Shown here: positions 1 through 64,000 of the stretch, piece after piece
How the letters are laid out: each line of letters begins with the position of its first letter
How positions within the stretch are numbered: position 1 is the first letter of the stretch
Assembly: GCA_040882465.1 (NCBI GenBank)
Contig: JBBEBG010000009.1
Span: 62,001 to 126,000, forward strand
Source: Gemmatimonadota bacterium
Lineage (GTDB): Bacteria; Gemmatimonadota; Gemmatimonadetes; Longimicrobiales; Gaopeijiaceae
Length of the DNA stretch: 64,000 bases
Direction: 5' to 3'
Made by a program: the position numbers and the translations under genes
The notes under the pieces: model-generated
Told to the model about the DNA's origin: nothing
Seen by the model: the letters and a program-made list of their open reading frames with translations, nothing else
Database searches by the model: none

Positions 1-1136
1 GAGAGATCGCCGCCCTCGTGCGAGGAGAGGGTCAGGTAGAGAATCCGGTTCACATGGGGCCGGCCACCTCCGCCGAGGACTATGGCGTCGCGCTGGACCA
101 CGTCCTGGGCGACCCGGGCGTGGACGCGGCGATCGCGGCCTTCGTTCCGCCTCTCGGCGCGCGCCAGGAAAGCCTCGCCCAGAGCGTCGTGCGCGCCGCC
201 CGGAACCACCCGGAGACGCCCGTGCTCGCAGTTCTCATGAGCCGCCACGGGCTGACCGAGAGGCGGGCGGAGCTCCAGGCGGCCGGCATTCCGGTCTACA
301 TCTTTCCGGAGTCGGCCGCGCGCGCGCTCGCGGCACTCTGTCGCCACGGGCGATGGCTCGAACGGCCGGTCCAGGCTGCCGCGACCTTCGCGGTGGACGT
401 CCAGGGCATCCAGGTCCTCCTCGACAAGGCTCTCGGGGCGGGGCGGACGGCCCTCCGCGCCTTGGAAACACTCGACGTTCTCGAGGCTTACGGGATCCCG
501 ACCCGGAGGCCCATCCCCATCGCCTCGGCCGAGGAGGCCGTGGGGGCCGCGGAAAGGCTGGGTTACCCGGTGGTCCTCAAGGCCTTTTCCCCCCAAATTG
601 GATATGGTGGAGACGCGGATCCCCCCCTTTCTCCGCTCCGGGATCCGGGGAGGGTTCGAGACGAGTATCAGAGGCTGGCGGGGCGCGCGGCGAGCGGGAA
701 TGGCGAAGAGGCCGCCGAGCTTTTCATCGCGCCGGTCCCGGCCGGGGGGCGGGAGCTGTTCCTTGGAATGACGACGAACCCGGATTTCGGGCCGGTCCTT
801 TCCTTCGGACTTGGCGGCGTTCATGCCGAAACGCTCCGGGACGTCGCATTCCGCATCCCCCCGGTCACGGAGAGGGACGCCGAGGAAATGATCGGCTCGA
901 TCCGAAGCTTCCCCCTCCTGGATGGGTCCCGCGGGGAACCGCGCGTCCGGATTGACGCGATCGTCGAGGCGCTTCAGCGCCTCTCGCAGCTGGTGCAGGA
1001 TCATCCGTCCATCGCGGAGGTGGATGTGAATCCCCTCCTCGCGACCGCAGAGGGAGTGAGTGTGTTGGACGCCCGAATCGGAATCGCCGCTCCCGCGCCC
1101 GAACAATCCGTGAGAAGCGGTGTTTCGGAGCCCTGA
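1..1136 (+). CDS. ADP-forming acyl-CoA synthetase, C-terminal part (partial)
   Basis: This frame is open from base 3, so the gene begins before the window. A GTG at 18 is in frame but codes for an internal residue. The first part (NPV...AEDYGVAL..VLGDPGVDAAIAAFVPPL) matches the CoA-ligase subdomain of ADP-forming acetate/acyl-CoA synthetases. About 100 residues later comes the ATP-grasp half (ALETLDVLEAYGIPT, then LGYPVVLKAFSP, ending EVDVNPLL), which binds ATP in these enzymes. Family members interconvert acyl-CoA and acid with ATP formation or use. The usual HK-S-D-GGV stretch after the ATP-grasp lysine is replaced by a GYGGDADPP sequence, so this is a divergent member. Its substrate cannot be read from the sequence. 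The next gene starts 9 nt after the stop. Confidence 0.8.
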   Translation, partial: EIAALVRGEGQVENPVHMGPATSAEDYGVALDHVLGDPGVDAAIAAFVPPLGARQESLAQSVVRAARNHPETPVLAVLMSRHGLTERRAELQAAGIPVYIFPESAARALAALCRHGRWLERPVQAAATFAVDVQGIQVLLDKALGAGRTALRALETLDVLEAYGIPTRRPIPIASAEEAVGAAERLGYPVVLKAFSPQIGYGGDADPPLSPLRDPGRVRDEYQRLAGRAASGNGEEAAELFIAPVPAGGRELFLGMTTNPDFGPVLSFGLGGVHAETLRDVAFRIPPVTERDAEEMIGSIRSFPLLDGSRGEPRVRIDAIVEALQRLSQLVQDHPSIAEVDVNPLLATAEGVSVLDARIGIAAPAPEQSVRSGVSEP

Positions 1137-1145
1137 GGGCCGCCC

Positions 1146-1508
1146 ATGGGAAAATACGACGATATCTCCGAGTCTCGACTTCGAGCGGATTTGGTGGCCT
1201 TTGCCCGGCTCATCCTTCGATTGGATTCAGAGGACGGGGTCCTCACCTCCCCTGCGGACCTCCAGCGCCTGCTCGGAGATCTTCGCCAGAAGCTCTTCGC
1301 CTACGAAGTGCGACGAAGCCGGCTGGCCACCGATCCGCCGGGGGAGTTTGAAGGAGCGGAGAGCCGGGGGTCCGCACGAGTTACGGAAGCCGAGGATCCC
1401 GTTCTCAAGGAATCGCTGAAGGTCGTGCGCGAGGCGCTCCGCAGGAGCGAGGAGATGGTGCGCGAATGGGATGGAGTCCCACCCGAGGAGGACGACGAGC
1501 GTGAGTGA
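1146..1508 (+). CDS. Small hypothetical protein
   Basis: A 120-aa soluble, charged protein that I do not recognise. It is rich in Arg, Glu and Leu, looks largely helical (residues 8-60 and 85-110), and has no signal peptide, membrane segment or cysteine pair. It starts 9 nt after the acyl-CoA synthetase gene, and its TGA stop overlaps the GTG start of the next gene, so the three genes are probably one transcript. Codon use and close packing support a real gene, but nothing indicates its function. Confidence 0.55.
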   Translation: MGKYDDISESRLRADLVAFARLILRLDSEDGVLTSPADLQRLLGDLRQKLFAYEVRRSRLATDPPGEFEGAESRGSARVTEAEDPVLKESLKVVREALRRSEEMVREWDGVPPEEDDERE

Positions 1509-1974
1509 CGTCTCCCTCCCCTCCGATCGGGCCGCCGTCTGCGTCCAGCTCCTCCGGCAACAGGATCGGGCACTTCAGCTCCTTCAGCAGGCCCGGATGG
1601 AAACCGATGCGCCGGTCACCCGGTCGCTCCTCGCCCGGATCCGTGGTCAGGCGTCGGACGAGGTGGAGGCAGGTTTGAATCAGGCCGCCGACACCCTCGG
1701 GACCGCGATCCAGGCCGTGCAGTACTGCCAATCCGAGCTCCGCCGCGAGCTCATCACCGCTCGCGGCAAGCCCTCGTCCGCAGTGCGAGACGAGCTCCCT
1801 GCCGCCCTCGCGAGATTCCTCGCCGAGCGGGCGAGCGCCCCTGGCTTCTCCTACGAGACCGCGCACGACCCCGTGCGCGGCTGGGTCGTCCACTGGAAGC
1901 AGGTCACGGCGGACGGAACCGTGCGGGGAGCGGGCCACCTCTGCGAGCGCCCCCACGCCTGGTTGGACGAATAA
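1501..1974 (+). CDS. Hypothetical protein
   Basis: A 157-aa protein of unknown function. I chose the GTG at 1501 because it overlaps the stop of the preceding gene by 8 nt, which is typical translational coupling. An ATG at 1471 in the same frame would add ten residues buried in the upstream gene. Residues 15-85 look helical and Gln/Arg-rich (LLRQQDRALQLL, QAADTLGTAIQAV). The C-terminal third (GWVVHWKQVTADGTVRGAG) looks like beta strands. There is no signal peptide. It is convergent with the HNH gene about 70 bp away. Confidence 0.55.
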   Translation: MSDVSLPSDRAAVCVQLLRQQDRALQLLQQARMETDAPVTRSLLARIRGQASDEVEAGLNQAADTLGTAIQAVQYCQSELRRELITARGKPSSAVRDELPAALARFLAERASAPGFSYETAHDPVRGWVVHWKQVTADGTVRGAGHLCERPHAWLDE

Positions 1975-2044
1975 CCGGCGGGCACGGCGAAGTGGCGTGA
2001 CGTGGCGCCATGCGCTCCTACAAGAGGTCGCGTAGGGTGGGGGC

Positions 2045-2632
2045 TTAGAGTCCCGCGAGGCCGGCAACCGCCGAATGCATGTCCGTTCCAGCGATCAGGG
2101 CCAGCGCATCCTGCCCATAGAACATCGCGATCCAACGCGCCTGGGTCTCGGTGACGCGCCGGACAGCCCAGACCAGGTGCACGTAGTTCGGTTCGCCGGG
2201 AACGCCGCGGAGCGGCATGTGGGCCTGCCCCGGCGTCTGATTCCCCTTCCGATTGTTGCACGTGGAGCATGCGGTCACGACGTTCGACCAACCGTTTCCC
2301 CCTCCTTGCGATACCGGAATCACGTGGTCGCGGGTGAGGAATTGGCGCCCCTTCAACTCCCGCCGGTGGCGGCCGCAATACTGGCAGGAATAGTCGTCGC
2401 GGGCGAAGAGAAAGGTGTTCGTCACCTGGCGCCTGAACCGCCGCGGAACATGGACGAAGCGCACCAAGCGGATCACCGCCGGAAAGGGGAGGTCGTCCCT
2501 TTCGGAGCGGAATCGGCGCGCTTCGTCCACCTCGAGGACCTCGGCCTTGCGGTCGAGGACGAGGCGGATCGCCCGGCGCGGGGGGACGAGGGTGAGGGGT
2601 TCGAACGAAGCGTTCAGCGCGAGGCACCCCAT
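2045..2632 (-). CDS. HNH endonuclease family protein
   Basis: A 195-aa HNH nuclease-type protein. A treble-clef zinc site is formed by CxxC at residues 83/86 and CxxC at 122/125. The catalytic core lies between them: the DH of LTRDHVIPVSQGG at 102-103 and N117, with N126 just after the second CxxC. The N-terminal MGCLALNASFEPL block is typical of the widespread stand-alone bacterial HNH family (McrA-like), whose role is unclear; DNA cleavage or repair is assumed. The start at 2632 begins at that conserved block, and an upstream in-frame extension of 16 residues looks non-coding. It lies about 150 nt downstream of priA on the same strand. Confidence 0.85.
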   Translation of the reverse strand: MGCLALNASFEPLTLVPPRRAIRLVLDRKAEVLEVDEARRFRSERDDLPFPAVIRLVRFVHVPRRFRRQVTNTFLFARDDYSCQYCGRHRRELKGRQFLTRDHVIPVSQGGGNGWSNVVTACSTCNNRKGNQTPGQAHMPLRGVPGEPNYVHLVWAVRRVTETQARWIAMFYGQDALALIAGTDMHSAVAGLAGL

Positions 2633-2784
2633 CGAGATCGCTCCCTCCAGCGAAGATGGCGGCGGGGATCCCGTGGGCACGGACCCGCCGCTCGCATAAT
2701 ACCCCGCGGACCGTCCGGCGGTTGCGAGAAAGCTACCCGGGTGAACATTCCCGGTCCAGCCGGCCGGCCGGGCCCCCGTGCGAT

Positions 2785-5253
2785 TCAGAGGAGGGCCACA
2801 GGGTCCCGGTCCACCACGAGGCGCACGTCACCGGCCGGGAGGGCGAACTCATCCTGGACGGCGCGCAGCAGGGTCGTCACTCCCCCGGCCAGGCGGCCCC
2901 GCAGGAAGAAGTGCCAGCGCCACCGGCCGTGAAGCCGCTCGATGGGAGAGGGGGCCGGGCCGACCAGTTCGAGACCTCGCCCCTCCGGCCCCTTCATCCG
3001 TTCCCGGAGCCAGCCTACGACCCGCTCGGCGGCGTCGGCGGCGAGAGCCCGATCGGGTGAGCTTACTACGACGTTCACCAGCCGGACGTGGGGTGGATAA
3101 GGTGGGCTTCTCCGCTCTTCGAGCTCCCGCCTGACGAATCCCACCACGTCGTGCGCGAGGGCGGTCTGGATGACGTAGTGCTCGGGAAGCGACGTCTGGA
3201 TGACGACTTGTCCTCCAAGGTCCCCGCGCCCCGCCCGTCCGGCGACCTGGCTGAGGAGCTGGAAGGACCGTTCGCTGGCTCGGAAGTCCGGAAGGTGGAT
3301 CCCGACATCGGCATTCACGACTCCGACCAGGGTGACCCGGGGGAAGTCGAGGCCCTTCGCGATCATCTGGGTGCCGAGGAGGATGTCCACCTCGTGGCGC
3401 TCGACCCGCCCAAGGATCTCGTGGTGCGACCAACGTCCCGAGGTCGTATCCACGTCCATCCGTGCGATCCGCGCTGCTGGAAAGGTCATCGCCACCGCCC
3501 GCTCCACCCGCTCCGTCCCGGCCCCCTGGAGCGACACCTCCTGGCTTCCACAGGAGCGGCACCTTTCGGGCGGGGCCTCTTCGTGGCGGCAGTGATGGCA
3601 GAGGAGCCGCTTTCGCGCGCGATGGTAGGTGAGGGAGACAGAGCAGTTTGGACACTCCTGAACCTCTCCGCACGCGCGGCACTGCACGAAAGAAGCAAAC
3701 CCTCTTCGGTTCAGGAGAAGGATCGTCTGCTCTTCGCGGGCAAGCCTTTCCCGCACCGCCGCGACGAGCCTGGGCGAGAGAATCCCCTCCCCCCCGTCCG
3801 ATCCCGCCGCCGCGGGACGGACCCTTCTCAGATCTACGATCTCGACCGGGGGAAGACGGCGCCCCCCGATCCGATCGGGGAGGGAGAGAAGCCGAAACTT
3901 CCCCGTTTCGGCGTTTCGCCAGCTCTCGAGTGAGGGAGTCGCGCTGCCGAGGATGCAGAGGGCTCCCGCCAGTCGAGCGCGCACGACGGCCACGTCGCGC
4001 GCCTGATAACGTGGTGCCTCGGACTGCTTGTACGAGGTGTCGTGCTCCTCGTCCACGACGATCGCACCGAGGTTGGGTACGGGCGCGAATAGCGCGGAGC
4101 GGGCGCCCACCACGACCCGCTTCGCCCCGGCGCGGATCTGCCGCCACTGATCGAACCGCTCTCCGGCCGAAAGCGCCGAGTGGAGCACCGCCACTTCGCT
4201 CCCGAACCATCCCCTGAATCGCGCCACCGCTTGGGGAGTGAGCGCGATCTCGGGGACGAGGACGATCGCGGACTTACCGCGGCGTCCCACGATTTCTTCG
4301 AGGATCCGCCCGTACACGAGGGTCTTCCCCGACCCGGTCACTCCGTGCAGGAGGAAGGGTGCGGGCCTTCGGGTGTCGGCTGCCCCGACGATTTCGGTGA
4401 CCGCGGCGGACTGGGCCGGAGTGGGATCGTGCGTGGGAACCGGGGGAATGTCGCCGTCGTGGAAGGGGTCGCGCATGACCTCGACCTCCTCTACCGCAAC
4501 GAGGCCCTTGTCTTCGAGAGCCGAGACGACCGAGCGCGAGAACCCCTCGTCGTCGAGGACGACCCCGAGCTCGCAGGCGCCCCCGGACGCCTCCAGAAGC
4601 TCGTAACACGCCCGTTGACGCCCCGCCCGTCCGAATCGCTCGTCCCTCTCGGCGAGGTCTGGGATCCAGTGCTTGAGCCGCATGACCTTGCGCGTCCGGA
4701 TCGGCGGATCCGGCGGCGGGAGGGTCTCGTGCTCGAGGAGCCCTTCCCCGGTCAATCTGCGGAGCGCGGGCCAGACGGCCCGCTTCGCGAGCGCATGCCG
4801 GAGTGCTCCCACCCGCGCTTCCCCGCCCCGCCGTCCGACCGCCTCGAGCAGCTCGCGCGCCGACGCCGGAAGTCCGCCCTCCTTTTCCGAGACTTCGAGA
4901 CGATGCCGGCCGGCCGGGGTGAGGCGAACGACCTCGCGTGCCCCATCGGAGAGGACAGAGGGAAGGAAAGAGCGGAGTGTGATCCCGAGCGGCGCCACGT
5001 AGTAGTCCGCCACCCAGCGCGCCAGCGCGAAAAGCTCCGGGGGAACGGAAGGAACGCGCTCCAGGACATCCCGTACCGGCCGGATACCGGAGATTCCCTC
5101 CGGGTCCCCTTCGCCCGCTATCCAGCCGACCTTTTCCGACTGCTGGAACGGAACGAGAACCCGGGTCCCGGGGGGGGGAACCGGCCCTTCGAGACGGTAG
5201 GTGAAGGTGCGGTGGAGCGGGAGGGGGAGAGCCACCTCCACGTGGCTCGTCAT
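2785..5253 (-). CDS. priA: Primosomal protein N' (replication restart helicase PriA)
   Basis: An 822-aa PriA. It is a superfamily 2 DNA helicase that recognises stalled forks and reloads the replicative helicase. The N-terminal DNA-binding domain starts HVEVALPLPLHRTFTYR. Walker A (GVTGSGKT) is at residues 304-311 and the DEEH Walker B at 401-404. LLLNRRGF is at about 512-519. Eight zinc cysteines follow in four pairs (C525/C528, C534/C537, C552/C555, C565/C568). Helicase domain 2 has the DVDTTSGR and GTQMIAKGLDFP blocks. The start at 5253 matches the family N-terminus. An in-frame extension upstream would run into the methyltransferase gene, whose stop is 40 nt away. The length is normal for PriA. 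Confidence 0.97.
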   Translation of the reverse strand: MTSHVEVALPLPLHRTFTYRLEGPVPPPGTRVLVPFQQSEKVGWIAGEGDPEGISGIRPVRDVLERVPSVPPELFALARWVADYYVAPLGITLRSFLPSVLSDGAREVVRLTPAGRHRLEVSEKEGGLPASARELLEAVGRRGGEARVGALRHALAKRAVWPALRRLTGEGLLEHETLPPPDPPIRTRKVMRLKHWIPDLAERDERFGRAGRQRACYELLEASGGACELGVVLDDEGFSRSVVSALEDKGLVAVEEVEVMRDPFHDGDIPPVPTHDPTPAQSAAVTEIVGAADTRRPAPFLLHGVTGSGKTLVYGRILEEIVGRRGKSAIVLVPEIALTPQAVARFRGWFGSEVAVLHSALSAGERFDQWRQIRAGAKRVVVGARSALFAPVPNLGAIVVDEEHDTSYKQSEAPRYQARDVAVVRARLAGALCILGSATPSLESWRNAETGKFRLLSLPDRIGGRRLPPVEIVDLRRVRPAAAGSDGGEGILSPRLVAAVRERLAREEQTILLLNRRGFASFVQCRACGEVQECPNCSVSLTYHRARKRLLCHHCRHEEAPPERCRSCGSQEVSLQGAGTERVERAVAMTFPAARIARMDVDTTSGRWSHHEILGRVERHEVDILLGTQMIAKGLDFPRVTLVGVVNADVGIHLPDFRASERSFQLLSQVAGRAGRGDLGGQVVIQTSLPEHYVIQTALAHDVVGFVRRELEERRSPPYPPHVRLVNVVVSSPDRALAADAAERVVGWLRERMKGPEGRGLELVGPAPSPIERLHGRWRWHFFLRGRLAGGVTTLLRAVQDEFALPAGDVRLVVDRDPVALL

Positions 5254-5293
5254 GGGGTCGAGGGGGTCTCCCGCTTTCCCGCGAGCCCGAGCG

Positions 5294-6202
5294 TCACCGC
5301 TCCCCGCTCTGGAGGAAGAGAGGAAGGTCCACGGTCTCCGCGTGTGGTGCCCCGGCCTCCGCCGGCTCACCGTCGTTGGCTCCCGCCGTTTTCCACCCGG
5401 TGATCAGGTCAAGTCCGAGGACCCGCTCGCGCGTGAGAAGGCGGTGAACCTCCCGTTCGCGCGCGAGCGCCGCCTGGACGCCGCGCCACCCCCACCGACG
5501 CCAGGCGCGGCGGAGGATCCCGATCTTTTCACCCAGGGTGAACATCTCCGCGAAATCGGGGAAGGGCTTCGTGAGATGCGAGCGGAAAGCGGTGTCCTCG
5601 TCCGACCACGCCTCGGTATGAAGGCGCTCCACACCGGCGGCTCGAAGGATCTTCTTCAACTCGACGAGCATGAGGGGGCGCGCTCCGAGGTGCCGGGTGA
5701 GAACGGTCTGGCGACGCGGGTCCACCGGCGCCTGCCAGACGAGCTGGACGAGGACGATCCGCCCGCCGGGCTTGGTTACGCGCACGAGCTCGGTCACGGC
5801 CGTCTCGGGATCCGCGCTCGCCGTGAGGCCGATCTCCCCCACGGCCACGTCGAAGACCCCGTCCCGGTAAGGGAGATCCTCCATCGAGCCGCGTTGGAAG
5901 TGAAGGCGTTCGCCGAGCCCCTTGGCCTTCGCGCGCGCCACGGCGGCCTCGACGAGCTCGGGATCTTCGTCCACCCCTTCTCCCTGGGCCCCGAACTCCT
6001 CCACGAAGTAGGTGAGCGTCGTCCCCTGCCCGCATGCCGCAACGAGGAGCTCGTTCCCCTGGGAGAGCTCGGTGAGGAGGGCGATCTGGTGGTAGAGCTC
6101 CTTCCCTCCGGGCGGAAAGAGGGTCCGGCGGCTGAGCCGGACCAGGTCCAGCATAGACGGGATGGCGCCCGCGGCGAGCGGCCTCGCGTACGACGCGTTC
6201 AT
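5294..6202 (-). CDS. SAM-dependent class I methyltransferase
   Basis: A 302-aa methyltransferase of the UbiE/type 11 kind. Motif I (ELLVAACGQGTTL, residues 51-63) binds SAM, an acidic GVDED follows at 77-81, the motif II region reads DGVFDVAVGEIGL, and motif III is KPGGRIVLVQLVW. The substrate is unknown. The ATG at 6202 gives the family-like N-terminus and lies 16 nt after the CcmH-like gene upstream. Longer in-frame starts would run through that gene. It probably shares a transcript with ccmH-like and priA. Confidence 0.85.
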   Translation of the reverse strand: MNASYARPLAAGAIPSMLDLVRLSRRTLFPPGGKELYHQIALLTELSQGNELLVAACGQGTTLTYFVEEFGAQGEGVDEDPELVEAAVARAKAKGLGERLHFQRGSMEDLPYRDGVFDVAVGEIGLTASADPETAVTELVRVTKPGGRIVLVQLVWQAPVDPRRQTVLTRHLGARPLMLVELKKILRAAGVERLHTEAWSDEDTAFRSHLTKPFPDFAEMFTLGEKIGILRRAWRRWGWRGVQAALAREREVHRLLTRERVLGLDLITGWKTAGANDGEPAEAGAPHAETVDLPLFLQSGER

Positions 6203-6218
6203 GACGGAGGCGTCGCCT

Positions 6219-6737
6219 TCAGAACGACGGATCCTCGTTGAGCTCGATCTCGCGAATTGCCGAGCGGAGCCGCTCCTCTTCGTCCTGCGAGATACGGGCT
6301 GCATGCCCTGAGGATGAGGCCGGACCCCCATCCCGCCGCGGGGGCCCGAAGCGCCGGAGGGCCGTGACCACGACCACCGCGCCGACGACCAGCCCGATCG
6401 GGGGGAGGAGCCAGGCCCAGAGCCCCCAGCCGCTCCCTTGGGGGACGGCTCGATACCGTTCGCCATGGTTCGCCAGCATCCACTCGACGAGCTCTTCTGA
6501 AGTCCAACCCTGGTATGCCAACGCCTGGATCGAGTCCCGAAGCGCAACGGACTGGGCGGCGGTGCAGACCTCGAGCATGAATCCCGGGCAAAACGGAGAG
6601 TAGAGCCGGGAAATCGCCTCGGTCGCCTCGGGATGCGGCCGAAACGCCTCACCCTCCATCCCCTCGGGGATCTGGCCGGCCAGGAAGGCCGGCCCCGAAA
6701 GGACGAGAACCAGGACTGCGAGAAGGAACGCGCGCAT
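6219..6737 (-). CDS. CcmH-like cytochrome c biogenesis protein
   Basis: A 172-aa membrane-anchored protein. An N-terminal signal/anchor (residues 1-21) is followed by a periplasmic segment with two cysteines, C50 and C58, in SPFCPGFMLEVCTAAQS, then LRDSI and WTSEELVEWM. A transmembrane helix (about 104-127) and a charged tail complete it. The layout matches CcmH/CycL, which reduces apocytochrome c thiols for heme attachment, including the short helical bundle after the Cys motif. The classical motif is LRCxxCQ with CxxC, but here the cysteines are eight residues apart, so thiol-disulfide chemistry is less certain. The presence of ccdA and three heme-bearing proteins in this window fits a role in cytochrome maturation. 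Confidence 0.7.
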   Translation of the reverse strand: MRAFLLAVLVLVLSGPAFLAGQIPEGMEGEAFRPHPEATEAISRLYSPFCPGFMLEVCTAAQSVALRDSIQALAYQGWTSEELVEWMLANHGERYRAVPQGSGWGLWAWLLPPIGLVVGAVVVVTALRRFGPPRRDGGPASSSGHAARISQDEEERLRSAIREIELNEDPSF

Positions 6738-6859
6738 CGGGAGGCTCCCGGATCAAAATGCGGATCGGGATGAGGCGATAAGTTGAAAGATGAGGGGTTT
6801 GGAGGGCGGGCTCAAGTCGAACGATGCGGAAATGGCGCCCCTGCTGGTGTTTCTTTTAC

Positions 6860-7831
6860 TCAGGCACGCCCCGCCAGGGCGGTGAGCGTGCCCACTGCGG
6901 CCATTCCCGTACGAACGGGCTCGTACCCCCCCTCCAGGAGGGCGAGGACCCTTCCGGCGCAGCCCCGCCCGGCCCATCCCATCACGGATCGTGCGAAGGC
7001 ATGGAAGTCCTCCGGCTCCAGGAGGAGCCCGCCGAGCGGGTCGCCGGCCAGGGCGTCGAACCCGGCCGAGATCAGGATGAAGTCCGGTGTGAAGCTCCGC
7101 TCCGCTTCCTGGAGCGCACCGGCGAACGCCTCTGCGTAAACTTCTCGGCTCGTTCCGGCGCCGATCGGCACGTTCAATGTCGTCCCCCTCCCCCTTCCGG
7201 CACCGCGCTCATCCTCTCCCCCCGTCCCCGGATAAAAGGGCCACTGGTGGAGCGAGAGGTAAAAAACCGAGGGATCCTCGTAGAAGATGTCCTGGGTCCC
7301 ATTCCCATGGTGGACGTCCCAGTCCACGATCGCGACGCGCTCCGCCGCGCCACTCGCCTGGAGGTGGCGCGCCACGACCGCGACATGGTTCACTGGACAG
7401 AACCCCATCGCGCGTTCCGCGGAGGCATGGTGCCCCGGCGGACGCGTCGCCACGAAGGCGTTCCGCAACCGGCCGGCCGCAATCCGCTCGGACGCCTCGA
7501 GGGCGCACCCCGCGCTGCCGAGGATCGCCTCCCATGAGGCTCCGGAAAGTGGCACCTCTTCTCCCGCGAGGACCGGGTTCCCCGTCTCCCCAGCGCGTGC
7601 CGAGGCCTCATGCACCCGCTCCAGATGCACAGGCGGATGTACGCGGGAAAGCTCCTCCAGCGTCGCGAGGCGCCCCTCGAGCTGTTCGACCCGGCCATGC
7701 AGGAGAGGAAGGGCGCGCCCGACCGCGTCGGCGAGTGCGGGGAGACGACCCTGGTGCTCCGGATGGCCCCACCCAGGATCGTGGAGCGCGGCCGCGGCAG
7801 GAATGAAAAGTCCAGTCGCCCGATCAGTCAT
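6860..7831 (-). CDS. Histone deacetylase family hydrolase
   Basis: A 323-aa arginase/deacetylase-fold zinc amidohydrolase of the acetoin-utilisation/HDAC class. Catalytic features are HH at 134-135 (RPPGHHA), the zinc ligands D172 and H174 in IVDWDVHHGNGTQ, D259 in SAGFDAL and the late LLEGGY. Bacterial members remove acetyl groups from polyamines, lysine side chains or small amides; the substrate here is unknown. The ATG at 7831 was chosen because it gives the usual family N-terminus, 33 nt after carB. An alternative start eight codons upstream is possible. It probably sits at the end of the carB transcript. Confidence 0.88.
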   Translation of the reverse strand: MTDRATGLFIPAAAALHDPGWGHPEHQGRLPALADAVGRALPLLHGRVEQLEGRLATLEELSRVHPPVHLERVHEASARAGETGNPVLAGEEVPLSGASWEAILGSAGCALEASERIAAGRLRNAFVATRPPGHHASAERAMGFCPVNHVAVVARHLQASGAAERVAIVDWDVHHGNGTQDIFYEDPSVFYLSLHQWPFYPGTGGEDERGAGRGRGTTLNVPIGAGTSREVYAEAFAGALQEAERSFTPDFILISAGFDALAGDPLGGLLLEPEDFHAFARSVMGWAGRGCAGRVLALLEGGYEPVRTGMAAVGTLTALAGRA

Positions 7832-7864
7832 CGCGCCTCCGTCCTGGCCGCGCACGCCTTCGTG

Positions 7865-11167
<3,303 letters not shown>

Positions 11168-11430
11168 GCGAGGTCAACCGGGATGTGAGCGGAAAAGGCG
11201 GGAGCGGGACGAGCTCGGCTCGGGTGTGGCGGCGATAAGCTCGTCCGTATGGGGAGTGAAATCAAGGCGAGCGCCGGGGAGGCAATCCCCCGCCGTCTGC
11301 GTCTGGTTGTGTGAGGCCACTCCGTCTTCGTATCCTGTCACTTCCCAGGAAGTCGGGCCCATCCACGCCGCGCTCCGGAGCTCCGGAGGCAGGGGACCGA
11401 TCCAGACTGAAGAGGAGAGAGAGAGAAGCG

Positions 11431-12105
11431 ATGAATCGTCGATTCGAAACCTTCGCCGTGGCGATTGCCGCGGCCCTGTTGTTGGCCCCCGCGGCCGTGA
11501 GCGCGCAGCAACAGCAGCAGCCCATGGGATTTTTCATCACGAGCGTCGGGCTCGGGGACGGCGCGAACCTCGGCGGCCTGGCCGGGGCGGATGCCCACTG
11601 CCAGGCGCTCGCGCAGGCGGCCGGCGCAGGGAACCGCACCTGGCGCGCCTACCTGAGCGCGGCGGCGGCAGGGGGCCAGCCCCCCGTGAACGCGCGCGAT
11701 CGGATCGGAAGCGGACCCTGGTTCAATGCGTCCGGACAGCGCATCGCCTGGGACGTCGCGGACCTTCACGGCGACTACCAGCGCGACTCGAACAACATCC
11801 GAAAGCCGGCTGCGCTGAACGAGCGGGGCGAGCAGGTGAACGGCGTGGGGGACCAGCCGAACCAGCACGACATCCTCACGGGCTCCGACTCGCACGGCCG
11901 GCTCCTCCTCGGCGCCGCGGCCGTCACGACCTGCAACAACTGGACGAGTAACGCCCCCGAAGGGCGGGCCATGCTCGGGCACCACGACCGCCTCGGCGGA
12001 GCGAACGCCTCGTGGAACGCGGTGCATGCGAGCAACGGATGTGGGCAGGAAAACTTGGTGGCGACCGGCGGGGCGGGGCTCTTTTACTGCTTCGCGGCGG
12101 ACTGA
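11431..12105 (+). CDS. Secreted lectin/endostatin-fold protein
   Basis: A 224-aa exported protein with a clear signal peptide (residues 1-26, ending AVSAQ). The mature part resembles the DUF1554-like / endostatin-like C-type lectin fold found in bacterial surface proteins: GGLAGADAHCQALAQAAGAG near the start, TWRAYLS, then LTGSDSHGRLL, CNNWTS and GLFYCFAAD at the end. Four cysteines probably form disulfides. Its function and ligand are unknown. The ATG at 11431 follows a purine-rich GAGGAGAG ribosome site; a longer in-frame start would lack a signal peptide. It is a single gene, divergent from carB. Confidence 0.75.
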   Translation: MNRRFETFAVAIAAALLLAPAAVSAQQQQQPMGFFITSVGLGDGANLGGLAGADAHCQALAQAAGAGNRTWRAYLSAAAAGGQPPVNARDRIGSGPWFNASGQRIAWDVADLHGDYQRDSNNIRKPAALNERGEQVNGVGDQPNQHDILTGSDSHGRLLLGAAAVTTCNNWTSNAPEGRAMLGHHDRLGGANASWNAVHASNGCGQENLVATGGAGLFYCFAAD

Positions 12106-12183
12106 CCGGACCGGGCGATGCCGGCCGCGGCGGCGCAACCGCAGGGGCCGGTGATGTTCGGACCTCCGGAACGGGTCCGGGAG

Positions 12184-12294
12184 TCAGTCTCCCTTCTCGG
12201 ATTCCTTCCGGAGGGCGGTCCTGAGGGCAAAGGCGAACCCTCCCCAGACGATTGAAACGATCACGATCATCGTGACCCAGGTGGCGACGGTCAT
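12184..12294 (-). CDS. MetS-family NSS transporter small subunit
   Basis: A 36-aa single-span membrane protein: a hydrophobic helix (about residues 4-24, ending VWGGFAFALRTAL) and a short charged tail (RKESEKGD). The WGG in the helix, the Arg-rich exit and the length match the MetS/MaAIMP small subunit that accompanies sodium symporters of the NSS family (methionine/alanine import in Corynebacterium). It starts 10 nt downstream of the preceding lipoprotein gene. It is the last gene of a nine-gene run that also contains an NSS symporter 5.6 kb upstream. Its small size makes this a family-pattern call, not a proven one. Confidence 0.65.
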   Translation of the reverse strand: MTVATWVTMIVIVSIVWGGFAFALRTALRKESEKGD

Positions 12295-12304
12295 GCGAGG
12301 GCCC

Positions 12305-12793
12305 TCATTGCGAACGGAAGACGCGCACGTGATATCCCTCCGCAGGCGTGAGCGGTAGGTTCGCCTGGGTCGTGAGGTTGAGCAAAGTGGCCGTGGGCCT
12401 CGCATCCGCCTCGATCGTGAATTGGAGCGAAGTGGGTTCCCCGGTGTGAATCAGAAGGACGCGCAACCCTCCCTCCTCGCCCGGCGGTGTGTTTTGCCAG
12501 ATCATTTCTCCCCCCCCTGCGGTGGCCGCGCCCATCCCCGGGGCGCCGAGGAAAACGAGCGCGCCGCCGAGAGGGGCGACGTCCGCGTCCCACTCGACAG
12601 CGACGGTGTACCGCCCGCTCCCGTCCGAATCAGAGTCGCAGGCGCCCGCGCCCGAGGCCACGAGGGCCGCAATCCCCAAACGCGCGAATCCGACGCGCGC
12701 CCGCCGCAGGCGAGCCAGACCGACCCGACCTCGGCCGCCCGGCCCGGCGCTGCGTTCGAGAGCACCTTCTGGGCGTTGCGTGCCCCGCATCAT
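12305..12793 (-). CDS. Putative lipoprotein of unknown function
   Basis: A 162-aa protein I do not recognise. An Arg-rich N-terminus leads to a hydrophobic stretch and a possible lipobox (ASGAGAC at about residues 48-54), then an Asp/Ser/Gly linker and a beta-rich domain (RYTVAVEWDADVAPLGGALVFLG). The N-terminus before the lipobox is unusually long, so an internal start nearer the hydrophobic segment is possible. The ATG at 12793 overlaps the stop of the M6 protease gene (ATGA), which suggests translational coupling. It is probably secreted or anchored in the outer membrane and may work with the protease. Confidence 0.6.
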   Translation of the reverse strand: MMRGTQRPEGALERSAGPGGRGRVGLARLRRARVGFARLGIAALVASGAGACDSDSDGSGRYTVAVEWDADVAPLGGALVFLGAPGMGAATAGGGEMIWQNTPPGEEGGLRVLLIHTGEPTSLQFTIEADARPTATLLNLTTQANLPLTPAEGYHVRVFRSQ

Positions 12794-14895
12794 GGATCGA
12801 GCCTCCGCCGGGAACTCCAGGGGCTCACGATGATCCGGGAGGGCGACGCCGAGACGCCGGCGCTCTCCGGAGCTCCCGGATTCGCTTGGAGGTAGGCGCG
12901 GATGTCTCCTAAGTCGGCGAAGCCGCCGTTCTGGTTTCCTTGCGCGTCGAGGTAGATCCGGAGCGGGAGGGAGAGTGTGTTCGGCAATCCGAGAAACTCG
13001 GCGACGAGCTCGTCCCGAGCGATGACCGGTGGGACGACCTCGAGGGCGACCACGACGTGCGTCTCCTGATTCGGGCTGCTCGCGGCGCCGAGGACGAAAT
13101 CGAAGCTCCCGGTCTCGAACGTCAACCCCTGGAGGCGACCGGTGCTCGGTTGGAAGGTGAGCCCCGCCGGAAGCGATCCCCCGACGAGCCGCCAGGTGAG
13201 AGACTCCGCCGGAGCACCGGCGATTTCGAAGGAGAGGTTTTCGTCCTTGACGGCCTCGACCTCGGCGTCCACATAGAGCGTATCCCAACCGAACTGGGTG
13301 TCCACTCGGAAGCGGACGTCGTGAGGCTCGGCGCCGAGAAGCTCGATCTCGCTCAGCGCGATTCCCATTGCACGCCCCTCGTGCGTGACGGCACGGGGCA
13401 CGGTGCCGATGTGAAACTCCGGATTGCGAACGCAGGGGAGGGAGGGGTTCAGGTGGTCGTCCCGAATGCATCCAGGGAAAGGATCGCCTTCGTCTCCGCG
13501 CCCGCCGCTCGCGAGGGCGAGGTGGTTTTTCCCGTCCGCCTGCCGGAGCCAAACACCGAATCGGGACGGGACCGCGTTGACCGCGTTTTGCGGCCAGCGA
13601 GGATCCACCATTTCGGGATCGATATGCCAGACGAGGAGCCCCGGCTCGAGAAGATGGACGTCGGAGCCGATCCGCTGGCGGTTTTCGAGAAGGAGATACT
13701 CGCGAGATCCGTCCGAAGCCGGAATCTTGAGGACGCGCCCCGCCATTTCGACGGGCGCCAGCGTCTCGACCCGGTCCTCTCCTGGACCGATTTCCTCGAC
13801 GTCCACCCACCCGAGCGCGGCCTTGCTCCATGCGCCCATGTGGCAGGGTCGCTCCGCGTCGTTCACCCGCCCGCACCCCCAGGCCCCGGTTCCCATCAGA
13901 TCCCAGATTCCCGAACCCGAGATCTGGCCGTTCGCGGCGCCGGTGCTGTAGAGATCGGGGAGGCCGAGAGCGTGCCCGAGCTCGTGGGCGAAAACGCCGA
14001 TGCGATTGATCAGAAGCCCCGGGGAGGAAGGCTCCGGCGAGGTGCAGTCCAGAACCGCCTGGATCGTGTAATCGTTGATGCGGATGAAGCCTCCCCCTTC
14101 GTACGGGGTCCTGGTGACAAAGCCCTGGCCCAGGCGATTCGAGGTGGCGCCCGTGAGGCTCCACCGATGGGACCAGATGTGAAGCCCGTCCGCGCCGAGG
14201 CACTCGCCACCCCGGTACGGGTGCATGACGGTGATGAAGTCCACGTACCCATCTCCGTCCATGTCGAACTGACTCCAGTCGATCGAGCCGTCGTCGAGCT
14301 CTTCCAGGATCGCTTCGATGAAAGAACCGACGCCCACGCCGGGCGTGAGGCTGGGGGAGAGGCCGTTGGCGTTCTGCGTCACGGCCTGCCGCGTCAACCC
14401 GGTCTGCACCCAGGGGAAAGTGGTTCCCTTGAACTGGAGGAGCCCGCGCGACATCTCGGAGTAGAGCTGCGGGATCGTCTGGACGCGGGAGTTGGGCCCG
14501 TCGAAGAATTCCTGCTGGATCTGGGCGGGCGGAAAAGGACCTATCTGGGGTCCGTCTGAGAAGAGGCCGAGGATCAGGGGGAACCGGAACTCTCCGACGA
14601 CCGGATCGTCGCGGGGACCGATCGCCAGCCCGATGACCCCGCCCGGCGCCCCCGGCCCGAATTGCCGCAAGTTGGACGAAGTTCGAAGCCGTTCCAGGCG
14701 GGCCGGTCCCTCCTGTGAAAACCGGAAGGCGCTGGGGTCCCTCTGGATCAACTCATAGTAGGCGTCGGGGGGACGGGTCCCGTAATACTCGCCGAGAAGC
14801 TCGATGTCTTGCCCAGCCAGCGGGAGCCCACCGGCGAGAAAAAGCGGCCCCAGGAGGACGAGGCCGAACCGGGAACGGGGAAGGGGCATGCTCAT
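12790..14895 (-). CDS. Secreted M6-family (InhA-like) metalloprotease
   Basis: A 701-aa secreted zinc protease. A signal peptide (residues 1-28) is followed by the M6 catalytic domain with HELGH at 304-308 and a downstream D314 (FAHELGHALGLPDLY). A DxDGDG calcium-type loop lies at 211-215, and a later DLMGTGAWG...HMGAWSKAALGW block is typical of the family. About 220 C-terminal residues form beta domains, including an Ig-like segment with TWRLVGGSLPAGLTF. Family members degrade extracellular proteins. The start at 14895 lies 2 nt after the HD-domain gene; an ATG two codons further in is equally good. Confidence 0.9.
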   Translation of the reverse strand: MSMPLPRSRFGLVLLGPLFLAGGLPLAGQDIELLGEYYGTRPPDAYYELIQRDPSAFRFSQEGPARLERLRTSSNLRQFGPGAPGGVIGLAIGPRDDPVVGEFRFPLILGLFSDGPQIGPFPPAQIQQEFFDGPNSRVQTIPQLYSEMSRGLLQFKGTTFPWVQTGLTRQAVTQNANGLSPSLTPGVGVGSFIEAILEELDDGSIDWSQFDMDGDGYVDFITVMHPYRGGECLGADGLHIWSHRWSLTGATSNRLGQGFVTRTPYEGGGFIRINDYTIQAVLDCTSPEPSSPGLLINRIGVFAHELGHALGLPDLYSTGAANGQISGSGIWDLMGTGAWGCGRVNDAERPCHMGAWSKAALGWVDVEEIGPGEDRVETLAPVEMAGRVLKIPASDGSREYLLLENRQRIGSDVHLLEPGLLVWHIDPEMVDPRWPQNAVNAVPSRFGVWLRQADGKNHLALASGGRGDEGDPFPGCIRDDHLNPSLPCVRNPEFHIGTVPRAVTHEGRAMGIALSEIELLGAEPHDVRFRVDTQFGWDTLYVDAEVEAVKDENLSFEIAGAPAESLTWRLVGGSLPAGLTFQPSTGRLQGLTFETGSFDFVLGAASSPNQETHVVVALEVVPPVIARDELVAEFLGLPNTLSLPLRIYLDAQGNQNGGFADLGDIRAYLQANPGAPESAGVSASPSRIIVSPWSSRRRLDP

Positions 14896-14897
14896 TC

Positions 14898-15464
14898 TTA
14901 CCTTACATCTTCCCCACGGATCCCGAGGTCCGCCGCCCGGGCCCGCAAGCCGTCGATGACGTTCTGGATGTGGGTCGCCCGGTCCACTCCGATCAGCTCC
15001 ACTCCCCGTTCCACCTCCTCCCGGTCCACACCCGCCGCGAAGGCCTTGTCCTTGAGCTTCTTGGTGACGGACTTCGGGGTCAGGTCGTCAATTCCGTTCG
15101 GCCGCACAAGACAACACGCCACCACGAGGCCGGACAACTCGTCGCAGGCCCGGAGGACGCGGTCGAGCTCGGTCTCGGGCCCGACGCCGGTGAAGTCGGA
15201 GCGGTGCGCCAGGATCGCGTGGAGTACTTCCTCCGGAAATCCGAGGCCGCGGAGCTTCTCAACGGCCTTCAGGGGATGATCGTCGGGATGCCTCTCCCAG
15301 TCGAGGTCGTGGAGGAGCCCCGCCAATCCCCAAAGCTCTTCATCCGCGCCTCTCTGGCGCGCGTAGTGGCGGACGGCCGCTTCGACGGCGCGCATATGGG
15401 TTCGGAGGCCGGGATTCCCGACCCACTCGTCCAGGAGGGCCAGGGCGTCGTTTCGGTCGGGCAT
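14898..15464 (-). CDS. HD-domain phosphohydrolase
   Basis: A 188-aa HD-superfamily protein. Metal ligands are visible as H24, the HD doublet at 52-53 (GLLHDLDWERHPDDHP) and D106-like acidic residues in RACDELSG. This form is the small HDIG-type hydrolase often annotated as a phosphohydrolase; the substrate is unknown. The ATG at 15464 starts PDRNDALALLDEW, the usual N-terminus. It follows nth by 47 nt and is 2 nt before the M6 protease gene. Confidence 0.8.
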   Translation of the reverse strand: MPDRNDALALLDEWVGNPGLRTHMRAVEAAVRHYARQRGADEELWGLAGLLHDLDWERHPDDHPLKAVEKLRGLGFPEEVLHAILAHRSDFTGVGPETELDRVLRACDELSGLVVACCLVRPNGIDDLTPKSVTKKLKDKAFAAGVDREEVERGVELIGVDRATHIQNVIDGLRARAADLGIRGEDVR

Positions 15465-15511
15465 CGCCACTCCTGGGGATGATTCCCATTTCCCACCGGG
15501 AATCGGACTTC

Positions 15512-16186
15512 TCAGACACGGGACGACGGGCAATCCGGCGCCAACGCACAGATGTCACACCGCGGACGGCGCGCCACACACACCGCCCTCCCGTGAAAGA
15601 TGAATAGATGCGGGAGAAGGGTCCACCGGTCCCGAGGGAAAATCTCGACGAGGTCGCGCTCGATCTTGACCGGGTCGGAGTGGGGTGAGAGCTCGAGGCG
15701 ATTCGACAGGCGCCGCACGTGGGTGTCCACGACGATTCCCTCGTCCACGCCGAACGCGTTGCCCAGGATGACGTTGGCAGTTTTCCGCCCGATCCCAGGA
15801 AGAGAGGAGAGTTCCTCCATCGTGCGCGGGATCTCTCCGTCGTGGCGCGCCACGACCTCCCGCGCCATCCCGATGAGGTTTTTCGCCTTGTTCCGGAAAA
15901 ATCCGGTCGAGCGGATTATCCCCTCCAGATCGTCCTGGCCCGCTCGGGAGAGCGCACGCGCGTCGGGAAAACGCGCGAAGAGCGCCGGAGTGACCTGATT
16001 GACCCTCGCGTCCGTGCACTGTGCGGAGAGGATCGTGGCGACAGCGAGTTGGTAGGGGTCCCGGTGCGCGAGGGCGCAAGCGGCGTCCGGATACGCGTCC
16101 GCCAGGAGCTCGAAAATTCGACTCGCACGTTCCTTTCGAGCCGCCTTCCCCTCCCTTCCCTTTCTCCTACCCATCGCGGCGGTCAC
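15512..16186 (-). CDS. nth: Endonuclease III (DNA glycosylase/AP lyase)
   Basis: A 224-aa endonuclease III, which removes oxidised pyrimidines and cleaves abasic sites. The helix-hairpin-helix LPGIGRKTANVIL holds the catalytic Lys135, and Asp154 is in VVDTHVRRL. The C-terminal 4Fe-4S ligands C203, C210, C213 and C219 have the classical C-x6-C-x2-C-x5-C spacing. The GTG at 16186 overlaps the upstream gene's TGA; an in-frame ATG four codons later is an alternative. It is in the middle of a tightly packed minus-strand operon. Confidence 0.96.
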   Translation of the reverse strand: MTAAMGRRKGREGKAARKERASRIFELLADAYPDAACALAHRDPYQLAVATILSAQCTDARVNQVTPALFARFPDARALSRAGQDDLEGIIRSTGFFRNKAKNLIGMAREVVARHDGEIPRTMEELSSLPGIGRKTANVILGNAFGVDEGIVVDTHVRRLSNRLELSPHSDPVKIERDLVEIFPRDRWTLLPHLFIFHGRAVCVARRPRCDICALAPDCPSSRV

Positions 16187-17037
16187 GCGTCCAATTGGGG
16201 GAGGGGTTCGGGCGGACGCTCGTCCCCGGAAGCACCGATACGCCGGAAGGAGAGGAGGCTCGGCCGCGCTCCCTCGGCCGCGGGCCCGCCTCCGTTCGGC
16301 TTGGGCGCACGCTCGACCTCTCCCATCGCACCTGGATCGGCGGCGAGGGTGGAGAAGACCCGCGCCGCGAGGGTCAGGACCTCACCCAGGGTGACCACCG
16401 AATACAGCCGGTCCAGCTCTCCCCCGGGGAGCGTCGTCTCGAAGTCGCTTCCTTGCTCCCGCGTCCCTCCGCCCACCCAGTTCGCCGCCTCTCCCAGGGG
16501 AAGTGGAGGAAGCTCGACGACGGAGATCCCGGGCCGGTCCCCCCGGATTCCGAGCGCCACCATGAGGGCGAGGGTGTCCGCCGACCCACGGGCCCAGAAG
16601 AGCCCGTCCAGGGGCTCCGCCGGCCCCTCCGACGGAAGAGAGCGCGACCAGAAGAGATGGAGGGGGAGCTGCAGGTATCCGGCCTCCGTGGGAAGGCTCC
16701 CGTCCCACCGGAGGGATGGAGAGGGGTGCTCCACGAGCTCGCGCGCGGTCTTTGTTCCGAGGAGGTAGAGCGGCTCCCCCGCGCGGTGGAAGTGGAAAGC
16801 ATGAAAGAGAAATGCACCAAAACGCTCGATCACCTCTCCTCCCCGCTCCTCCCCCTGGATCGCGCGGATCGCACGGCCCACCTCGCCGAGCTGGAAAAAG
16901 GCCCCGGGGTCGGATGGGTCCACTCCCCGAACCTCGGCCTCCTCCCGAATCGCGGCAAAGGTCTTGTCCGCGAAGTCCCGCCCTGGAATGCCCACTTCGT
17001 ACGGGGTCATCCGGGCCCAGAGATCACGCCGGTTCAC
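16183..17037 (-). CDS. Conserved hypothetical protein
   Basis: A 284-aa soluble protein I do not recognise. The GTG at 17037 was chosen because it overlaps the zincin stop (GTGA) and is preceded by GGAGGG. The first 210 residues look folded, with blocks GIPGRDFADKTFAAIREEAE, FLFHAFHFHRAGEPLYLL and LPLHLFWSR. The last 60 are Pro/Gly-rich and probably disordered. It has no signal peptide or obvious catalytic motif. Its neighbours, a zincin upstream and nth downstream, do not point to a clear role. Confidence 0.6.
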   Translation of the reverse strand: MNRRDLWARMTPYEVGIPGRDFADKTFAAIREEAEVRGVDPSDPGAFFQLGEVGRAIRAIQGEERGGEVIERFGAFLFHAFHFHRAGEPLYLLGTKTARELVEHPSPSLRWDGSLPTEAGYLQLPLHLFWSRSLPSEGPAEPLDGLFWARGSADTLALMVALGIRGDRPGISVVELPPLPLGEAANWVGGGTREQGSDFETTLPGGELDRLYSVVTLGEVLTLAARVFSTLAADPGAMGEVERAPKPNGGGPAAEGARPSLLSFRRIGASGDERPPEPLPQLDA

Positions 17038-17912
17038 GACTTCCCTCCGCCCTTCCGGCGTTCCCCGGGCCCACCCGCGTCGGGGACGTCTCGCGGCGGG
17101 CCCGGCGGTGCGTCTCCGGCTCGACGCGGCGGCCCTCCCCCCCCGCTCCCCGGCCGGCCATCGTCGGCTCCGGGGGAGCCGGGCGCCTCCCCTACACGTG
17201 TGGCGATTGCTTCGGACTCGAGGAGCTCCGGAGACGATTTTTTCCAGAGATGCCGAAGCTGCTCGAAGAAGGGGACCTCGCGAACCAGGACGATCTGGAG
17301 CCACCCGCCGCCGGTCTCGACCGCCTCCACGAAGATATAGTGGAGGTCGCCGAGCGCCTCCGGGCGGGGAATCGTCCACCGCCCTCCGTCCCAATCGAAC
17401 TCGATCACCTCGGCCTTCTGAAACGCTTCCTCCCGCCACCGCTCTTCGACGTAGACGTCGTATTCAACCCGGAAGACTCTCGCGCTGAGCGGAATCCCGC
17501 GCTGGTAGTACCAGGGGTCGAAGTCGAGTCCCTTCTCCCGCTTATAGCTTTCCTCGAGAGCGTAGTCCACTCCGTCGAGAGCGTCGTCGTCCGCGAGGAA
17601 TTCGAGGTGATGCCGGAGCTCATGCGTGATCGTCTCCCAGAGCTCCTCGCGCCAGGGGAAGTCCGGATCGCCTTTCGCGATCTTTCGGAAGGAACCGTAA
17701 TAGAGGGCGAGGATCGAGCGAGTCGTTTCCGGTCCACCGTAATCCGACGGGTAGGGTTCGGTGAAGCACATCCCCATCGTGTAGTAGTCGTCGTGGTCCG
17801 GGTGCGCCTCCGCGGCGCGCTTCACGACGATTCCGTCAATCCCCTCTTTGTACTCGGCGGGGATCTCATCCCACATCCGATGGGCCTCGGCCTCGAATTC
17901 TTCGAAGGTCAC
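17034..17912 (-). CDS. Zincin-like metallopeptidase family protein
   Basis: A 292-aa protein of the small zincin family seen next to housekeeping genes. The zinc site HELRH is at residues 97-101 (TITHELRHHLEF), preceded by LALYYGSFRKIAK, the family's usual beta strand. Residues 150-205 add a domain not found in the shortest members, and the last 60 are Gly/Pro/Arg-rich and probably disordered. The start is the GTG at 17912, which overlaps the symporter stop by GTGA. It is likely cytoplasmic, with no signal peptide, and its substrates are unknown. Confidence 0.75.
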   Translation of the reverse strand: MTFEEFEAEAHRMWDEIPAEYKEGIDGIVVKRAAEAHPDHDDYYTMGMCFTEPYPSDYGGPETTRSILALYYGSFRKIAKGDPDFPWREELWETITHELRHHLEFLADDDALDGVDYALEESYKREKGLDFDPWYYQRGIPLSARVFRVEYDVYVEERWREEAFQKAEVIEFDWDGGRWTIPRPEALGDLHYIFVEAVETGGGWLQIVLVREVPFFEQLRHLWKKSSPELLESEAIATRVGEAPGSPGADDGRPGSGGGGPPRRAGDAPPGPPRDVPDAGGPGERRKGGGKS

Positions 17913-19423
17913 ACCCGCGTCCGCCTTGCCAGTGCTCCGTTGAAGGCGATCAGGACCACGAGGACGATCCCCCACTGCACGAGAACGGTTCCGATGTTTT
18001 CGACGGCGAAGGGATTCCAGTTGCCGGCGAAGTCCGCACCGCGCACCTGCCAGAGCCACCAGACGATGAGCACGATCGCCTGCACGGCCACGAGCCGGAT
18101 AGCCCAATCCCACCAGGCTCCGATGTGGACGTCGGAGTTCTCCGTGTTGATGAACTTCGCGCGCCACTCGGTCACGCCGTAACGAAGTACGGCGACGGCG
18201 AAGAAGAATCCGGAAAGCATGAGGCCCACGCCCCACACGAAGTCCTGGTTTCCGAAGAATCCATTCGAGAGAGCGGAAGGAATCCCGAGGAGGACGCCCG
18301 CAATCCCCACGATCGCGATCGCTCTCCGCCGCTCGATCCCGAGATCTACGAGAACACGGGAGGCCAACTCGATCATCGCGATGAGCGAGGTCCAGGCTGC
18401 GAAAACGAGGGCGAGGAAAAAGAGGGCGAGGAAAAATCGCCCGAAAGGAATCGTCGCGAAGAGCTGCGGGACCCAGATGAAGGTGAGCCCGGTGTTCCCC
18501 GCCCCCACGATCTCGTCGGCGGCACCCGGCATCGCGGAGAAGACGGTGCAGAGGACCATGATCCCCGCGAGGAGCGAGACCGCGTTGTTCCCGAATCCGA
18601 TGACGAAGGCGTTCAGCGCCGTGTCCTCGCGGCTCCGCATGTAAATCGCGTAACAGAGGACGAGTCCCCATCCGGCGCCCGTGTCCCAGGCATTCTGCGT
18701 GAGCGCCTGGAGCCAGATATCGGGTGTCGCCAGGCGGGACCAGTCGGGCGTGAAGAGGAAGGCCAGCCCCGCGGACGCCCCTGGAAGGGTGATCGCTCGG
18801 ATGGCAAGGACGACCAGGAGGATCAGGAGAGAGGGGATCAGGATGCGCGCGGCCTTCTCGATCCCGCGAACCCCTTTCGAGACGACGAAGACACCGATCC
18901 CCATCGCGATCGCGTGTGTGACGAGCGCTGCGGGACTCCCCGCGTACGTCTCCCAGAGCGCGCCGGGGGGGTCGGAGGGAACCTCGCCGAACACCGCAGC
19001 TGCGAGAAATCGGAGCGTCCATCCCATCACGACCGAGTAGTAGAACATGATCGCGGTCGCGGTCCAGGCAATCCACGCGCCCATCCATCCGAACTTCGGA
19101 CCGAGCGTCTTCACGAAGGCCCCGATCGGGCCCGAACGGGTCCCCTTCCCAAGGCCGAACTCGAGAATGAGGAGGGGAACGGACCAGAGGAGGAGGAAGA
19201 CGATCCACGCCACGAGGAACGATCCCCCGCCCTGGGTTGCCGCGATGCGGGGGAAACGCCAGACATTCCCCGTTCCGACCGCCATCCCCATCATGGCGAG
19301 AAGCATTCCCCACCGGGTCGTGAAGACGGACGAGGGGGATCGCGCACCCGACGCGCCACCGGATCCCGACCCCGCCCCGCTGAGGCCGCCTCCGACCCCT
19401 CCGCCCACTCCCCCGGCGCTCAC
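17909..19423 (-). CDS. Sodium-dependent NSS family (neurotransmitter-type) symporter
   Basis: A 504-aa LeuT-fold transporter. TM1 carries the Na+/substrate motif GNVWRFP at residues 52-58, and about 12 hydrophobic helices follow, including NAWDTGAGWGLVLCYAIY and FAAWTSLIAMIELASR. NSS proteins import amino acids or related amines with sodium; the substrate is not deducible. The first 31 residues are almost pure Gly/Ser/Ala, an odd cytoplasmic tail. A MetS-type small subunit that usually accompanies such transporters is encoded at 12184-12294, at the far end of the same gene run. The gene lies 99 nt after glycyl-tRNA synthetase. Confidence 0.93.
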   Translation of the reverse strand: MSAGGVGGGVGGGLSGAGSGSGGASGARSPSSVFTTRWGMLLAMMGMAVGTGNVWRFPRIAATQGGGSFLVAWIVFLLLWSVPLLILEFGLGKGTRSGPIGAFVKTLGPKFGWMGAWIAWTATAIMFYYSVVMGWTLRFLAAAVFGEVPSDPPGALWETYAGSPAALVTHAIAMGIGVFVVSKGVRGIEKAARILIPSLLILLVVLAIRAITLPGASAGLAFLFTPDWSRLATPDIWLQALTQNAWDTGAGWGLVLCYAIYMRSREDTALNAFVIGFGNNAVSLLAGIMVLCTVFSAMPGAADEIVGAGNTGLTFIWVPQLFATIPFGRFFLALFFLALVFAAWTSLIAMIELASRVLVDLGIERRRAIAIVGIAGVLLGIPSALSNGFFGNQDFVWGVGLMLSGFFFAVAVLRYGVTEWRAKFINTENSDVHIGAWWDWAIRLVAVQAIVLIVWWLWQVRGADFAGNWNPFAVENIGTVLVQWGIVLVVLIAFNGALARRTRV

Positions 19424-19522
19424 GGTCCTATGCCCTCTGCCGGTCGCGGCTCGCCGGAGGTCGAGGGCGGCGGCATCCGGGGAAGCCCGCCGGGGTGCCC
19501 TGCGCTCCGCCGCCCCGGCCCC

Positions 19523-20857
19523 TCACCCGCTCAGCCTCTCCGTGATCCACTCGCGGACCTTCGAGCCATCCACGCGCACCTGCTCGAGCGAATCCCGGTC
19601 GCGAATCGTAACCGACCCATCCGCGCTCGTTTGTCCGTCCACGGTCACGCACCAGGGGGTCCCCGCCTCGTCCTGGCGGCGGTAGCGGCGCCCGATAGAA
19701 CCCGACTCGTCGTAGAAGGCGGGGATCGCCGCGGCGCGGAGCTCCTTCACGATTCCATGCGCGATTTCGGGGAGCCCGTCCTTTTTCACTAGGGGAAAGA
19801 CGGCCGCTTTCACCGGGGCCATGCGAGGGGAGAATCCGAGTACGACGCGCGTCTCCCCTTCCACCTCATCCTCGCGGTACGCGTCGCAGAGGAGCATGAG
19901 GACCGTCCGATCCACCCCCACTGCGGTTTCGACGACGTAGGGAACGAATCGCTTTCCCTCACCCGAATCGATGTATTCCAATCGCTTCCCCGAATACTGC
20001 TCGTGGCGGCCCAGGTCGAAGTCGGTGCGGTTGTGCACCCCTTCCAGCTCCTTCCAACCGAAGGGAAACTGATACTGGATGTCCACCGCTTTTTTCGCGT
20101 AGTGTGCGAGCTCGTCGGGGCCGTGTTCATGCAGGCGCAGATTCTCCGGCTTCACGCCGAGGGACTTGTGCCAGTCCTGCCGCTCCACGAGCCACTTCTC
20201 GAACCACTCCTCGTCAGTGCCGGGCTCGACGAAGAACTGCATTTCCGCCTGCTCGAACTCGCGCGTCCGGAAGATGAAGTTCCCCGGAGTGATCTCGTTC
20301 CGAAACGCCTTTCCAATTTGCGCGATCCCGAAGGGGACCTTCTGGCGCGCCGCCGTCTGGACATTCAGGAAGTTCACGTAGGAGCCCTGCGCCGTCTCGG
20401 GCCGGAGATAAACCACGGAGGAATCCGACTCCACCGGTCCCATGAAGGTCTTGAACATCAGGTTGAAGAGGCGCGCCTCGCTGAGCTGGCACTGTGCGTC
20501 TTTCCCCGGGCCGACCGAAGGCTTGTTCCCACACTCACTCGACTCCAGCTGGTCCTCGCGAAACCGTTTCTTGCAGACCTTGCACTCCACGAGAGGGTCG
20601 GTAAACCCTTCGACATGGCCGGAGGCCTCCCAGACCCTGGGGTGCATGAGGATCGCGGCGTCGAGGCCTTCGACGTCCTCGCGCTGGAGGACCATTCGGC
20701 TCCACCAGGCCTCTTTCACGTTGCGCTTGAGCTCGATCCCGAGCGGGCCGTAGTCCCACACGGAGCCCGTTCCGCCATAGATTTCAGAAGATTGGAAGAC
20801 GAACCCGCGGCGCTTGGCGAGCGACACGAGCTTTTCCATCACATCGAGATCCGCCAT
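19523..20857 (-). CDS. glyS: Glycyl-tRNA synthetase (homodimeric type)
   Basis: A 444-aa class II tRNA synthetase of the alpha2 type that charges tRNA-Gly. It begins [19 protein letters not shown] and has [17 protein letters not shown]. Motif 2 is the [21 protein letters not shown] block, motif 3 the [10 protein letters not shown] block, and an anticodon-binding domain follows (VFPLVKKD). CxxC (CKVC) plus later Cys residues suggest a small zinc-like insert. The ATG at 20857 gives the standard N-terminus; upstream in-frame extension would be Arg/Pro-rich and non-family. It is first in the long minus-strand run down to MetS. Confidence 0.95.
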
Positions 20858-21143
20858 CTGAGTGCTTCGAGCTCCTGGGGTCTGAACGAATGCGGGTCCC
20901 GGGAGCGACGAGGTCCGGGACCCGGGGGAAGTCTGGCAGGTCGCGCGACCTGCCCATGGGAGGTAATCATAGAGAGGGGGCGAAACCCGAGCAACCGGCC
21001 GGGGAGGATCGCACCACGAGGCCGAACCGGAGGCGGAGAGCAGGGTAGAAATAGGATTGGCGGGTACGGCCAGGGATCGGCCGCACACCGTGACTTCGCA
21101 GGATTCCCGCCCCCACCCGGGGGCCCGAGAGGAGCGACGAGGC

Positions 21144-21728
21144 GTGCTGACCTTTACAGATAAGGCCCGCGAGATGGTGCTCGAGTTCATGGATCAGGGG
21201 GGCGAGGAACTCAAGGCCCTCCGAATCCATGTGAGCCAGGGGGGGAGCCCGATGGCCCCCTCATTCGAGATGACGCTCGTGGAAGACGGCGACCGGGGAG
21301 AATCCGATCTGACGGTGGACGGAGGCGGCTTCACCGTCCTCGTAGATTCGGAGAGCGCGGAGAGGCTCGGAGAGGCCACGGTGGACTTCGTCGAGCGGGT
21401 GAACGAAAGCGGCTTCGAGATCACGCCGGCCCGCGTCGCACCGACCCGCAAGCTTCCCGAAGGCCCCTTCGCCGAAAAGGTGCTGGCAATCCTGGAGGAA
21501 CAGGTGAATCCGGCGATCGCGGCCCATGGCGGGCGGATCGAGCTCCGGGACGTGAAGGGAACGGAGATCTACATGGAGATGACCGGGGGGTGCCAGGGAT
21601 GTGCGATGTCCCGGATGACTCTGCGGCAGGGCGTCGAACGCACGATTCGCCAGGCGATCCCAGAGATCACCGCGATCCACGACGTCACCGACCACGCCTC
21701 CGGCGAGAACCCCTACTTTTCCGAGTGA
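21144..21728 (+). CDS. nfuA: NfuA-like Fe-S cluster carrier
   Basis: A 194-aa Fe-S carrier of the NfuA layout. The N-terminal A-type-like domain (residues 1-100) lacks the three Cys of IscA, as in E. coli NfuA. The C-terminal NifU domain has the cluster-binding CxxC at 150/153 ([14 protein letters not shown]). It delivers 4Fe-4S clusters to targets such as lipoate and quinolinate synthases. The start is the GTG at 21144, after GAGGAGCGACGAG; the length matches E. coli NfuA. Its TGA overlaps the cyanophycinase GTG (GTGA). Confidence 0.88.
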
Positions 21729-22657
21729 AGCTCCGGCAACGCGCTTCCCTGCCTCCCGATCATCCGGGACGGCGCCCCGCGGCGCGCGTTGCCGCCCTCC
21801 TCGCGGCGGCCCTTCTCCTCTCGCCCGCATGGGCGGGGGCACAGGAGACGACCGCCGCCCTCGCGGTGCCCCGGGTCGGCCCCCTCGAGGGAGTCGTCCT
21901 CGCCGCGGGCGGAGGGACCCTCGGACCCGAGATCTGGGCGCGCTTCGTCGACGAGGCGGGTGGTGAAGCCTCCCGCATCGTCCTGATTCCCACCGCTGCG
22001 ACGGACGAAGAGTTCGCGGGAGATCCGACGGTCCTCCGCGCGCTCTCGGACGCGGGCGCCACCTCCGTCGTCGTCCTCCACACCCGCGATCGCACCCTCG
22101 CCGATTCGGAGTCCTTCGTCGCCCCGCTGCGGGAGGCCACCGGAGTCTGGATTTCGGGGGGGCGCCAGCACCGCCTCGTGGAGGCGTATCTGGACACGCG
22201 CGTGCAGGAGGCGCTCTTCGAAGTTCTCCAACGGGGCGGGATCGTCGGAGGAAGCTCGGCGGGCGCCTCGATCCTGGCCTCCTTCCTCGTCCGCGGGGAC
22301 CCGGAGACAAACGAGCGGGTCATGTCCGCCGAGTACCGAACCGGATTCGGGTTCCTCGACCGCGCGGCCGTGGACCAACACCTCCTCGCGCGCGGCCGCC
22401 AGGAGGACCTCTGGTCGGTCCTGGATCTCCGTCCCGAACTCCTAGGCATCGGCGTGGACGAAGGGACCGCCGTCGTCGTCCAGGGGGATGTGGCCGAGGT
22501 GCTCGGGACGAGCCAGGTCATCTTCTACGACGCCACCGGACCGGAGCGGCGGCGAGAATTGCTCGAGGGCGGAGACCTCTTCGACTTATTGAAGCGAATC
22601 CCGCTCACAGGTGATGTGAACCTGGAGACCGCAGGGGCGGCGGCGGCATCGCACTGA
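21725..22657 (+). CDS. Exported cyanophycinase (peptidase S51)
   Basis: A 310-aa S51 serine peptidase homologue. The nucleophile elbow is GGSSAGAS with Ser178; ISGGRQHRLV at 143-152 matches the family's SGGDQ block. Residues 18-40 form a signal peptide (AARVAALLAAALLLSPAWAGAQ), so the protein is likely exported, like the CphE-type enzymes that digest extracellular cyanophycin (Asp-Arg polymer). No cyanophycin synthetase is present here. Its GTG start overlaps the nfuA stop, and a longer in-frame start inside nfuA is unlikely. Confidence 0.82.
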   Translation: MKLRQRASLPPDHPGRRPAARVAALLAAALLLSPAWAGAQETTAALAVPRVGPLEGVVLAAGGGTLGPEIWARFVDEAGGEASRIVLIPTAATDEEFAGDPTVLRALSDAGATSVVVLHTRDRTLADSESFVAPLREATGVWISGGRQHRLVEAYLDTRVQEALFEVLQRGGIVGGSSAGASILASFLVRGDPETNERVMSAEYRTGFGFLDRAAVDQHLLARGRQEDLWSVLDLRPELLGIGVDEGTAVVVQGDVAEVLGTSQVIFYDATGPERRRELLEGGDLFDLLKRIPLTGDVNLETAGAAAASH

Positions 22658-22673
22658 GAGACAAGGATGCCGG

Positions 22674-23144
22674 CTACTCGAAGTACAGCCGACTCACCGT
22701 TTCAGCCACGCAAGCGGGCTTGTCGCCTCCTTCGATCTCCACGGTAACTTCCCGCACGATCTGCAATCCGCCGGCGACCTCGGCGACTTCCTTCAGCGTG
22801 CTTCGCGCCCGGATCCGCGCCCCGGCCTTCACGGGCGCAGGAAAGCGCACCCGGTTGAGCCCGTAATTCACGCTCAGCCTCACGCCCGGAAGGGGTGGTT
22901 GGGCGCCGATCCCCGCGGACGTCAGCATGGGAAGCATGGAGAGGGTCAGGAAGCCGTGTGCGATGGGCGACTTGTAGGGTGACTCGCGTTTGGCGCGCTC
23001 CACATCCACATGAATCCACTGGTGGTCGCCGGTCGCCTCCGCGAAGAGATCGATGCGCGACTGGTCCACCGTGGCCCAGTCGCTGACGAGGGTTTCCCGA
23101 CCGACTTGGGGCCGGAGCTGTTCCAGCACGATCTCCTTGGACAT
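22674..23144 (-). CDS. MaoC-family (R)-specific enoyl-CoA hydratase
   Basis: A 156-aa hot-dog fold MaoC dehydratase. The catalytic pair is D40 and H45 (TGDHQWIHVDVERA), followed by SPIAHGFLTLSM. Such proteins hydrate 2-enoyl-CoA to (R)-3-hydroxyacyl-CoA in fatty-acid or polyester metabolism; the physiological substrate is unclear. The ATG at 23144 gives the standard length. It is the next gene downstream of the FAH-fold gene on the same strand, with a strong terminator between them, so it probably has its own promoter. Confidence 0.9.
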   Translation of the reverse strand: MSKEIVLEQLRPQVGRETLVSDWATVDQSRIDLFAEATGDHQWIHVDVERAKRESPYKSPIAHGFLTLSMLPMLTSAGIGAQPPLPGVRLSVNYGLNRVRFPAPVKAGARIRARSTLKEVAEVAGGLQIVREVTVEIEGGDKPACVAETVSRLYFE

Positions 23145-23190
23145 ACATCATCTCTCATGGAGTAGGTGGGGGCTCACGAAACACTAAAAA

Positions 23191-23230
23191 TCGGGGCGCC
23201 GGCCTGAAAGATCCGGCCGGCGCCCCGATG
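23191..23230 (-). terminator. Intrinsic terminator after the FAH-fold gene
   Basis: A perfect 15-bp stem (23191-23205 with 23216-23230) with a 10-nt loop, GC-rich, followed in the minus-strand direction by TTTT at 23190-23187. It lies 24 nt downstream of the stop of the FAH-fold gene and before MaoC. Confidence 0.85.
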
Positions 23231-23253
23231 CCACTCCCGCGAAGGGCGGGGGA

Positions 23254-24426
23254 TCAGTTCCCCCGGTAGCTGGAGACCGGCGGGAGCTGAGCTCCCGTGA
23301 GGTCTGCGGGAACGGACTCTTCGGCCACGACGGGCATCCGGAGAGTGCCGATTCCCGAGATGGTGGCCTCGATCGTCTCTCCGGGCTGGAGGTAGCCACT
23401 CCGCGTGTCCTGCGCGAAGGCGCCGGATGCGGTGCCGCCGGAGGTCCCGCTGTTCAGTACATCGCCGGGGTAAAGGGTGATGAGCGACGACGCATACTCC
23501 ATCAGCTCCCAAAGGGAGTGGATCATGTCTCCCGCTCTCGCCTCCTGGACGACCACCCCGTCGATCGTGAGGAGCTGGTGCAGCCGTTCCATCGGATCTC
23601 CATAGAATTCTTTCGGGACGATCCAGGGCCCTTGGGGCGCGAAGGTGTCGTGACCCTTCCCGACGAACCAGTCCGATCCGGACGAATACCCCCCCGGGGG
23701 ACGGCCACCGCGGTCCGAGACGTCGATCGAAACCATGTATCCGAAGACATAGTCCTCCGCCTCGGCGGCGGAGACGTACTTCGCTGGCCGCCCGATCACG
23801 GTCGCGAGCTCGACTTCCCAGTCGGTGCGGTCGCGCCCGTATGGAATGACGATGTTGTCGCCGGCGCCGATGATCGCGCCTCTCGTCGGCTTGAGAAAGA
23901 GATAAGGCACGCCGCGGTTCTGTTGGCGCTCCAGGGTGCGGGCCTGGAGCTCTTCCGGTGTACATCCCTCGCATGCGTGTGTGTAGAAGTTCACCGCCGC
24001 GTTCATGATTTTGCTCGGGTACTGGATCGGCGCCATGATCCGCACGTCTTCCACGGCGTGGATATACGCGGGGCGGGGGTTCGCGTCGAGCTGCCCCTCC
24101 GCCACGAGATGATTGACAATCTCGTAGAGCCGGAACTTGAGTCCGTACTCGTACTGCCCAATCAGGTCCAACATGTTGTCGGGCATCGGAATCCGGACGA
24201 AGTCGGGATCCCGCTGCAGGTTCCGGTTGGCGCCCGCGATATCCACGATGAGGGCGTCGCGGAGCACCAGCCCGACCGTCGGCTCCCCCCCGATTTCGAA
24301 GGTGCCGACCTTGAAGGGCTCGACGCTTTGCATGGCTTGAGAGGAGACTTTCGCCGGGACCAGCGCGGCAGCAATCAGAGCTACGGCCTGGAGGCCGCGG
24401 ACGAAAGAGAAGGTGGACTTGGGCAT
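23254..24426 (-). CDS. Exported fumarylacetoacetate-hydrolase-fold protein
   Basis: A 390-aa FAH superfamily protein. Metal-ligand acidic residues appear in DWEVELATVIGR (Glu-x-Glu) and in the MVSIDVSDRGG aspartate, with the PTRGAIIGAG and DVLNSGTSGG blocks around them. The family cleaves C-C bonds or decarboxylates keto-acids in aromatic degradation. A clear signal peptide (residues 1-30, hydrophobic core AVALIAAALVPA, ending SSQA) is unusual because FAH enzymes are cytoplasmic. A TTGACA-bearing promoter lies just upstream. The assignment to the family is firm; the exported location is inferred. Confidence 0.85.
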   Translation of the reverse strand: MPKSTFSFVRGLQAVALIAAALVPAKVSSQAMQSVEPFKVGTFEIGGEPTVGLVLRDALIVDIAGANRNLQRDPDFVRIPMPDNMLDLIGQYEYGLKFRLYEIVNHLVAEGQLDANPRPAYIHAVEDVRIMAPIQYPSKIMNAAVNFYTHACEGCTPEELQARTLERQQNRGVPYLFLKPTRGAIIGAGDNIVIPYGRDRTDWEVELATVIGRPAKYVSAAEAEDYVFGYMVSIDVSDRGGRPPGGYSSGSDWFVGKGHDTFAPQGPWIVPKEFYGDPMERLHQLLTIDGVVVQEARAGDMIHSLWELMEYASSLITLYPGDVLNSGTSGGTASGAFAQDTRSGYLQPGETIEATISGIGTLRMPVVAEESVPADLTGAQLPPVSSYRGN

Positions 24427-24477
24427 GGTGTCCCCCGTCTGATTTGTTGGACAGGTGCGGCGGTGGGTTCAGTTCGC

Positions 24478-24506
24478 ATGGTCGAGCCAACCCAACTGGC
24501 TGTCAA
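24478..24506 (-). promoter_or_regulatory. Possible sigma-70-type promoter of the FAH-fold gene
   Basis: A perfect TTGACA -35 box on the minus strand (24506-24501) and, 17 nt on, a weak -10 (GACCAT, 24483-24478). Transcription would begin some 45 nt before the ATG at 24426. The -10 is poor, so this is a candidate only. Confidence 0.35.
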
Positions 24507-24546
24507 GAAAAACCGGATTCCGTGGCATCCCGTCGTGAGTGCCCCC

Positions 24547-27500
24547 TCAGCTCGCCGGCGCTTCGGCCTCCACCATTTCCTCCTCCATCAATCCCTGCAC
24601 GGCGGGCGCGAGGGCACGAAGGATCTGTGTGGGAAGTGCGCTCGTAAACCAGTAGCGGTCCGCGTCTTCTCCTGGGACATATGCGGTGATGACCCCGTAG
24701 TACCGATCCCCGATAAAAAAGACGAAGGTCGAGGTCCGGTTCACGCTCCGCGACTCGATCAACCGTCCTCCCGGGGCAAAGACCCGGTAGCGATTGTCTC
24801 CGGTCCCCGTTTTCCCACCGACGACGAGTGGGACCCCGTCCGGGCCCACGATGGCGCCCCGCATCCGGCGCGCGGTGCCTTCCTCCACTACATCCACCAT
24901 CGCTTCGCGGAGGATCGCGGCCACTTCGGTCGCCATCACACGCTCTCCTTCGGAACCTTCGCGAAGCATCCGCGTCTCGAAGGGAGTCCCTTCGGCGAAG
25001 TGAAGCTCCTCGAGCCGGTAGGTCGGAAGCCGGACTCCGCCGTTCAGGATGATTCCCACGAGCTCCCCGAGCGCGGCGGGGCGGTCACCCGAGCTCCCAA
25101 TCGAGGTGCCGAGCGAGGGAACGATGTTCTCGAACGGGTACCCGAGGCGCCGCCACCCGGCGAGGATTTCGGTGAACGCTTCGACCTCGAGGAGGGAGCG
25201 GATTCGCTGGTCCTGGGCGCTCTGGCGGTTCGTCCGGAAAAGCCAGGCGTATACGTCCTGCCGCGCCGTCTCGCTTGCCGCAATCAGCTCGGTCCGCGTC
25301 GCCTCGGGGTTCACGATAAGGTGCCGCGCTGCCCATAGCTCGAGTGGATGCACGGAGGCGAGGAATCCGAGATCCGCGAGGAGCTGGCCCTCCGGATTCG
25401 CACGCGCGTACAGGTCCGCGACCGTCGCGACGCTGAATTCCGACTCGGGCTGATTCGCGCGCAGGAGGAACTCGAATTCATCGGGCGTCGGATTGGGCGC
25501 GACGGCGCGGTAGACCCAGGCGATTCTCTGCGGGGTGAGCCGCCGGTCGGCCACGAGCGCCTGCAGGATCTCGCTCCGTGACTTTCCCTGGAACTTGGGG
25601 ATGAACTGATTCAGGAATTGGATCCCCTCGCGGTCCGCGAAGCGCTCCAGATAATCCTGCCGCAGCGGCGAATCCGGCTCTTCGAGCACGTATGCCGTCG
25701 ATCCGGGCACCCGGTAGACGTAGTGGTTCACCACGTCTCTCATCACCCGCACGAAGACGAGGTTCACCGATTGCCGGAATCCCTCCGTCACGGTGAGGGA
25801 GCGCGCGTCGTAGGTGTCGTCGAAGTTCGAGAAGGTCTGCACCCCTCCCCCTGTCACGAATCGCTGGGAAGGATTCGCGGAATAGGTGCGGCCCATGGCC
25901 CGTCGGAGAAACGTCGTGAGATCCACCTCCGGCTCTCCGAGGATCTGGGCGCGAGCCCAGAGGGCCAACCCGTCATTCGGAGAAAGTGGGAGCGCGCGGA
26001 GTGAGTCCGGCGTCAACGATTCATAACTGCCGTACAGCTCTGCGACGACTTCCAGATAACTCGCGAGCGTACGCAGCTTCGCGGTCGAGCCGAGCTCCAG
26101 CCGCGCCGACTCATTCAGGTTGAAGGGCGCGTCGAGGTTGTCCGTCTGAATCCGCACGAGGTTTCCCCGATCCGTCCGCTCGTGCAGAACCAAAGAATAC
26201 ACGACGAGCTCCGGCTCGCCGCGGTCGAGAAGCCGCGGGCCGTCGAATCCTCCCTCGCGAACGAAATTCGGATCGGAGAGCGCCACGAGGAAGTCCGTCG
26301 CAGCGCGCTGGGCGTCGCCATCGAGCGTCGTCCTCACAGTGAGATCGAGCCGGTCGAGATCGTACAGGCGCGGGACCCCGAGGAGGCCGAGGAGTTGGGT
26401 TCGCACGGCGTTGACCCCCTTCCTGTCCACGAAGGAAACGGGCGGGCGCTCCACTGTGAGCGAACGGACCTCGCTCGCGGCCTCGAGCGCCGCCGCCGCG
26501 AGCGCCCTTGGGATCACCCCCTCGCTTTCGAGGAGACCGATGTACTGATCGGTCGCTTGTGCGAGCGCTTCGCGTCCCTCCCCCTGCGTGAGGTAATAAC
26601 TCGGGCGACGCTGGGCGATGAGGAGGCTCAGGACCTCTCGGTAGGCCGCTCCGCTCTCCGAGATGGGCGGCACGCCCCGCTCGCCGTTCGGCCCATCCCA
26701 GAAGGTGGCGGCCGCCGAGGCACCCGGAGGGAACACGCGTGCCGGATCCGGAAGGAGCGGGCTCCCACCGGGCTCGACAGCCGCGAGCAGCCGGTTCGCC
26801 TCCGCAAACTCCCTTCCGTACCAAGCCCAGAGCCCGTCTCCGAGGCCAGTCACCTCACCTTCCCCGCGCTGTGCCGCGAGGGGAACGGAGTTCAGGTAGT
26901 CGAGGACGATTTTTCGGCGTGCGGGGAGGGTCTCCTCCCCTCCGAGATACCCGCGGAGCGAGGCGCTCGCCATCTGGACCAGCTTATCGCGAGGGGATTC
27001 GGTGAGCCCGTCCGGGGCATGGCGAAACTTCTCGAGCTGCGTCGCGAGTGTGCTCGCCCCGGCGACGTTCCCCTCACGCCCGAGGAAACGCAGCCCGAGC
27101 TCGAAGACGCTTCGAATCAGGCGCGACCACTCCACCGCCGGATTTTGCTTCGGACGGTCGGGGTCGAGGATCGTCCGATTCTCGATGAAGAGAAGGGTCT
27201 GCCAAACGATCGGCGGGATCGCTTCGAACGAAGGAAAGACACGCGCCGGGTAGGGCTCGGAAAAGAGCGGCCCGCCGTTTCGGTCCAAGACGGTGAGCCC
27301 CGCGCGCGATTTCTCTCCGTAGATCGGGAAGAGGTCGTGGACCTCGACCATTTCCGCGAAGCGCTCCGAGACCCGCGCCTGCTCGACGACCCCGAATCCC
27401 CGGCTCTCCGCGCCCCGGATCATCCCGGGGAGGGCAGCGTAGCCGAGGCGCCGGTCGTAAGGTCCTTCACCGGGAAATACGATGCGGGGCGAAGGGCCCT

Positions 27501-27690
27501 CCTCTACGGCCCAGGTCAGCTCGGCCGCGAGGGGCGCGAGCCACCGCGCCTGGAGCGTGGAGGTCCTCATCTCCCACCACGCTGCCACCGCCAGGAGCAA
27601 GAGGGGGACCGCGAGAATAAGGGAAACGAGGGCCCAGCGGGGAAACCGGCCCCCGCGGGCCGGCTCTTCATCACCGCGCCAGCGCGTCAT
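24547..27690 (-). CDS. Class A penicillin-binding protein (transglycosylase/transpeptidase)
   Basis: A 1,047-aa bifunctional peptidoglycan synthase. A cytoplasmic tail and membrane anchor (residues 19-38) are followed by the GT51 transglycosylase, with the catalytic Glu170 in FIENRTIL and the GASTLATQLEK block at 211-221. The transpeptidase has S535-TAK538 (LGSTAKLRTL), SVN at 641-643 and KTG at 960-962. It polymerises glycan strands and cross-links stem peptides. It is longer than typical PBP1s, with about 130 residues before GT51 (DRRLGYAALPGMI) and long inserts in the transpeptidase. The ENR in place of the usual EDxxFxxH motif suggests a divergent transglycosylase. Confidence 0.9.
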   Translation of the reverse strand: MTRWRGDEEPARGGRFPRWALVSLILAVPLLLLAVAAWWEMRTSTLQARWLAPLAAELTWAVEEGPSPRIVFPGEGPYDRRLGYAALPGMIRGAESRGFGVVEQARVSERFAEMVEVHDLFPIYGEKSRAGLTVLDRNGGPLFSEPYPARVFPSFEAIPPIVWQTLLFIENRTILDPDRPKQNPAVEWSRLIRSVFELGLRFLGREGNVAGASTLATQLEKFRHAPDGLTESPRDKLVQMASASLRGYLGGEETLPARRKIVLDYLNSVPLAAQRGEGEVTGLGDGLWAWYGREFAEANRLLAAVEPGGSPLLPDPARVFPPGASAAATFWDGPNGERGVPPISESGAAYREVLSLLIAQRRPSYYLTQGEGREALAQATDQYIGLLESEGVIPRALAAAALEAASEVRSLTVERPPVSFVDRKGVNAVRTQLLGLLGVPRLYDLDRLDLTVRTTLDGDAQRAATDFLVALSDPNFVREGGFDGPRLLDRGEPELVVYSLVLHERTDRGNLVRIQTDNLDAPFNLNESARLELGSTAKLRTLASYLEVVAELYGSYESLTPDSLRALPLSPNDGLALWARAQILGEPEVDLTTFLRRAMGRTYSANPSQRFVTGGGVQTFSNFDDTYDARSLTVTEGFRQSVNLVFVRVMRDVVNHYVYRVPGSTAYVLEEPDSPLRQDYLERFADREGIQFLNQFIPKFQGKSRSEILQALVADRRLTPQRIAWVYRAVAPNPTPDEFEFLLRANQPESEFSVATVADLYARANPEGQLLADLGFLASVHPLELWAARHLIVNPEATRTELIAASETARQDVYAWLFRTNRQSAQDQRIRSLLEVEAFTEILAGWRRLGYPFENIVPSLGTSIGSSGDRPAALGELVGIILNGGVRLPTYRLEELHFAEGTPFETRMLREGSEGERVMATEVAAILREAMVDVVEEGTARRMRGAIVGPDGVPLVVGGKTGTGDNRYRVFAPGGRLIESRSVNRTSTFVFFIGDRYYGVITAYVPGEDADRYWFTSALPTQILRALAPAVQGLMEEEMVEAEAPAS

Positions 27691-27912
27691 CTCACTCCAA
27701 TCGAACCCCCGGGTCCGCCGTCGCCCCCCGCGTCAGGATCGGAACCGGAAGCGAAAGCTCTCTTCAACGAGCAAGCTCGAACAAGTACATGGGCGAGGTC
27801 AAGCGACGGCGAACCGCCGGGAATTCCGAGCGCGGATGAGCCGCTTCGACCGGAAAGATCTCCCGCATCTCGGACCCTGGCAGGGTCGGGGACCAGCAGG
27901 TAGGATCCCGCC

Positions 27913-29802
27913 GTGCGCTCCCCTCACACCTTCGCCCTCCTCCTCTGGGGGTCCGTCGCGGTTCTCGCGGCGCTCGGACCCGATCGCGCGACCCTTTGGC
28001 CCGCCACCGTCGCGTATACATCCGCCTTCCTCGCCCTCCTCCACCTCTGGCGGCGCCATCGCGCCTACCTCGACGATCCTCGTGTCCTTCTCGGAGGCGC
28101 GGTTCTCCTCCGAGTCACCCTTTTCCCCGCGCTCCCCGACCTCTCGGACGATCTTTTTCGATACGTCTGGGATGGGTGGTTGTCCTTCTCGGGAATGAAT
28201 CCCTATCTGTACCCGCCCGCCGATCCCGCGCTCGCGGCCTGGCAGGGATCGCCCCTCTACCTGGCGCTGAACTCGGCCGCCTACCACTCGGTTTATCCGC
28301 CCCTCTCTCAGGTCGTCTTTTTCGCGGGTGGCGCCGCGTACGAACACCTCGGATGGCCCGCCGCCGCGTATGTCGTAAAGGGCGGTTTCCTTGCCCTCGA
28401 GGTGGCGGGGATCGCGGGGATCTTTTTCGCTCTTCGGGCGCTGGGGCGGGAGTGTGCGTCGCTCGCGCTCTACGCCTGGAATCCGCTCGTCCTTGTCACG
28501 ATCGCGGGAAGTGGACACACGGAGGGCGGGCTGACGGCGGCCCTCGGCCTCCTCGCCTTTGGCGTCGCGTCCGGCCGGGGGAAGACGGCCTGGTGCGGCC
28601 TCGTCCTCGCCGCCGCATCGAAGGGAGTGCCGATCGTTCTCGCACCGCTCCTCTTCCGGCGGCTCAAGGAGGCCGGGGGAAGTGGACGGGCGCTCGGGGA
28701 CGCCTGGCCGGCGGCGCTGCTCGCCCTGGCGCTCGCTCTTCCCGTTATCGCTCCGGGCGCGCTCGCGGGCGTCATATCCTCCCTCGACCTTTACGTTCGC
28801 CTCTTCGAATTCAACGGGGGACTCTACCTTCTCGCGCAGGAGGTGGTGCGCGCCTTCACCGGCGAGGATTACGGCCGGACGATCGGGCCGTTACTGCGAT
28901 GGCTCTTCCTGGGGATCGCACTCCTCGTCTCCCTTCGTTGGCCGGTCCGCGGCGCGGAGGACTGGTTTCAGGGGGCGCTCCTCCTCTTCGGCCTCTATCT
29001 CGCGACCGCCACGACGGTCCATCCCTGGTACCTCGGCTGGGGACTCGCGCTCGTCCCCCTCACTTCCTTCATTCGCGGCCCCTGGCTCTGGGCATCGTGG
29101 GCGGCATTTCTCACCTACTTCACTTATGCCGGCGGGCCGCATGGCGTTCTGACGGCGATTTTCTGGGGAGGCGTCGCGCTTTTTTTGGTGCGCGATCTCG
29201 AGGGCGCGATCCGGGACCGGCTCCTCCGGTGGGCCGGCCGGAGGAAGGCGCGGCAACTCGAAGACGTCCTTCAGGACGGAAGCCTTCTCGATCTCGGTGC
29301 GGGAGAAGGTTACGTGGCGGCCGAACTTCGCCGCGCGGATCGGACGATCTACCTCATGGACGTGCGTCCTTCGTTTCAGGTTCCCCTCCCCGGCGTCGTG
29401 TACGACGGGTCGCGCGTGCCACTGCGCGACGGCGCGGTGGATACGGTTCTCCTTTCCCTCGCCCTGCATCACGCCGAGAACCCCGACCGCGTCCTCGCCG
29501 AAGCGCTCCGGGTCGCCCGGAAGCGAGTCCTCGTCACGGAATCCACCTACCGATGGGGTTGGGAGAGGAACGCGCTGGAGGTGGCCGACCGTTGGGCGAA
29601 CCGCGGGAGAGGGATGGAGACCAAAGAAGCCGGAGGCGGCGCGACGCTCCACTTCAGAACCGTCGGCAGCTGGCTCGGAGCGTTCTCGGAGGCTGGCGCG
29701 GAAGTGCTGGAATCCCGGCGTCTCAACCGAGTCGGACACCGTCACCACCTCTTCGTGCTGCGGCCGCGCGGCGTGCGCGGGGCTCCCGCGCCCCTTCCCT
29801 AA
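27913..29802 (+). CDS. Membrane glycosyltransferase fused to a SAM methyltransferase
   Basis: A 629-aa fusion protein. Residues 1-435 form a polytopic membrane domain with about 10-12 helices and the DLSDDLFRYVWDGWLSF..MNPY motif at 76-98. That motif is typical of GT87/GT-C polyprenyl-phosphate-dependent mannosyl- or related transferases, with the DD as a likely catalytic Asp pair. Residues 440-620 form a class I methyltransferase with motif I SLLDLGAGEGYVAAEL at about 457-472 and a later VDTVLLSLALHHAENPDR block. The pairing suggests a cell-surface glycan or glycolipid that is glycosylated and then methylated; the substrate is unknown. The start is the GTG at 27913. It is divergent from the PBP gene. 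Confidence 0.8.
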   Translation: MRSPHTFALLLWGSVAVLAALGPDRATLWPATVAYTSAFLALLHLWRRHRAYLDDPRVLLGGAVLLRVTLFPALPDLSDDLFRYVWDGWLSFSGMNPYLYPPADPALAAWQGSPLYLALNSAAYHSVYPPLSQVVFFAGGAAYEHLGWPAAAYVVKGGFLALEVAGIAGIFFALRALGRECASLALYAWNPLVLVTIAGSGHTEGGLTAALGLLAFGVASGRGKTAWCGLVLAAASKGVPIVLAPLLFRRLKEAGGSGRALGDAWPAALLALALALPVIAPGALAGVISSLDLYVRLFEFNGGLYLLAQEVVRAFTGEDYGRTIGPLLRWLFLGIALLVSLRWPVRGAEDWFQGALLLFGLYLATATTVHPWYLGWGLALVPLTSFIRGPWLWASWAAFLTYFTYAGGPHGVLTAIFWGGVALFLVRDLEGAIRDRLLRWAGRRKARQLEDVLQDGSLLDLGAGEGYVAAELRRADRTIYLMDVRPSFQVPLPGVVYDGSRVPLRDGAVDTVLLSLALHHAENPDRVLAEALRVARKRVLVTESTYRWGWERNALEVADRWANRGRGMETKEAGGGATLHFRTVGSWLGAFSEAGAEVLESRRLNRVGHRHHLFVLRPRGVRGAPAPLP

Positions 29803-31244
29803 AGGACGCCGAAGCCCAGGAAGAGATCCTCGCGCAGTCCGCCCTGAGAGAGAGCCCCCCCACCCCGCGATCGGTCGAGCGCGTCGAAAAGGCGGTCGAG
29901 ATGATCGTTGAGCGCCTGGAGGACTGCCGGATTGTCCGTCCCCACCTCGAGCACCGGGTCGCGCGGCACCGCGGCACCGAGCGCGGGCGTGTAGCGCAAC
30001 TCCGCCGAAGCTGTCACGAGGAAGTCATGGAGCGCGACGGCATGTTCGGCGGCTTCGATGAGTTGTGCCGCACGCCCCCCGCGACTCGGTTCCATCCCCA
30101 GGTAGCGCCCGGCGAGATAGTCGCGGAGCTGACCCGCGTCCGCGGGGCGGTCGCCCATCCGCGCCGCGGCCTCGTCCACCACGGAAAGGAAGATCGCGCG
30201 GTCGAGCGCGCGTAGGTCGCCCACCAGACGGATGTATCCCTCCCAGAAGCTCCGGACCTCGGCGTAGTCGCCGGCGTCGGCCAGATAAGGTCCGCCGAGC
30301 CATTGCGGGGGCGGTGCACCTCCGATTCCGTGGGCGGCGCGAAGCGAGTCCACGGCGTTCTGGATCCGCAGGGCGAACACGTCGAGGGCGCGCGCGGCAT
30401 CGGGAGCGAGCTCGGCGGGCGGCGGCGCCTGGCTCGCCGCGGCCGCCTGCACCGAGACGAGGCTTTGCCCGTTTATTCCTCCACGTCCGGCAAAGGCATC
30501 CTCGGATGAGTCGCCGTCTCCCGAACCATCCCAGAAGAGAAGTACTCCGGCGAAAAGTACCGCCCCCGCCACCGCGACGAAGAGGACCGGCCGCGGCCCC
30601 CTCCGGACGGAAGATTCTTCCCGCGGGCGCCCCGCGCTCGGGCGCGGAGCGGCCGGAGCGCGCACTGTATCCCCGAGAGGGCTTGCCGGCTCGGCGCGGC
30701 GGACCCCGCGTTCGCTCGGCGGAGGAGGTTGGGGCCTGGCCGGATGTAGCTCGTCGGCTCCGGGATGCGTGAGCCACTCGCGAGTTTGAAGCGGCGTGGG
30801 CTTGGGGTCCGCGACTCTTTCGGGAGGATGGGGCGCGGATGGGAAGAGGTCCGCGGGATCGGCGGGCGGCTGGACGACGGTGATCCCGAAATCGAGCGGG
30901 TCGTCGCCACCGCGATCGGGGTCAACGGTGCCGAGCGGTGCCGCGTCGGGCCCCTCTCGCCCCATAGCTCCGGCCGCCAGGCCAGGCGGGGCGGAGACTG
31001 TAGGATCTTGCCAACCGGGAGGGAGCTCACCGCCTTCAGCCTCGATGTCCTCCAGGATGAAGCGCACGACCGGCGCGTCCCCTGCCCGGCTCCAGGCTCC
31101 CGTACTCCCGTCGAAGAGAGGCGTGTTGGGACCGACATCCCCGCGCTGGACGCGACGCGCCAACGCTTCGACCGAAGAAACGAGGACCTCGGATCCGTCT
31201 TCGAGCCGAATCCGAAAGCGGGCGGTGGGAGTGGTCCCGCTCAT
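29799..31244 (-). CDS. GYF_2-like domain membrane protein
   Basis: A 481-aa protein of unknown function. Residues 6-65 resemble the bacterial GYF_2 domain (FRIRLEDGSEVLVSSVEALARRVQRG, then a W in GAWSRAGD), a presumed peptide-binding module. A long Pro-rich disordered stretch (75-215) follows, then one transmembrane helix (about 219-238) and a helical extracytoplasmic domain to the end. It is likely anchored with the GYF-type domain in the cytoplasm. The ATG at 31244 opens the domain; the in-frame extension upstream is not conserved-looking. It overlaps the convergent fusion gene by 4 bp. Confidence 0.65.
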   Translation of the reverse strand: MSGTTPTARFRIRLEDGSEVLVSSVEALARRVQRGDVGPNTPLFDGSTGAWSRAGDAPVVRFILEDIEAEGGELPPGWQDPTVSAPPGLAAGAMGREGPDAAPLGTVDPDRGGDDPLDFGITVVQPPADPADLFPSAPHPPERVADPKPTPLQTREWLTHPGADELHPARPQPPPPSERGVRRAEPASPLGDTVRAPAAPRPSAGRPREESSVRRGPRPVLFVAVAGAVLFAGVLLFWDGSGDGDSSEDAFAGRGGINGQSLVSVQAAAASQAPPPAELAPDAARALDVFALRIQNAVDSLRAAHGIGGAPPPQWLGGPYLADAGDYAEVRSFWEGYIRLVGDLRALDRAIFLSVVDEAAARMGDRPADAGQLRDYLAGRYLGMEPSRGGRAAQLIEAAEHAVALHDFLVTASAELRYTPALGAAVPRDPVLEVGTDNPAVLQALNDHLDRLFDALDRSRGGGALSQGGLREDLFLGFGVL

Positions 31245-31546
31245 CGAGTGTGCGTAGGAGGTCTGACCAGAACCGGTGGGTCCAGCAGGTTCGTCCGGTG
31301 ACCCACCCTCCGGTACGGACCTCGGTTCGGAAGCATGTTCGCGGGGCCGTGGGGGGACCGAGCGGAGGAGTTGGGAGGTCCGCACAAGGTGGGCCCCCCT
31401 GGAAGTTTACCACCTTGGAACGATACGTTCCGAATCGCTTCCCTGACAAGAGAGGAAGCGGGGTGTGGCGCGGCGGATCCGGATCCCCCGCCGCGCCGGC
31501 ACCCGGGATCCCTCTCACGCCTTGCCCCCGGCATCGGAGCCCTTCG
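31245..31546. other. Divergent intergenic region with inverted repeats
   Basis: About 300 bp between the GYF_2-like gene and the BsuPI lipoprotein gene. No gene is seen. It contains a 7-bp inverted repeat (AAGGTGG at 31386-31392, CCACCTT at 31410-31416) and a GGAACG-ATA-CGTTCC palindrome at 31417-31431, possible operator sites for the divergent promoters. Confidence 0.4.
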
Positions 31547-32710
31547 ATGAATCCTCCGCGACTCCGACGACCCGCCACGATTCTTTACATGGGCTCCTTA
31601 CTCGGTGCTTCCGCCTGCGCGGTCTCATCCGACAGTCCGACCGCCATCGTGGACGCCGCGATCGCCCAGCACGGTGGCGATCTCTTCGAGAACAGCCGCA
31701 TCCGTTTCACCTTCCGTGGGACACGATTCGAGTATTTCCGCGACGGAGGCGCATTTCGGTACGAGCGAACCTTTCGTGATCCCCTCGGAAGTGTCGTGAA
31801 CGAGGTGATGGTGAACGACGGCACCCGAAGGCTCGAAAACGGCGGCGCGGTGGCGCTGGCCGACGACGAGCGCATGCAGGTCGAATATGATGTGAATTCC
31901 GTCATCTACTTCGGATTCCTCCCCTTCCGGCTCCGCGATCCCGCGGCTCGGCTGCAGACACTCGCCCGCGACACCGTCCAGGGCGCGCCGTACCATAGGA
32001 TCGAAGTCACCTTCGACGCGGAAGGAGGAGGAGTGGACTCGGATGTGCGCTTCGTGCACTGGATACACCAGGACTCCCTCACCCTCGACTATTTCGGATA
32101 TCGCTATTCCCGGGACGGGGGAGGGGTCCGTTTCCGGCGCGCCGTGAACCGGCGCGAGATCGGCGGAATTCTCGTTCAGGACTTCGAGAACTACGCTCCC
32201 GCGGACGCCGTGGAGGACATCGCGGACCTTGCACGGCACTTCGAAGAGGGATCTCTCGATCTTCTTTCCCTCGTCGCCCTGGAAGAGGTCGAGGTCACGC
32301 GGGCGCGCGGCCTCGCGGAGGTGGATCCCCTCCTCCCTCGGGAGGCCCCCGGGGAGGGACTCGAGCTCCAGCTTGGGATCGAGCGTTCCGAATACTCCCC
32401 GGGCGATTCCATTCACGCAGTCATGAACCTCGTGAATCGCTCCGGCGAAGAGCGGGCGCTCGGCTTTGCCAGCGCGCAACGCTTCGACCTCGTGGTGCTG
32501 GATGAAGGCGGCGAGCCGCAAGCCCGATGGAGCGAGGGACAACTTTTTGCTCAGGTGACCGGTGAAGAGGCGCTCGCACCGGGCGGGACGCTCCACTTCG
32601 AATCGTCCGTTACGGCACCCGCGGCCCCGGGATCGTACTACCTGCAGGGAAGCCTTCCCGCTTCGGGTGCGCCTCTGCCGGCGGTGCTTCCCTTCCGGGT
32701 CGTCCCCTGA
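31547..32710 (+). CDS. Lipoprotein with BsuPI-type C-terminal domain
   Basis: A 387-aa predicted lipoprotein. The signal peptide ends in a lipobox with Cys at about residue 24 (LLGASAC). Residues 30-260 form a beta-rich domain related to those of unknown-function Bacteroidetes/Gemmatimonadota lipoproteins (FRGTRFEYFRDGGAFRYERTF, VIYFGFLPFRL). Residues 280-387 resemble the BsuPI intracellular-protease-inhibitor fold (NRSGEERALGFASAQRFDLVVLD, then FAQVTGEEALAPG). A protease-inhibitor or envelope-binding role is possible. The ATG at 31547 was chosen because it alone leaves a signal peptide. Confidence 0.65.
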   Translation: MNPPRLRRPATILYMGSLLGASACAVSSDSPTAIVDAAIAQHGGDLFENSRIRFTFRGTRFEYFRDGGAFRYERTFRDPLGSVVNEVMVNDGTRRLENGGAVALADDERMQVEYDVNSVIYFGFLPFRLRDPAARLQTLARDTVQGAPYHRIEVTFDAEGGGVDSDVRFVHWIHQDSLTLDYFGYRYSRDGGGVRFRRAVNRREIGGILVQDFENYAPADAVEDIADLARHFEEGSLDLLSLVALEEVEVTRARGLAEVDPLLPREAPGEGLELQLGIERSEYSPGDSIHAVMNLVNRSGEERALGFASAQRFDLVVLDEGGEPQARWSEGQLFAQVTGEEALAPGGTLHFESSVTAPAAPGSYYLQGSLPASGAPLPAVLPFRVVP

Positions 32711-32816
32711 AGTCGCGCGGGAAGCAACCGCCAGACGCGACCGGAACGTCCCCGTTTCGGACCGGGTCTCTACCTCCGGAGTCCGGACTCGAAGAAGACC
32801 ACAGCGAGGTGACCCG

Positions 32817-33548
32817 ATGGTAGAGCTCAACCTCCTCCTCGCCGTCCTGGGGGGCGTCGTGAGCTTCCTCTCGCCCTGTGTCCTGCCCCTGGTTCCGGCT
32901 TACGTGACGTTCATCACCGGGGCGAGCCTCGACGAGCTCACCGACTCCAACCGCAAATTTTCGCCCGAAGTCCTGAGACACGCGCTCCTGTTCATCGCGG
33001 GATTTTCGCTCATTTTTGTTCTGATGGGCGCCTCCGCGAGCTTCATCGGGGGATTCCTCATCACCTCACGCCGCGTGTTCGAGGTCGCCGGCGGGATTTT
33101 CCTCGTCCTCTTCGGGCTTCTCCTTTCGGAGATCGTGAAGCTTCCGTGGGCGATGCGCGATTGGCGCGTCCACATGAAGGATCGCCCGGCGGGAAATCTC
33201 GGAACGCTCTTCGTGGGGATGGTCTTCGCCTTCGGATGGACCCCCTGCATCGGACCCATCCTCGGAGGCATTTACACCCTGGCCGCCGGCGAAGAGACTC
33301 CGGGGCGCGGAATGCTTCTTCTCGGGGGTTACTCCTTCGGACTCGCGCTTCCCTTCGTCCTGGCCGCCGTCGGCCTCTCCCGCTTCCTCACGCTTCGACG
33401 CCGCATCGGACCGTGGCTCCCCTGGATTCAGAGGGTGAGCGGAATCGCGATGGTGATCTTCGGGGCCCTCCTTATCACCGGTCAGTTCACCCGGATCGCC
33501 GCGGCGCTGGCTCAGGTCACCCCGGACTTCCTCCTGCGTTGGATGTGA
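32817..33548 (+). CDS. ccdA: CcdA-type thiol-disulfide transporter
   Basis: A 243-aa six-helix membrane protein of the CcdA/DsbD-gamma family. It carries the redox cysteines C21 in FLSPCVLPLVPAY and C144 in FGWTPCIGPILGG. CcdA moves electrons from cytoplasmic thioredoxin to periplasmic thiols, keeping apocytochrome c reduced for heme ligation. The ATG at 32817 follows GAGGTGACCCG. It lies 248 bp upstream of the first of three heme-bearing exported proteins, so a role in their maturation is likely though not shown. Confidence 0.92.
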   Translation: MVELNLLLAVLGGVVSFLSPCVLPLVPAYVTFITGASLDELTDSNRKFSPEVLRHALLFIAGFSLIFVLMGASASFIGGFLITSRRVFEVAGGIFLVLFGLLLSEIVKLPWAMRDWRVHMKDRPAGNLGTLFVGMVFAFGWTPCIGPILGGIYTLAAGEETPGRGMLLLGGYSFGLALPFVLAAVGLSRFLTLRRRIGPWLPWIQRVSGIAMVIFGALLITGQFTRIAAALAQVTPDFLLRWM

Positions 33549-33701
33549 TGGACGGCCGCGACTCGGGGATGGGACCGCGGGGGAGCGAACGGGGTATTCA
33601 ACAATATGTCCGAGTCTCGTGTCCTTTAGGTCAGGCCGGCGTAACGCATGGGGACGCGTGACGCGGGCGCACCGGGACGGGTTCGAGGAGGCCGTTCGCA
33701 C

Positions 33702-33731
33702 TTGACTCCCGCTTCACCCGCCCGTGATACT
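33702..33731 (+). promoter_or_regulatory. Candidate promoter of A1 (cytochrome c-monooxygenase 1)
   Basis: TTGACT (33702-33707), an 18-nt spacer and GATACT (33726-33731; 4 of 6 bases agree with TATAAT). It is the only plausible promoter in the 248 bp before A1. Confidence 0.4.
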
Positions 33732-33796
33732 CAGAATGCTGGAGATTTCCACGAACGTCGGTGAATCCACGTACTTGGGATTGAGGAGAACAGGCA

Positions 33797-35149
33797 ATGC
33801 AAGACGGAACGACGCGCCGCTGGAGCTGGTCGCAGCTCCGGTACTCGGCCCCGGTGATCGCGCTGCTCGCGGTATTTGCGCTGCACGGGGAGGCGTTTTC
33901 CACGGAGCACGCTCAGGATCCCGACGACGAGGATGTGACCTTTACGAAGGACGTCGCCCGGATTCTCCAGGAGAACTGTCAGGTTTGCCATCAGCCCGGC
34001 TCGATCGGGCCCATGGCGCTGATGACCTATGATCAGGTTCGTCCGTGGGGGGCCGTGATCAAGGATCGGGTAGTCCATCGCGAGATGCCGCCCTATCAGT
34101 ACGACACCGATGTCGGCGTGCAGGATCTCAAATACGATCCCCGGATGAGCGACGAGGAGATCCAGGCCATCGTGGCCTGGGTGGACAGCGGGATGCCGAT
34201 GGGTGACCCGGCGGACATGCCCCCGCCCGCCGTTTGGCCCGATCCGTCCGAGTTCCGCCTCGCCGAGCGATTCGGCCGCGCCCCCGACGTCATCGTGACT
34301 TCGACGCCTTACGACGTGCCCGGGATCGGCCAGGACCGCTGGTGGCAGCCGACCGTCGAGACGGGGATCACCGAGGACCGGTGCATCATGGCGATCGAGA
34401 CCAAGCCCGCGGTCGCGGCGCGCATGGTGACGCACCACGCCAACTCGTACTTCAGCGTGAATGGCCGTCAGGCCGCGATGCTCTCGGAGTTCGCGATCGG
34501 GAAGATCGGCGAGATCGTCCCCGAGGACGCTTGCCGCACGGCACCCGCCAACTCGCAAGTGAGTTGGGACATTCACTACTGGCCCAACGGCGAGGACATC
34601 GACGACGCCGTCGTCCAGATCGGGATCTGGTTTTACCCCGCCGAGCGCGAAGTCGAGACCTACCGGCAGGACCTGACGCTCTATATGCTGAGCGGCGGAG
34701 TCGGCGGACGGGGTTACGACATCGCTCCGCACGGCACGCTGATGACGCAGGGCTTCCGGAGCTTCAACACTCCGGTCCGCATCGACAGCTTCCAGCCGCA
34801 CGGACACACCCGGCTGGTCGCCATGTCGCTCCAGATTCTTCGAGCCAATGGCCGTCTCGAGATGGTCAGCATGGTTTCGAACTGGAACGCGCTCTGGCAC
34901 CACAGCCACATCTATCAGGATCACGCATCGCCGCTCCTCGCCGTCGGCGACCAGCTTGTCCTGACCGGTTGGTACGACAACACGGCCAACAACCGTTACA
35001 ACCCTGACCCGGATCAATGGGTCAGCATCGGGGACCGAACGGCGGACGAGATGTCGCACGCGTGGCTCGCGGTGACGCATCTCGATCAGGAAGGATACGA
35101 GGAGATTCTGGCCGAGCGTCAGGCGCAGACGACGCCCACGACCGACTGA
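33797..35149 (+). CDS. A1: exported cytochrome c / PHM-like copper monooxygenase
   Basis: A 450-aa fusion protein and the first of three tandem paralogues. An N-terminal signal or anchor (hydrophobic core VIALLAVFALHGEA, about residues 20-33) precedes a class I cytochrome domain with CQVCH at 61-65 and a likely axial Met97 in REMPPYQ. The rest matches the catalytic core of peptidylglycine alpha-hydroxylating monooxygenase (PHM): CuH ligands H213, H214 (THHANS) and H260 (DIHYW); CuM ligands H335, H337 (PHGH) and M419 (ADEMSH; DEM as in PHM). PHM hydroxylates C-H bonds with copper, O2 and a reductant. Here the fused heme may donate the electrons. It has a clear GAGGAG site; B1 follows 165 nt later. 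Confidence 0.8.
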   Translation: MQDGTTRRWSWSQLRYSAPVIALLAVFALHGEAFSTEHAQDPDDEDVTFTKDVARILQENCQVCHQPGSIGPMALMTYDQVRPWGAVIKDRVVHREMPPYQYDTDVGVQDLKYDPRMSDEEIQAIVAWVDSGMPMGDPADMPPPAVWPDPSEFRLAERFGRAPDVIVTSTPYDVPGIGQDRWWQPTVETGITEDRCIMAIETKPAVAARMVTHHANSYFSVNGRQAAMLSEFAIGKIGEIVPEDACRTAPANSQVSWDIHYWPNGEDIDDAVVQIGIWFYPAEREVETYRQDLTLYMLSGGVGGRGYDIAPHGTLMTQGFRSFNTPVRIDSFQPHGHTRLVAMSLQILRANGRLEMVSMVSNWNALWHHSHIYQDHASPLLAVGDQLVLTGWYDNTANNRYNPDPDQWVSIGDRTADEMSHAWLAVTHLDQEGYEEILAERQAQTTPTTD

Positions 35150-35204
35150 GAGCCGGCCGGCTCTCCCTTGGCCCTCGGAGCGTGCCAGGAAAAGGGGGCA
35201 GTGA

Positions 35205-35243
35205 TCGGGGGAGCCTCTCCAGTGGCACTGGGGGGGCTCCCTC
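35205..35243 (+). terminator. Possible weak terminator between A1 and B1
   Basis: A GC-rich stem (GGGAGCC at 35208-35214 with GGCTCCC at 35235-35241) encloses a smaller CCAGTG/CACTGG hairpin, but there is no U-tract, so transcription may read on into B1. Confidence 0.25.
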
Positions 35244-35314
35244 GTTTACCTTCAGTGGTCTGAGGCGGACAAGTAAAGAGAAGTGGTGGCGGTTTCATCA
35301 TGAAGGAGATTCGA

Positions 35315-36385
35315 ATGACCAGGATTCGTTTGGCCCTTGGCGGTGCGACCGTCGCCTTGATAGGGCTGAGTGCTCTACCCCTTCAGGCGCAGGACTGGAC
35401 GCAACGCGAATTTCCGTTGGCGCCCAGCAATTCCTCGGGGAACTTCGTCGCTCCGTACTTCGACGGGTGGTACCTGAACGAGGACGGCTCGTACACGATG
35501 GTCTTCGGTTTCATGAACCGGAACGCCGATGATCTCGTCGAGATCCCCCTGGGACCGAACAACTTCATCGAGCCGGCGATCTATGACGGAGTGCAGCCCA
35601 CGTCCTTCCCCGTGGTGAGCTACGGTGGCTTTGGCGGACCGCGCGAGCGCGGGGTATTCGCCGTCGTCGTCCCCGCGGACTTCACGGGCGACGTTTGGTG
35701 GCACCTCACGACGGGTGACTATTCGACGAAGGTTCCGGGTAGGCTCTATTCCCCGGGGCCGGTTATCAAGGGAGCCTACGAGCTCAGCACCACCCCGATG
35801 GCCGAAGGGTCCATGCGACCCCTGGTCGGCTTCTCCCCAGACAACACCTCATGGGGACCGCTCGGAGTCTGGGCGCCCGAGACGTACCGGACCTCCGTCG
35901 GCGAACCGATCGCGGTCACCGTGTGGGCGTACGACCGCGGCGACCGCGAGCTCCGAGACGTGAACATGACGCTTTGGAAGTACCAGGGACCGGTCGGGGG
36001 ACAGATTTCATTCGTCTCCATGGTCGAACCCCCGCCACCTCCTCCTCCCGCGGAGGCTGAGCCTTCCCCCGCCGGTGGTGCGGATGCAGCCGCGGCGGGC
36101 GGTCGTGGCGGCGCGGCTCCTGGGGGCGGGGCCGCGGCGGGCTTCGGAGGGCGCGGCGGCGCACAGAATCTGGGGGGGCCCGTGGGACCGCTCACGCCGC
36201 AGCAGCCGGTCCGCATTCCGTTGCAGGGAACGGCGCCGAACCAGGGCAAGTTCTCGGCGGCCTTCGACATGCCCGGCGAATACGTCATCCGCGTTCGGAT
36301 CGACAACTTCACCTCCGGCGACAGTTCGGCGGGGAACCAGTGCTGCTGGTCGAACGCCTACGTTCGGGTAGTGGTCACCGAATAG
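35315..36385 (+). CDS. B1: exported protein of unknown function, CCWSN family
   Basis: A 356-aa exported protein and paralogue of B2. The signal peptide is residues 1-26 (VALIGLSALPLQAQ). Shared with B2: FPLAP near the mature N-terminus, then DGWYLNEDGSYTMVFGFMNRN, a RGVFAV... strand, a Gly-Pro-Met block, and a final CCWSNAYVRVVVT with C343 and C344. Beta-sandwich folding is likely. Residues about 238-300 form a Pro/Ala/Gly-rich insert absent in B2. The start at 35315 follows AAGGAG at 35303-35308 with 6-nt spacing, which decides it over an ATG at 35300. Its place between the copper enzymes suggests a partner, substrate or regulator; no known family was recognised. Confidence 0.7.
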   Translation: MTRIRLALGGATVALIGLSALPLQAQDWTQREFPLAPSNSSGNFVAPYFDGWYLNEDGSYTMVFGFMNRNADDLVEIPLGPNNFIEPAIYDGVQPTSFPVVSYGGFGGPRERGVFAVVVPADFTGDVWWHLTTGDYSTKVPGRLYSPGPVIKGAYELSTTPMAEGSMRPLVGFSPDNTSWGPLGVWAPETYRTSVGEPIAVTVWAYDRGDRELRDVNMTLWKYQGPVGGQISFVSMVEPPPPPPPAEAEPSPAGGADAAAAGGRGGAAPGGGAAAGFGGRGGAQNLGGPVGPLTPQQPVRIPLQGTAPNQGKFSAAFDMPGEYVIRVRIDNFTSGDSSAGNQCCWSNAYVRVVVTE

Positions 36386-36436
36386 GTTCGGGTCGGTTTC
36401 CGACCCAAGAGTTGTGAGAGCCAAAAATTGTGAGAG

Positions 36437-36467
36437 AAGGGGCCCTCCGCCCACCGGAGGGCCCCTT
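36437..36467 (+). terminator. Intrinsic terminator after B1
   Basis: A 13-bp GC-rich stem (36437-36449 with 36455-36467) with a 5-nt loop. A short T-rich tail (TTCTT) follows. It ends the A1-B1 unit 51 nt after the B1 stop. Confidence 0.7.
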
Positions 36468-36555
36468 TCTTGCAGGGAACGATTTTGAAGGAGCGGGGAC
36501 GGGCGTGTTCGGCCCCGCGGGACCCCCGGGGCGCACCAAGGGCCAGGGACAACTC

Positions 36556-36585
36556 TTGACGGGCCCCGGACAGGCGCCACAGAAT
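36556..36585 (+). promoter_or_regulatory. Candidate promoter of A2
   Basis: TTGACG (36556-36561), an 18-nt spacer and CAGAAT (36580-36585; 4 of 6 bases fit). It lies between the B1 terminator and A2, leaving about 90 nt of leader, and supports A2 as a separate unit. Confidence 0.4.
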
Positions 36586-36682
36586 ACATAGGTCGGGGTA
36601 TGAAGGTTGTACCACTCGCGATCCGCTATTGCGGGCGCCGCTCGCAGCTGTGGGTCGCCGTCACCAGCCTAAGGAGTGGAAC

Positions 36683-38014
36683 ATGAACGATCATCGGTTG
36701 AGCGCTTTGCTTGGCCGGGGGCTCTGGGCGGGATTGGTGGCTTTTGCGCTGGTGGGACTCCCCGTCCTTCAGCAAGAAGCCCTCGCTCTCGATCCGGGAG
36801 ACGACGAGGATGTGACGTTCACCGCGGACATCGCCCTGATCCTCCAGGAGAACTGTCAGGTCTGCCACCAGCCGGGCTCGATCGGTCCGATGGCGCTGAT
36901 GACCTACGAACAGGTTCGCCCCTGGGGCGCGGTGATCAAGGAGCGGGTGGTACATCGTGATATGCCTCCCTACCAGTACGACACCGACGTCGGTATCCAG
37001 GAATTGAAGTACGATCCCCGGATGAGCGAAGAGGAAATCCAGACGATCGTGGCGTGGGTGGACAACGGGATGCCGATGGGTGATCCCGCCGAAATGCCCC
37101 CGCCCGTCGAATGGCCCGATCCGGCGCAGTTCCGCCTGATCGAGCGGTTCGGCCGCGCGCCCGACTTGATCGTTCGCTCGACGCCTTACACGGTGCCCGC
37201 CATCGGCCAGGACCGTTGGTGGCAGCCGGTCGTCGAGACCGGGCTCACGGAGGATCGCTGCATCATGGCGATCGAGACCAAACCTTCGGTGGAAGGGCGG
37301 ATGGTTACTCACCACGCCAACTCCTCCTTCCGGGTGGAAGGCGGCGCCGGTGGCCGGCTCTCCGAGTATGCGATCGGGAAGATCGGTGAGATCATCCCGG
37401 AGGGCGCCTGCCGCACCGCGCCGGCGAACTCTCGGGTGGGCTGGGACATCCACTATTGGCCGAACGGCGTCGAGATCGTGGACGCGACGGTCGAGATCGG
37501 AATCTGGCTCTATCCGGAAGACTACGAGGGCACCTACCGCCAGACGCTGAGCCTTTACGGGCTCCAGGGCGGCCGGGGCTTCGATATCGCGCCCCACGGG
37601 ACGCTGATGACCCAGGGCTTCCACGGATTCGATACTCCGGTCCGGATCGATTCCTTCCAGCCGCACGGGCACACCCGGCTGGTGGCGATGTCCATGCAGA
37701 TCCTCCGGGCTAACGGCCGCCTCGAGATGGTCAGCATGGTCTCGAACTGGAGCGCGCTCTGGCACCACAGCCACATCTATCAGGACCATGTGGCGCCCCT
37801 CCTCGACGTGGGCGACAAGCTCCTGTTGACGGGGTGGTATGACAACACCGCGAACAACCGGTACAACCCGGACCCGGACCAGTGGGTGGGAATCGGCGAC
37901 CGGACTGCGGACGAGATGTCCCACTCGTGGATCGCGGTGACTCACCTCGACCAGGAAGGGTACGAGAAGATTCTGGCCGAGCGTCAGGCTCAGGCGACGC
38001 CCACGACCGACTGA
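36683..38014 (+). CDS. A2: exported cytochrome c / PHM-like copper monooxygenase
   Basis: A 443-aa second paralogue, very close to A1 throughout. It has a signal peptide with hydrophobic core WAGLVAFALVGLPVLQ and heme motif CQVCH at 58-62. The predicted copper ligands are H210, H211, H257, H328, H330 and M412 (ADEMSHSW). The last six residues, ATPTTD, match A3. Ligand conservation indicates an active enzyme; the substrate is unknown. The ATG at 36683 follows AAGGAG (36671-36676); an in-frame start at 36629 lacks a ribosome site. It is flanked by the B1 terminator and its own terminator at 38105, so it is probably transcribed alone. Confidence 0.8.
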   Translation: MNDHRLSALLGRGLWAGLVAFALVGLPVLQQEALALDPGDDEDVTFTADIALILQENCQVCHQPGSIGPMALMTYEQVRPWGAVIKERVVHRDMPPYQYDTDVGIQELKYDPRMSEEEIQTIVAWVDNGMPMGDPAEMPPPVEWPDPAQFRLIERFGRAPDLIVRSTPYTVPAIGQDRWWQPVVETGLTEDRCIMAIETKPSVEGRMVTHHANSSFRVEGGAGGRLSEYAIGKIGEIIPEGACRTAPANSRVGWDIHYWPNGVEIVDATVEIGIWLYPEDYEGTYRQTLSLYGLQGGRGFDIAPHGTLMTQGFHGFDTPVRIDSFQPHGHTRLVAMSMQILRANGRLEMVSMVSNWSALWHHSHIYQDHVAPLLDVGDKLLLTGWYDNTANNRYNPDPDQWVGIGDRTADEMSHSWIAVTHLDQEGYEKILAERQAQATPTTD

Positions 38015-38030
38015 GCTGGACCCGGCAACT

Positions 38031-38103
38031 GGCCGTCGGCCCTTAGGCTGGAACCGGCGGCAGGCTTGGTGACGGAGTTGCGCTGAGGAAACTCGGCGCG
38101 AGA
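38031..38103 (+). repeat. 3'-flank repeat copy 1 (after A2)
   Basis: About 75 bp starting GGCCGTCGGCCC and ending TGCGCTGA...GGCGCGAGA. It matches the block at 39691-39765 after A3, aligning with a single-base gap for most of its length. It shows that the duplication that made A2 and A3 extended past the stop codon. Confidence 0.7.
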
Positions 38104-38104
38104 G

Positions 38105-38142
38105 ACTGGGAGGCTTCCAACCGGGGGCCTCCCAGTTTTTTT
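38105..38142 (+). terminator. Intrinsic terminator after A2
   Basis: A 10-bp stem (38105-38114 with 38127-38136), a 12-nt loop and an uninterrupted run of seven T (38136-38142). It is a strong rho-independent terminator between A2 and A3. Confidence 0.9.
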
Positions 38143-38170
38143 GCCTCCTTCTGACCTTTGAAGAATTTTG

Positions 38171-38200
38171 TTGACTTTTGGGCCCTTGCAGCCCCATTTT
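38171..38200 (+). promoter_or_regulatory. Candidate promoter of A3
   Basis: TTGACT (38171-38176), an 18-nt spacer and a weak CATTTT -10 (38195-38200). The position right after the A2 terminator supports it more than the -10 match does. Confidence 0.3.
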
Positions 38201-38311
38201 GCCTTAGGATTCCGTGCGGCGCCTGGAGGCCCCTGAGGGGCATTTCGCGGGGTCGGGCACGCTGGTACGGCGCATCGATGATTCATGGACACCCGTCCCG
38301 GAGAGCGCGAC

Positions 38312-39673
38312 ATGCAACACACCACGCCCCCGTGTGATTCGTGGCTGAGTGGATGGACCCGACTTTCCATTCTGGCCCTTCTCGCGGTCTTGGCCCTTCC
38401 GGGTTCCGCCCTGGCGGCGAACGATCCCGGTGACGAGGTGATTACCTTCACGAAGGACGTGGAGCGCATCCTCCAGGAAAATTGTCAGGTCTGCCATCAG
38501 CCGGACGCGATCGGACCGATGGCCCTGACGAGCTACGAGGAAGTCCGGCCTTGGGCGCCCCTCATCCGTGAAGCGGTGCTGAGCCAAAAGATGCCCCCGT
38601 ATCAGTACGATACCGGGGTGGGGATTCAGGAGCTCCAGAGCGACATGCGCCTGAGCCGAGAGGAGATCGAGACCCTCGTGGCCTGGGTGGACGCTGGCGC
38701 GCCGCAGGGCGACCCCGCGGACGCTCCACCGCCCGTCGCCTGGCCGGATGCGGCGGCATGGGGTTACGTGGACTTGTACGGACCTCCGGACATCATTGTT
38801 CGCTCTGCGCCCTTCGACATCCCGGCCAACGGCCAGGACACCTGGTGGCGGCCGACGGTGGACACCGGCATCACCGAAAGCCGGTGCATGCGGGCAATCC
38901 AGACGAAGCCCGTCCTCTCCGGACGCGCGATGACGCACCACGCGAACTCCGTCTTCGTCATGCCGGGTGATGCGGATGCGTCGGACGACGACGATGGCGC
39001 AGCATCGCAGGGCGGCCGGCTCTCCGAATACGCGCTCGGGAAGCTCGGGGAGATTATTCCGGAAGGCGCATGCCGGACCGCGCCCGCGGGATCTCAGGTT
39101 CGGTGGGACATCCACTATTATCCGAGCGGAGTCGACGTCGAAGATCATGTCGTCGAGGTGGGCATCTGGCTCTACCCCGAAGACTACGCGGGAAGCTACC
39201 GCCAAGATCTCCGGACCTACGGTCTGCAGGGCGACATTGACCTCGCTCCGGGCGGAACCGCGATGACGCAGGGATTTCACTCCTTCGACCATCCGGTTCG
39301 GATCGACAGCTGGCAGCCGCATGGCCACTTTCGAATGGTCGCGGGGTCCCTCGAGTTCTTCTATCCGGAAACGGGACGGCGCGAGCTCATCAGCATGGTG
39401 AGCCGGTGGACTGCTCTCTGGCACCATAGCCACGTGTACGACGAAGACGTTGCGCCCCTCCTCCCCGCAGGCGCTGTGATGGTCCTGACCCAGTGGTACG
39501 ACAACACCGCCAATAACCCGATCAACCCCGACCCGACGGTCTGGGTCGGCCGGGGATCGCGTACCACGGACGAAATGTCCCACAACTGGATCGCGGTCAC
39601 GCACCTCGACCAGGAAGGGTACGAGCGGATTGTCGCGGAGCGTGAGGCGAAGGCCACGCCCACGACGGACTGA
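38312..39673 (+). CDS. A3: exported cytochrome c / PHM-like copper monooxygenase, divergent
   Basis: A 453-aa third paralogue and the most divergent of the three. The signal peptide (residues 14-35) ends in GSALA. The heme motif CQVCH is at 58-62. All predicted copper ligands are kept: H209, H210, H268, H337, H339 and M422 (TDEMSH). It differs from A1 and A2 by an acidic insert (DASDDDDG at about 222-229) between the HH and H ligands, and by loss of the His in the IAPHGT loop (LAPGGT). The ATG at 38312 has GGAG upstream; another in frame at 38285 lacks one. B2 follows 209 nt later with no strong terminator between. Confidence 0.78.
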   Translation: MQHTTPPCDSWLSGWTRLSILALLAVLALPGSALAANDPGDEVITFTKDVERILQENCQVCHQPDAIGPMALTSYEEVRPWAPLIREAVLSQKMPPYQYDTGVGIQELQSDMRLSREEIETLVAWVDAGAPQGDPADAPPPVAWPDAAAWGYVDLYGPPDIIVRSAPFDIPANGQDTWWRPTVDTGITESRCMRAIQTKPVLSGRAMTHHANSVFVMPGDADASDDDDGAASQGGRLSEYALGKLGEIIPEGACRTAPAGSQVRWDIHYYPSGVDVEDHVVEVGIWLYPEDYAGSYRQDLRTYGLQGDIDLAPGGTAMTQGFHSFDHPVRIDSWQPHGHFRMVAGSLEFFYPETGRRELISMVSRWTALWHHSHVYDEDVAPLLPAGAVMVLTQWYDNTANNPINPDPTVWVGRGSRTTDEMSHNWIAVTHLDQEGYERIVAEREAKATPTTD

Positions 39674-39690
39674 CCCGGAACTCACGCGGG

Positions 39691-39765
39691 GGCCGTCGGC
39701 CCGTAGGCCGAGACCGGCGGGCAGGGGTTGTCAAAAGTAGTGCGCTGAAAAGAGTTGGCGCGAGA
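39691..39765 (+). repeat. 3'-flank repeat copy 2 (after A3)
   Basis: The partner of the block at 38031-38103. The first 30 bp agree at 26 positions and the last 25 at 20, as counted by eye. Confidence 0.7.
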
Positions 39766-39882
39766 ATCACCGGTGGGGATCGGAGCCCTCTTTATCTGAC
39801 AGGCAGAGAGAGGACTTCGGTCCCCACAGCCTTTTCGACTGAACCATCGCACGCCCACAACACTGAAATGCTGGAGGAGTCG

Positions 39883-40740
39883 ATGTCCATCCGCCCGGCC
39901 GCCCGGGTTTCCGCCGCCACCCCGGCTCTCGTCTTCGCGCTCGCCGTTTCGGCCGCAACGGTGGAGGCCCAGCAGCCGGCCTTTCCCCTCGCACCCAATC
40001 CTCCGACGGGACTCACGGTTTCGCCCTTCTTCGAAGGATGGTTCGCGAACCCCGACGGGACCTTCGACGTGTCACTCGGCTACTTCAATCGGAACTCGCG
40101 CGAATCGCTCTACATCCCGAGGGGACCGGACAACTTCATCGTCCCCGCGGAGTTCGACGGGTTCCAACCCGAGCACTTCCCGCCCCGTCGGGTCCGGGGG
40201 GTCTTCACCATCACCCTCCCGGCGGAGATGGTGGAGGCCGGACAGCGGGTCACCTGGACTCTGATCAACCGCGGGGACACCCTCTCCGTCCCCGCCGGCG
40301 CGCGCATTCTCTCGTACGAGCTCGCATATGGGCCGATGGCCATGGGCTCCCTTCCGCCCGTCATCCGATTCGAGGCTGGAGGCGAGGGAGGACGGGGGCC
40401 GCGAGGGATTATGTCGCCGATGACCTTCCGTGCGACGGCGGGTGCCCCGCTCACGTTGCGGCTCTGGGCCACTGACGAGTCCATGCGGGCGACCGGCGCT
40501 AGCTTCCCCGTAGGCGTCTCGTGGGTGACCCACCAGGGGCCGGCGGTCGCCACCTTCACGGACGAGGTGATGACCGAAGAGCCGGGAGGAGGCGAAGCCA
40601 CGGTCACGGTCACCTTCAGCGAGCCTGGTGAATACGTCCTCCGGGCGCAGGCCGACAACTTCGACGCTCCGGACAGCGGGGCCGGCGACCAGTGTTGTTG
40701 GTCGAACGGCTATTATCGGGTGACCGTCACCCCGGAATAG
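39883..40740 (+). CDS. B2: exported protein of unknown function, CCWSN family
   Basis: A 285-aa paralogue of B1 with a signal peptide at residues 1-30 (VFALAVSAATVEAQ). It shares FPLAPN, EGWFANPDGTFDVSLGYFNRNSRE, a RGVFTITLP strand and GDQCCWSNGYYRVTV at the end (C271, C272). It lacks the Pro/Ala/Gly-rich insert of B1, which suggests that the insert is not needed for the core fold. The ATG at 39883 follows GGAGGAG; an ATG at 39868 is less good. It probably shares a transcript with A3. Function unknown. Confidence 0.7.
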   Translation: MSIRPAARVSAATPALVFALAVSAATVEAQQPAFPLAPNPPTGLTVSPFFEGWFANPDGTFDVSLGYFNRNSRESLYIPRGPDNFIVPAEFDGFQPEHFPPRRVRGVFTITLPAEMVEAGQRVTWTLINRGDTLSVPAGARILSYELAYGPMAMGSLPPVIRFEAGGEGGRGPRGIMSPMTFRATAGAPLTLRLWATDESMRATGASFPVGVSWVTHQGPAVATFTDEVMTEEPGGGEATVTVTFSEPGEYVLRAQADNFDAPDSGAGDQCCWSNGYYRVTVTPE

Positions 40741-40747
40741 GCCGCCG

Positions 40748-41596
40748 CTACCAGCCGCCGCCCGGGTACGGGGCTGAATTCCACCAGGCGACGTCGGGAC
40801 GGTGGGACCAGAGGAGCCCGCGAATCAGTTGCTCGGGGCCGTCGCGGACGTCGGAGAGGAAGCGCAGGGCCGCGGGGCCCTCGAGGGGTCCCGGGTCCTG
40901 GCTGGTCCAGGATTCGCGGGCTCCCTGACGGGGAGCGGAGCGTTCGCCGAAGACTTCCCCGGGATTCGGCGTGTCAGGCTCTAGCCCCGAAGCGCCGTCC
41001 CCGGTCTCTGATCGCACGAGCGCATTCAGGTCCACGCGCGTCTCGTCCTCTCCCGCGGAGACCTGATAGTCGGGCTCTAGCGGGCGGTGTCCGAGCGAAT
41101 CGAGCATCCGCTGGGCGACGGCTAGATTCCATCGCGCATCGAAGTCCCCGGAACGCAGGCGAATCGCGGCCCGATTGCTCTCGACGGCCTGGCCGAGGAG
41201 GACGACCGCGGAGTCCGCTTCGATTCCCGCGCCCGAGGCCGTGAGAAAGCCGTGCCCGAGGTTGTAGTGCGCCCTCTGGGTGACGAGCGTGTCCACGCTC
41301 GCCCCCGCCACTGCGGCGAGCCTCTCGCGGGCCTGCTCCGGATCGGTGTCGAGGAGGACCGTTCCCAGGTTGAAGGCGGCCACCACGTTTTCCGGGTCGT
41401 CGGCATGACGGCGGTAGAGCGTGGCCGCTTCGGATAAGTCTCCCTCGTGAGCGACCCAGTTTCCCCGCTCCAGGGAGCCGCGGTCCAGCCAGAAGAAGAG
41501 GGCGCCAAGCGCGAGGGCAACGAGGATCGCGCTCCGCAGGAGAGCCGGTGGACCCAGGCGCGGGTCCGCTCCCTTCGAGTGCGCGGTTGGGTTCAT
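40748..41596 (-). CDS. TPR protein of the Bat operon
   Basis: A 282-aa membrane-anchored protein. A transmembrane helix (about residues 20-40, SAILVALALGALFFW) is followed by TPR-like helices (LSEAATLYRRHADDPENVVAAFNLGTVL, then QRAHYNLGHGF). This fits the BatC/BatE role of a scaffolding TPR protein in the Bat aerotolerance complex. Its ATG overlaps the BatB stop (ATGA). The last 70 residues are acidic and Pro-rich. It is convergent with B2, 7 nt apart. Confidence 0.78.
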   Translation of the reverse strand: MNPTAHSKGADPRLGPPALLRSAILVALALGALFFWLDRGSLERGNWVAHEGDLSEAATLYRRHADDPENVVAAFNLGTVLLDTDPEQARERLAAVAGASVDTLVTQRAHYNLGHGFLTASGAGIEADSAVVLLGQAVESNRAAIRLRSGDFDARWNLAVAQRMLDSLGHRPLEPDYQVSAGEDETRVDLNALVRSETGDGASGLEPDTPNPGEVFGERSAPRQGARESWTSQDPGPLEGPAALRFLSDVRDGPEQLIRGLLWSHRPDVAWWNSAPYPGGGW

Positions 41597-42657
41597 CCTC
41601 GCTTCCCTTCCCCACGCGTACGGGGACGGAAAGGCCGCATATCGAAGAGACTCTCCGCGCACAGGAGGAGGAGGGCCGTGAGGGCGAGGACCGGTCCGGG
41701 GTCGCGGCGGGGAGACGGAGCGTCGGCCACCGCTTCCCGCACGGTTTCAGGACGCGCCACCGCACGAAGAAGCTCGTCCAGGGCGGCGGTGTCGTCCGCC
41801 CGCGCGTAGCGCCCCCCTCCCGCCGCCGCGATTCCGATGAGCGTCTCTTCGCGGAGCCGGGAGACCACGGGACGCCGGTTTTCGTCCACGACCACTCCCC
41901 CCAACTGGTAAGGGGCTGCCGGCATGACGACTCCAGCGCCCTCCACCGTACCCACTCCCACGGCATGGATCCGCACGCCTCGCTCGGCCGTGGCGCGTAC
42001 CGCCGCAAGCGCCGCACCTTCGGTCTCTCCGGCCTCTCCGTCCCCGATCACCACGATGGCCCGATCGGTCGCGAGCCCGTCGGCGGAACCGAAAAGCGCC
42101 TCGGCCTCCGCGATCGCGATGGAATGAAGGGTGCCCGGGTCATGCGCGCTCGCGATCGTCGGCACGACGCCGGAGAGGAGGTACCGGAGCGCCTCGTGAT
42201 CCTCCGTTGGGGGGGCCAATGGGTATCCCTGCCCGGCAAAAAGAAGGAGTCCGACCCGGTGATCGGGAAGGAGGTCCAGGAGGGTCTCGGTCATTCCCAC
42301 GGCGCCGGCGAGCCGCGACGACTCCGCCGCCCCGTCGGCGGCCTGCATGGACGCGGAGACGTCGATGGCGACGATCGTCTCTCGAATCGGCGCCGGCTCG
42401 ACCGCATCGGGCTCGGGGACGACCCAGCGCGGCTCGGCGGCGGCGAGAGCTGTCCCTCCCGCGGCCAAGACGAGAAGGATGATACGCGCCCAAGGAACCC
42501 GATTGAGATCGGACGCCACGAGGCGCACGCCGGCGCGCCGTCCGCCCAGGAAGTCGCCGAGTTTCCTACGCCGCCGCGCGTAGCTCACGAGCCCGAGGAC
42601 CACGAGAACCACGATCCCCGCGCCGATCTGAAGGAAGATGGGGCTCGCGAAGATCAT
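41593..42657 (-). CDS. BatB-like von Willebrand factor A protein
   Basis: A 354-aa membrane VWA protein. Two N-terminal helices flank a short loop (IGAGIVVLVVLGLV; IILLVLAAGGTAL) and are followed by a VWA domain with MIDAS D99-x-S101-x-S103 (AIDVSASM) and an AIVVIGDGEAGE strand. A C-terminal helix (VLALTALLLLCAES) completes the BatB layout. Bat proteins form a membrane complex tied to oxygen and stress tolerance; direct functions are poorly known. The ATG overlaps the BatA stop by ATGA. Confidence 0.85.
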   Translation of the reverse strand: MIFASPIFLQIGAGIVVLVVLGLVSYARRRRKLGDFLGGRRAGVRLVASDLNRVPWARIILLVLAAGGTALAAAEPRWVVPEPDAVEPAPIRETIVAIDVSASMQAADGAAESSRLAGAVGMTETLLDLLPDHRVGLLLFAGQGYPLAPPTEDHEALRYLLSGVVPTIASAHDPGTLHSIAIAEAEALFGSADGLATDRAIVVIGDGEAGETEGAALAAVRATAERGVRIHAVGVGTVEGAGVVMPAAPYQLGGVVVDENRRPVVSRLREETLIGIAAAGGGRYARADDTAALDELLRAVARPETVREAVADAPSPRRDPGPVLALTALLLLCAESLFDMRPFRPRTRGEGKRG

Positions 42658-43715
42658 GGAATGACCCCCCAGCGGGATCCGCGCAGCAGCGCCTCGGTAC
42701 CGAGAAGGAGAAGGGTCATACCGAAAAGCCACCCTCGGAGCGGAAATCGAAGCTCGAACTCGGTCACCTCCTGGACGGGCGCCTCCATCCGGTCGATTTC
42801 GCGGTAGATGGAGTCGAGCGATTCTCCGCTGGATGCATGGAAGTACCGCCCGCCGGTGATCTCGGCGATCCCCTCGAGCACCGTCCTCATCTCCAGCGCG
42901 ATTCGTCCGGCGACCCCCCCGGGTCTTCCGGCCGAAAGGAGAGCCGAGAGTTGGCTCTCCGGTCCCTGAAGACTGATCGAATGGACCCTGATGTCCAGCG
43001 CCGCCAGCGCGCGCGCCGCCGTGAGCGGGGGAACCCTGACCCCGTTGTGCGCCCCGTCCGTAAGAAGAACGACCACTCGCGGCTCCCGCTCCGAGTCGAG
43101 GAGGCGAGCCGCGGCGGTGAGCACGGCCCCGGAGATATCGGTTCCGTCGCGCACGAGCTGGACGTCGAGCGATTCGACTCCGGCCGTGATGAGGTGGGGA
43201 TCCATGGTCGGAGGCACGCGAGTGACTGACTGCGCGGCGAATCCGACGAGCGTCTGCTCGTCGAGAGGGCGGCTCTCAGCGAAGCGTACCGCCGCGTCCC
43301 GCGCGACCTCGATCCGGCTCGCCCCTCCCTCCATGTCCCGGGCGAGCATGGAGCTGGAGAGATCCACGGCAAGCGCGATTCCCCGCCCCGCGACCGAGAC
43401 CTCCGTGTAGCTCTCCACGCCGTGCGGATCGGCGAGAGCCAGGAGGAGAGCGGCGAAGGCCCCGGCCCGAAGAATGCGCGGAAGTACGAGAAGTGCGCCT
43501 CGCCCGACCCCGAACCGTCCGCCCAGACGGGCGGCGGTGTCCGCTTGCGCGAACACGAGCCCGTGGCCGGCGCGCGGCCAGAGGAGGATCCACCAGACCG
43601 GGAGGACGAGGAGAAAAAAGAGAACCCCCGGAGATTCGAACTCGAGAGAGCCGGGAGCGGAGGTCGCGACCGCCCCAACGAAAGCGCGCAGGCCCTCCAT
43701 GAAATCGGCGATCAT
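42654..43715 (-). CDS. BatA-like von Willebrand factor A protein
   Basis: A 353-aa VWA protein. Hydrophobic helices around residues 30-46 and 85-97 precede the VWA domain with MIDAS D118-x-S120-x-S122 (AVDLSSSM) and VVVLLTDGAHNG. A C-terminal helix follows. It pairs with BatB next to it. The ATG at 43715 overlaps the BatD-like stop (ATGA). Confidence 0.85.
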   Translation of the reverse strand: MIADFMEGLRAFVGAVATSAPGSLEFESPGVLFFLLVLPVWWILLWPRAGHGLVFAQADTAARLGGRFGVGRGALLVLPRILRAGAFAALLLALADPHGVESYTEVSVAGRGIALAVDLSSSMLARDMEGGASRIEVARDAAVRFAESRPLDEQTLVGFAAQSVTRVPPTMDPHLITAGVESLDVQLVRDGTDISGAVLTAAARLLDSEREPRVVVLLTDGAHNGVRVPPLTAARALAALDIRVHSISLQGPESQLSALLSAGRPGGVAGRIALEMRTVLEGIAEITGGRYFHASSGESLDSIYREIDRMEAPVQEVTEFELRFPLRGWLFGMTLLLLGTEALLRGSRWGVIP

Positions 43716-44707
43716 CGCGTCTCCGGTGTGGCGCGAATCCAGGCCGCGGTCCGCTCCCAATCCCCCTCCGCCACCTCTGCCTTCGGACGGTGGAGCCCGA
43801 ACTTCACCCGCTCGGCCACCTCGATCACCTCGCCGAGAGAGCCTACCGCCTCTCGTCCCCACCGCTCCTCGATTCGGCCCAGGAGCTCGCCGCTCGTCAG
43901 CTCGCTCCCCACCCCAGGGTCCACGCGGGACGCAAAATAGCGCACGATCTTGGTGAGAGTCGCATAAAAGACCTCGGGCCGGCCCTCTCGATGAGCCCCG
44001 CCGCGCCTAAGCTCGTCCAGGCGAAGCAGCGCCTCCGCCCCGGGATTGCGAGCCGGGGTGGACTCGAGCGCCGTCTTCTTGCGAAGCCGAACCCCCACCG
44101 CGCTCGCCGCCGCCAGCCCTGCGGCCGACCAGGCTCCGAGCGCAAGCATCCGCCAGATGCTCCACTCTCCTCCCAACACACCTGCCGCGGGCCTCGGCTG
44201 GAGAGACCCCTCTCCCTCCTCTCCGACGAGCGGATCCACTTGCACCGCACCGAGCCGCAGCGTACGGCGCTCGAGCTCGGGAAGTTCTCCCACGGATCCC
44301 CCGGAGCCGCGTCCTGAGCCTACCGGAGCGAGGGGGCGGATCCAGAGCTCCAGCGTGGGGAGAAGGACCGTTCCCTCGGCAAAGGCGATGATGGGAAAAA
44401 CCGCTCGGACCTCGACCGAGTCCCCCGGAAGGGGCGCTTCCGACCATCGCCCCACTCCGCGGCTCTCGGCGCCCGCCGCCGGAAGGAGTGTGTCCGACAG
44501 GAGGGCGCCCATCGCCCGCGGAAGGTGGAGGACGAAGTGGAGGTCGAAAGGGGTGCCGAAGGGAGGCCGGGCCGGTTCGGTCCGGACCTCGACGAGGAGG
44601 ATTTCGGGTGTGGAGTCGATGGCCTGCGGGGGCACCGCCAGTGCATCACCGGCCCCTGCGAGACATGCGAACATCAGTGCGAGCCCCCTCACGCCTGGGC
44701 TTTTCAT
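43712..44707 (-). CDS. BatD-like membrane protein
   Basis: A 331-aa protein with a signal peptide (1-24) and a beta-rich periplasmic part with EVRTEPARPPFGTPFDLHFVLHLP. A membrane helix (about 183-205) precedes a cytoplasmic helical domain (VFYATLTKIVRYFASRVD). The order and topology match BatD/DUF4381-type proteins of the MoxR-Bat operon. It overlaps the DUF58 gene by ATGA, so the six genes from moxR to the TPR protein are one operon. Confidence 0.7.
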   Translation of the reverse strand: MKSPGVRGLALMFACLAGAGDALAVPPQAIDSTPEILLVEVRTEPARPPFGTPFDLHFVLHLPRAMGALLSDTLLPAAGAESRGVGRWSEAPLPGDSVEVRAVFPIIAFAEGTVLLPTLELWIRPLAPVGSGRGSGGSVGELPELERRTLRLGAVQVDPLVGEEGEGSLQPRPAAGVLGGEWSIWRMLALGAWSAAGLAAASAVGVRLRKKTALESTPARNPGAEALLRLDELRRGGAHREGRPEVFYATLTKIVRYFASRVDPGVGSELTSGELLGRIEERWGREAVGSLGEVIEVAERVKFGLHRPKAEVAEGDWERTAAWIRATPETR

Positions 44708-45726
44708 CGCGGGGCTCCGCGGCGGCGCGTCAGGAAGCGCGCGAGCACCTCGAGCGCATCGGCGCTCGTGTCCACCTCTACAACCTCCGCGCCCGCGCGC
44801 ACGAGTGCTTCCCCCACCGCATCCCGCGCGCCCGCGACGGAGTCACGGTACCGCCTCCGAACGCTTCGCCGCCCAGTGTTCAGAATCGTCCGCGCCCCGC
44901 TTTCCGGGTCCGTCATCTCCACCCAGCCTAGCGCCGGGAGCTCCTCCGCCTCCGCCGGCCCGGCGATGCGCACCGCGACGATGTCGTGCGCCCTCGCGGC
45001 CCGGCCGAGCGCATTTTCGAAGGCATCGAGCGGCTCGTTGAGGATGAAGTCACCGACGAGGAAGACGAGAGCGCGTCCGCCGCGCGCGCGCGCCACGAGG
45101 TCCAATGCCGGCACCAGATCGGTCCCCCTCCCCTCCTCGTGGTGAGAGAGGTGCTCGGAAATCAGCTTCACCGAGTGCCTTCGACCGGATCCGGCGGGAA
45201 CGATCCGCTCCACACGGTCGCTCGCGAGGACGAGGGAGAGCCGGTCGCTGTTTCGGGCCGCCGCGAAAGAAAGGGCGGCCACGATCTCGGTCGCGACTTC
45301 GGCAACGGAACGCTCCCCCGGGGCGAAACGGCCCGAGGCGGAGACGTCCACGACCAGCGTCACCAGGAGGTCCCGCTCCTCGACGAACCTGCGCACGAAG
45401 GGGGTGCCGCGCCGCGCCGTCACCTTCCAGTCGATGGTGCGCACGTCGTCTCCGGACTGGTATCCACGGACGTGAGAGAACTCGGTTCCCCGGCCAATGA
45501 ATACGGAGTGGTACTCTCCGGTGAAGAGGGAGTCCACGAAGGTGCGCGTGCGAAACTCGAGCCGCCGCACCCTGCGGAGGAGGTCTTCATCCGCCTGGAG
45601 TGTCGGCTCCTCGGACTTCCGGAGCCATCGCCGGGGCCAGAATCTCACGCGCGGCGCCCCGGGCGCGGCATCCCGCGGCCCCCAGGACTCTTCTCGCTCA
45701 GGGGGGAGGGACGGCGCCGAGCACAC
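44704..45726 (-). CDS. DUF58 domain protein
   Basis: A 340-aa DUF58 protein, the usual partner of MoxR ATPases. Key blocks are SVFIGRGTEFSHVRGYQSGDDVRTIDWKVTARRG and a VWA-like VTLVVDVSASG with D-x-S-x-S. The start is uncertain: the GTG at 45726 overlaps moxR by 29 nt, and a GTG at 45648 gives a shorter N-terminus. No clear ribosome site separates them. Confidence 0.83.
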   Translation of the reverse strand: MCSAPSLPPEREESWGPRDAAPGAPRVRFWPRRWLRKSEEPTLQADEDLLRRVRRLEFRTRTFVDSLFTGEYHSVFIGRGTEFSHVRGYQSGDDVRTIDWKVTARRGTPFVRRFVEERDLLVTLVVDVSASGRFAPGERSVAEVATEIVAALSFAAARNSDRLSLVLASDRVERIVPAGSGRRHSVKLISEHLSHHEEGRGTDLVPALDLVARARGGRALVFLVGDFILNEPLDAFENALGRAARAHDIVAVRIAGPAEAEELPALGWVEMTDPESGARTILNTGRRSVRRRYRDSVAGARDAVGEALVRAGAEVVEVDTSADALEVLARFLTRRRGAPR

Positions 45727-46681
45727 GCCCGATCAGGGTGTCCGCGTCAATGCCTCGGGAATCCGCTTCATACGTCGTTCGGAACCGGTGGCGGAGCACG
45801 GGAAGCGCCATGGCCTTCACGTCGTCGGGGAGGACGAAGTCCCGCCCGTGAAGATAGGCGCGGGCGCGGGCGGCGCGGGTGAGGAAAATCGAGGCCCGGG
45901 GCGAGATCCCGAACTCGACGAGTTTCGAGAAATCGCCAAGTCCCACCGTCTCCGGCTCACGGGTCGCGAAGGCCAGCTCGACGACGTAGTCCTGGATCCG
46001 CTGATCCACATGCACCTTCGCGAGCTCGTCTCGCGCGGCGAGGATGTCCGTCTCCCCCACCGACCCCTCCGGGAGGGGCGCCGCACCATTCCGGTCGTGA
46101 AGTGCGACGCGCCGCAAGATCTCCTTCTCTTCCTCCCTCCGCGGATAACCGATCTTCAGCTTCATCATGAAGCGGTCGAGCTGCGCCTCGGCGAGGGGAT
46201 AGGTCCCCTGCTGCTCGATCGGGTTCTGCGTGGCGAGGACGAGGAAGGGCGAAGGAAGCGGGTAGGTGATCCCGTCGATCGTGACCTGCTCCTCCTCCAT
46301 CGCTTCGAGGAGCGCCGACTGGACTTTCGGAGGAGCCCGATTCACCTCGTCCGCGAGCACGACGTGCGCAAAGATGGGCCCCTTGTACACCCGGAACTCC
46401 CCGCTCCCCTGGTGATAAACCGGCGTCCCGACGACGTCGCCGGGAAGGAGGTCCGGTGTGAACTGAATGCGGCGGAAGGTCGTGTTCAGGGCGCCGGCGA
46501 GGGACCGCACGAGAAGAGTTTTTGCCAACCCCGGAAGTCCTTCCAGAAGAAGGTGTCCCCCGGTCAGAAGCGCGATCATCAGCCCCTCGACGGTTTCGTC
46601 CTGGCCGACCACCCGCAGGTGAACGGCGTCGGAAACGTCCTGGAGGAGTTGTCGTCCAGCGGTGCGGGGAGGTGCGGTCAC
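45698..46681 (-). CDS. MoxR-type AAA+ ATPase
   Basis: A 327-aa MoxR ATPase and first gene of the Bat operon. Walker A GLPGLAKT is at 48-55, Walker B VVLADEVNRA (D111, E112), and sensor 1 ATQNPIEQQGTYPLAEAQLDRF. MoxR proteins act as chaperone-like activators of VWA partners. The start is the GTG at 46681. Confidence 0.93.
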   Translation of the reverse strand: MTAPPRTAGRQLLQDVSDAVHLRVVGQDETVEGLMIALLTGGHLLLEGLPGLAKTLLVRSLAGALNTTFRRIQFTPDLLPGDVVGTPVYHQGSGEFRVYKGPIFAHVVLADEVNRAPPKVQSALLEAMEEEQVTIDGITYPLPSPFLVLATQNPIEQQGTYPLAEAQLDRFMMKLKIGYPRREEEKEILRRVALHDRNGAAPLPEGSVGETDILAARDELAKVHVDQRIQDYVVELAFATREPETVGLGDFSKLVEFGISPRASIFLTRAARARAYLHGRDFVLPDDVKAMALPVLRHRFRTTYEADSRGIDADTLIGRVLGAVPPP

Positions 46682-46769
46682 GAAGTCCGTTGCTCGGCGG
46701 AAGCGGAGAGGGCGGGAAGCCCATCGGACGGACGGTAGGGAGAGCGGCTCCGGGAAACAAGAGGCGGGA

Positions 46770-47555
46770 TCAGCGGGACTCGGCTACCGCCCCGCGCCCT
46801 TTCCAGAAGGCGCTCCAGGCCCCGATCCAGCGCCCGCGCGCCGCCAGGTCGCGGAGAAGGCGGCGCCATTTGGTGGTGGAGTCGCGGCCGATCTCCCGAG
46901 CGCGCCGCTCGGCGGTCGCGTCGTCCAGGCCGTACGCCGCCAACGCCTCCGGGCCCACGCGCCCCCCAGCCCGCCCGATCGTGACCTCGAGGTCCAGGAG
47001 GTCCCAGAGGGCAAGACGGGTCCCCACGAGGCTCCTGGGAAAGGTCCAGGAGCGGGGAACGTCGGAGAGAAAAAACTCGGCGCCCGGCGGGGCGCTTCGG
47101 CTGAGGAGAACATTTGCGGCATAGAGCGTTTGATGACAGAACCCCGACTCGTGCATTCGCCGCACGACCCGGTACAGGGGGGCCAGCTGCACGGCCGCGC
47201 CCTGCTCACGCAGGACCTCGTCCAGCGGGACCGCGTCGGGGACCTCCCGCATGAGAAGGAGCTCGTGGAATCCGTGTTCCCTGGACGACCCCTCCGCCCA
47301 ACCGAGCGGCTCCGTACAGGGAATGCCCGCCCGATGCAGGTGGCGCAGTCGGCGAAACTCCCGTTCCGCCCGAAAGCGGGTCACCTTCGACCGGAGGAAG
47401 GTCAGCCGACTGCGGCGGCGGTAGAGCTTCGCGACGACGCGAGCGCCGTCGGCGCGAGTTTCACGCCAGACGAGCGTCCCCGGCTCGCGCTTGAGGAGAG
47501 CCGCCTCGGAGGGCGCCAGCGTGGCGACGAGATCGCGGGGCTCGGGGCCGCGCAT
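46770..47555 (-). CDS. Kdo/lipopolysaccharide-kinase-like protein
   Basis: A 261-aa member of the InaA/WaaP/KdkA protein-kinase-like fold. The VAK lysine is K43, and the region around MHESGFCHQTLYAANVLL (135-151) aligns with the catalytic loop, which normally reads HxDL. Here the Asp is Thr143 (HQTL), while N148 and the metal-ligand-like D165 (LSDVPR) remain. Family members phosphorylate Kdo or heptose of lipid A. The missing Asp raises the chance of an inactive or altered kinase. It lies 6 nt after the methyltransferase gene. Confidence 0.72.
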   Translation of the reverse strand: MRGPEPRDLVATLAPSEAALLKREPGTLVWRETRADGARVVAKLYRRRSRLTFLRSKVTRFRAEREFRRLRHLHRAGIPCTEPLGWAEGSSREHGFHELLLMREVPDAVPLDEVLREQGAAVQLAPLYRVVRRMHESGFCHQTLYAANVLLSRSAPPGAEFFLSDVPRSWTFPRSLVGTRLALWDLLDLEVTIGRAGGRVGPEALAAYGLDDATAERRAREIGRDSTTKWRRLLRDLAARGRWIGAWSAFWKGRGAVAESR

Positions 47556-47561
47556 TCCTCG

Positions 47562-48404
47562 TCAACGCTTGACCATCAGGGCATACCGATGCCCCGAGAA
47601 GAGGTGCGAGAGAGGGGGATACGCCTCCAACTTCGCCCCGCCCGCCGCGGCCAGCTCGCCCACGCGAGCGACGGTCATCGTCATCTTGGGTGGCTTCTTG
47701 TTGAAGGGCGCCCGAGCCCGGCGAAGCAGATTTTTCACCGAGTGGCGATCGAAGAAAGTCATGATCACGAAGCGGCGGGCCACTCGGAGGAGCTCGGCGA
47801 CGAGCCGCTCTCTTTCTTCCGGTGTCGGGAGATGGTGGCAGAGACGGCAGCAAACGACCCCGTCCATGGCGGCATCGCGAAAGGGGATGTGAAACGCCGA
47901 CGCCGTCAACCAGACCCGGTCCTCGCGGTCGGAGTGGTTTCCGCGGTTGTAGAGGAGCTGTCCGAAGCCGATGTCCGCCTCGACGAGAAGGTCGGTGTGG
48001 GAGGAGAGAGCCGCGCTCAGTCGCCCCCCTCCGCTCGGGAGGTCGAGGAGGACCTCAGACTTGGGTTGCGTCCCGAGCAAGGTGGATAGGATCCGGTATT
48101 CCCGCTCCGTGCTCCACCGCTTGGTCCTCTCCCGCCGATACGCCTCGTTGTATCCGCTGGCCTCGCCGAGGTCTTCGTATGTTCGCTGGTAGTCGGCGCT
48201 CGTGTAGGAAGAGGTGTCCGCCGCCCAGGTCTCGGCCGTCCCATGCACCGCAAGGAGGGGGATCCCCTCCCGAACGGGAAAGGCGGTGCCGCAGTCCGCG
48301 CAGACGAGCGCCTCACCCGCCACGGAAAGGGCTCCCGAGCAGTGGGGGCAACGCATCCGGTCGAGGATCCGGGGAAGCGCGCCAACGAGGTCCGGTGAGG
48401 CCAT
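47562..48404 (-). CDS. Zinc-ribbon SAM-dependent methyltransferase
   Basis: A 280-aa protein. Residues 17-40 form a four-Cys zinc ribbon (C19, C22, C35, C38; Trm112-like), and the class I methyltransferase has motif I VLLDLPSGGGRL at 118-129. A CRLCHHLPTP segment replaces the usual post-motif strand. The substrate is unknown. It starts the operon with the Kdo-kinase-like gene, so an envelope-glycolipid target is possible. It is divergent from sucA. Confidence 0.8.
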   Translation of the reverse strand: MASPDLVGALPRILDRMRCPHCSGALSVAGEALVCADCGTAFPVREGIPLLAVHGTAETWAADTSSYTSADYQRTYEDLGEASGYNEAYRRERTKRWSTEREYRILSTLLGTQPKSEVLLDLPSGGGRLSAALSSHTDLLVEADIGFGQLLYNRGNHSDREDRVWLTASAFHIPFRDAAMDGVVCCRLCHHLPTPEERERLVAELLRVARRFVIMTFFDRHSVKNLLRRARAPFNKKPPKMTMTVARVGELAAAGGAKLEAYPPLSHLFSGHRYALMVKR

Positions 48405-48609
48405 GCCGACTCAATCCTCCGCAACTTCAAGGTTCATCCGGGGTTCGACCTTTCCATCCCTTGGGGGCGGGAATTCCGGCCCCCTTCCCCCACTACCGCG
48501 CCGAGCCCGTTCAACGTAGTCTCCTCAGCGCCCCGAAAGTACCCCGGCCGGCCGCTTCGACACGCTTCATTTCCCAGCCCGCCCGCGGGATTCTAACGTA
48601 TATTCATCC

Positions 48610-51453
48610 ATGGCAAACACTCTCGACGCCCTCCTTTCGAGCGTCAACGGCGGCTTCGTCGCCGAGCAATACGAGCGATTCCTCGAAGACCCGTGGAGCG
48701 TACAGGGCGACTGGCGCACCCTCTTCACCGAATTGACCGAGCGGGATCCCGCGCTCCGGGCCCGGGCGGGCGGCGGGGTCTCCCCCGAGGCGGTCCGGCG
48801 CGCCTCCTCCTTTTCCGTCCGCGCCCGCATCCTGATCCGGTGCTTCCGGATGCTCGGACATCTGGAAGCTGACCTCGATCCCCTAAAGATCCGTAAGCCT
48901 GAGCCCCACAAGGACCTGGACTATCGGACCTACGGTTTCACGGAAGGGGACCTCGATACCCCGATCTTCATTGACCGATACGCGAGCCTGGCGGGCCTCG
49001 AAACGGCGACCCTCCGCGAGATCCTCGATGTCCTCCGCCAATCCTACTGTTCGACGATCGGCGTGGAGTACATGCACATCCAGGAGATCGAGGAACGCGC
49101 CTGGATCCAACAGCATGTCGAACAAGCAGATTGGCGGTCCCGCCTCACACCGGAGGCGAGGCGGCAGATCTACCTGGAGCTGGCGCATGCCGAAGGATTC
49201 GAGAGTTACCTCCATGTGAAATATCCGGGGACAAAGCGCTTCGGTCTCGACGGTGGGGAGAGCACGATCCCCTGCCTCGAACAGCTCCTCAGGACGATGT
49301 CCTCCCTCGGCGTCGAAGAGGTCGGGATCGGGATGCCCCACCGCGGGCGGCTGAACGTACTCGCGCGCACGCTCGGGAAATCCTACCAGGCGATCCTCGC
49401 CGAATTCCAGGGGAACCCCGCTCAGCCCGAGTCCGTCCTCGGCTCCGGCGACGTGAAGTACCACCTCGGGGCGTCGGCCGATCGCGACATCGAGGGGCGA
49501 CCGATGCACCTCTCCCTCGCGGCGAACCCCTCCCACCTCGAGGCGGTCAATCCGGTCGTCCTCGGAAAGGTGCGGGCGAAGCAAGCGCAGAGGGGAGACG
49601 AAGCCAGGGAGCGGGTCGTTGCGCTCCTCATCCATGGTGACGCCGCCTTCGCGGGCCAGGGAGTCGTTCCCGAGTCCATCGACCTTTCTCAGCTGCGCGG
49701 ATATCGAACCGGCGGGACGATCCATGTCATCGTGAACAACCAGATCGGCTTCACGACGAGTCCCGTCGCCTCGCGCTCGACCCCGTACGCGACCGACGTG
49801 GCGAAGGGGCTGAACGCTCCGATCTTCCATGTGAACGGTGACGACCCCGACGCGGTGAACCGGGTCGCCGACCTCGCGGCCCGCTTCCGCCAACGCTTCA
49901 AGCGGGACGTCGTGATTGACCTCTTTTGTTACCGGCGCCACGGCCATAACGAGGCCGATGAACCGATGTTCACCCAACCGATCATGTACCGGGCGATCGC
50001 GGAGCATCCCACGACTCGCCAGATCTACGGTGAACGCCTAGTGCAGGAGGGGGTCCTCACGGCCGAAGAGCTCCAGTCGATCTCCGACACGTTTCGTGCC
50101 CACCTCAACGCGGAGTTCGAAGGCGCGGCCAGGTATCGCCCCGGCAAAGCGGATTGGATGGAGGGGCAGTGGGAAGGGCTCACCCGCCTCGTCGGGGAAG
50201 AGGAAAAGCACGACGACCCGACGGCCGTGGAGCTCGACATCATCCGGGAAGTCGGTCTCGCGATCTCCCGCGTCCCGGAGGGGGTCAACACGAATCCCAA
50301 GCTCGTCCGCCAACTCGATCATCGGAGGAAGATGATCCAGTCCGGGAGCGGGATAGATTGGTCGACGGCCGAGGCACTCGCCCTCGGCACCCTTCTCATC
50401 GAAGGCACGCCGGTGCGTCTCTCCGGGCAGGACACCTGTCGCGGGACCTTCTCCCAGCGGCACGCGGCAATCGTGGACCAGGAGGATGAGCGGCGGTATT
50501 ACCCCCTGTCGAACATCGCGCCCGGAAAGCAGGCCCCCTTCGAGGTGATGGATTCCCCTCTCTCCGAATTTGCGGTCCTCGGCTTCGAATACGGGTACTC
50601 ACTCGCAGATCCACACACGCTCGTTGCGTGGGAAGCCCAGTTCGGAGACTTCGCGAACAACGCGCAGGCGATTTTCGACCAGTTCATCTCCTCAGGGGAG
50701 ACGAAGTGGCTCCGTATGTCGGGGCTCGTCGTCCTCCTCCCCCACGGCTTCGAGGGGCAGGGCCCCGAGCACTCGTCGGCGCGGCTCGAGCGATTTCTCC
50801 AGCAGTGCGCGCAGGAAAACATGCAGGTCGTAAACTGCACGACCCCGGCGAACTATTTCCACGCGCTCCGCCGGCAGATGCGGCGAAACTTTCGGAAGCC
50901 CCTCGTCGTGATGGCCCCGAAGTCGCTGCTCCGCCACAAGCTCGTGGTTTCGAAGCTCACAGACTTGGGTCCGGGTACCGGATTTCGGCGGGTCATCGGG
51001 GAAACGGAATCCATCGCGGACGGGGAAGGCGTGCGCCGCGTCGTCCTCTGCTCCGGAAAGGTCTATTACGATCTCCTCGACCGGCGGCGAGCCCTCGGGC
51101 TCGACGACGTCGCGGTCGTCCGCGTCGAGCAGTTTTATCCCTGGCCCCGTGACGGCGTGCACCGCGAGCTCTCCAAGTACCCTCGCGCGGAGATCGTCTG
51201 GTGCCAGGAAGAGCCGGCGAACATGGGCGGATGGCACTTCGTCATGCGAAGAATCGAATACATCCTCGAAGACGAAGACGAAGGCCGCCGCGAGATGCGG
51301 CGACCGATCTTTGCGGGACGCCCCGCGGCGGCCTCCCCCGCGACGGGGCACCTGAAGGTGCACCAACTCGAGCAGGAACTCCTGGTGGAGCAGGCGCTCA
51401 CCTGGAAGACCGACGACCTGCGCCAGCCCTTCATGCGACTCCCGGAGGAGTGA
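48610..51453 (+). CDS. sucA: 2-oxoglutarate dehydrogenase E1 component
   Basis: A 947-aa ThDP-dependent E1. It decarboxylates 2-oxoglutarate in the TCA cycle and hands succinyl to the E2. Conserved blocks are FLEDPWSVQGDWRTLF at the N-terminus, EVGIGMPHRGRLNVL, the ThDP/Mg site IHGDAAFAGQGVVPESI...HVIVNNQIGFTT, CYRRHGHNEADEP, and a C-terminal transketolase domain with WCQEEPANMGGWHF. No E2 or E3 gene follows; the next gene is an aldo/keto reductase 1 nt away. Confidence 0.96.
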   Translation: MANTLDALLSSVNGGFVAEQYERFLEDPWSVQGDWRTLFTELTERDPALRARAGGGVSPEAVRRASSFSVRARILIRCFRMLGHLEADLDPLKIRKPEPHKDLDYRTYGFTEGDLDTPIFIDRYASLAGLETATLREILDVLRQSYCSTIGVEYMHIQEIEERAWIQQHVEQADWRSRLTPEARRQIYLELAHAEGFESYLHVKYPGTKRFGLDGGESTIPCLEQLLRTMSSLGVEEVGIGMPHRGRLNVLARTLGKSYQAILAEFQGNPAQPESVLGSGDVKYHLGASADRDIEGRPMHLSLAANPSHLEAVNPVVLGKVRAKQAQRGDEARERVVALLIHGDAAFAGQGVVPESIDLSQLRGYRTGGTIHVIVNNQIGFTTSPVASRSTPYATDVAKGLNAPIFHVNGDDPDAVNRVADLAARFRQRFKRDVVIDLFCYRRHGHNEADEPMFTQPIMYRAIAEHPTTRQIYGERLVQEGVLTAEELQSISDTFRAHLNAEFEGAARYRPGKADWMEGQWEGLTRLVGEEEKHDDPTAVELDIIREVGLAISRVPEGVNTNPKLVRQLDHRRKMIQSGSGIDWSTAEALALGTLLIEGTPVRLSGQDTCRGTFSQRHAAIVDQEDERRYYPLSNIAPGKQAPFEVMDSPLSEFAVLGFEYGYSLADPHTLVAWEAQFGDFANNAQAIFDQFISSGETKWLRMSGLVVLLPHGFEGQGPEHSSARLERFLQQCAQENMQVVNCTTPANYFHALRRQMRRNFRKPLVVMAPKSLLRHKLVVSKLTDLGPGTGFRRVIGETESIADGEGVRRVVLCSGKVYYDLLDRRRALGLDDVAVVRVEQFYPWPRDGVHRELSKYPRAEIVWCQEEPANMGGWHFVMRRIEYILEDEDEGRREMRRPIFAGRPAAASPATGHLKVHQLEQELLVEQALTWKTDDLRQPFMRLPEE

Positions 51454-51454
51454 A

Positions 51455-52435
51455 ATGGAGTACGTGAACCTCGGCCGCACCGGCCTCGTCGTTTCGCGCC
51501 TCTGCCTGGGAATGATGAGTTACGGAGACCCGAAGTGGCGAAGCTGGGTCCTCCCGCCCGACGAGGCACGCCCCTTCGTGAAGCGCGCGGTCGAGGCCGG
51601 CATCACTTTCTTCGATACGGCCGACATGTACTCCATGGGCGCGAGCGAAGAGGTGACGGGAAAGCTCCTCAAGGAGTTCACGCGCCGCGACGAGGTCGTC
51701 CTCGCCACGAAGTTCTTTTTTCCGATGAGAGAGCTCCCGAACCGGGGCGGGCTCGGCCGCAAACACGTCCTTCATGCCATCGAAGACGCGCTCCGGCGCC
51801 TCGACGTGGACTATGTGGATCTCCTGCAGATCCACCGGTGGGACTACAACACACCGATCGAAGAGACGATGGAGGCGCTCCACGACGTGGTGAAGGCGGG
51901 GTACGCCCGCTTCATCGGAGCGAGCAGCATGTACGCCTGGCAGTTCTCGAAAGCGCTCCACACGGCGAACCTCCGCGGGACCACGCCCTTCGTGAGCATG
52001 CAGAACCACTACAACCTCCTCTACCGGGAGGAGGAGCGCGAGATGATCCCACTCTGCCGGTCCGAGGGGATTGGACTACTCCCCTGGAGTCCGCTCGCGC
52101 GCGGGTACCTGACGCGACCCACGGGAGAGAAGACCTCCACGGCGCGTGGCGAGGTGGACGACTACGCGGTCAAGCTCTATTCGTATCCCGAGGCCGACCG
52201 GATCATCGGTGCGGTCGGGGAAGTCGCTTCGGAACGGGGCCTCACGCGGGCGCAGGCCGCCCTCGCCTGGCTGCTTGCGAAACCCGGGATCACGGCCCCC
52301 ATCATAGGCGCGACGAAGATAAAGCATCTCGAAGACGCCCTGGGTGCGCTCGAGGTGAAGCTCGCGCCCGCCGAGATCGAACGGCTGGAGGCCCACTACG
52401 TGCCAAGGCCGGTGCTGGGACACGGCTACCGATAG
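51455..52435 (+). CDS. Aldo/keto reductase
   Basis: A 326-aa AKR with the full catalytic tetrad D54, Y59 (FFDTADMYSMG), K86 (LATKF) and H127 (QIHRWD). The TIM-barrel NADPH site is the C-terminal PIIGATKIKHLEDALGAL. It reduces carbonyl compounds; the substrate is unknown. It starts 1 nt after the sucA stop, so it is likely translationally coupled. Confidence 0.94.
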   Translation: MEYVNLGRTGLVVSRLCLGMMSYGDPKWRSWVLPPDEARPFVKRAVEAGITFFDTADMYSMGASEEVTGKLLKEFTRRDEVVLATKFFFPMRELPNRGGLGRKHVLHAIEDALRRLDVDYVDLLQIHRWDYNTPIEETMEALHDVVKAGYARFIGASSMYAWQFSKALHTANLRGTTPFVSMQNHYNLLYREEEREMIPLCRSEGIGLLPWSPLARGYLTRPTGEKTSTARGEVDDYAVKLYSYPEADRIIGAVGEVASERGLTRAQAALAWLLAKPGITAPIIGATKIKHLEDALGALEVKLAPAEIERLEAHYVPRPVLGHGYR

Positions 52436-52596
52436 CGGAGCCGGTGATTTGCGGCGAACCGGACCTCGTCGAGACTCGCCTTGACCCGCCTCGTGGGCGC
52501 CGTCTAGCTTCGACGGGCCTTCGAAGTATGGATCCAACGCACGTCTTCGGCCGTATAACCTGATCGGCCACACTCCCCGAACCAAAGAGCTTGATC

Positions 52597-53808
52597 ATGC
52601 GCGGCATCCCAACTTTCGCCGCCTTATTCATCGCCGGCGCCATGGCGATCGCGCTCGCGCCGGAAACGGCGCTCGCGCAGGGGGGGCGCGGCGGAACGTC
52701 GATTCAACCGGGTGAGCAATGCCCTCCCGGAATGACCGAGTGGCGGCCCCTGATGTGCCGCGCGCCCGAGTTCGAGGCGCCGAGCATCCTGGACTACCGC
52801 CCGCGCTCCACGCTGGTCGTGGAGGAGAATCCCGTGCCGCGCGCGCGGTATCCCGTGGTGGACGTTCACGGGCACGCCCAGGGGCTCGCCAACCCGGGCA
52901 CGATCGAGGAGATGGTCGTTTCGCTCGACGAGCTGAACATCGGCCTCTACATCTCCGCGGATAACCTTTCGGGAGAGAGGCTTCGAATCACCCTCGACGC
53001 GATTGCCGCGAGCGACCACCGCGACCGCTTCCGCGTCCTCGCCGGACTGGACCTCCAGGGTGTCGGTGCCCCCGGGTGGGAAGAGCGCGCCGTCGCGCAG
53101 CTCGAGGCGGACATCGCGGCGGGCGCGATCGGCGTGGGTGAAGTTCCGAAGAGCTTCGGCCTCACCACCCTCAAGGCCGACGGATCGCGGCTCGCGGTGG
53201 ACGACCCCGGCCTCGATCCACTATGGGAGACGCTCGCCCGGCTGGATGTGCCGGCCTTCATCCACACGGCCGAGCCGCAGGAATTCTTCCAGCCGATCGG
53301 CTTCGAAAACGAGCGCTGGCTCGAGCTCGCGCTCTTCGCGGACCGGCGGAATTACGACCCGGACGGCGTCACCTTCGACCAGCTCATGGAGGAGCGCGAC
53401 AACGTCTTCCGCCGCCACCCCGAGACCACCTTCATCGCGGCCCATTTCGGTTGGCACACGAACGATCTCGGCCGCGCGGCCCAGATGCTCGATGAGTTCC
53501 CGAACGTGATGGTGGAAATGGGAGCGGTTCTTTACGACTTGGGCCGCCAACCCAGGGCGGTTCGCGACTTCTTCACCCGCTACCAGGACCGGATCCTCTT
53601 CGGGAAGGACTCCTGGCAGCCGAGCGAGTATCCTTATTACTGGCGCGTGTTGGAGACCGCGGACGAGTACTTCGACTACTACCGCGACTACCACGCCTTC
53701 TGGAAGCTCTATGGGGCGGACCTCCCCGATGATGTGCTCAGGAAGGTCTATTACGAAAACGCGCTCCGGATCTTCCCCAGCCTTCCGCGGGCCGCCTTCC
53801 CGCAGTAA
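52597..53808 (+). CDS. Exported amidohydrolase (amidohydrolase_2 family)
   Basis: A 403-aa metal-dependent hydrolase with a signal peptide (residues 1-28, ending ALAQ). The HxH metal motif is H91-x-H93 (DVHGHAQG); later ligands include H in FIHTAEP, the H of AHFGWH and D in LFGKDSW. It belongs to the TIM-barrel family that hydrolyses or decarboxylates diverse substrates. The ATG at 52597 follows a weak TTG two codons earlier. Confidence 0.87.
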   Translation: MRGIPTFAALFIAGAMAIALAPETALAQGGRGGTSIQPGEQCPPGMTEWRPLMCRAPEFEAPSILDYRPRSTLVVEENPVPRARYPVVDVHGHAQGLANPGTIEEMVVSLDELNIGLYISADNLSGERLRITLDAIAASDHRDRFRVLAGLDLQGVGAPGWEERAVAQLEADIAAGAIGVGEVPKSFGLTTLKADGSRLAVDDPGLDPLWETLARLDVPAFIHTAEPQEFFQPIGFENERWLELALFADRRNYDPDGVTFDQLMEERDNVFRRHPETTFIAAHFGWHTNDLGRAAQMLDEFPNVMVEMGAVLYDLGRQPRAVRDFFTRYQDRILFGKDSWQPSEYPYYWRVLETADEYFDYYRDYHAFWKLYGADLPDDVLRKVYYENALRIFPSLPRAAFPQ

Positions 53809-53814
53809 GGAACC

Positions 53815-54432
53815 TTACCCCCCCAACGCGCGCACGCCGAGGTCGCCAGCAACGTCCTTCAGCGTTTCGAGCGGGACGTTGTCGCCGATCAGCTGCACCA
53901 GGTAGTTTCCCGCCACGACATGAAACGCGGAGTCCGTGGTTGCTCCCCGAACTTCCTGAGACTCGAACGCCTTGTAGCCCTCGTACGTTGTCGTACGCTC
54001 GAACCCGTTGGCGGTGGAGCGATCGAAGGTCGTCATGGACCAAGCTGCCATCCCCATCGCCATCCCCGGCATCGCACCGAGGTCCGTGATCATGACGTCG
54101 ATCGAGCCGGCGCCTGGCGCTTGGTAGGTCGCCTGGACGTTGGTCATCGTCATCCCGGGCATGCCCGTGTTCGTCAGGGAAAGCTCGGTCCGTGGGAGCC
54201 CCGCCGCCGTCTCCGGCATCCGGTCCCGGAGCTGCTCCGGCGTAAAGCTCGGCGCGTTCGTGTTCGCCGCCATTCCGGGCATGTCTTGCATCGCGCCGGC
54301 TGCCGCCTGCATGGCCTCCGCCACGGTGGTCGGCGCACCGTCCTGCGTGTCGGCATCGGTCTGGCCGGATCCGCCGCAACCCACCAGAAACACGACCGCC
54401 GCGATCCAAAGAGCTCGGTTGTTCCGAATCAT
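53815..54432 (-). CDS. Met-rich exported lipoprotein
   Basis: A 205-aa lipoprotein with a lipobox at about residue 18 (VFLVGCGG). The body has repeated Met motifs (MQDMPGM, TGMPGMTMTN, AMPGMAMGMAAW) and a C-terminal part similar to a common unknown bacterial family (TTTYEGYKAFESQEVRG). M-x-x-M clusters can bind Cu(I) or Ag(I) (as in CusF/CopC), but no test is possible here. The ATG at 54432 follows GAGGAG. It is divergent from the OmpA-like gene. Confidence 0.68.
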   Translation of the reverse strand: MIRNNRALWIAAVVFLVGCGGSGQTDADTQDGAPTTVAEAMQAAAGAMQDMPGMAANTNAPSFTPEQLRDRMPETAAGLPRTELSLTNTGMPGMTMTNVQATYQAPGAGSIDVMITDLGAMPGMAMGMAAWSMTTFDRSTANGFERTTTYEGYKAFESQEVRGATTDSAFHVVAGNYLVQLIGDNVPLETLKDVAGDLGVRALGG

Positions 54433-54600
54433 GAACGTTCTCCTCGTCATAAATGCCCCGGTATGGACTTTTCCACGCCGGGAGCGGACTATGGGCCTTC
54501 CCGGCTCAAGGCGCCAGACCCGGGGGCTCAGGAACCGCGTCACCGGACGGGCCGCCCTCCCACCGCTCCGTCCGAGGTCGACCTTCACGTGGAGAATAGA

Positions 54601-55926
54601 ATGTCGGGACGCCCCGTCCTGAAAGCCGCAGTTATGGCACTGGTTCTCGCTTTCCTCGCCGGACCCGGAGTCGATCGAGCGATCGCGCAGACTCCGACGG
54701 CGACGACGGGCGGGTCCCAGGGAAGAACGGACCTTCTCAGCTGGGGCACGGGAGCCTTTGCGGTCCGCCTCGAGGCACCGGGAACCAACGAGACCATTCG
54801 CAACGCGATCGACGGAAGCACACGCACCCTCGGGATCGGAATTCCGCGGCGGGAGCCCCTCCCCCACCGATTCGTCATCGAGCTCCCCGCTCTCACGACC
54901 TTCGACACCTTCGCGATTCCGGTCATCAATGAATTCGGGCCGGCGCGCGGGCGGCACGTCCGCACGATCGAGATCGAGGGGTCGGTGGAAGGACCGGAGG
55001 GCGGTTTCACCCCGCTGGCGACTCTGACGGTCCAGCTCGACCAGACCGAACCTCAGCAGTTCCCGGTCTCGGAGCCCCGTCCCGTGCGATGGCTTCGGGT
55101 CCGACTGGTGGACCGCCTCCTTCCCCCGCCCGCGGACTTCGACGAAACCGTATTTTCGGAGCTCATCGGCTACGGAACGCAGGAACCGATCGCTGACGCG
55201 GACGACAAGTTCACCGGCCGCTGGCGCCTTCGGCGGACCGGAATCAACGACGTCCCAGGCACGAACGTGATCGAGCTCATCCAGGAAGGGTCCTCGATCC
55301 GTGGCTGTGAGATCGCCGGGGGACGCCAGGCGGAGGTCACCGGCAGCATCGTGAATGGTCTGGCCCAGCTCCTTTTCGCGCCCGAAGGCGGGCGACTGAC
55401 ACCCGTGCTCGCGAGCGTCACCGAGGCAGGCGAGCTGGTGGGCGCCCGATTCACCGCCGGCTTCAGCGACTTCTGGGCTTCTCCCGACCCCGGCGCCGCC
55501 CTACAGTGCATGGAGGCGCCCGAGGCGACCGACCCGATCGCGGAAGCGTTGGAGGCCGGAGAAGTCGCGATCATCCACGGGATCAACTTCGACGTGGACT
55601 CCGACGTCCTCCGACCGGACGCGACTCCGGCGCTAGAGCGCGTCCTTGCGGCACTCCAGGCGACGGGAACCCTCGCGGTCACGATCGCCGGACATACGGA
55701 CTGGGACGGCACCGATGAACACAACCTGGATCTCTCACAACGCCGCGCCGAGGCGGTCATCGCATGGCTCGTGGAGCGGGGCGTAGCGGACGCATGGCTC
55801 GTGGAGCGGGGCGTAGCGGACGCACGGCTCCGGCCGGTGGGCCGTGGGGAAGGACAGCCGATCGCGGACAATGAATCGTCCGCGGGACGGGCGTTGAACC
55901 GGAGGGTCGAAGTCAGCCCCAACTAA
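54601..55926 (+). CDS. OmpA-family outer membrane protein
   Basis: A 441-aa protein with a signal peptide (residues 1-29) and beta-rich domains (discoidin-like TNETIRNAIDGSTRTLG). The C-terminal OmpA domain (about 325-441) has INFDVDSDVLRPDATPAL and the peptidoglycan-binding signature RRAEAVIAWLVERGV and SSAGRALNRRVE. It anchors the outer membrane to peptidoglycan. An in-frame duplication of 30 bp (55761-55820) adds WLVERGVADA a second time. Confidence 0.85.
   Translation: MSGRPVLKAAVMALVLAFLAGPGVDRAIAQTPTATTGGSQGRTDLLSWGTGAFAVRLEAPGTNETIRNAIDGSTRTLGIGIPRREPLPHRFVIELPALTTFDTFAIPVINEFGPARGRHVRTIEIEGSVEGPEGGFTPLATLTVQLDQTEPQQFPVSEPRPVRWLRVRLVDRLLPPPADFDETVFSELIGYGTQEPIADADDKFTGRWRLRRTGINDVPGTNVIELIQEGSSIRGCEIAGGRQAEVTGSIVNGLAQLLFAPEGGRLTPVLASVTEAGELVGARFTAGFSDFWASPDPGAALQCMEAPEATDPIAEALEAGEVAIIHGINFDVDSDVLRPDATPALERVLAALQATGTLAVTIAGHTDWDGTDEHNLDLSQRRAEAVIAWLVERGVADAWLVERGVADARLRPVGRGEGQPIADNESSAGRALNRRVEVSPN
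55761..55820 (+). repeat. Perfect tandem 30-bp duplication inside the OmpA domain
   Basis: Two identical 30-bp copies (55761-55790, 55791-55820). Each encodes ten residues, so the frame is kept. Perfect identity implies a recent event or a strand-slippage hot spot. Confidence 0.9.
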
Positions 55927-55949
55927 GAGCGACACGACCAGGAGAACCG

Positions 55950-58193
55950 ATGAGCGCAAACAGGTGGGTGGGCGGCATGGCGGCCACGGCGGGTGCGATT
56001 GCGATTCTCGTCGGTTGCTCCGAGCTCGGGGATGCGGGAGAGTCCGCTTCGCTCGTCGGTCTCGCAACGATCTCGACGCACCCGGACCGCGTGAGCGGAG
56101 GAGACGTTCTGGTCGAGGTGGTCGTGCCGGTCGATGCGGCGCGGTCCGCGGAAGGGGAAACCGGCACTCCCATCGCGGTCTTCGCGGGCGATCGCGACAT
56201 CTCGGAGGCCTTCCATGCCACGGACGGGCCCGGCCGTTTTGTCGGCCTCGTGACCGGCCTCCCCCTCGGAAAGAGCATGCTACGGGTGGATGGAGGGCCT
56301 TTCGACACCCCCGACGCGATGCTCGAAGTCACGAACTACCCGATGTCGGGCCCCATCGTGTCCGGTCCGCACATCCAACCCTTCATCTGTCAGTCCGAGG
56401 ACTTCACCCTTCCCGACGGAACGTCGCTCGGGGCGCCGCTCGACGAAAATTGCGCGGTCCCAACCGTGGTCCAACACGTCTTTCGCTCCGCGGCGACGGA
56501 TGAGTGGATGCCCCTCCCCGCCGGCGCGCCACTTCCGCGGGACGTGGCGATGACCACCACGACGGACGGCATCCAGGTCCCCTTCATCGTGCGGATCGAG
56601 ACCGGCCCGATGAACCGGGGAATCTACCAGAATGCCATTCTCCACAACCCACGGACTGATCGTGAGCCGACCCCCTTCTCTGCACCTCCCGCGTGGAATC
56701 GGCGGCTGATCGCGGTCCACGGCTCGGGATGCCCGACCGGATGGTACCGGCAGGGCGCCGCCATGGGTGTAAGTCCGCTCGGGGGCGCGAACGTGGCCCG
56801 ACTCGGCGAAGGGTATGCGGTCTTTACGAACACCCTCAACCACCCGACGAACTCCTGTAACGCCTTCCTCGCCGGCGAGACGACGATGATGGGGAAGGAA
56901 CGCTTCATCGAGACGTTCGGGGCGCCCGACTTCACGGTGAGCATCGGCGGTTCGGGGGGTGCCTACACGGGCCTCCAGGTCGCCGACGCCTTTCCCGGTC
57001 TCATAGACGGTGTGATCGCGACTTCCACCTTTCCGGACGCGCTCTCCATCGCGATCGCGGGGCTCGACGCCCACCTCCTGACCCACTATTTCGCGGCGAC
57101 GGAGCCGGGACGCTTCACCGACGAGCAGAAAGTGGCGATCACCGGGTACTCGGGAGTCGAGGCCTTCGAAGACGCGGCGAACCAGAGCCAGCGCACCGAC
57201 CCAGTCCCCGGGAGGGAAGACATCGAGGGGTACGTCTCCGCGCGCTGGCACGCCTCCATCCCCGAGGAGCTCCGTTATCACCCCGTCACGAATCCTGCCG
57301 GAGCGCGTCCCACCGTCTTCGACGCTGCGCGCAACGTCTACGGAGTCGACCCGGTGACCGGCTTCGCGCTACGTCCTTTTGACAACGTCGGCGTCCAATA
57401 CGGCCTCTCTGCCCTGAACACGGGCGCGATTACGCCGACCGCTTTCCTCGACTTGAATGAACAGATCGGCGGCTACGACGACGACGCCAACTACGTCGCT
57501 CCCCGCTCCTCGGGAGACGCCGGAGCGATCCGGCGCGCCTACCAGAGCGGAGTGACGCTCGGGGGCGGGGGCGGCCTCGCTGCCATCCCGGTCGTCGATG
57601 CGGGCGGATACAATGATACGCGGAGCTACCACTACCAGTGGTTCCACTTCGCCGTCCGCGAACGGATCCAGGCCTCGAACGGTTACTCCGACAACCACCT
57701 CTTGTGGCGGGGCTCCGTGCCGGCCAGCCAGACCTGGGGGGTCATGATGGATTGGCTCGCGGCTATCGCCGCCGATCCTTCGGATGACAGCGCCATGGAG
57801 AAGCTCCGGAGAAACCGCCCTGAACGAGCGGTGGACGGGTGCTGGATTCCGAGCGACATCGAGGGCGAGCCCGCCCGCTTCGTCGCGGAGCCGCAGACCT
57901 TTTCCAGCGAGCCCGGCACTCCCTGTAACGAGCGATTTCCGTCGTACTCGTTCACGCGTCGAGAGGCGGGCGGCCCGCTCCACGGAAATGTGCTCAAGTG
58001 TGCCCTCAAGCCCATCGCCGCGTCCGGCTACGACGTGACCTTCTCGGACGCCGAGTTGGCAAGGCTTCGCTCGATCTTCCCGGAGGGCGTCTGCGACTGG
58101 GCGCAGCCGGGCGTGGAGCAGACTCCGGTCGTCACCTGGGCCTCCTTCGGGCCCGCACCGGAGAATCTCGTCTACGACCTGACGGCGCCCTGA
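55950..58193 (+). CDS. DUF6351-like lipoprotein (putative esterase)
   Basis: A 747-aa protein with a lipobox Cys23 (ILVGCSE), followed by a long alpha/beta-hydrolase-like region with GGSGGAYTGLQVADAFPG (Ser335 as likely nucleophile). It resembles DUF6351 proteins related to tannases/feruloyl esterases by context. Later sequence includes WFHFAVRERIQASNG and disulfide-type cysteines (GCWIPSD, PCNERF, KCALKP, VCDWAQ). The substrate is unknown. It is 23 nt after the OmpA gene. Confidence 0.65.
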   Translation: MSANRWVGGMAATAGAIAILVGCSELGDAGESASLVGLATISTHPDRVSGGDVLVEVVVPVDAARSAEGETGTPIAVFAGDRDISEAFHATDGPGRFVGLVTGLPLGKSMLRVDGGPFDTPDAMLEVTNYPMSGPIVSGPHIQPFICQSEDFTLPDGTSLGAPLDENCAVPTVVQHVFRSAATDEWMPLPAGAPLPRDVAMTTTTDGIQVPFIVRIETGPMNRGIYQNAILHNPRTDREPTPFSAPPAWNRRLIAVHGSGCPTGWYRQGAAMGVSPLGGANVARLGEGYAVFTNTLNHPTNSCNAFLAGETTMMGKERFIETFGAPDFTVSIGGSGGAYTGLQVADAFPGLIDGVIATSTFPDALSIAIAGLDAHLLTHYFAATEPGRFTDEQKVAITGYSGVEAFEDAANQSQRTDPVPGREDIEGYVSARWHASIPEELRYHPVTNPAGARPTVFDAARNVYGVDPVTGFALRPFDNVGVQYGLSALNTGAITPTAFLDLNEQIGGYDDDANYVAPRSSGDAGAIRRAYQSGVTLGGGGGLAAIPVVDAGGYNDTRSYHYQWFHFAVRERIQASNGYSDNHLLWRGSVPASQTWGVMMDWLAAIAADPSDDSAMEKLRRNRPERAVDGCWIPSDIEGEPARFVAEPQTFSSEPGTPCNERFPSYSFTRREAGGPLHGNVLKCALKPIAASGYDVTFSDAELARLRSIFPEGVCDWAQPGVEQTPVVTWASFGPAPENLVYDLTAP

Positions 58194-58203
58194 CCTGAGC
58201 GCG

Positions 58204-59589
58204 TTGGCGAAACCCTCCCCCGGACCCGCGGTGGCGCCCGCGCTCCACCGCCACCTCGCGATGAGGTCGGCGGCGGCGCTCGTCGTCGCGAACATGATCG
58301 GTGCCGGTATCTTTACGACCACGGGATTCCAGGCGGCGGACCTCGGCCACCCCGGACTCATCTTCGTGCTCTGGATCGTCGGGGGCGCCCTCGCCCTTCT
58401 CGGCGCCCTCTGCTTCGCCGAGCTCGGCGCGATGATGCCCCATGCGGGCGCCGAGTACGTGTACCTGAGGGAGACCTACGGACCGGCGGTCGGATTCATG
58501 AGCGCCTTCGTCTCGCTCATCGCCGGGTTTTCCGCGCCGATCGCGGCGGCGGCGAAGGGTTTCGTCCTTTACCTCGCCCACTTCGTGCCCGCCCTGGGCG
58601 ACTCCGAGCTCGCGTTGGGCCCCCTCGCCCTGACGGACCTCACCGCCATCGCGATCGTCTGGCTTCTCGTCGGCGTGCATTTGCGGGCCGTCCGATCGGG
58701 GACGGTCTTCAACGACCTCATCACCGTTCTCAAGGTCGCCGGGATCGCGGCGATCATCCTGGGCGCCTTCGCGGTCGGTTCCGGAGATTTCGCGAACCTG
58801 ACCACGGTGTCACCGCGGTACGCCGAACTGAGCCGCACGGACACTTTTTCCGCGATGGGGACCTCTCTCATCTTCGTGATGTTCTGTTATTCCGGGTGGA
58901 ACGCGGCTGCCTACGTGGCCGGTGAGATGCAGGCACCACAGAGGGACCTTCCCCGCTCCCTCCTCCTCGGAACGGGTCTCGTCATCCTCCTCTACCTGGG
59001 ACTGAATGCCGTCTACTTCTATGGTGCGACGGCGGACGAGCTCGCCGGGCAGGTCGAGGTGGGCCTCGTGGCATCTCGGACGCTGTTCGGAACGTGGGGA
59101 GTGTCCTTCGTCACGGTCGTCCTCTGCGCGTCCATCCTGGCCTCCGCTTCCGCCATGACCGTCGCGGGCCCCCGGGTCTATTATGCGCTTGGGAAGGACT
59201 TCCACCCCTTCTCCTTCCTCGCCCGGGTTCGGAGCGGAGGCGCGCCCGCCGTCGCCCTCATCGCACAGGGCGTGGTAACCTCGATCATCATCATGTCGGG
59301 GAGAGTCGATCAGATCCAGCAGTATGCGGGGTTTACGATTTCGCTCTTCGCGAGCCTCGCGGTCTCCTGTCTCATCGTTCTCCGTTTCCGGCGCCCGGCC
59401 GCAGAGCGGCCGTTTCGGGCGTGGGGATATCCGTGGAGCCCGATCCTCTTCCTCGGGGTATCAAGTTGGATGATGTACTGGGCCTTCCGCGGCCGACCCG
59501 TGGAATCGACCCTCTCCTTGTTGACCGTCCTCCTCGGAGGGCTGATTTTCTCCGTCACCGTCGCTCGGAGAAAGGCTGGGACCAACTGA
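58204..59589 (+). CDS. APC-family amino acid permease
   Basis: A 461-aa membrane protein with about 12 TM helices and the APC signature NMIGAGIFTTTGF in TM1. It probably transports an amino acid or polyamine. The start is a TTG at 58204, 10 nt after the DUF6351-like gene, and an ATG occurs at 58261 (AMRSAAAL) that would lose 19 residues. Confidence 0.9.
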   Translation: MAKPSPGPAVAPALHRHLAMRSAAALVVANMIGAGIFTTTGFQAADLGHPGLIFVLWIVGGALALLGALCFAELGAMMPHAGAEYVYLRETYGPAVGFMSAFVSLIAGFSAPIAAAAKGFVLYLAHFVPALGDSELALGPLALTDLTAIAIVWLLVGVHLRAVRSGTVFNDLITVLKVAGIAAIILGAFAVGSGDFANLTTVSPRYAELSRTDTFSAMGTSLIFVMFCYSGWNAAAYVAGEMQAPQRDLPRSLLLGTGLVILLYLGLNAVYFYGATADELAGQVEVGLVASRTLFGTWGVSFVTVVLCASILASASAMTVAGPRVYYALGKDFHPFSFLARVRSGGAPAVALIAQGVVTSIIIMSGRVDQIQQYAGFTISLFASLAVSCLIVLRFRRPAAERPFRAWGYPWSPILFLGVSSWMMYWAFRGRPVESTLSLLTVLLGGLIFSVTVARRKAGTN

Positions 59590-59618
59590 AGGCGACCCGA
59601 CTTCAAAGGAAAGACTCG

Positions 59619-60287
59619 ATGCTTACGCCTCGCAGTCCCTCGATTCTCACGGCCACGATCATGGGCCTCCTGTTCGTCAGCGCCCTCCCCCTTTCCGCGC
59701 AGCTCGGGGGCCGGCCCGCCGAGGAATGGGCAGTCACGCTGGAGAGCGGCCGGCGCCTCGCAACCCTCGACATCGAAAATGTCGTCGCGCGCATGATGCT
59801 TCAGCCGGGCGATATCGTCGCGGACATCGGCGCGGGAACCGGGATCTTTTCCATCCCGATGGCGAACGTCGTCGGCCCTTCCGGCGTCGTCTTCGCTCAG
59901 GAAGTGGACGCAGACTTTCTCCCCATCATCCAGGAGAAGGCTCGCGCCGAGGGGGTCGCCAACGTGCAGGCCGTGCTCGGCGAGTTCGAGGACCCGAAAC
60001 TCCCGCGGAACGATGTGGACGTAGCCTTTTTCCACGACGTCCTCCATCACATCGAGAAACGCGCCGAATACATCATGACGCTCGCGGGGTACATGGCGCC
60101 CGCGAGCCGCATCGTCGTCGTGGACTACGACCGAAACCTCGACGGAAATCCCCACCAGAGCGATCCGACGCTCATGATCTCCCAGGAGGAAGTCACGGCG
60201 TGGATGGCCGCGGCGGGCTACCAGCTGGCGGAAGAGTTCGACCTCTTCGAGGAGAAGTTATTCGCGGTTTATTCGCGGGCGAATTGA
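59619..60287 (+). CDS. Exported class I SAM methyltransferase
   Basis: A 222-aa methyltransferase with motif I IVADIGAGTGIFSIP (66-80) and VAFFHDVLHHIEKR, plus an N-terminal signal-like segment (LTATIMGLLFVSALPLSAQ, residues 10-28). SAM is a cytosolic cofactor, so export would be unusual; a signal anchor with the enzyme in the membrane is another reading. The ATG at 59619 follows AAAGGAAAG, 29 nt after the APC gene. The substrate is unknown. Confidence 0.78.
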   Translation: MLTPRSPSILTATIMGLLFVSALPLSAQLGGRPAEEWAVTLESGRRLATLDIENVVARMMLQPGDIVADIGAGTGIFSIPMANVVGPSGVVFAQEVDADFLPIIQEKARAEGVANVQAVLGEFEDPKLPRNDVDVAFFHDVLHHIEKRAEYIMTLAGYMAPASRIVVVDYDRNLDGNPHQSDPTLMISQEEVTAWMAAAGYQLAEEFDLFEEKLFAVYSRAN

Positions 60288-60604
60288 CCGACGTCGGCAC
60301 CTCATTTGCAAGCATGTGGAGGGACATTCCCGATTCGCATGTTGCGTGAAGGAGGGCGCATGACTCGACCGCCGGATTCCTTCAGGTCGGCTTCGTTCTG
60401 TCGACGCGTGGCTTTATTGGCCTCGCCTGGGTCGGTTCGCTCGTGCCGGGGGCGCGGCCCGCTTAGGCTCAGCCGCTCTCCCTCATAGCGGGCACAGTCG
60501 GAGGGTAGGACGGTGTGCGGGGGGGGCGACCCAGAATTCGGGTCCGGCGAGGCCGTCGGGCGAGGTCCCCGGGGGGGCGCCGTCAGCCCCGGCGGTTCAC
60601 CAAC
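60288..60604. other. Intergenic region, no supported gene
   Basis: 317 bp between convergent genes. It has a CCGACGTCGG palindrome right after the methyltransferase stop. An ATG at 60360 with an AAGGAGG site opens only 42 Arg/Ser/Pro-rich codons. Nothing convincing is seen. Confidence 0.5.
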
Positions 60605-61630
60605 TCAACTGGCCGCGGTCCTCGCTCTTAATTCGCGGAATCCGATGAGCCGGCTGGCTTCCGCATCCCACAAGTGCAGCCGTGTCAGCTTCCAGCTCGT
60701 CATGACGGTGACCTTCGTCGCGGCTTCGAGCTCGGGAGTCGCGTCGAGGCACTCTTGGAGCCTGTAATTCGGGATCCGTGGGCTCAGGTGGTGCAGGTGG
60801 TGAAGGCCGATGCTCGCGGTGATCCATCGGAGCGGAGCGGAAAGGACCAGGTGCGAGCTCCCTTTCAGCGCCGCGTCGTAAAAATCCCACTCGGGCTTCC
60901 TCTCCCAGTAGGTGTTTTCGAATTGGTGCTGCACGTAAAAGAGCCAGACCCCGGCCGAACAGGTCATGACGATGATCGGCACCTGGATGAGGAGGAAGCT
61001 CTGCCACCCCACCAGGGCCACGGCAAAGGCCACGACCGCGGCGATGGAGAGGTTCGTGAGCCAGATGCTCCGCCATGCCCGCGTCCAATCCTTCGGCACC
61101 TCCCGGGGATAACGCTGTTTGATGACGAAGTGCCAGAGAGCACCCACGCCGAAAAGCACCAGGGGACTCCGATAGATGCGGTAGGCGAGGCGCCCGGACG
61201 GGGGTCGCGCCAGGTATTCCTCCACCGTGAGCGTGACCACGTCTCCGAATCCCCGGAGATCGAGATCGCCGGAGTGCGCGTGATGGAAGGCGTGCGTCCT
61301 CCGCCAATAGTCGTACGGGAGGAGGGTGAGGACTCCGATCCAGTGTCCAACGATCGAAGCGGCGCGACGCGACCGAAAAAACGACCCGTGCCCGCAGTCG
61401 TGCTGTATCATGAAGAGCCGCAGAAGGAATCCGGAAGCCGGAATCGCTAAGAGAAGGGTCAGCCAGTAGCTGACCTCGAGACTCCGGAGCATTGCGTACC
61501 AGAACCCGAAGAAGCCGGCCGCGCTGACCGAGAGCTGAGTCACGCTCCGCTTGAGCTCGGGTCCCTGGAAGGGAGCGAGCATCGCATTGATCTGCGCGAC
61601 GCGCGTCCGTTCGGGCGAGAGCTCGTTCAA
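60605..61630 (-). CDS. Fatty acid desaturase
   Basis: A 341-aa membrane desaturase with the three His boxes HDCGH (77-81), HAFHH (113-117) and HHLHH near residue 280, binding the diiron site. It introduces double bonds in acyl chains and tunes membrane fluidity. Four membrane helices pair as LTLLLAIPASGFLL and VPIIVMTCSAGVW. The start is a TTG at 61630; an ATG at codon 17 is an alternative. A cold-shock gene lies upstream on the same strand. Confidence 0.92.
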   Translation of the reverse strand: MNELSPERTRVAQINAMLAPFQGPELKRSVTQLSVSAAGFFGFWYAMLRSLEVSYWLTLLLAIPASGFLLRLFMIQHDCGHGSFFRSRRAASIVGHWIGVLTLLPYDYWRRTHAFHHAHSGDLDLRGFGDVVTLTVEEYLARPPSGRLAYRIYRSPLVLFGVGALWHFVIKQRYPREVPKDWTRAWRSIWLTNLSIAAVVAFAVALVGWQSFLLIQVPIIVMTCSAGVWLFYVQHQFENTYWERKPEWDFYDAALKGSSHLVLSAPLRWITASIGLHHLHHLSPRIPNYRLQECLDATPELEAATKVTVMTSWKLTRLHLWDAEASRLIGFRELRARTAAS

Positions 61631-61670
61631 ATCAGAGTGCCCATGCGGGGGCGGGACCTCGACGCCCGTT

Positions 61671-61713
61671 AAAAAACAACGGGCCGCCCCGAGTAATAAC
61701 TCGGGACGGCCCG
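61671..61713 (-). terminator. Intrinsic terminator after the cold-shock gene
   Basis: A 14-bp stem with one mismatch (61680-61693 with 61700-61713), loop TAATAA, then a T-rich tail on the minus strand (TTGTTTTTT, 61679-61671). It ends the cspA transcript before the desaturase. Confidence 0.9.
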
Positions 61714-61739
61714 CTGCGTGCGGTGGATTCGACGGTCAC

Positions 61740-61946
61740 TCAGACCGGAACCACATTCTCGGCCGCCGGGCCCTTCTGGCCCTGCACGACGTCGAACTCG
61801 ACCGTGGCGCCCTCGGCAAGGGTCTTGAAGCCCTGTGCCTGAATCGCGCTGTGATGGACGAAACAATCCTTGCTCCCGTCCTCAGGGGTGATGAAACCGA
61901 ACCCCTTCTGGTCGTTGAACCACTTTACTTTTCCCCTGGTACGCAT
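61740..61946 (-). CDS. cspA: Cold-shock protein
   Basis: A 68-aa OB-fold protein with RNP1 KGFGFI (14-19) and RNP2 CFVHH (28-32). It binds single-stranded nucleic acid as an RNA chaperone. The ATG at 61946 follows TAGGAG. Its neighbour is a desaturase, also linked to membrane fluidity and cold. Confidence 0.95.
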
Positions 61947-62248
61947 CGATCGCGCTCCTAGGTTGGTGAGTCGGAGTGACGATGATACGTACGTCCCGAC
62001 TACTCGATGTGCGCGGAATCCCCGCGCGGTGCGTGACCACTCTGGCCACAATTCAAAAGTGACGGCCACTCTCGAAGGGACCGTCACCCTATCAAAGACT
62101 TGGCACCCCGATCCATACGGGGCTAACGGGTCAGAATCGCGGTTTCCGTTGGAAAAGTCAACACTTTCTTGGGCCGCCACCCGCTTGCCGCTCCGGGTGG
62201 GAGACGCCACCTTGCCCCACTTCGTCCCCCCTGTTTGGAGACCGCGCA
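61947..62248. other. Divergent leader region of cspA and the M14 peptidase
   Basis: 302 bp without a gene. It must hold both promoters. The cspA leader contains a GTGACGG...CCGTCAC inverted repeat (62061-62067, 62083-62089 approximately), which may fold in the mRNA. No promoter could be assigned with confidence. Confidence 0.4.
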
Positions 62249-64000
62249 ATGCTGGAGCCACGCTGGAATCGCGGATCCCTCGAGGTCGCGGCCGCGGTCG
62301 TGATCCTCGCGGCCTGCGCCCTTCCCCTCCCCGCGGCGGCACAGGCGCCGGCGTACCTCCCCTTCGCGGCCCTCACGGATGAGCTCGAAGAGCTCGTGGA
62401 TGCGTCGAATCGGGCCTCGATACGTTCCCTCGGCCTCTCGGGTGGCGGGCGGGAGATCTGGCTCGTCGAAGTCCTGGGACCGGGAGCGGCGCCGGCGGCA
62501 GAGCGCCCTGGGATCCTCGTGGTCGCGAACCTCGAAGCCGACCACCTGATCGGGAGCCAGCTCGCCCTGGAGATCCTGCGCGACCTCGTCGAGGGCGACG
62601 GAAGTGACGCCGGGGCGCTGACGGACCGGGTCGTTTATCTCGTGCCCCGCCTCAATCCGGACGGGGCCGAGGGGATGTTCGGGTCGGTCCTCGCGGACGG
62701 GAGCGGGAACCGCCGCCCCTTCGACGACGACAACGATGGCCGCACGGACGAGGATCCCCCCGGGGATCTGAACGGGGATGGCCTCATCACCCTGATGCGC
62801 GTCCCCGATCCGCTCGGGGCATACGTGGTCCACGAGGACGACCCCCGGCTCGTGCAGGAAGCGGATCCCGCGGCGGGGAGGGCGGGAACGCTCACCCTCT
62901 ATTGGGAGGGGGCGGACACCGATGGGGATGGGTTCCTGAATGAGGACGGCGTGGGCGGTGTGGATCTCAACCGGAATTTCCAACATGTGTACCCGTATTA
63001 TGAACGGGATGCCGGCCCTCATATGGTGAGCGAACCCGAGTCGCGCGCTCTGATTGACTTCGTGATCGCGCACCGGAACATCGCGGCGATCCTCACCTTC
63101 GGGCACTCGGACAACCTCGTGTCACCGGTGCGGGACAACGGGGGGCTCGCCCCCGCCACCGTCCCCGATCTTCCCGCCTTCGCCCAGGCCTCTCTCGACG
63201 AGATCTTCAACACAGGCATTTTCGGCGCCGGAACGGCGAGCGGCGGTATCCAGCTCCGCGGCACCCAGGTCGGCGCCGACAACAACCCCGAGTCCGGCCG
63301 CCGTCCCGAGACCGAGGTGCATGACGACGACATCCCTTACTTCACCGAGGTTTCGGAGCTGTACCGGGAAGTGACCGGGATCGAACGGGTGAGCCTGAAT
63401 CGCGAACCCGAGGGCGCCTTTTTCCAATACGGCTATTTCCACTTCGGGGTCCCCTCGTTCACGACGCAGGGGTGGGCGCTTTCCGAACCCGAAGAAGACG
63501 TAGAAGAAGCGGACCAAGAGGAGGAGGAAGCGGGCGCGCCGGGCTTCGAAGGTGAGGCGCTCAGGGCACTCGAAGCGCTCGGCGTGGATGCGTTCGTGGA
63601 CTGGGCCCCCTTCGACCACCCCGAATTCGGCCCGGTCGAGATCGGAGGGTTCCGGCCATACGCGCTCACGAATCCTCCGGCGGACCAGATTCCCGCGCTC
63701 GGCGATTCGCATGGAGCTTTCCTTCTCCGGCTCGCGGAGCTGCTCCCCCGGATCGCCATCGTCGAGACCGAGGTCGAAAGCCATGGCGGCGGCCTCTTCA
63801 CCATCTCCGCCGAGGTCGCGAACGAGGGCTTTTTCCCGACCGCGCTTCGCCACGGCGTCGTCGCGGGGTCGGTGGACCCCGTCACCGTCCAGATCGAGGT
63901 CCCTTTGGAGGACCTCGTGACGGGGGACCAGAAGTCGAGCCAGATCCCGACGCTCGCGGGGTCGGGGACCCGCCAGCGCTTCGAGTGGGTGATTCGGGGA
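62249..64000 (+). CDS. M14-type metallocarboxypeptidase, altered active site (partial, 3' end outside)
   Basis: 584 codons run off the window. After a signal peptide (about residues 13-32, ending AAAQ) comes an M14 domain with [13 protein letters not shown] and a distal zinc His286 (TFGHSDNLV). The first zinc motif, normally HxxE, reads E96-A-D-H99 (NLEADHLIG), an inverted ExxH. The usual catalytic Glu of the FTxEL motif aligns with Gln407 (SFTTQGWAL). An acidic run ([13 protein letters not shown]) follows. This may be an inactive or altered peptidase. The ATG at 62249 is the clearest start. Confidence 0.75.

Follow-up and report, generated by a model that had tools for sequence, protein, structure and literature searches.

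The chemistry of peptidylglycine alpha-hydroxylating monooxygenase (PHM) and of DBH is known almost wholly from eukaryotic enzymes that use ascorbate. In animals the two-copper core of PHM completes peptide hormones, and DBH carries an extra N-terminal DOMON domain ahead of the PHM core. Here we analyzed a window of 64,000 nucleotides from a Gemmatimonadota bacterium, in which a sequence-only reading had pointed to tandem fusions of cytochrome c to a PHM-like domain and had regarded such an enzyme as apparently undescribed, while allowing for similar unnamed proteins in databases. Our search of one open-access literature collection, which papers that use other names for the Pfam families could escape, likewise returned no paper on such a fusion, and the bacterial cytochrome c-PHM family is apparently undescribed. 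The size of the family had been overlooked: it has more than 540 relatives, found in Gemmatimonadota, Gammaproteobacteria and Acidobacteriota MAGs, and hundreds of its members, from marine, estuarine, sponge-associated or coral-associated bacteria, are unnamed. Plasmid records yielded no relative.

The array and its partner family

All three open reading frames claimed to encode exported proteins with CQVCH and copper motifs were confirmed (Table 1), with coding-like GC3 in each of them and with the motifs in the same order, a single CQVCH being followed by THHA, WDIHY, PHGH and DEM. The hydrophobic N-terminal stretch of each fusion was read by eye and taken as a signal peptide. Fusions 2 and 3 are paralogues of fusion 1, to which they are 78% and 58% identical, respectively, and in fusion 2 the ATG is more likely to be the start than the upstream TTG. 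The interval 33797-40740 that had been given for the three heme-copper fusions also contains two genes interleaved with them, which are not such fusions and belong to a conserved partner family.

Table 1. Genes of the array and its upstream neighbor (positions in the window)
Feature	Position	Strand	Details
CcdA/DsbD_TM-type membrane protein (cytochrome c biogenesis family)	32817..33548	+	PF02683 E 3.7e-13
Cytochrome c-PHM fusion 1	33797..35149	+	450 aa; CQVCH 61-65; H213/H214/H260, H335/H337/M419
Partner protein 1	35300..36385	+	361 aa, exported; C-terminal QCCWSN motif; Gly/Ala/Pro-rich insert
Cytochrome c-PHM fusion 2	36683..38014	+	443 aa from ATG 36683; listed ORF starts TTG 36629
Cytochrome c-PHM fusion 3	38285..39673	+	462 aa; alternative start at in-frame ATG 38312
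Partner protein 2	39868..40740	+	290 aa; N-terminal beta domain and C-terminal Ig-like domain; invariant C276-C277-W278

The homology between the two partner genes, whose products are 39% identical, had also been overlooked. This family of small exported proteins almost always accompanies cytochrome c-PHM genes: 80 of its 86 matches, in 17 genomes, lie within 1.6 kb of such a gene and in every case share its strand. The partner protein of the window gave no Pfam family above the cut-off and no match among PDB sequences, and the structural matches of its C-terminal domain were generic Ig-like ones only. The partner may be a dedicated subunit of the enzyme, or else a factor for substrate or maturation. 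We also considered the CcdA-type and DUF6503 genes upstream of the array as parts of the module and rejected them, as they are not kept beside relatives; a CcdA-type homologue was not found flanking related loci, and the CcdA-type gene directly upstream of the array is unlikely to be a constant component of the module.

Fold, copper ligands and heme domain

The AlphaFold2 model of fusion 2 (pLDDT 85.9, pTM 0.83) supports the membership of the fusions in the PHM/DBH superfamily. All of the top 30 Foldseek matches of this model were DBH or PHM, and VIA-align superposed it on human DBH with a Z of 20.8 (269 residues, 3.2 A) and on PHM entries with Z values of 15-20, the next-best fold being PNGase F at a VIA Z of 8.3. 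Rather than the unrelated fold that the sequence-only reading had named as fatal to its proposal, the predicted fold is thus the two-domain beta-sandwich of PHM and DBH by a wide margin. Profile searches gave fainter signals. Two of the window fusions reached 12.9 and 12.3 bits against Pfam Cu2_monoox_C (cut-off 23) and fusion 3 was unmatched, whereas relatives that share CxxCH and this layout exceeded the cut-off (28.4, 26.1 and 29.1 bits), one of them also scoring 29.5 bits for the N-terminal Cu2_monooxygen domain, whose cut-off is 30. PHM was not found in PDB sequence searches with either one window protein or the profile of 11 paralogues, the profile of the 68-row alignment failed to match rat PHM, and no match to the fusions came from NCBIfam or PHROGs; the 11-row alignment met rat PHM at a weak E of 0.06, with HxH and DEM in register.

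Examination of the alignment, numbered here after the 443-aa protein that starts at ATG 36683, identified H210, H211, H257, H328, H330 and M412 as unchanged in every one of the 68 homologues. These six residues align, in each of the 11 paralogues and in five distant kin, with H107, H108, H172, H242, H244 and M314 of rat PHM, the sequence used for the latter having been verified as identical to PDB 4e4z. The CuH and CuM ligand sets that had been proposed, in PHM order, are supported by alignment in every member tested, and the residues named for them were correct in the numbering of fusion 1. Their spacing, described before as comparable to that of PHM, is indeed comparable though not identical, with 46-65 residues between H211 and H257 (64 in PHM), 69-87 between H257 and H328 (70 in PHM) and 82-83 between H330 and M412 (70 in PHM).

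In the putative class I-like monoheme cytochrome c domain, CxxCH, M70 and M94 are invariant in the same 68 sequences and the distance from C58 to M94 is 36 in all of those aligned, while distant kin keep M94 and have Phe in place of M70. H62 would ligate the heme, with M94 as its probable second axial ligand. Matches of the fusions to Pfam Cytochrome_CBB3 ranged in E from 1.5e-5 to 2e-3, under the cut-off. C193 and C243 co-vary perfectly, both being Cys or both being another residue, which is the pattern expected for a disulfide in an exported protein.

Electron route, substrates and PAL-like neighbors

Our preferred reading, to which we give a probability of roughly 70%, is that the fusions are exported (periplasmic) dicopper monooxygenases of PHM/DBH type in which an in-cis heme relay replaces ascorbate and which have diversified by duplication. 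The proteins are presumably loaded with copper and heme. By analogy with PHM, electron transfer would be the task of CuH (H210, H211, H257), while O2 binding and the hydroxylation of a C-H bond would fall to CuM (H328, H330, M412). The presence of the heme domain in cis suggests a reductant other than ascorbate, and it is plausible that the heme is the electron donor to the copper sites: the N-terminal monoheme domain would hand over electrons singly, in the place of ascorbate, and would be recharged from the periplasmic cytochrome pool. Counting against such a relay is the fact that PHM/DBH turnover takes two electrons and a single heme holds one.

Electrons might flow in reverse, with the copper domain oxidizing or dehydrogenating a substrate, or handling small molecules such as nitrite or NO, and cytochrome c exporting the electrons to the respiratory chain from a dehydrogenase or oxidase built on a PHM scaffold. 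Fused to periplasmic enzymes, cytochrome c is often an electron exit, and GMC oxidoreductases as well as periplasmic proteins that were read as quinoproteins from their N-terminal sequence only are encoded near some members. The complete PHM dicopper ligand set, including the CuM methionine, is nevertheless invariant, and the known enzymes with this set reduce O2 and hydroxylate C-H bonds, so that we consider reverse flow unlikely. Less probable still is that the PHM fold persists as a non-catalytic copper-binding or heme-binding module for copper storage, sensing or electron transfer. The copies have multiplied as binding or scavenging proteins often do, but two distinct sites, including the weak CuM thioether, are kept throughout the 68 homologues while most other His and Met residues vary. 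Had catalysis been lost, this conservation should have relaxed, and the pocket positions diverge between copies, as in enzymes with different substrates.

This divergence touches the positions that match the PHM substrate contacts 240, 316, 318 and 320, which differ among paralogues; where rat PHM has R240, N316, Y318 and M320, the array proteins have Q, H, W and A, respectively. R240, N316 and Y318, which we take to be the contacts of PHM with the peptidylglycine carboxylate, are hence missing, leaving the array proteins outside EC 1.14.17.3 as judged by these residues. Their variation in the family, with copper ligands that stay fixed, and their absence in the array make it improbable that peptidylglycine is the substrate. 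Tandem and dispersed duplication of proteins whose copper core is constant but whose pocket varies suggests several substrates.

In eukaryotic PAM hydroxylation is followed by a lyase, and the array could likewise belong, with a PAL-like NHL-propeller lyase, to a bacterial two-step pathway of hydroxylation beside N (or O) and cleavage to an amide and a small oxoacid, a proposal we regard as doubtful. Of 79 loci, 13 are flanked by NHL propellers that match rat PAL along almost its entire length (3fvz, E of 1e-45 in one stretch, 61-353), and at some loci (L068 and L084) the propeller gene directly adjoins the fusion gene and runs in the same direction. The equivalents of PAL H585, Y654, H690, R706 and H786 are kept in three of 12 aligned neighbors and in one from genome G033, and PAL-like and cytochrome c-PHM copy numbers correlate across 34 genomes (Spearman 0.61). 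Against this, most PAL-like neighbors have His for Y654 and Glu for H786, the NHL propeller is a common fold, the array proteins are without the peptidylglycine contacts, and in the window the array has no PAL-like gene next to it. In 12 genomes, 13 adjacencies within 6 kb were counted where about 7.6 were expected, the latter figure being based on rounded genome sizes with contig ends ignored, and genomes that lack a cytochrome c-PHM gene commonly carry PAL-like genes too. We therefore rejected the lyase as a fixed partner; it sometimes adjoins cytochrome c-PHM genes, with weak enrichment. The broadest view, that of a large bacterial clade of periplasmic dicopper C-H hydroxylases driven by heme c within the same chain, with a dedicated vicinal-cysteine partner, locally paired with PAL-like lyases as a prokaryotic PHM-PAL counterpart acting on small environmental molecules, is put forward as tentative speculation.

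Should the fusions be heme-fed monooxygenases, the built-in heme would be a second route by which electrons reach non-coupled dicopper sites, in a widespread bacterial branch, and the long-debated electron-transfer step of PHM could be followed by heme spectroscopy inside one chain. The family would also be a rich source of secreted C-H hydroxylases whose pockets vary naturally, and its hundreds of unnamed environmental members would gain a function.

Comparison with known systems

Over about 245 residues the array proteins are predicted to have the fold of rat PHM (1PHM/1OPM; VIA Z of about 18-20 for most entries), and they share with it the six copper ligands in order and the Asp-Glu-Met in which the CuM methionine stands. 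PHM differs in that identity is about 14%, and in that the array proteins are bacterial and exported, have an N-terminal heme-c domain and come with a partner gene. DBH (PDB 4zel), the top structural match, resembles the fusions further in having an additional N-terminal domain before the PHM core, its place being taken in the fusions by the heme-c domain with CxxCH, but DBH uses ascorbate and a catecholamine. Uncharacterized bacterial proteins with Pfam Cu2_monoox_C, such as the Redoxin-CxxCH-PHM proteins L110 and L113, also have CxxCH ahead of a PHM core with the six ligands and score above the Pfam cut-off, although they carry a redoxin domain besides and their sequences have diverged much further. 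Precedents for a heme protein that donates electrons to a copper enzyme, either secreted or periplasmic, are found in the cytochrome of cellobiose dehydrogenase with LPMO and in NirK-cytochrome c fusions, whose copper folds are unrelated to that of the fusions and whose reactions are different, the heme of cellobiose dehydrogenase being moreover of b-type.

The array and its predicted PHM/DBH fold

Every fusion of the array has a hydrophobic N-terminus and one CQVCH followed by THHA, WDIHY, PHGH and DEM motifs. The sequence-only reading had described three neighbouring exported proteins with CQVCH ahead of HH, H, HxH and Met. The other two array proteins are 78% and 58% identical to fusion 1. 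Pfam searches of the window proteins gave sub-threshold matches only, to cytochrome c families and, for two of the three, to Cu2_monoox_C, so that sequence alone would leave the PHM claim open. The AlphaFold2 model of the 36683-38014 protein, built with 68 homologues, was confident (pLDDT 85.9, pTM 0.83), and the best 30 Foldseek matches in the PDB were all human DBH or rat PHM. Structural comparison by VIA-align gave a Z of 20.8 for DBH over 269 residues (3.2 A); PHM scored 15-20, and the next fold, PNGase F, long grouped with PHM, reached 8.3. The predicted structure supports the PHM-like C-terminal domain that had been proposed.

A 68-row alignment shows no variation in CxxCH, in two methionines or in any of the six putative copper ligands (H210, H211 and H257 for CuH; H328, H330 and M412 for CuM). 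When 11 paralogues of the source genome and five distant kin were aligned jointly with rat PHM (sequence verified against PDB 4e4z, 312 of 312 residues), rat H107, H108, H172, H242, H244 and M314 faced these six in every sequence, in agreement with the earlier claim of both ligand sets in PHM order. In PHM, H107, H108 and H172 bind CuH, and mutating any one inactivates the enzyme (PMC6123673). Distant relatives sharing the CxxCH-PHM layout score above the Pfam threshold for Cu2_monoox_C; one of them, L109, comes close to that for the N-terminal domain too. On the basis of predicted fold, ligands and intermediate sequences, we assign the array proteins to the PHM/DBH superfamily.

The spacing C58-M94 is 36 in 68 of 68 sequences; M94 belongs to an MPP motif and persists in distant kin that have Phe at the M70 position, which makes it the likelier predicted axial ligand of the heme. 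C193 and C243 co-vary (Cys-Cys in 46 sequences, non-Cys pairs in the remaining 22), a pattern compatible with disulfide bonding in an exported protein.

Features of the window and of loci of relatives (L)
Feature	Position	Strand	Remark
Fusion 1	33797-35149	same as fusions 2, 3	ORF
Fusion 2	36629-38014	same as fusions 1, 3	ORF; likely ATG start 36683
Fusion 3	38285-39673	same as fusions 1, 2	ORF
Two exported-looking proteins	35300-36385, 39868-40740		between and after array fusions
CcdA/DsbD-type membrane protein	upstream of array		PF02683, E 3.7e-13
VWA/DUF58/MoxR cluster	downstream of array	opposite	unrelated
DUF6351 tannase-like protein	55950-58193		very strong match, E 9e-215
NHL propellers keeping PAL residues, beside fusions	L068:4711-5904		
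	L084:4198-5316		
	L091:3527-4579	-	
	L123		genome G033, C27:100340-101425
Redoxin/AhpC-TSA domain ahead of CxxCH and PHM core	L110:1-1887		
	L113:1435-3285	-	
YceI-like domain with Cu2_monoox_C match	L104:1402-3282	-	open frame containing CxxCH
Five-fusion tandem arrays	L047:1178-11471, L057:1421-8827		Pseudohongiella-type and other proteobacterial MAGs
GMC oxidoreductase	L065:8346-10007		homologues at L047, L048, L057, L058, L073
Helical-looking exported protein, ~385 aa	L027:8377-9531		ten similar ORFs at nine other loci

Family size and putative substrate-contact positions

A genome scan confirmed at least 542 relatives, the matches listed coming from MAGs labelled Gemmatimonadota, Gammaproteobacteria (many Pseudomonadales and Pseudohongiella), Acidobacteriota and one Acidimicrobiia. 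The source genome holds 11 fusion loci and one relative's genome 29 matches, and tandem arrays reach five fusions. Positions equivalent to PHM 240, 316, 318 and 320, which we take to be substrate contacts, vary among paralogues (Q, H, W and A in the array) while the putative copper ligands are constant, a pattern which points to diversified substrates and makes peptidylglycine less likely as that of the three array proteins.

The proteins with a fused Redoxin/AhpC-TSA domain are a further redox-partner architecture among the relatives. One paralogue subgroup of the source genome (L006-L009, on contigs C17, C25, C41 and C11) has a CPLC motif at the C-terminus and no D/E preceding the CuM methionine. 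The GMC oxidoreductase near gammaproteobacterial arrays matches pyranose oxidase and cholesterol oxidase weakly.

The partner gene and PAL-like neighbours

The two exported proteins interleaved with the array are homologous (39% identity) and share an invariant Cys-Cys-Trp close to the C-terminal end; a homologue of this partner is present at 69 of the examined fusion loci and in 17 of 58 whole genomes of the same order. In hand-curated match tables for these genomes, from which some short fragments were left out, 80 of 86 partner matches lie within 1.6 kb of a fusion and share its strand without exception; the partner precedes the fusion in 26 cases and follows it in 54, with a median of 126 bases between model matches; five of the other six are on contigs without a tabulated fusion match and one is 11.7 kb off. 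The partner model is confident (pLDDT 87.7), its C-terminal domain being Ig-like; nothing specific was found for the N-terminal domain. The partner is most likely a subunit, or a substrate or maturation factor. The conserved helical-looking protein, which has no Pfam match, is encoded next to the partner gene in Gammaproteobacteria at L027, with similar ORFs at the nine other loci.

In eukaryotic PAM, PHM is coupled to the zinc beta-propeller lyase PAL (PMC6529398). Of 79 loci, 13 are flanked by NHL propellers that match most of rat PAL's length, a few of these propellers being directly adjacent. All five equivalents of the PAL active-site residues H585, Y654, H690, R706 and H786 are kept in three of 12 aligned propellers and in one in genome G033; most propellers have His for Y654, paired consistently with Glu for H786. 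Against a fixed pairing, propeller-fusion adjacency in 12 Gemmatimonadota genomes was only 13 observed versus about 7.6 expected, and genomes lacking a fusion frequently have PAL-like genes too. The copy number of PAL-like genes does correlate with that of fusions at a Spearman value of 0.61, versus 0.81 for the partner, a correlation that shared ancestry and lifestyle could produce. A PAL-like lyase working with the fusions is a lead.

Proposed electron supply and comparison with known enzymes

Each PHM copper accepts one reducing equivalent (PMC6123673). By analogy, the fusions would be monooxygenases acting on a substrate, in which CuM would activate O2 and the heme c in cis would hand electrons singly to the coppers, drawing them from the periplasmic cytochrome pool. 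The main rival reverses the electron flow and makes the heme the exit for electrons. As for novelty, the earlier suggestion that no described enzyme has this pairing, with unnamed database proteins possible, agrees with our search: no paper on the cytochrome c-PHM architecture was found in one open-access library, and since Cu2_monoox_C matches bacterial relatives, database entries without a function already exist. What is new in comparison is the pairing with heme c, together with how large the clade is and a partner that looks obligate.
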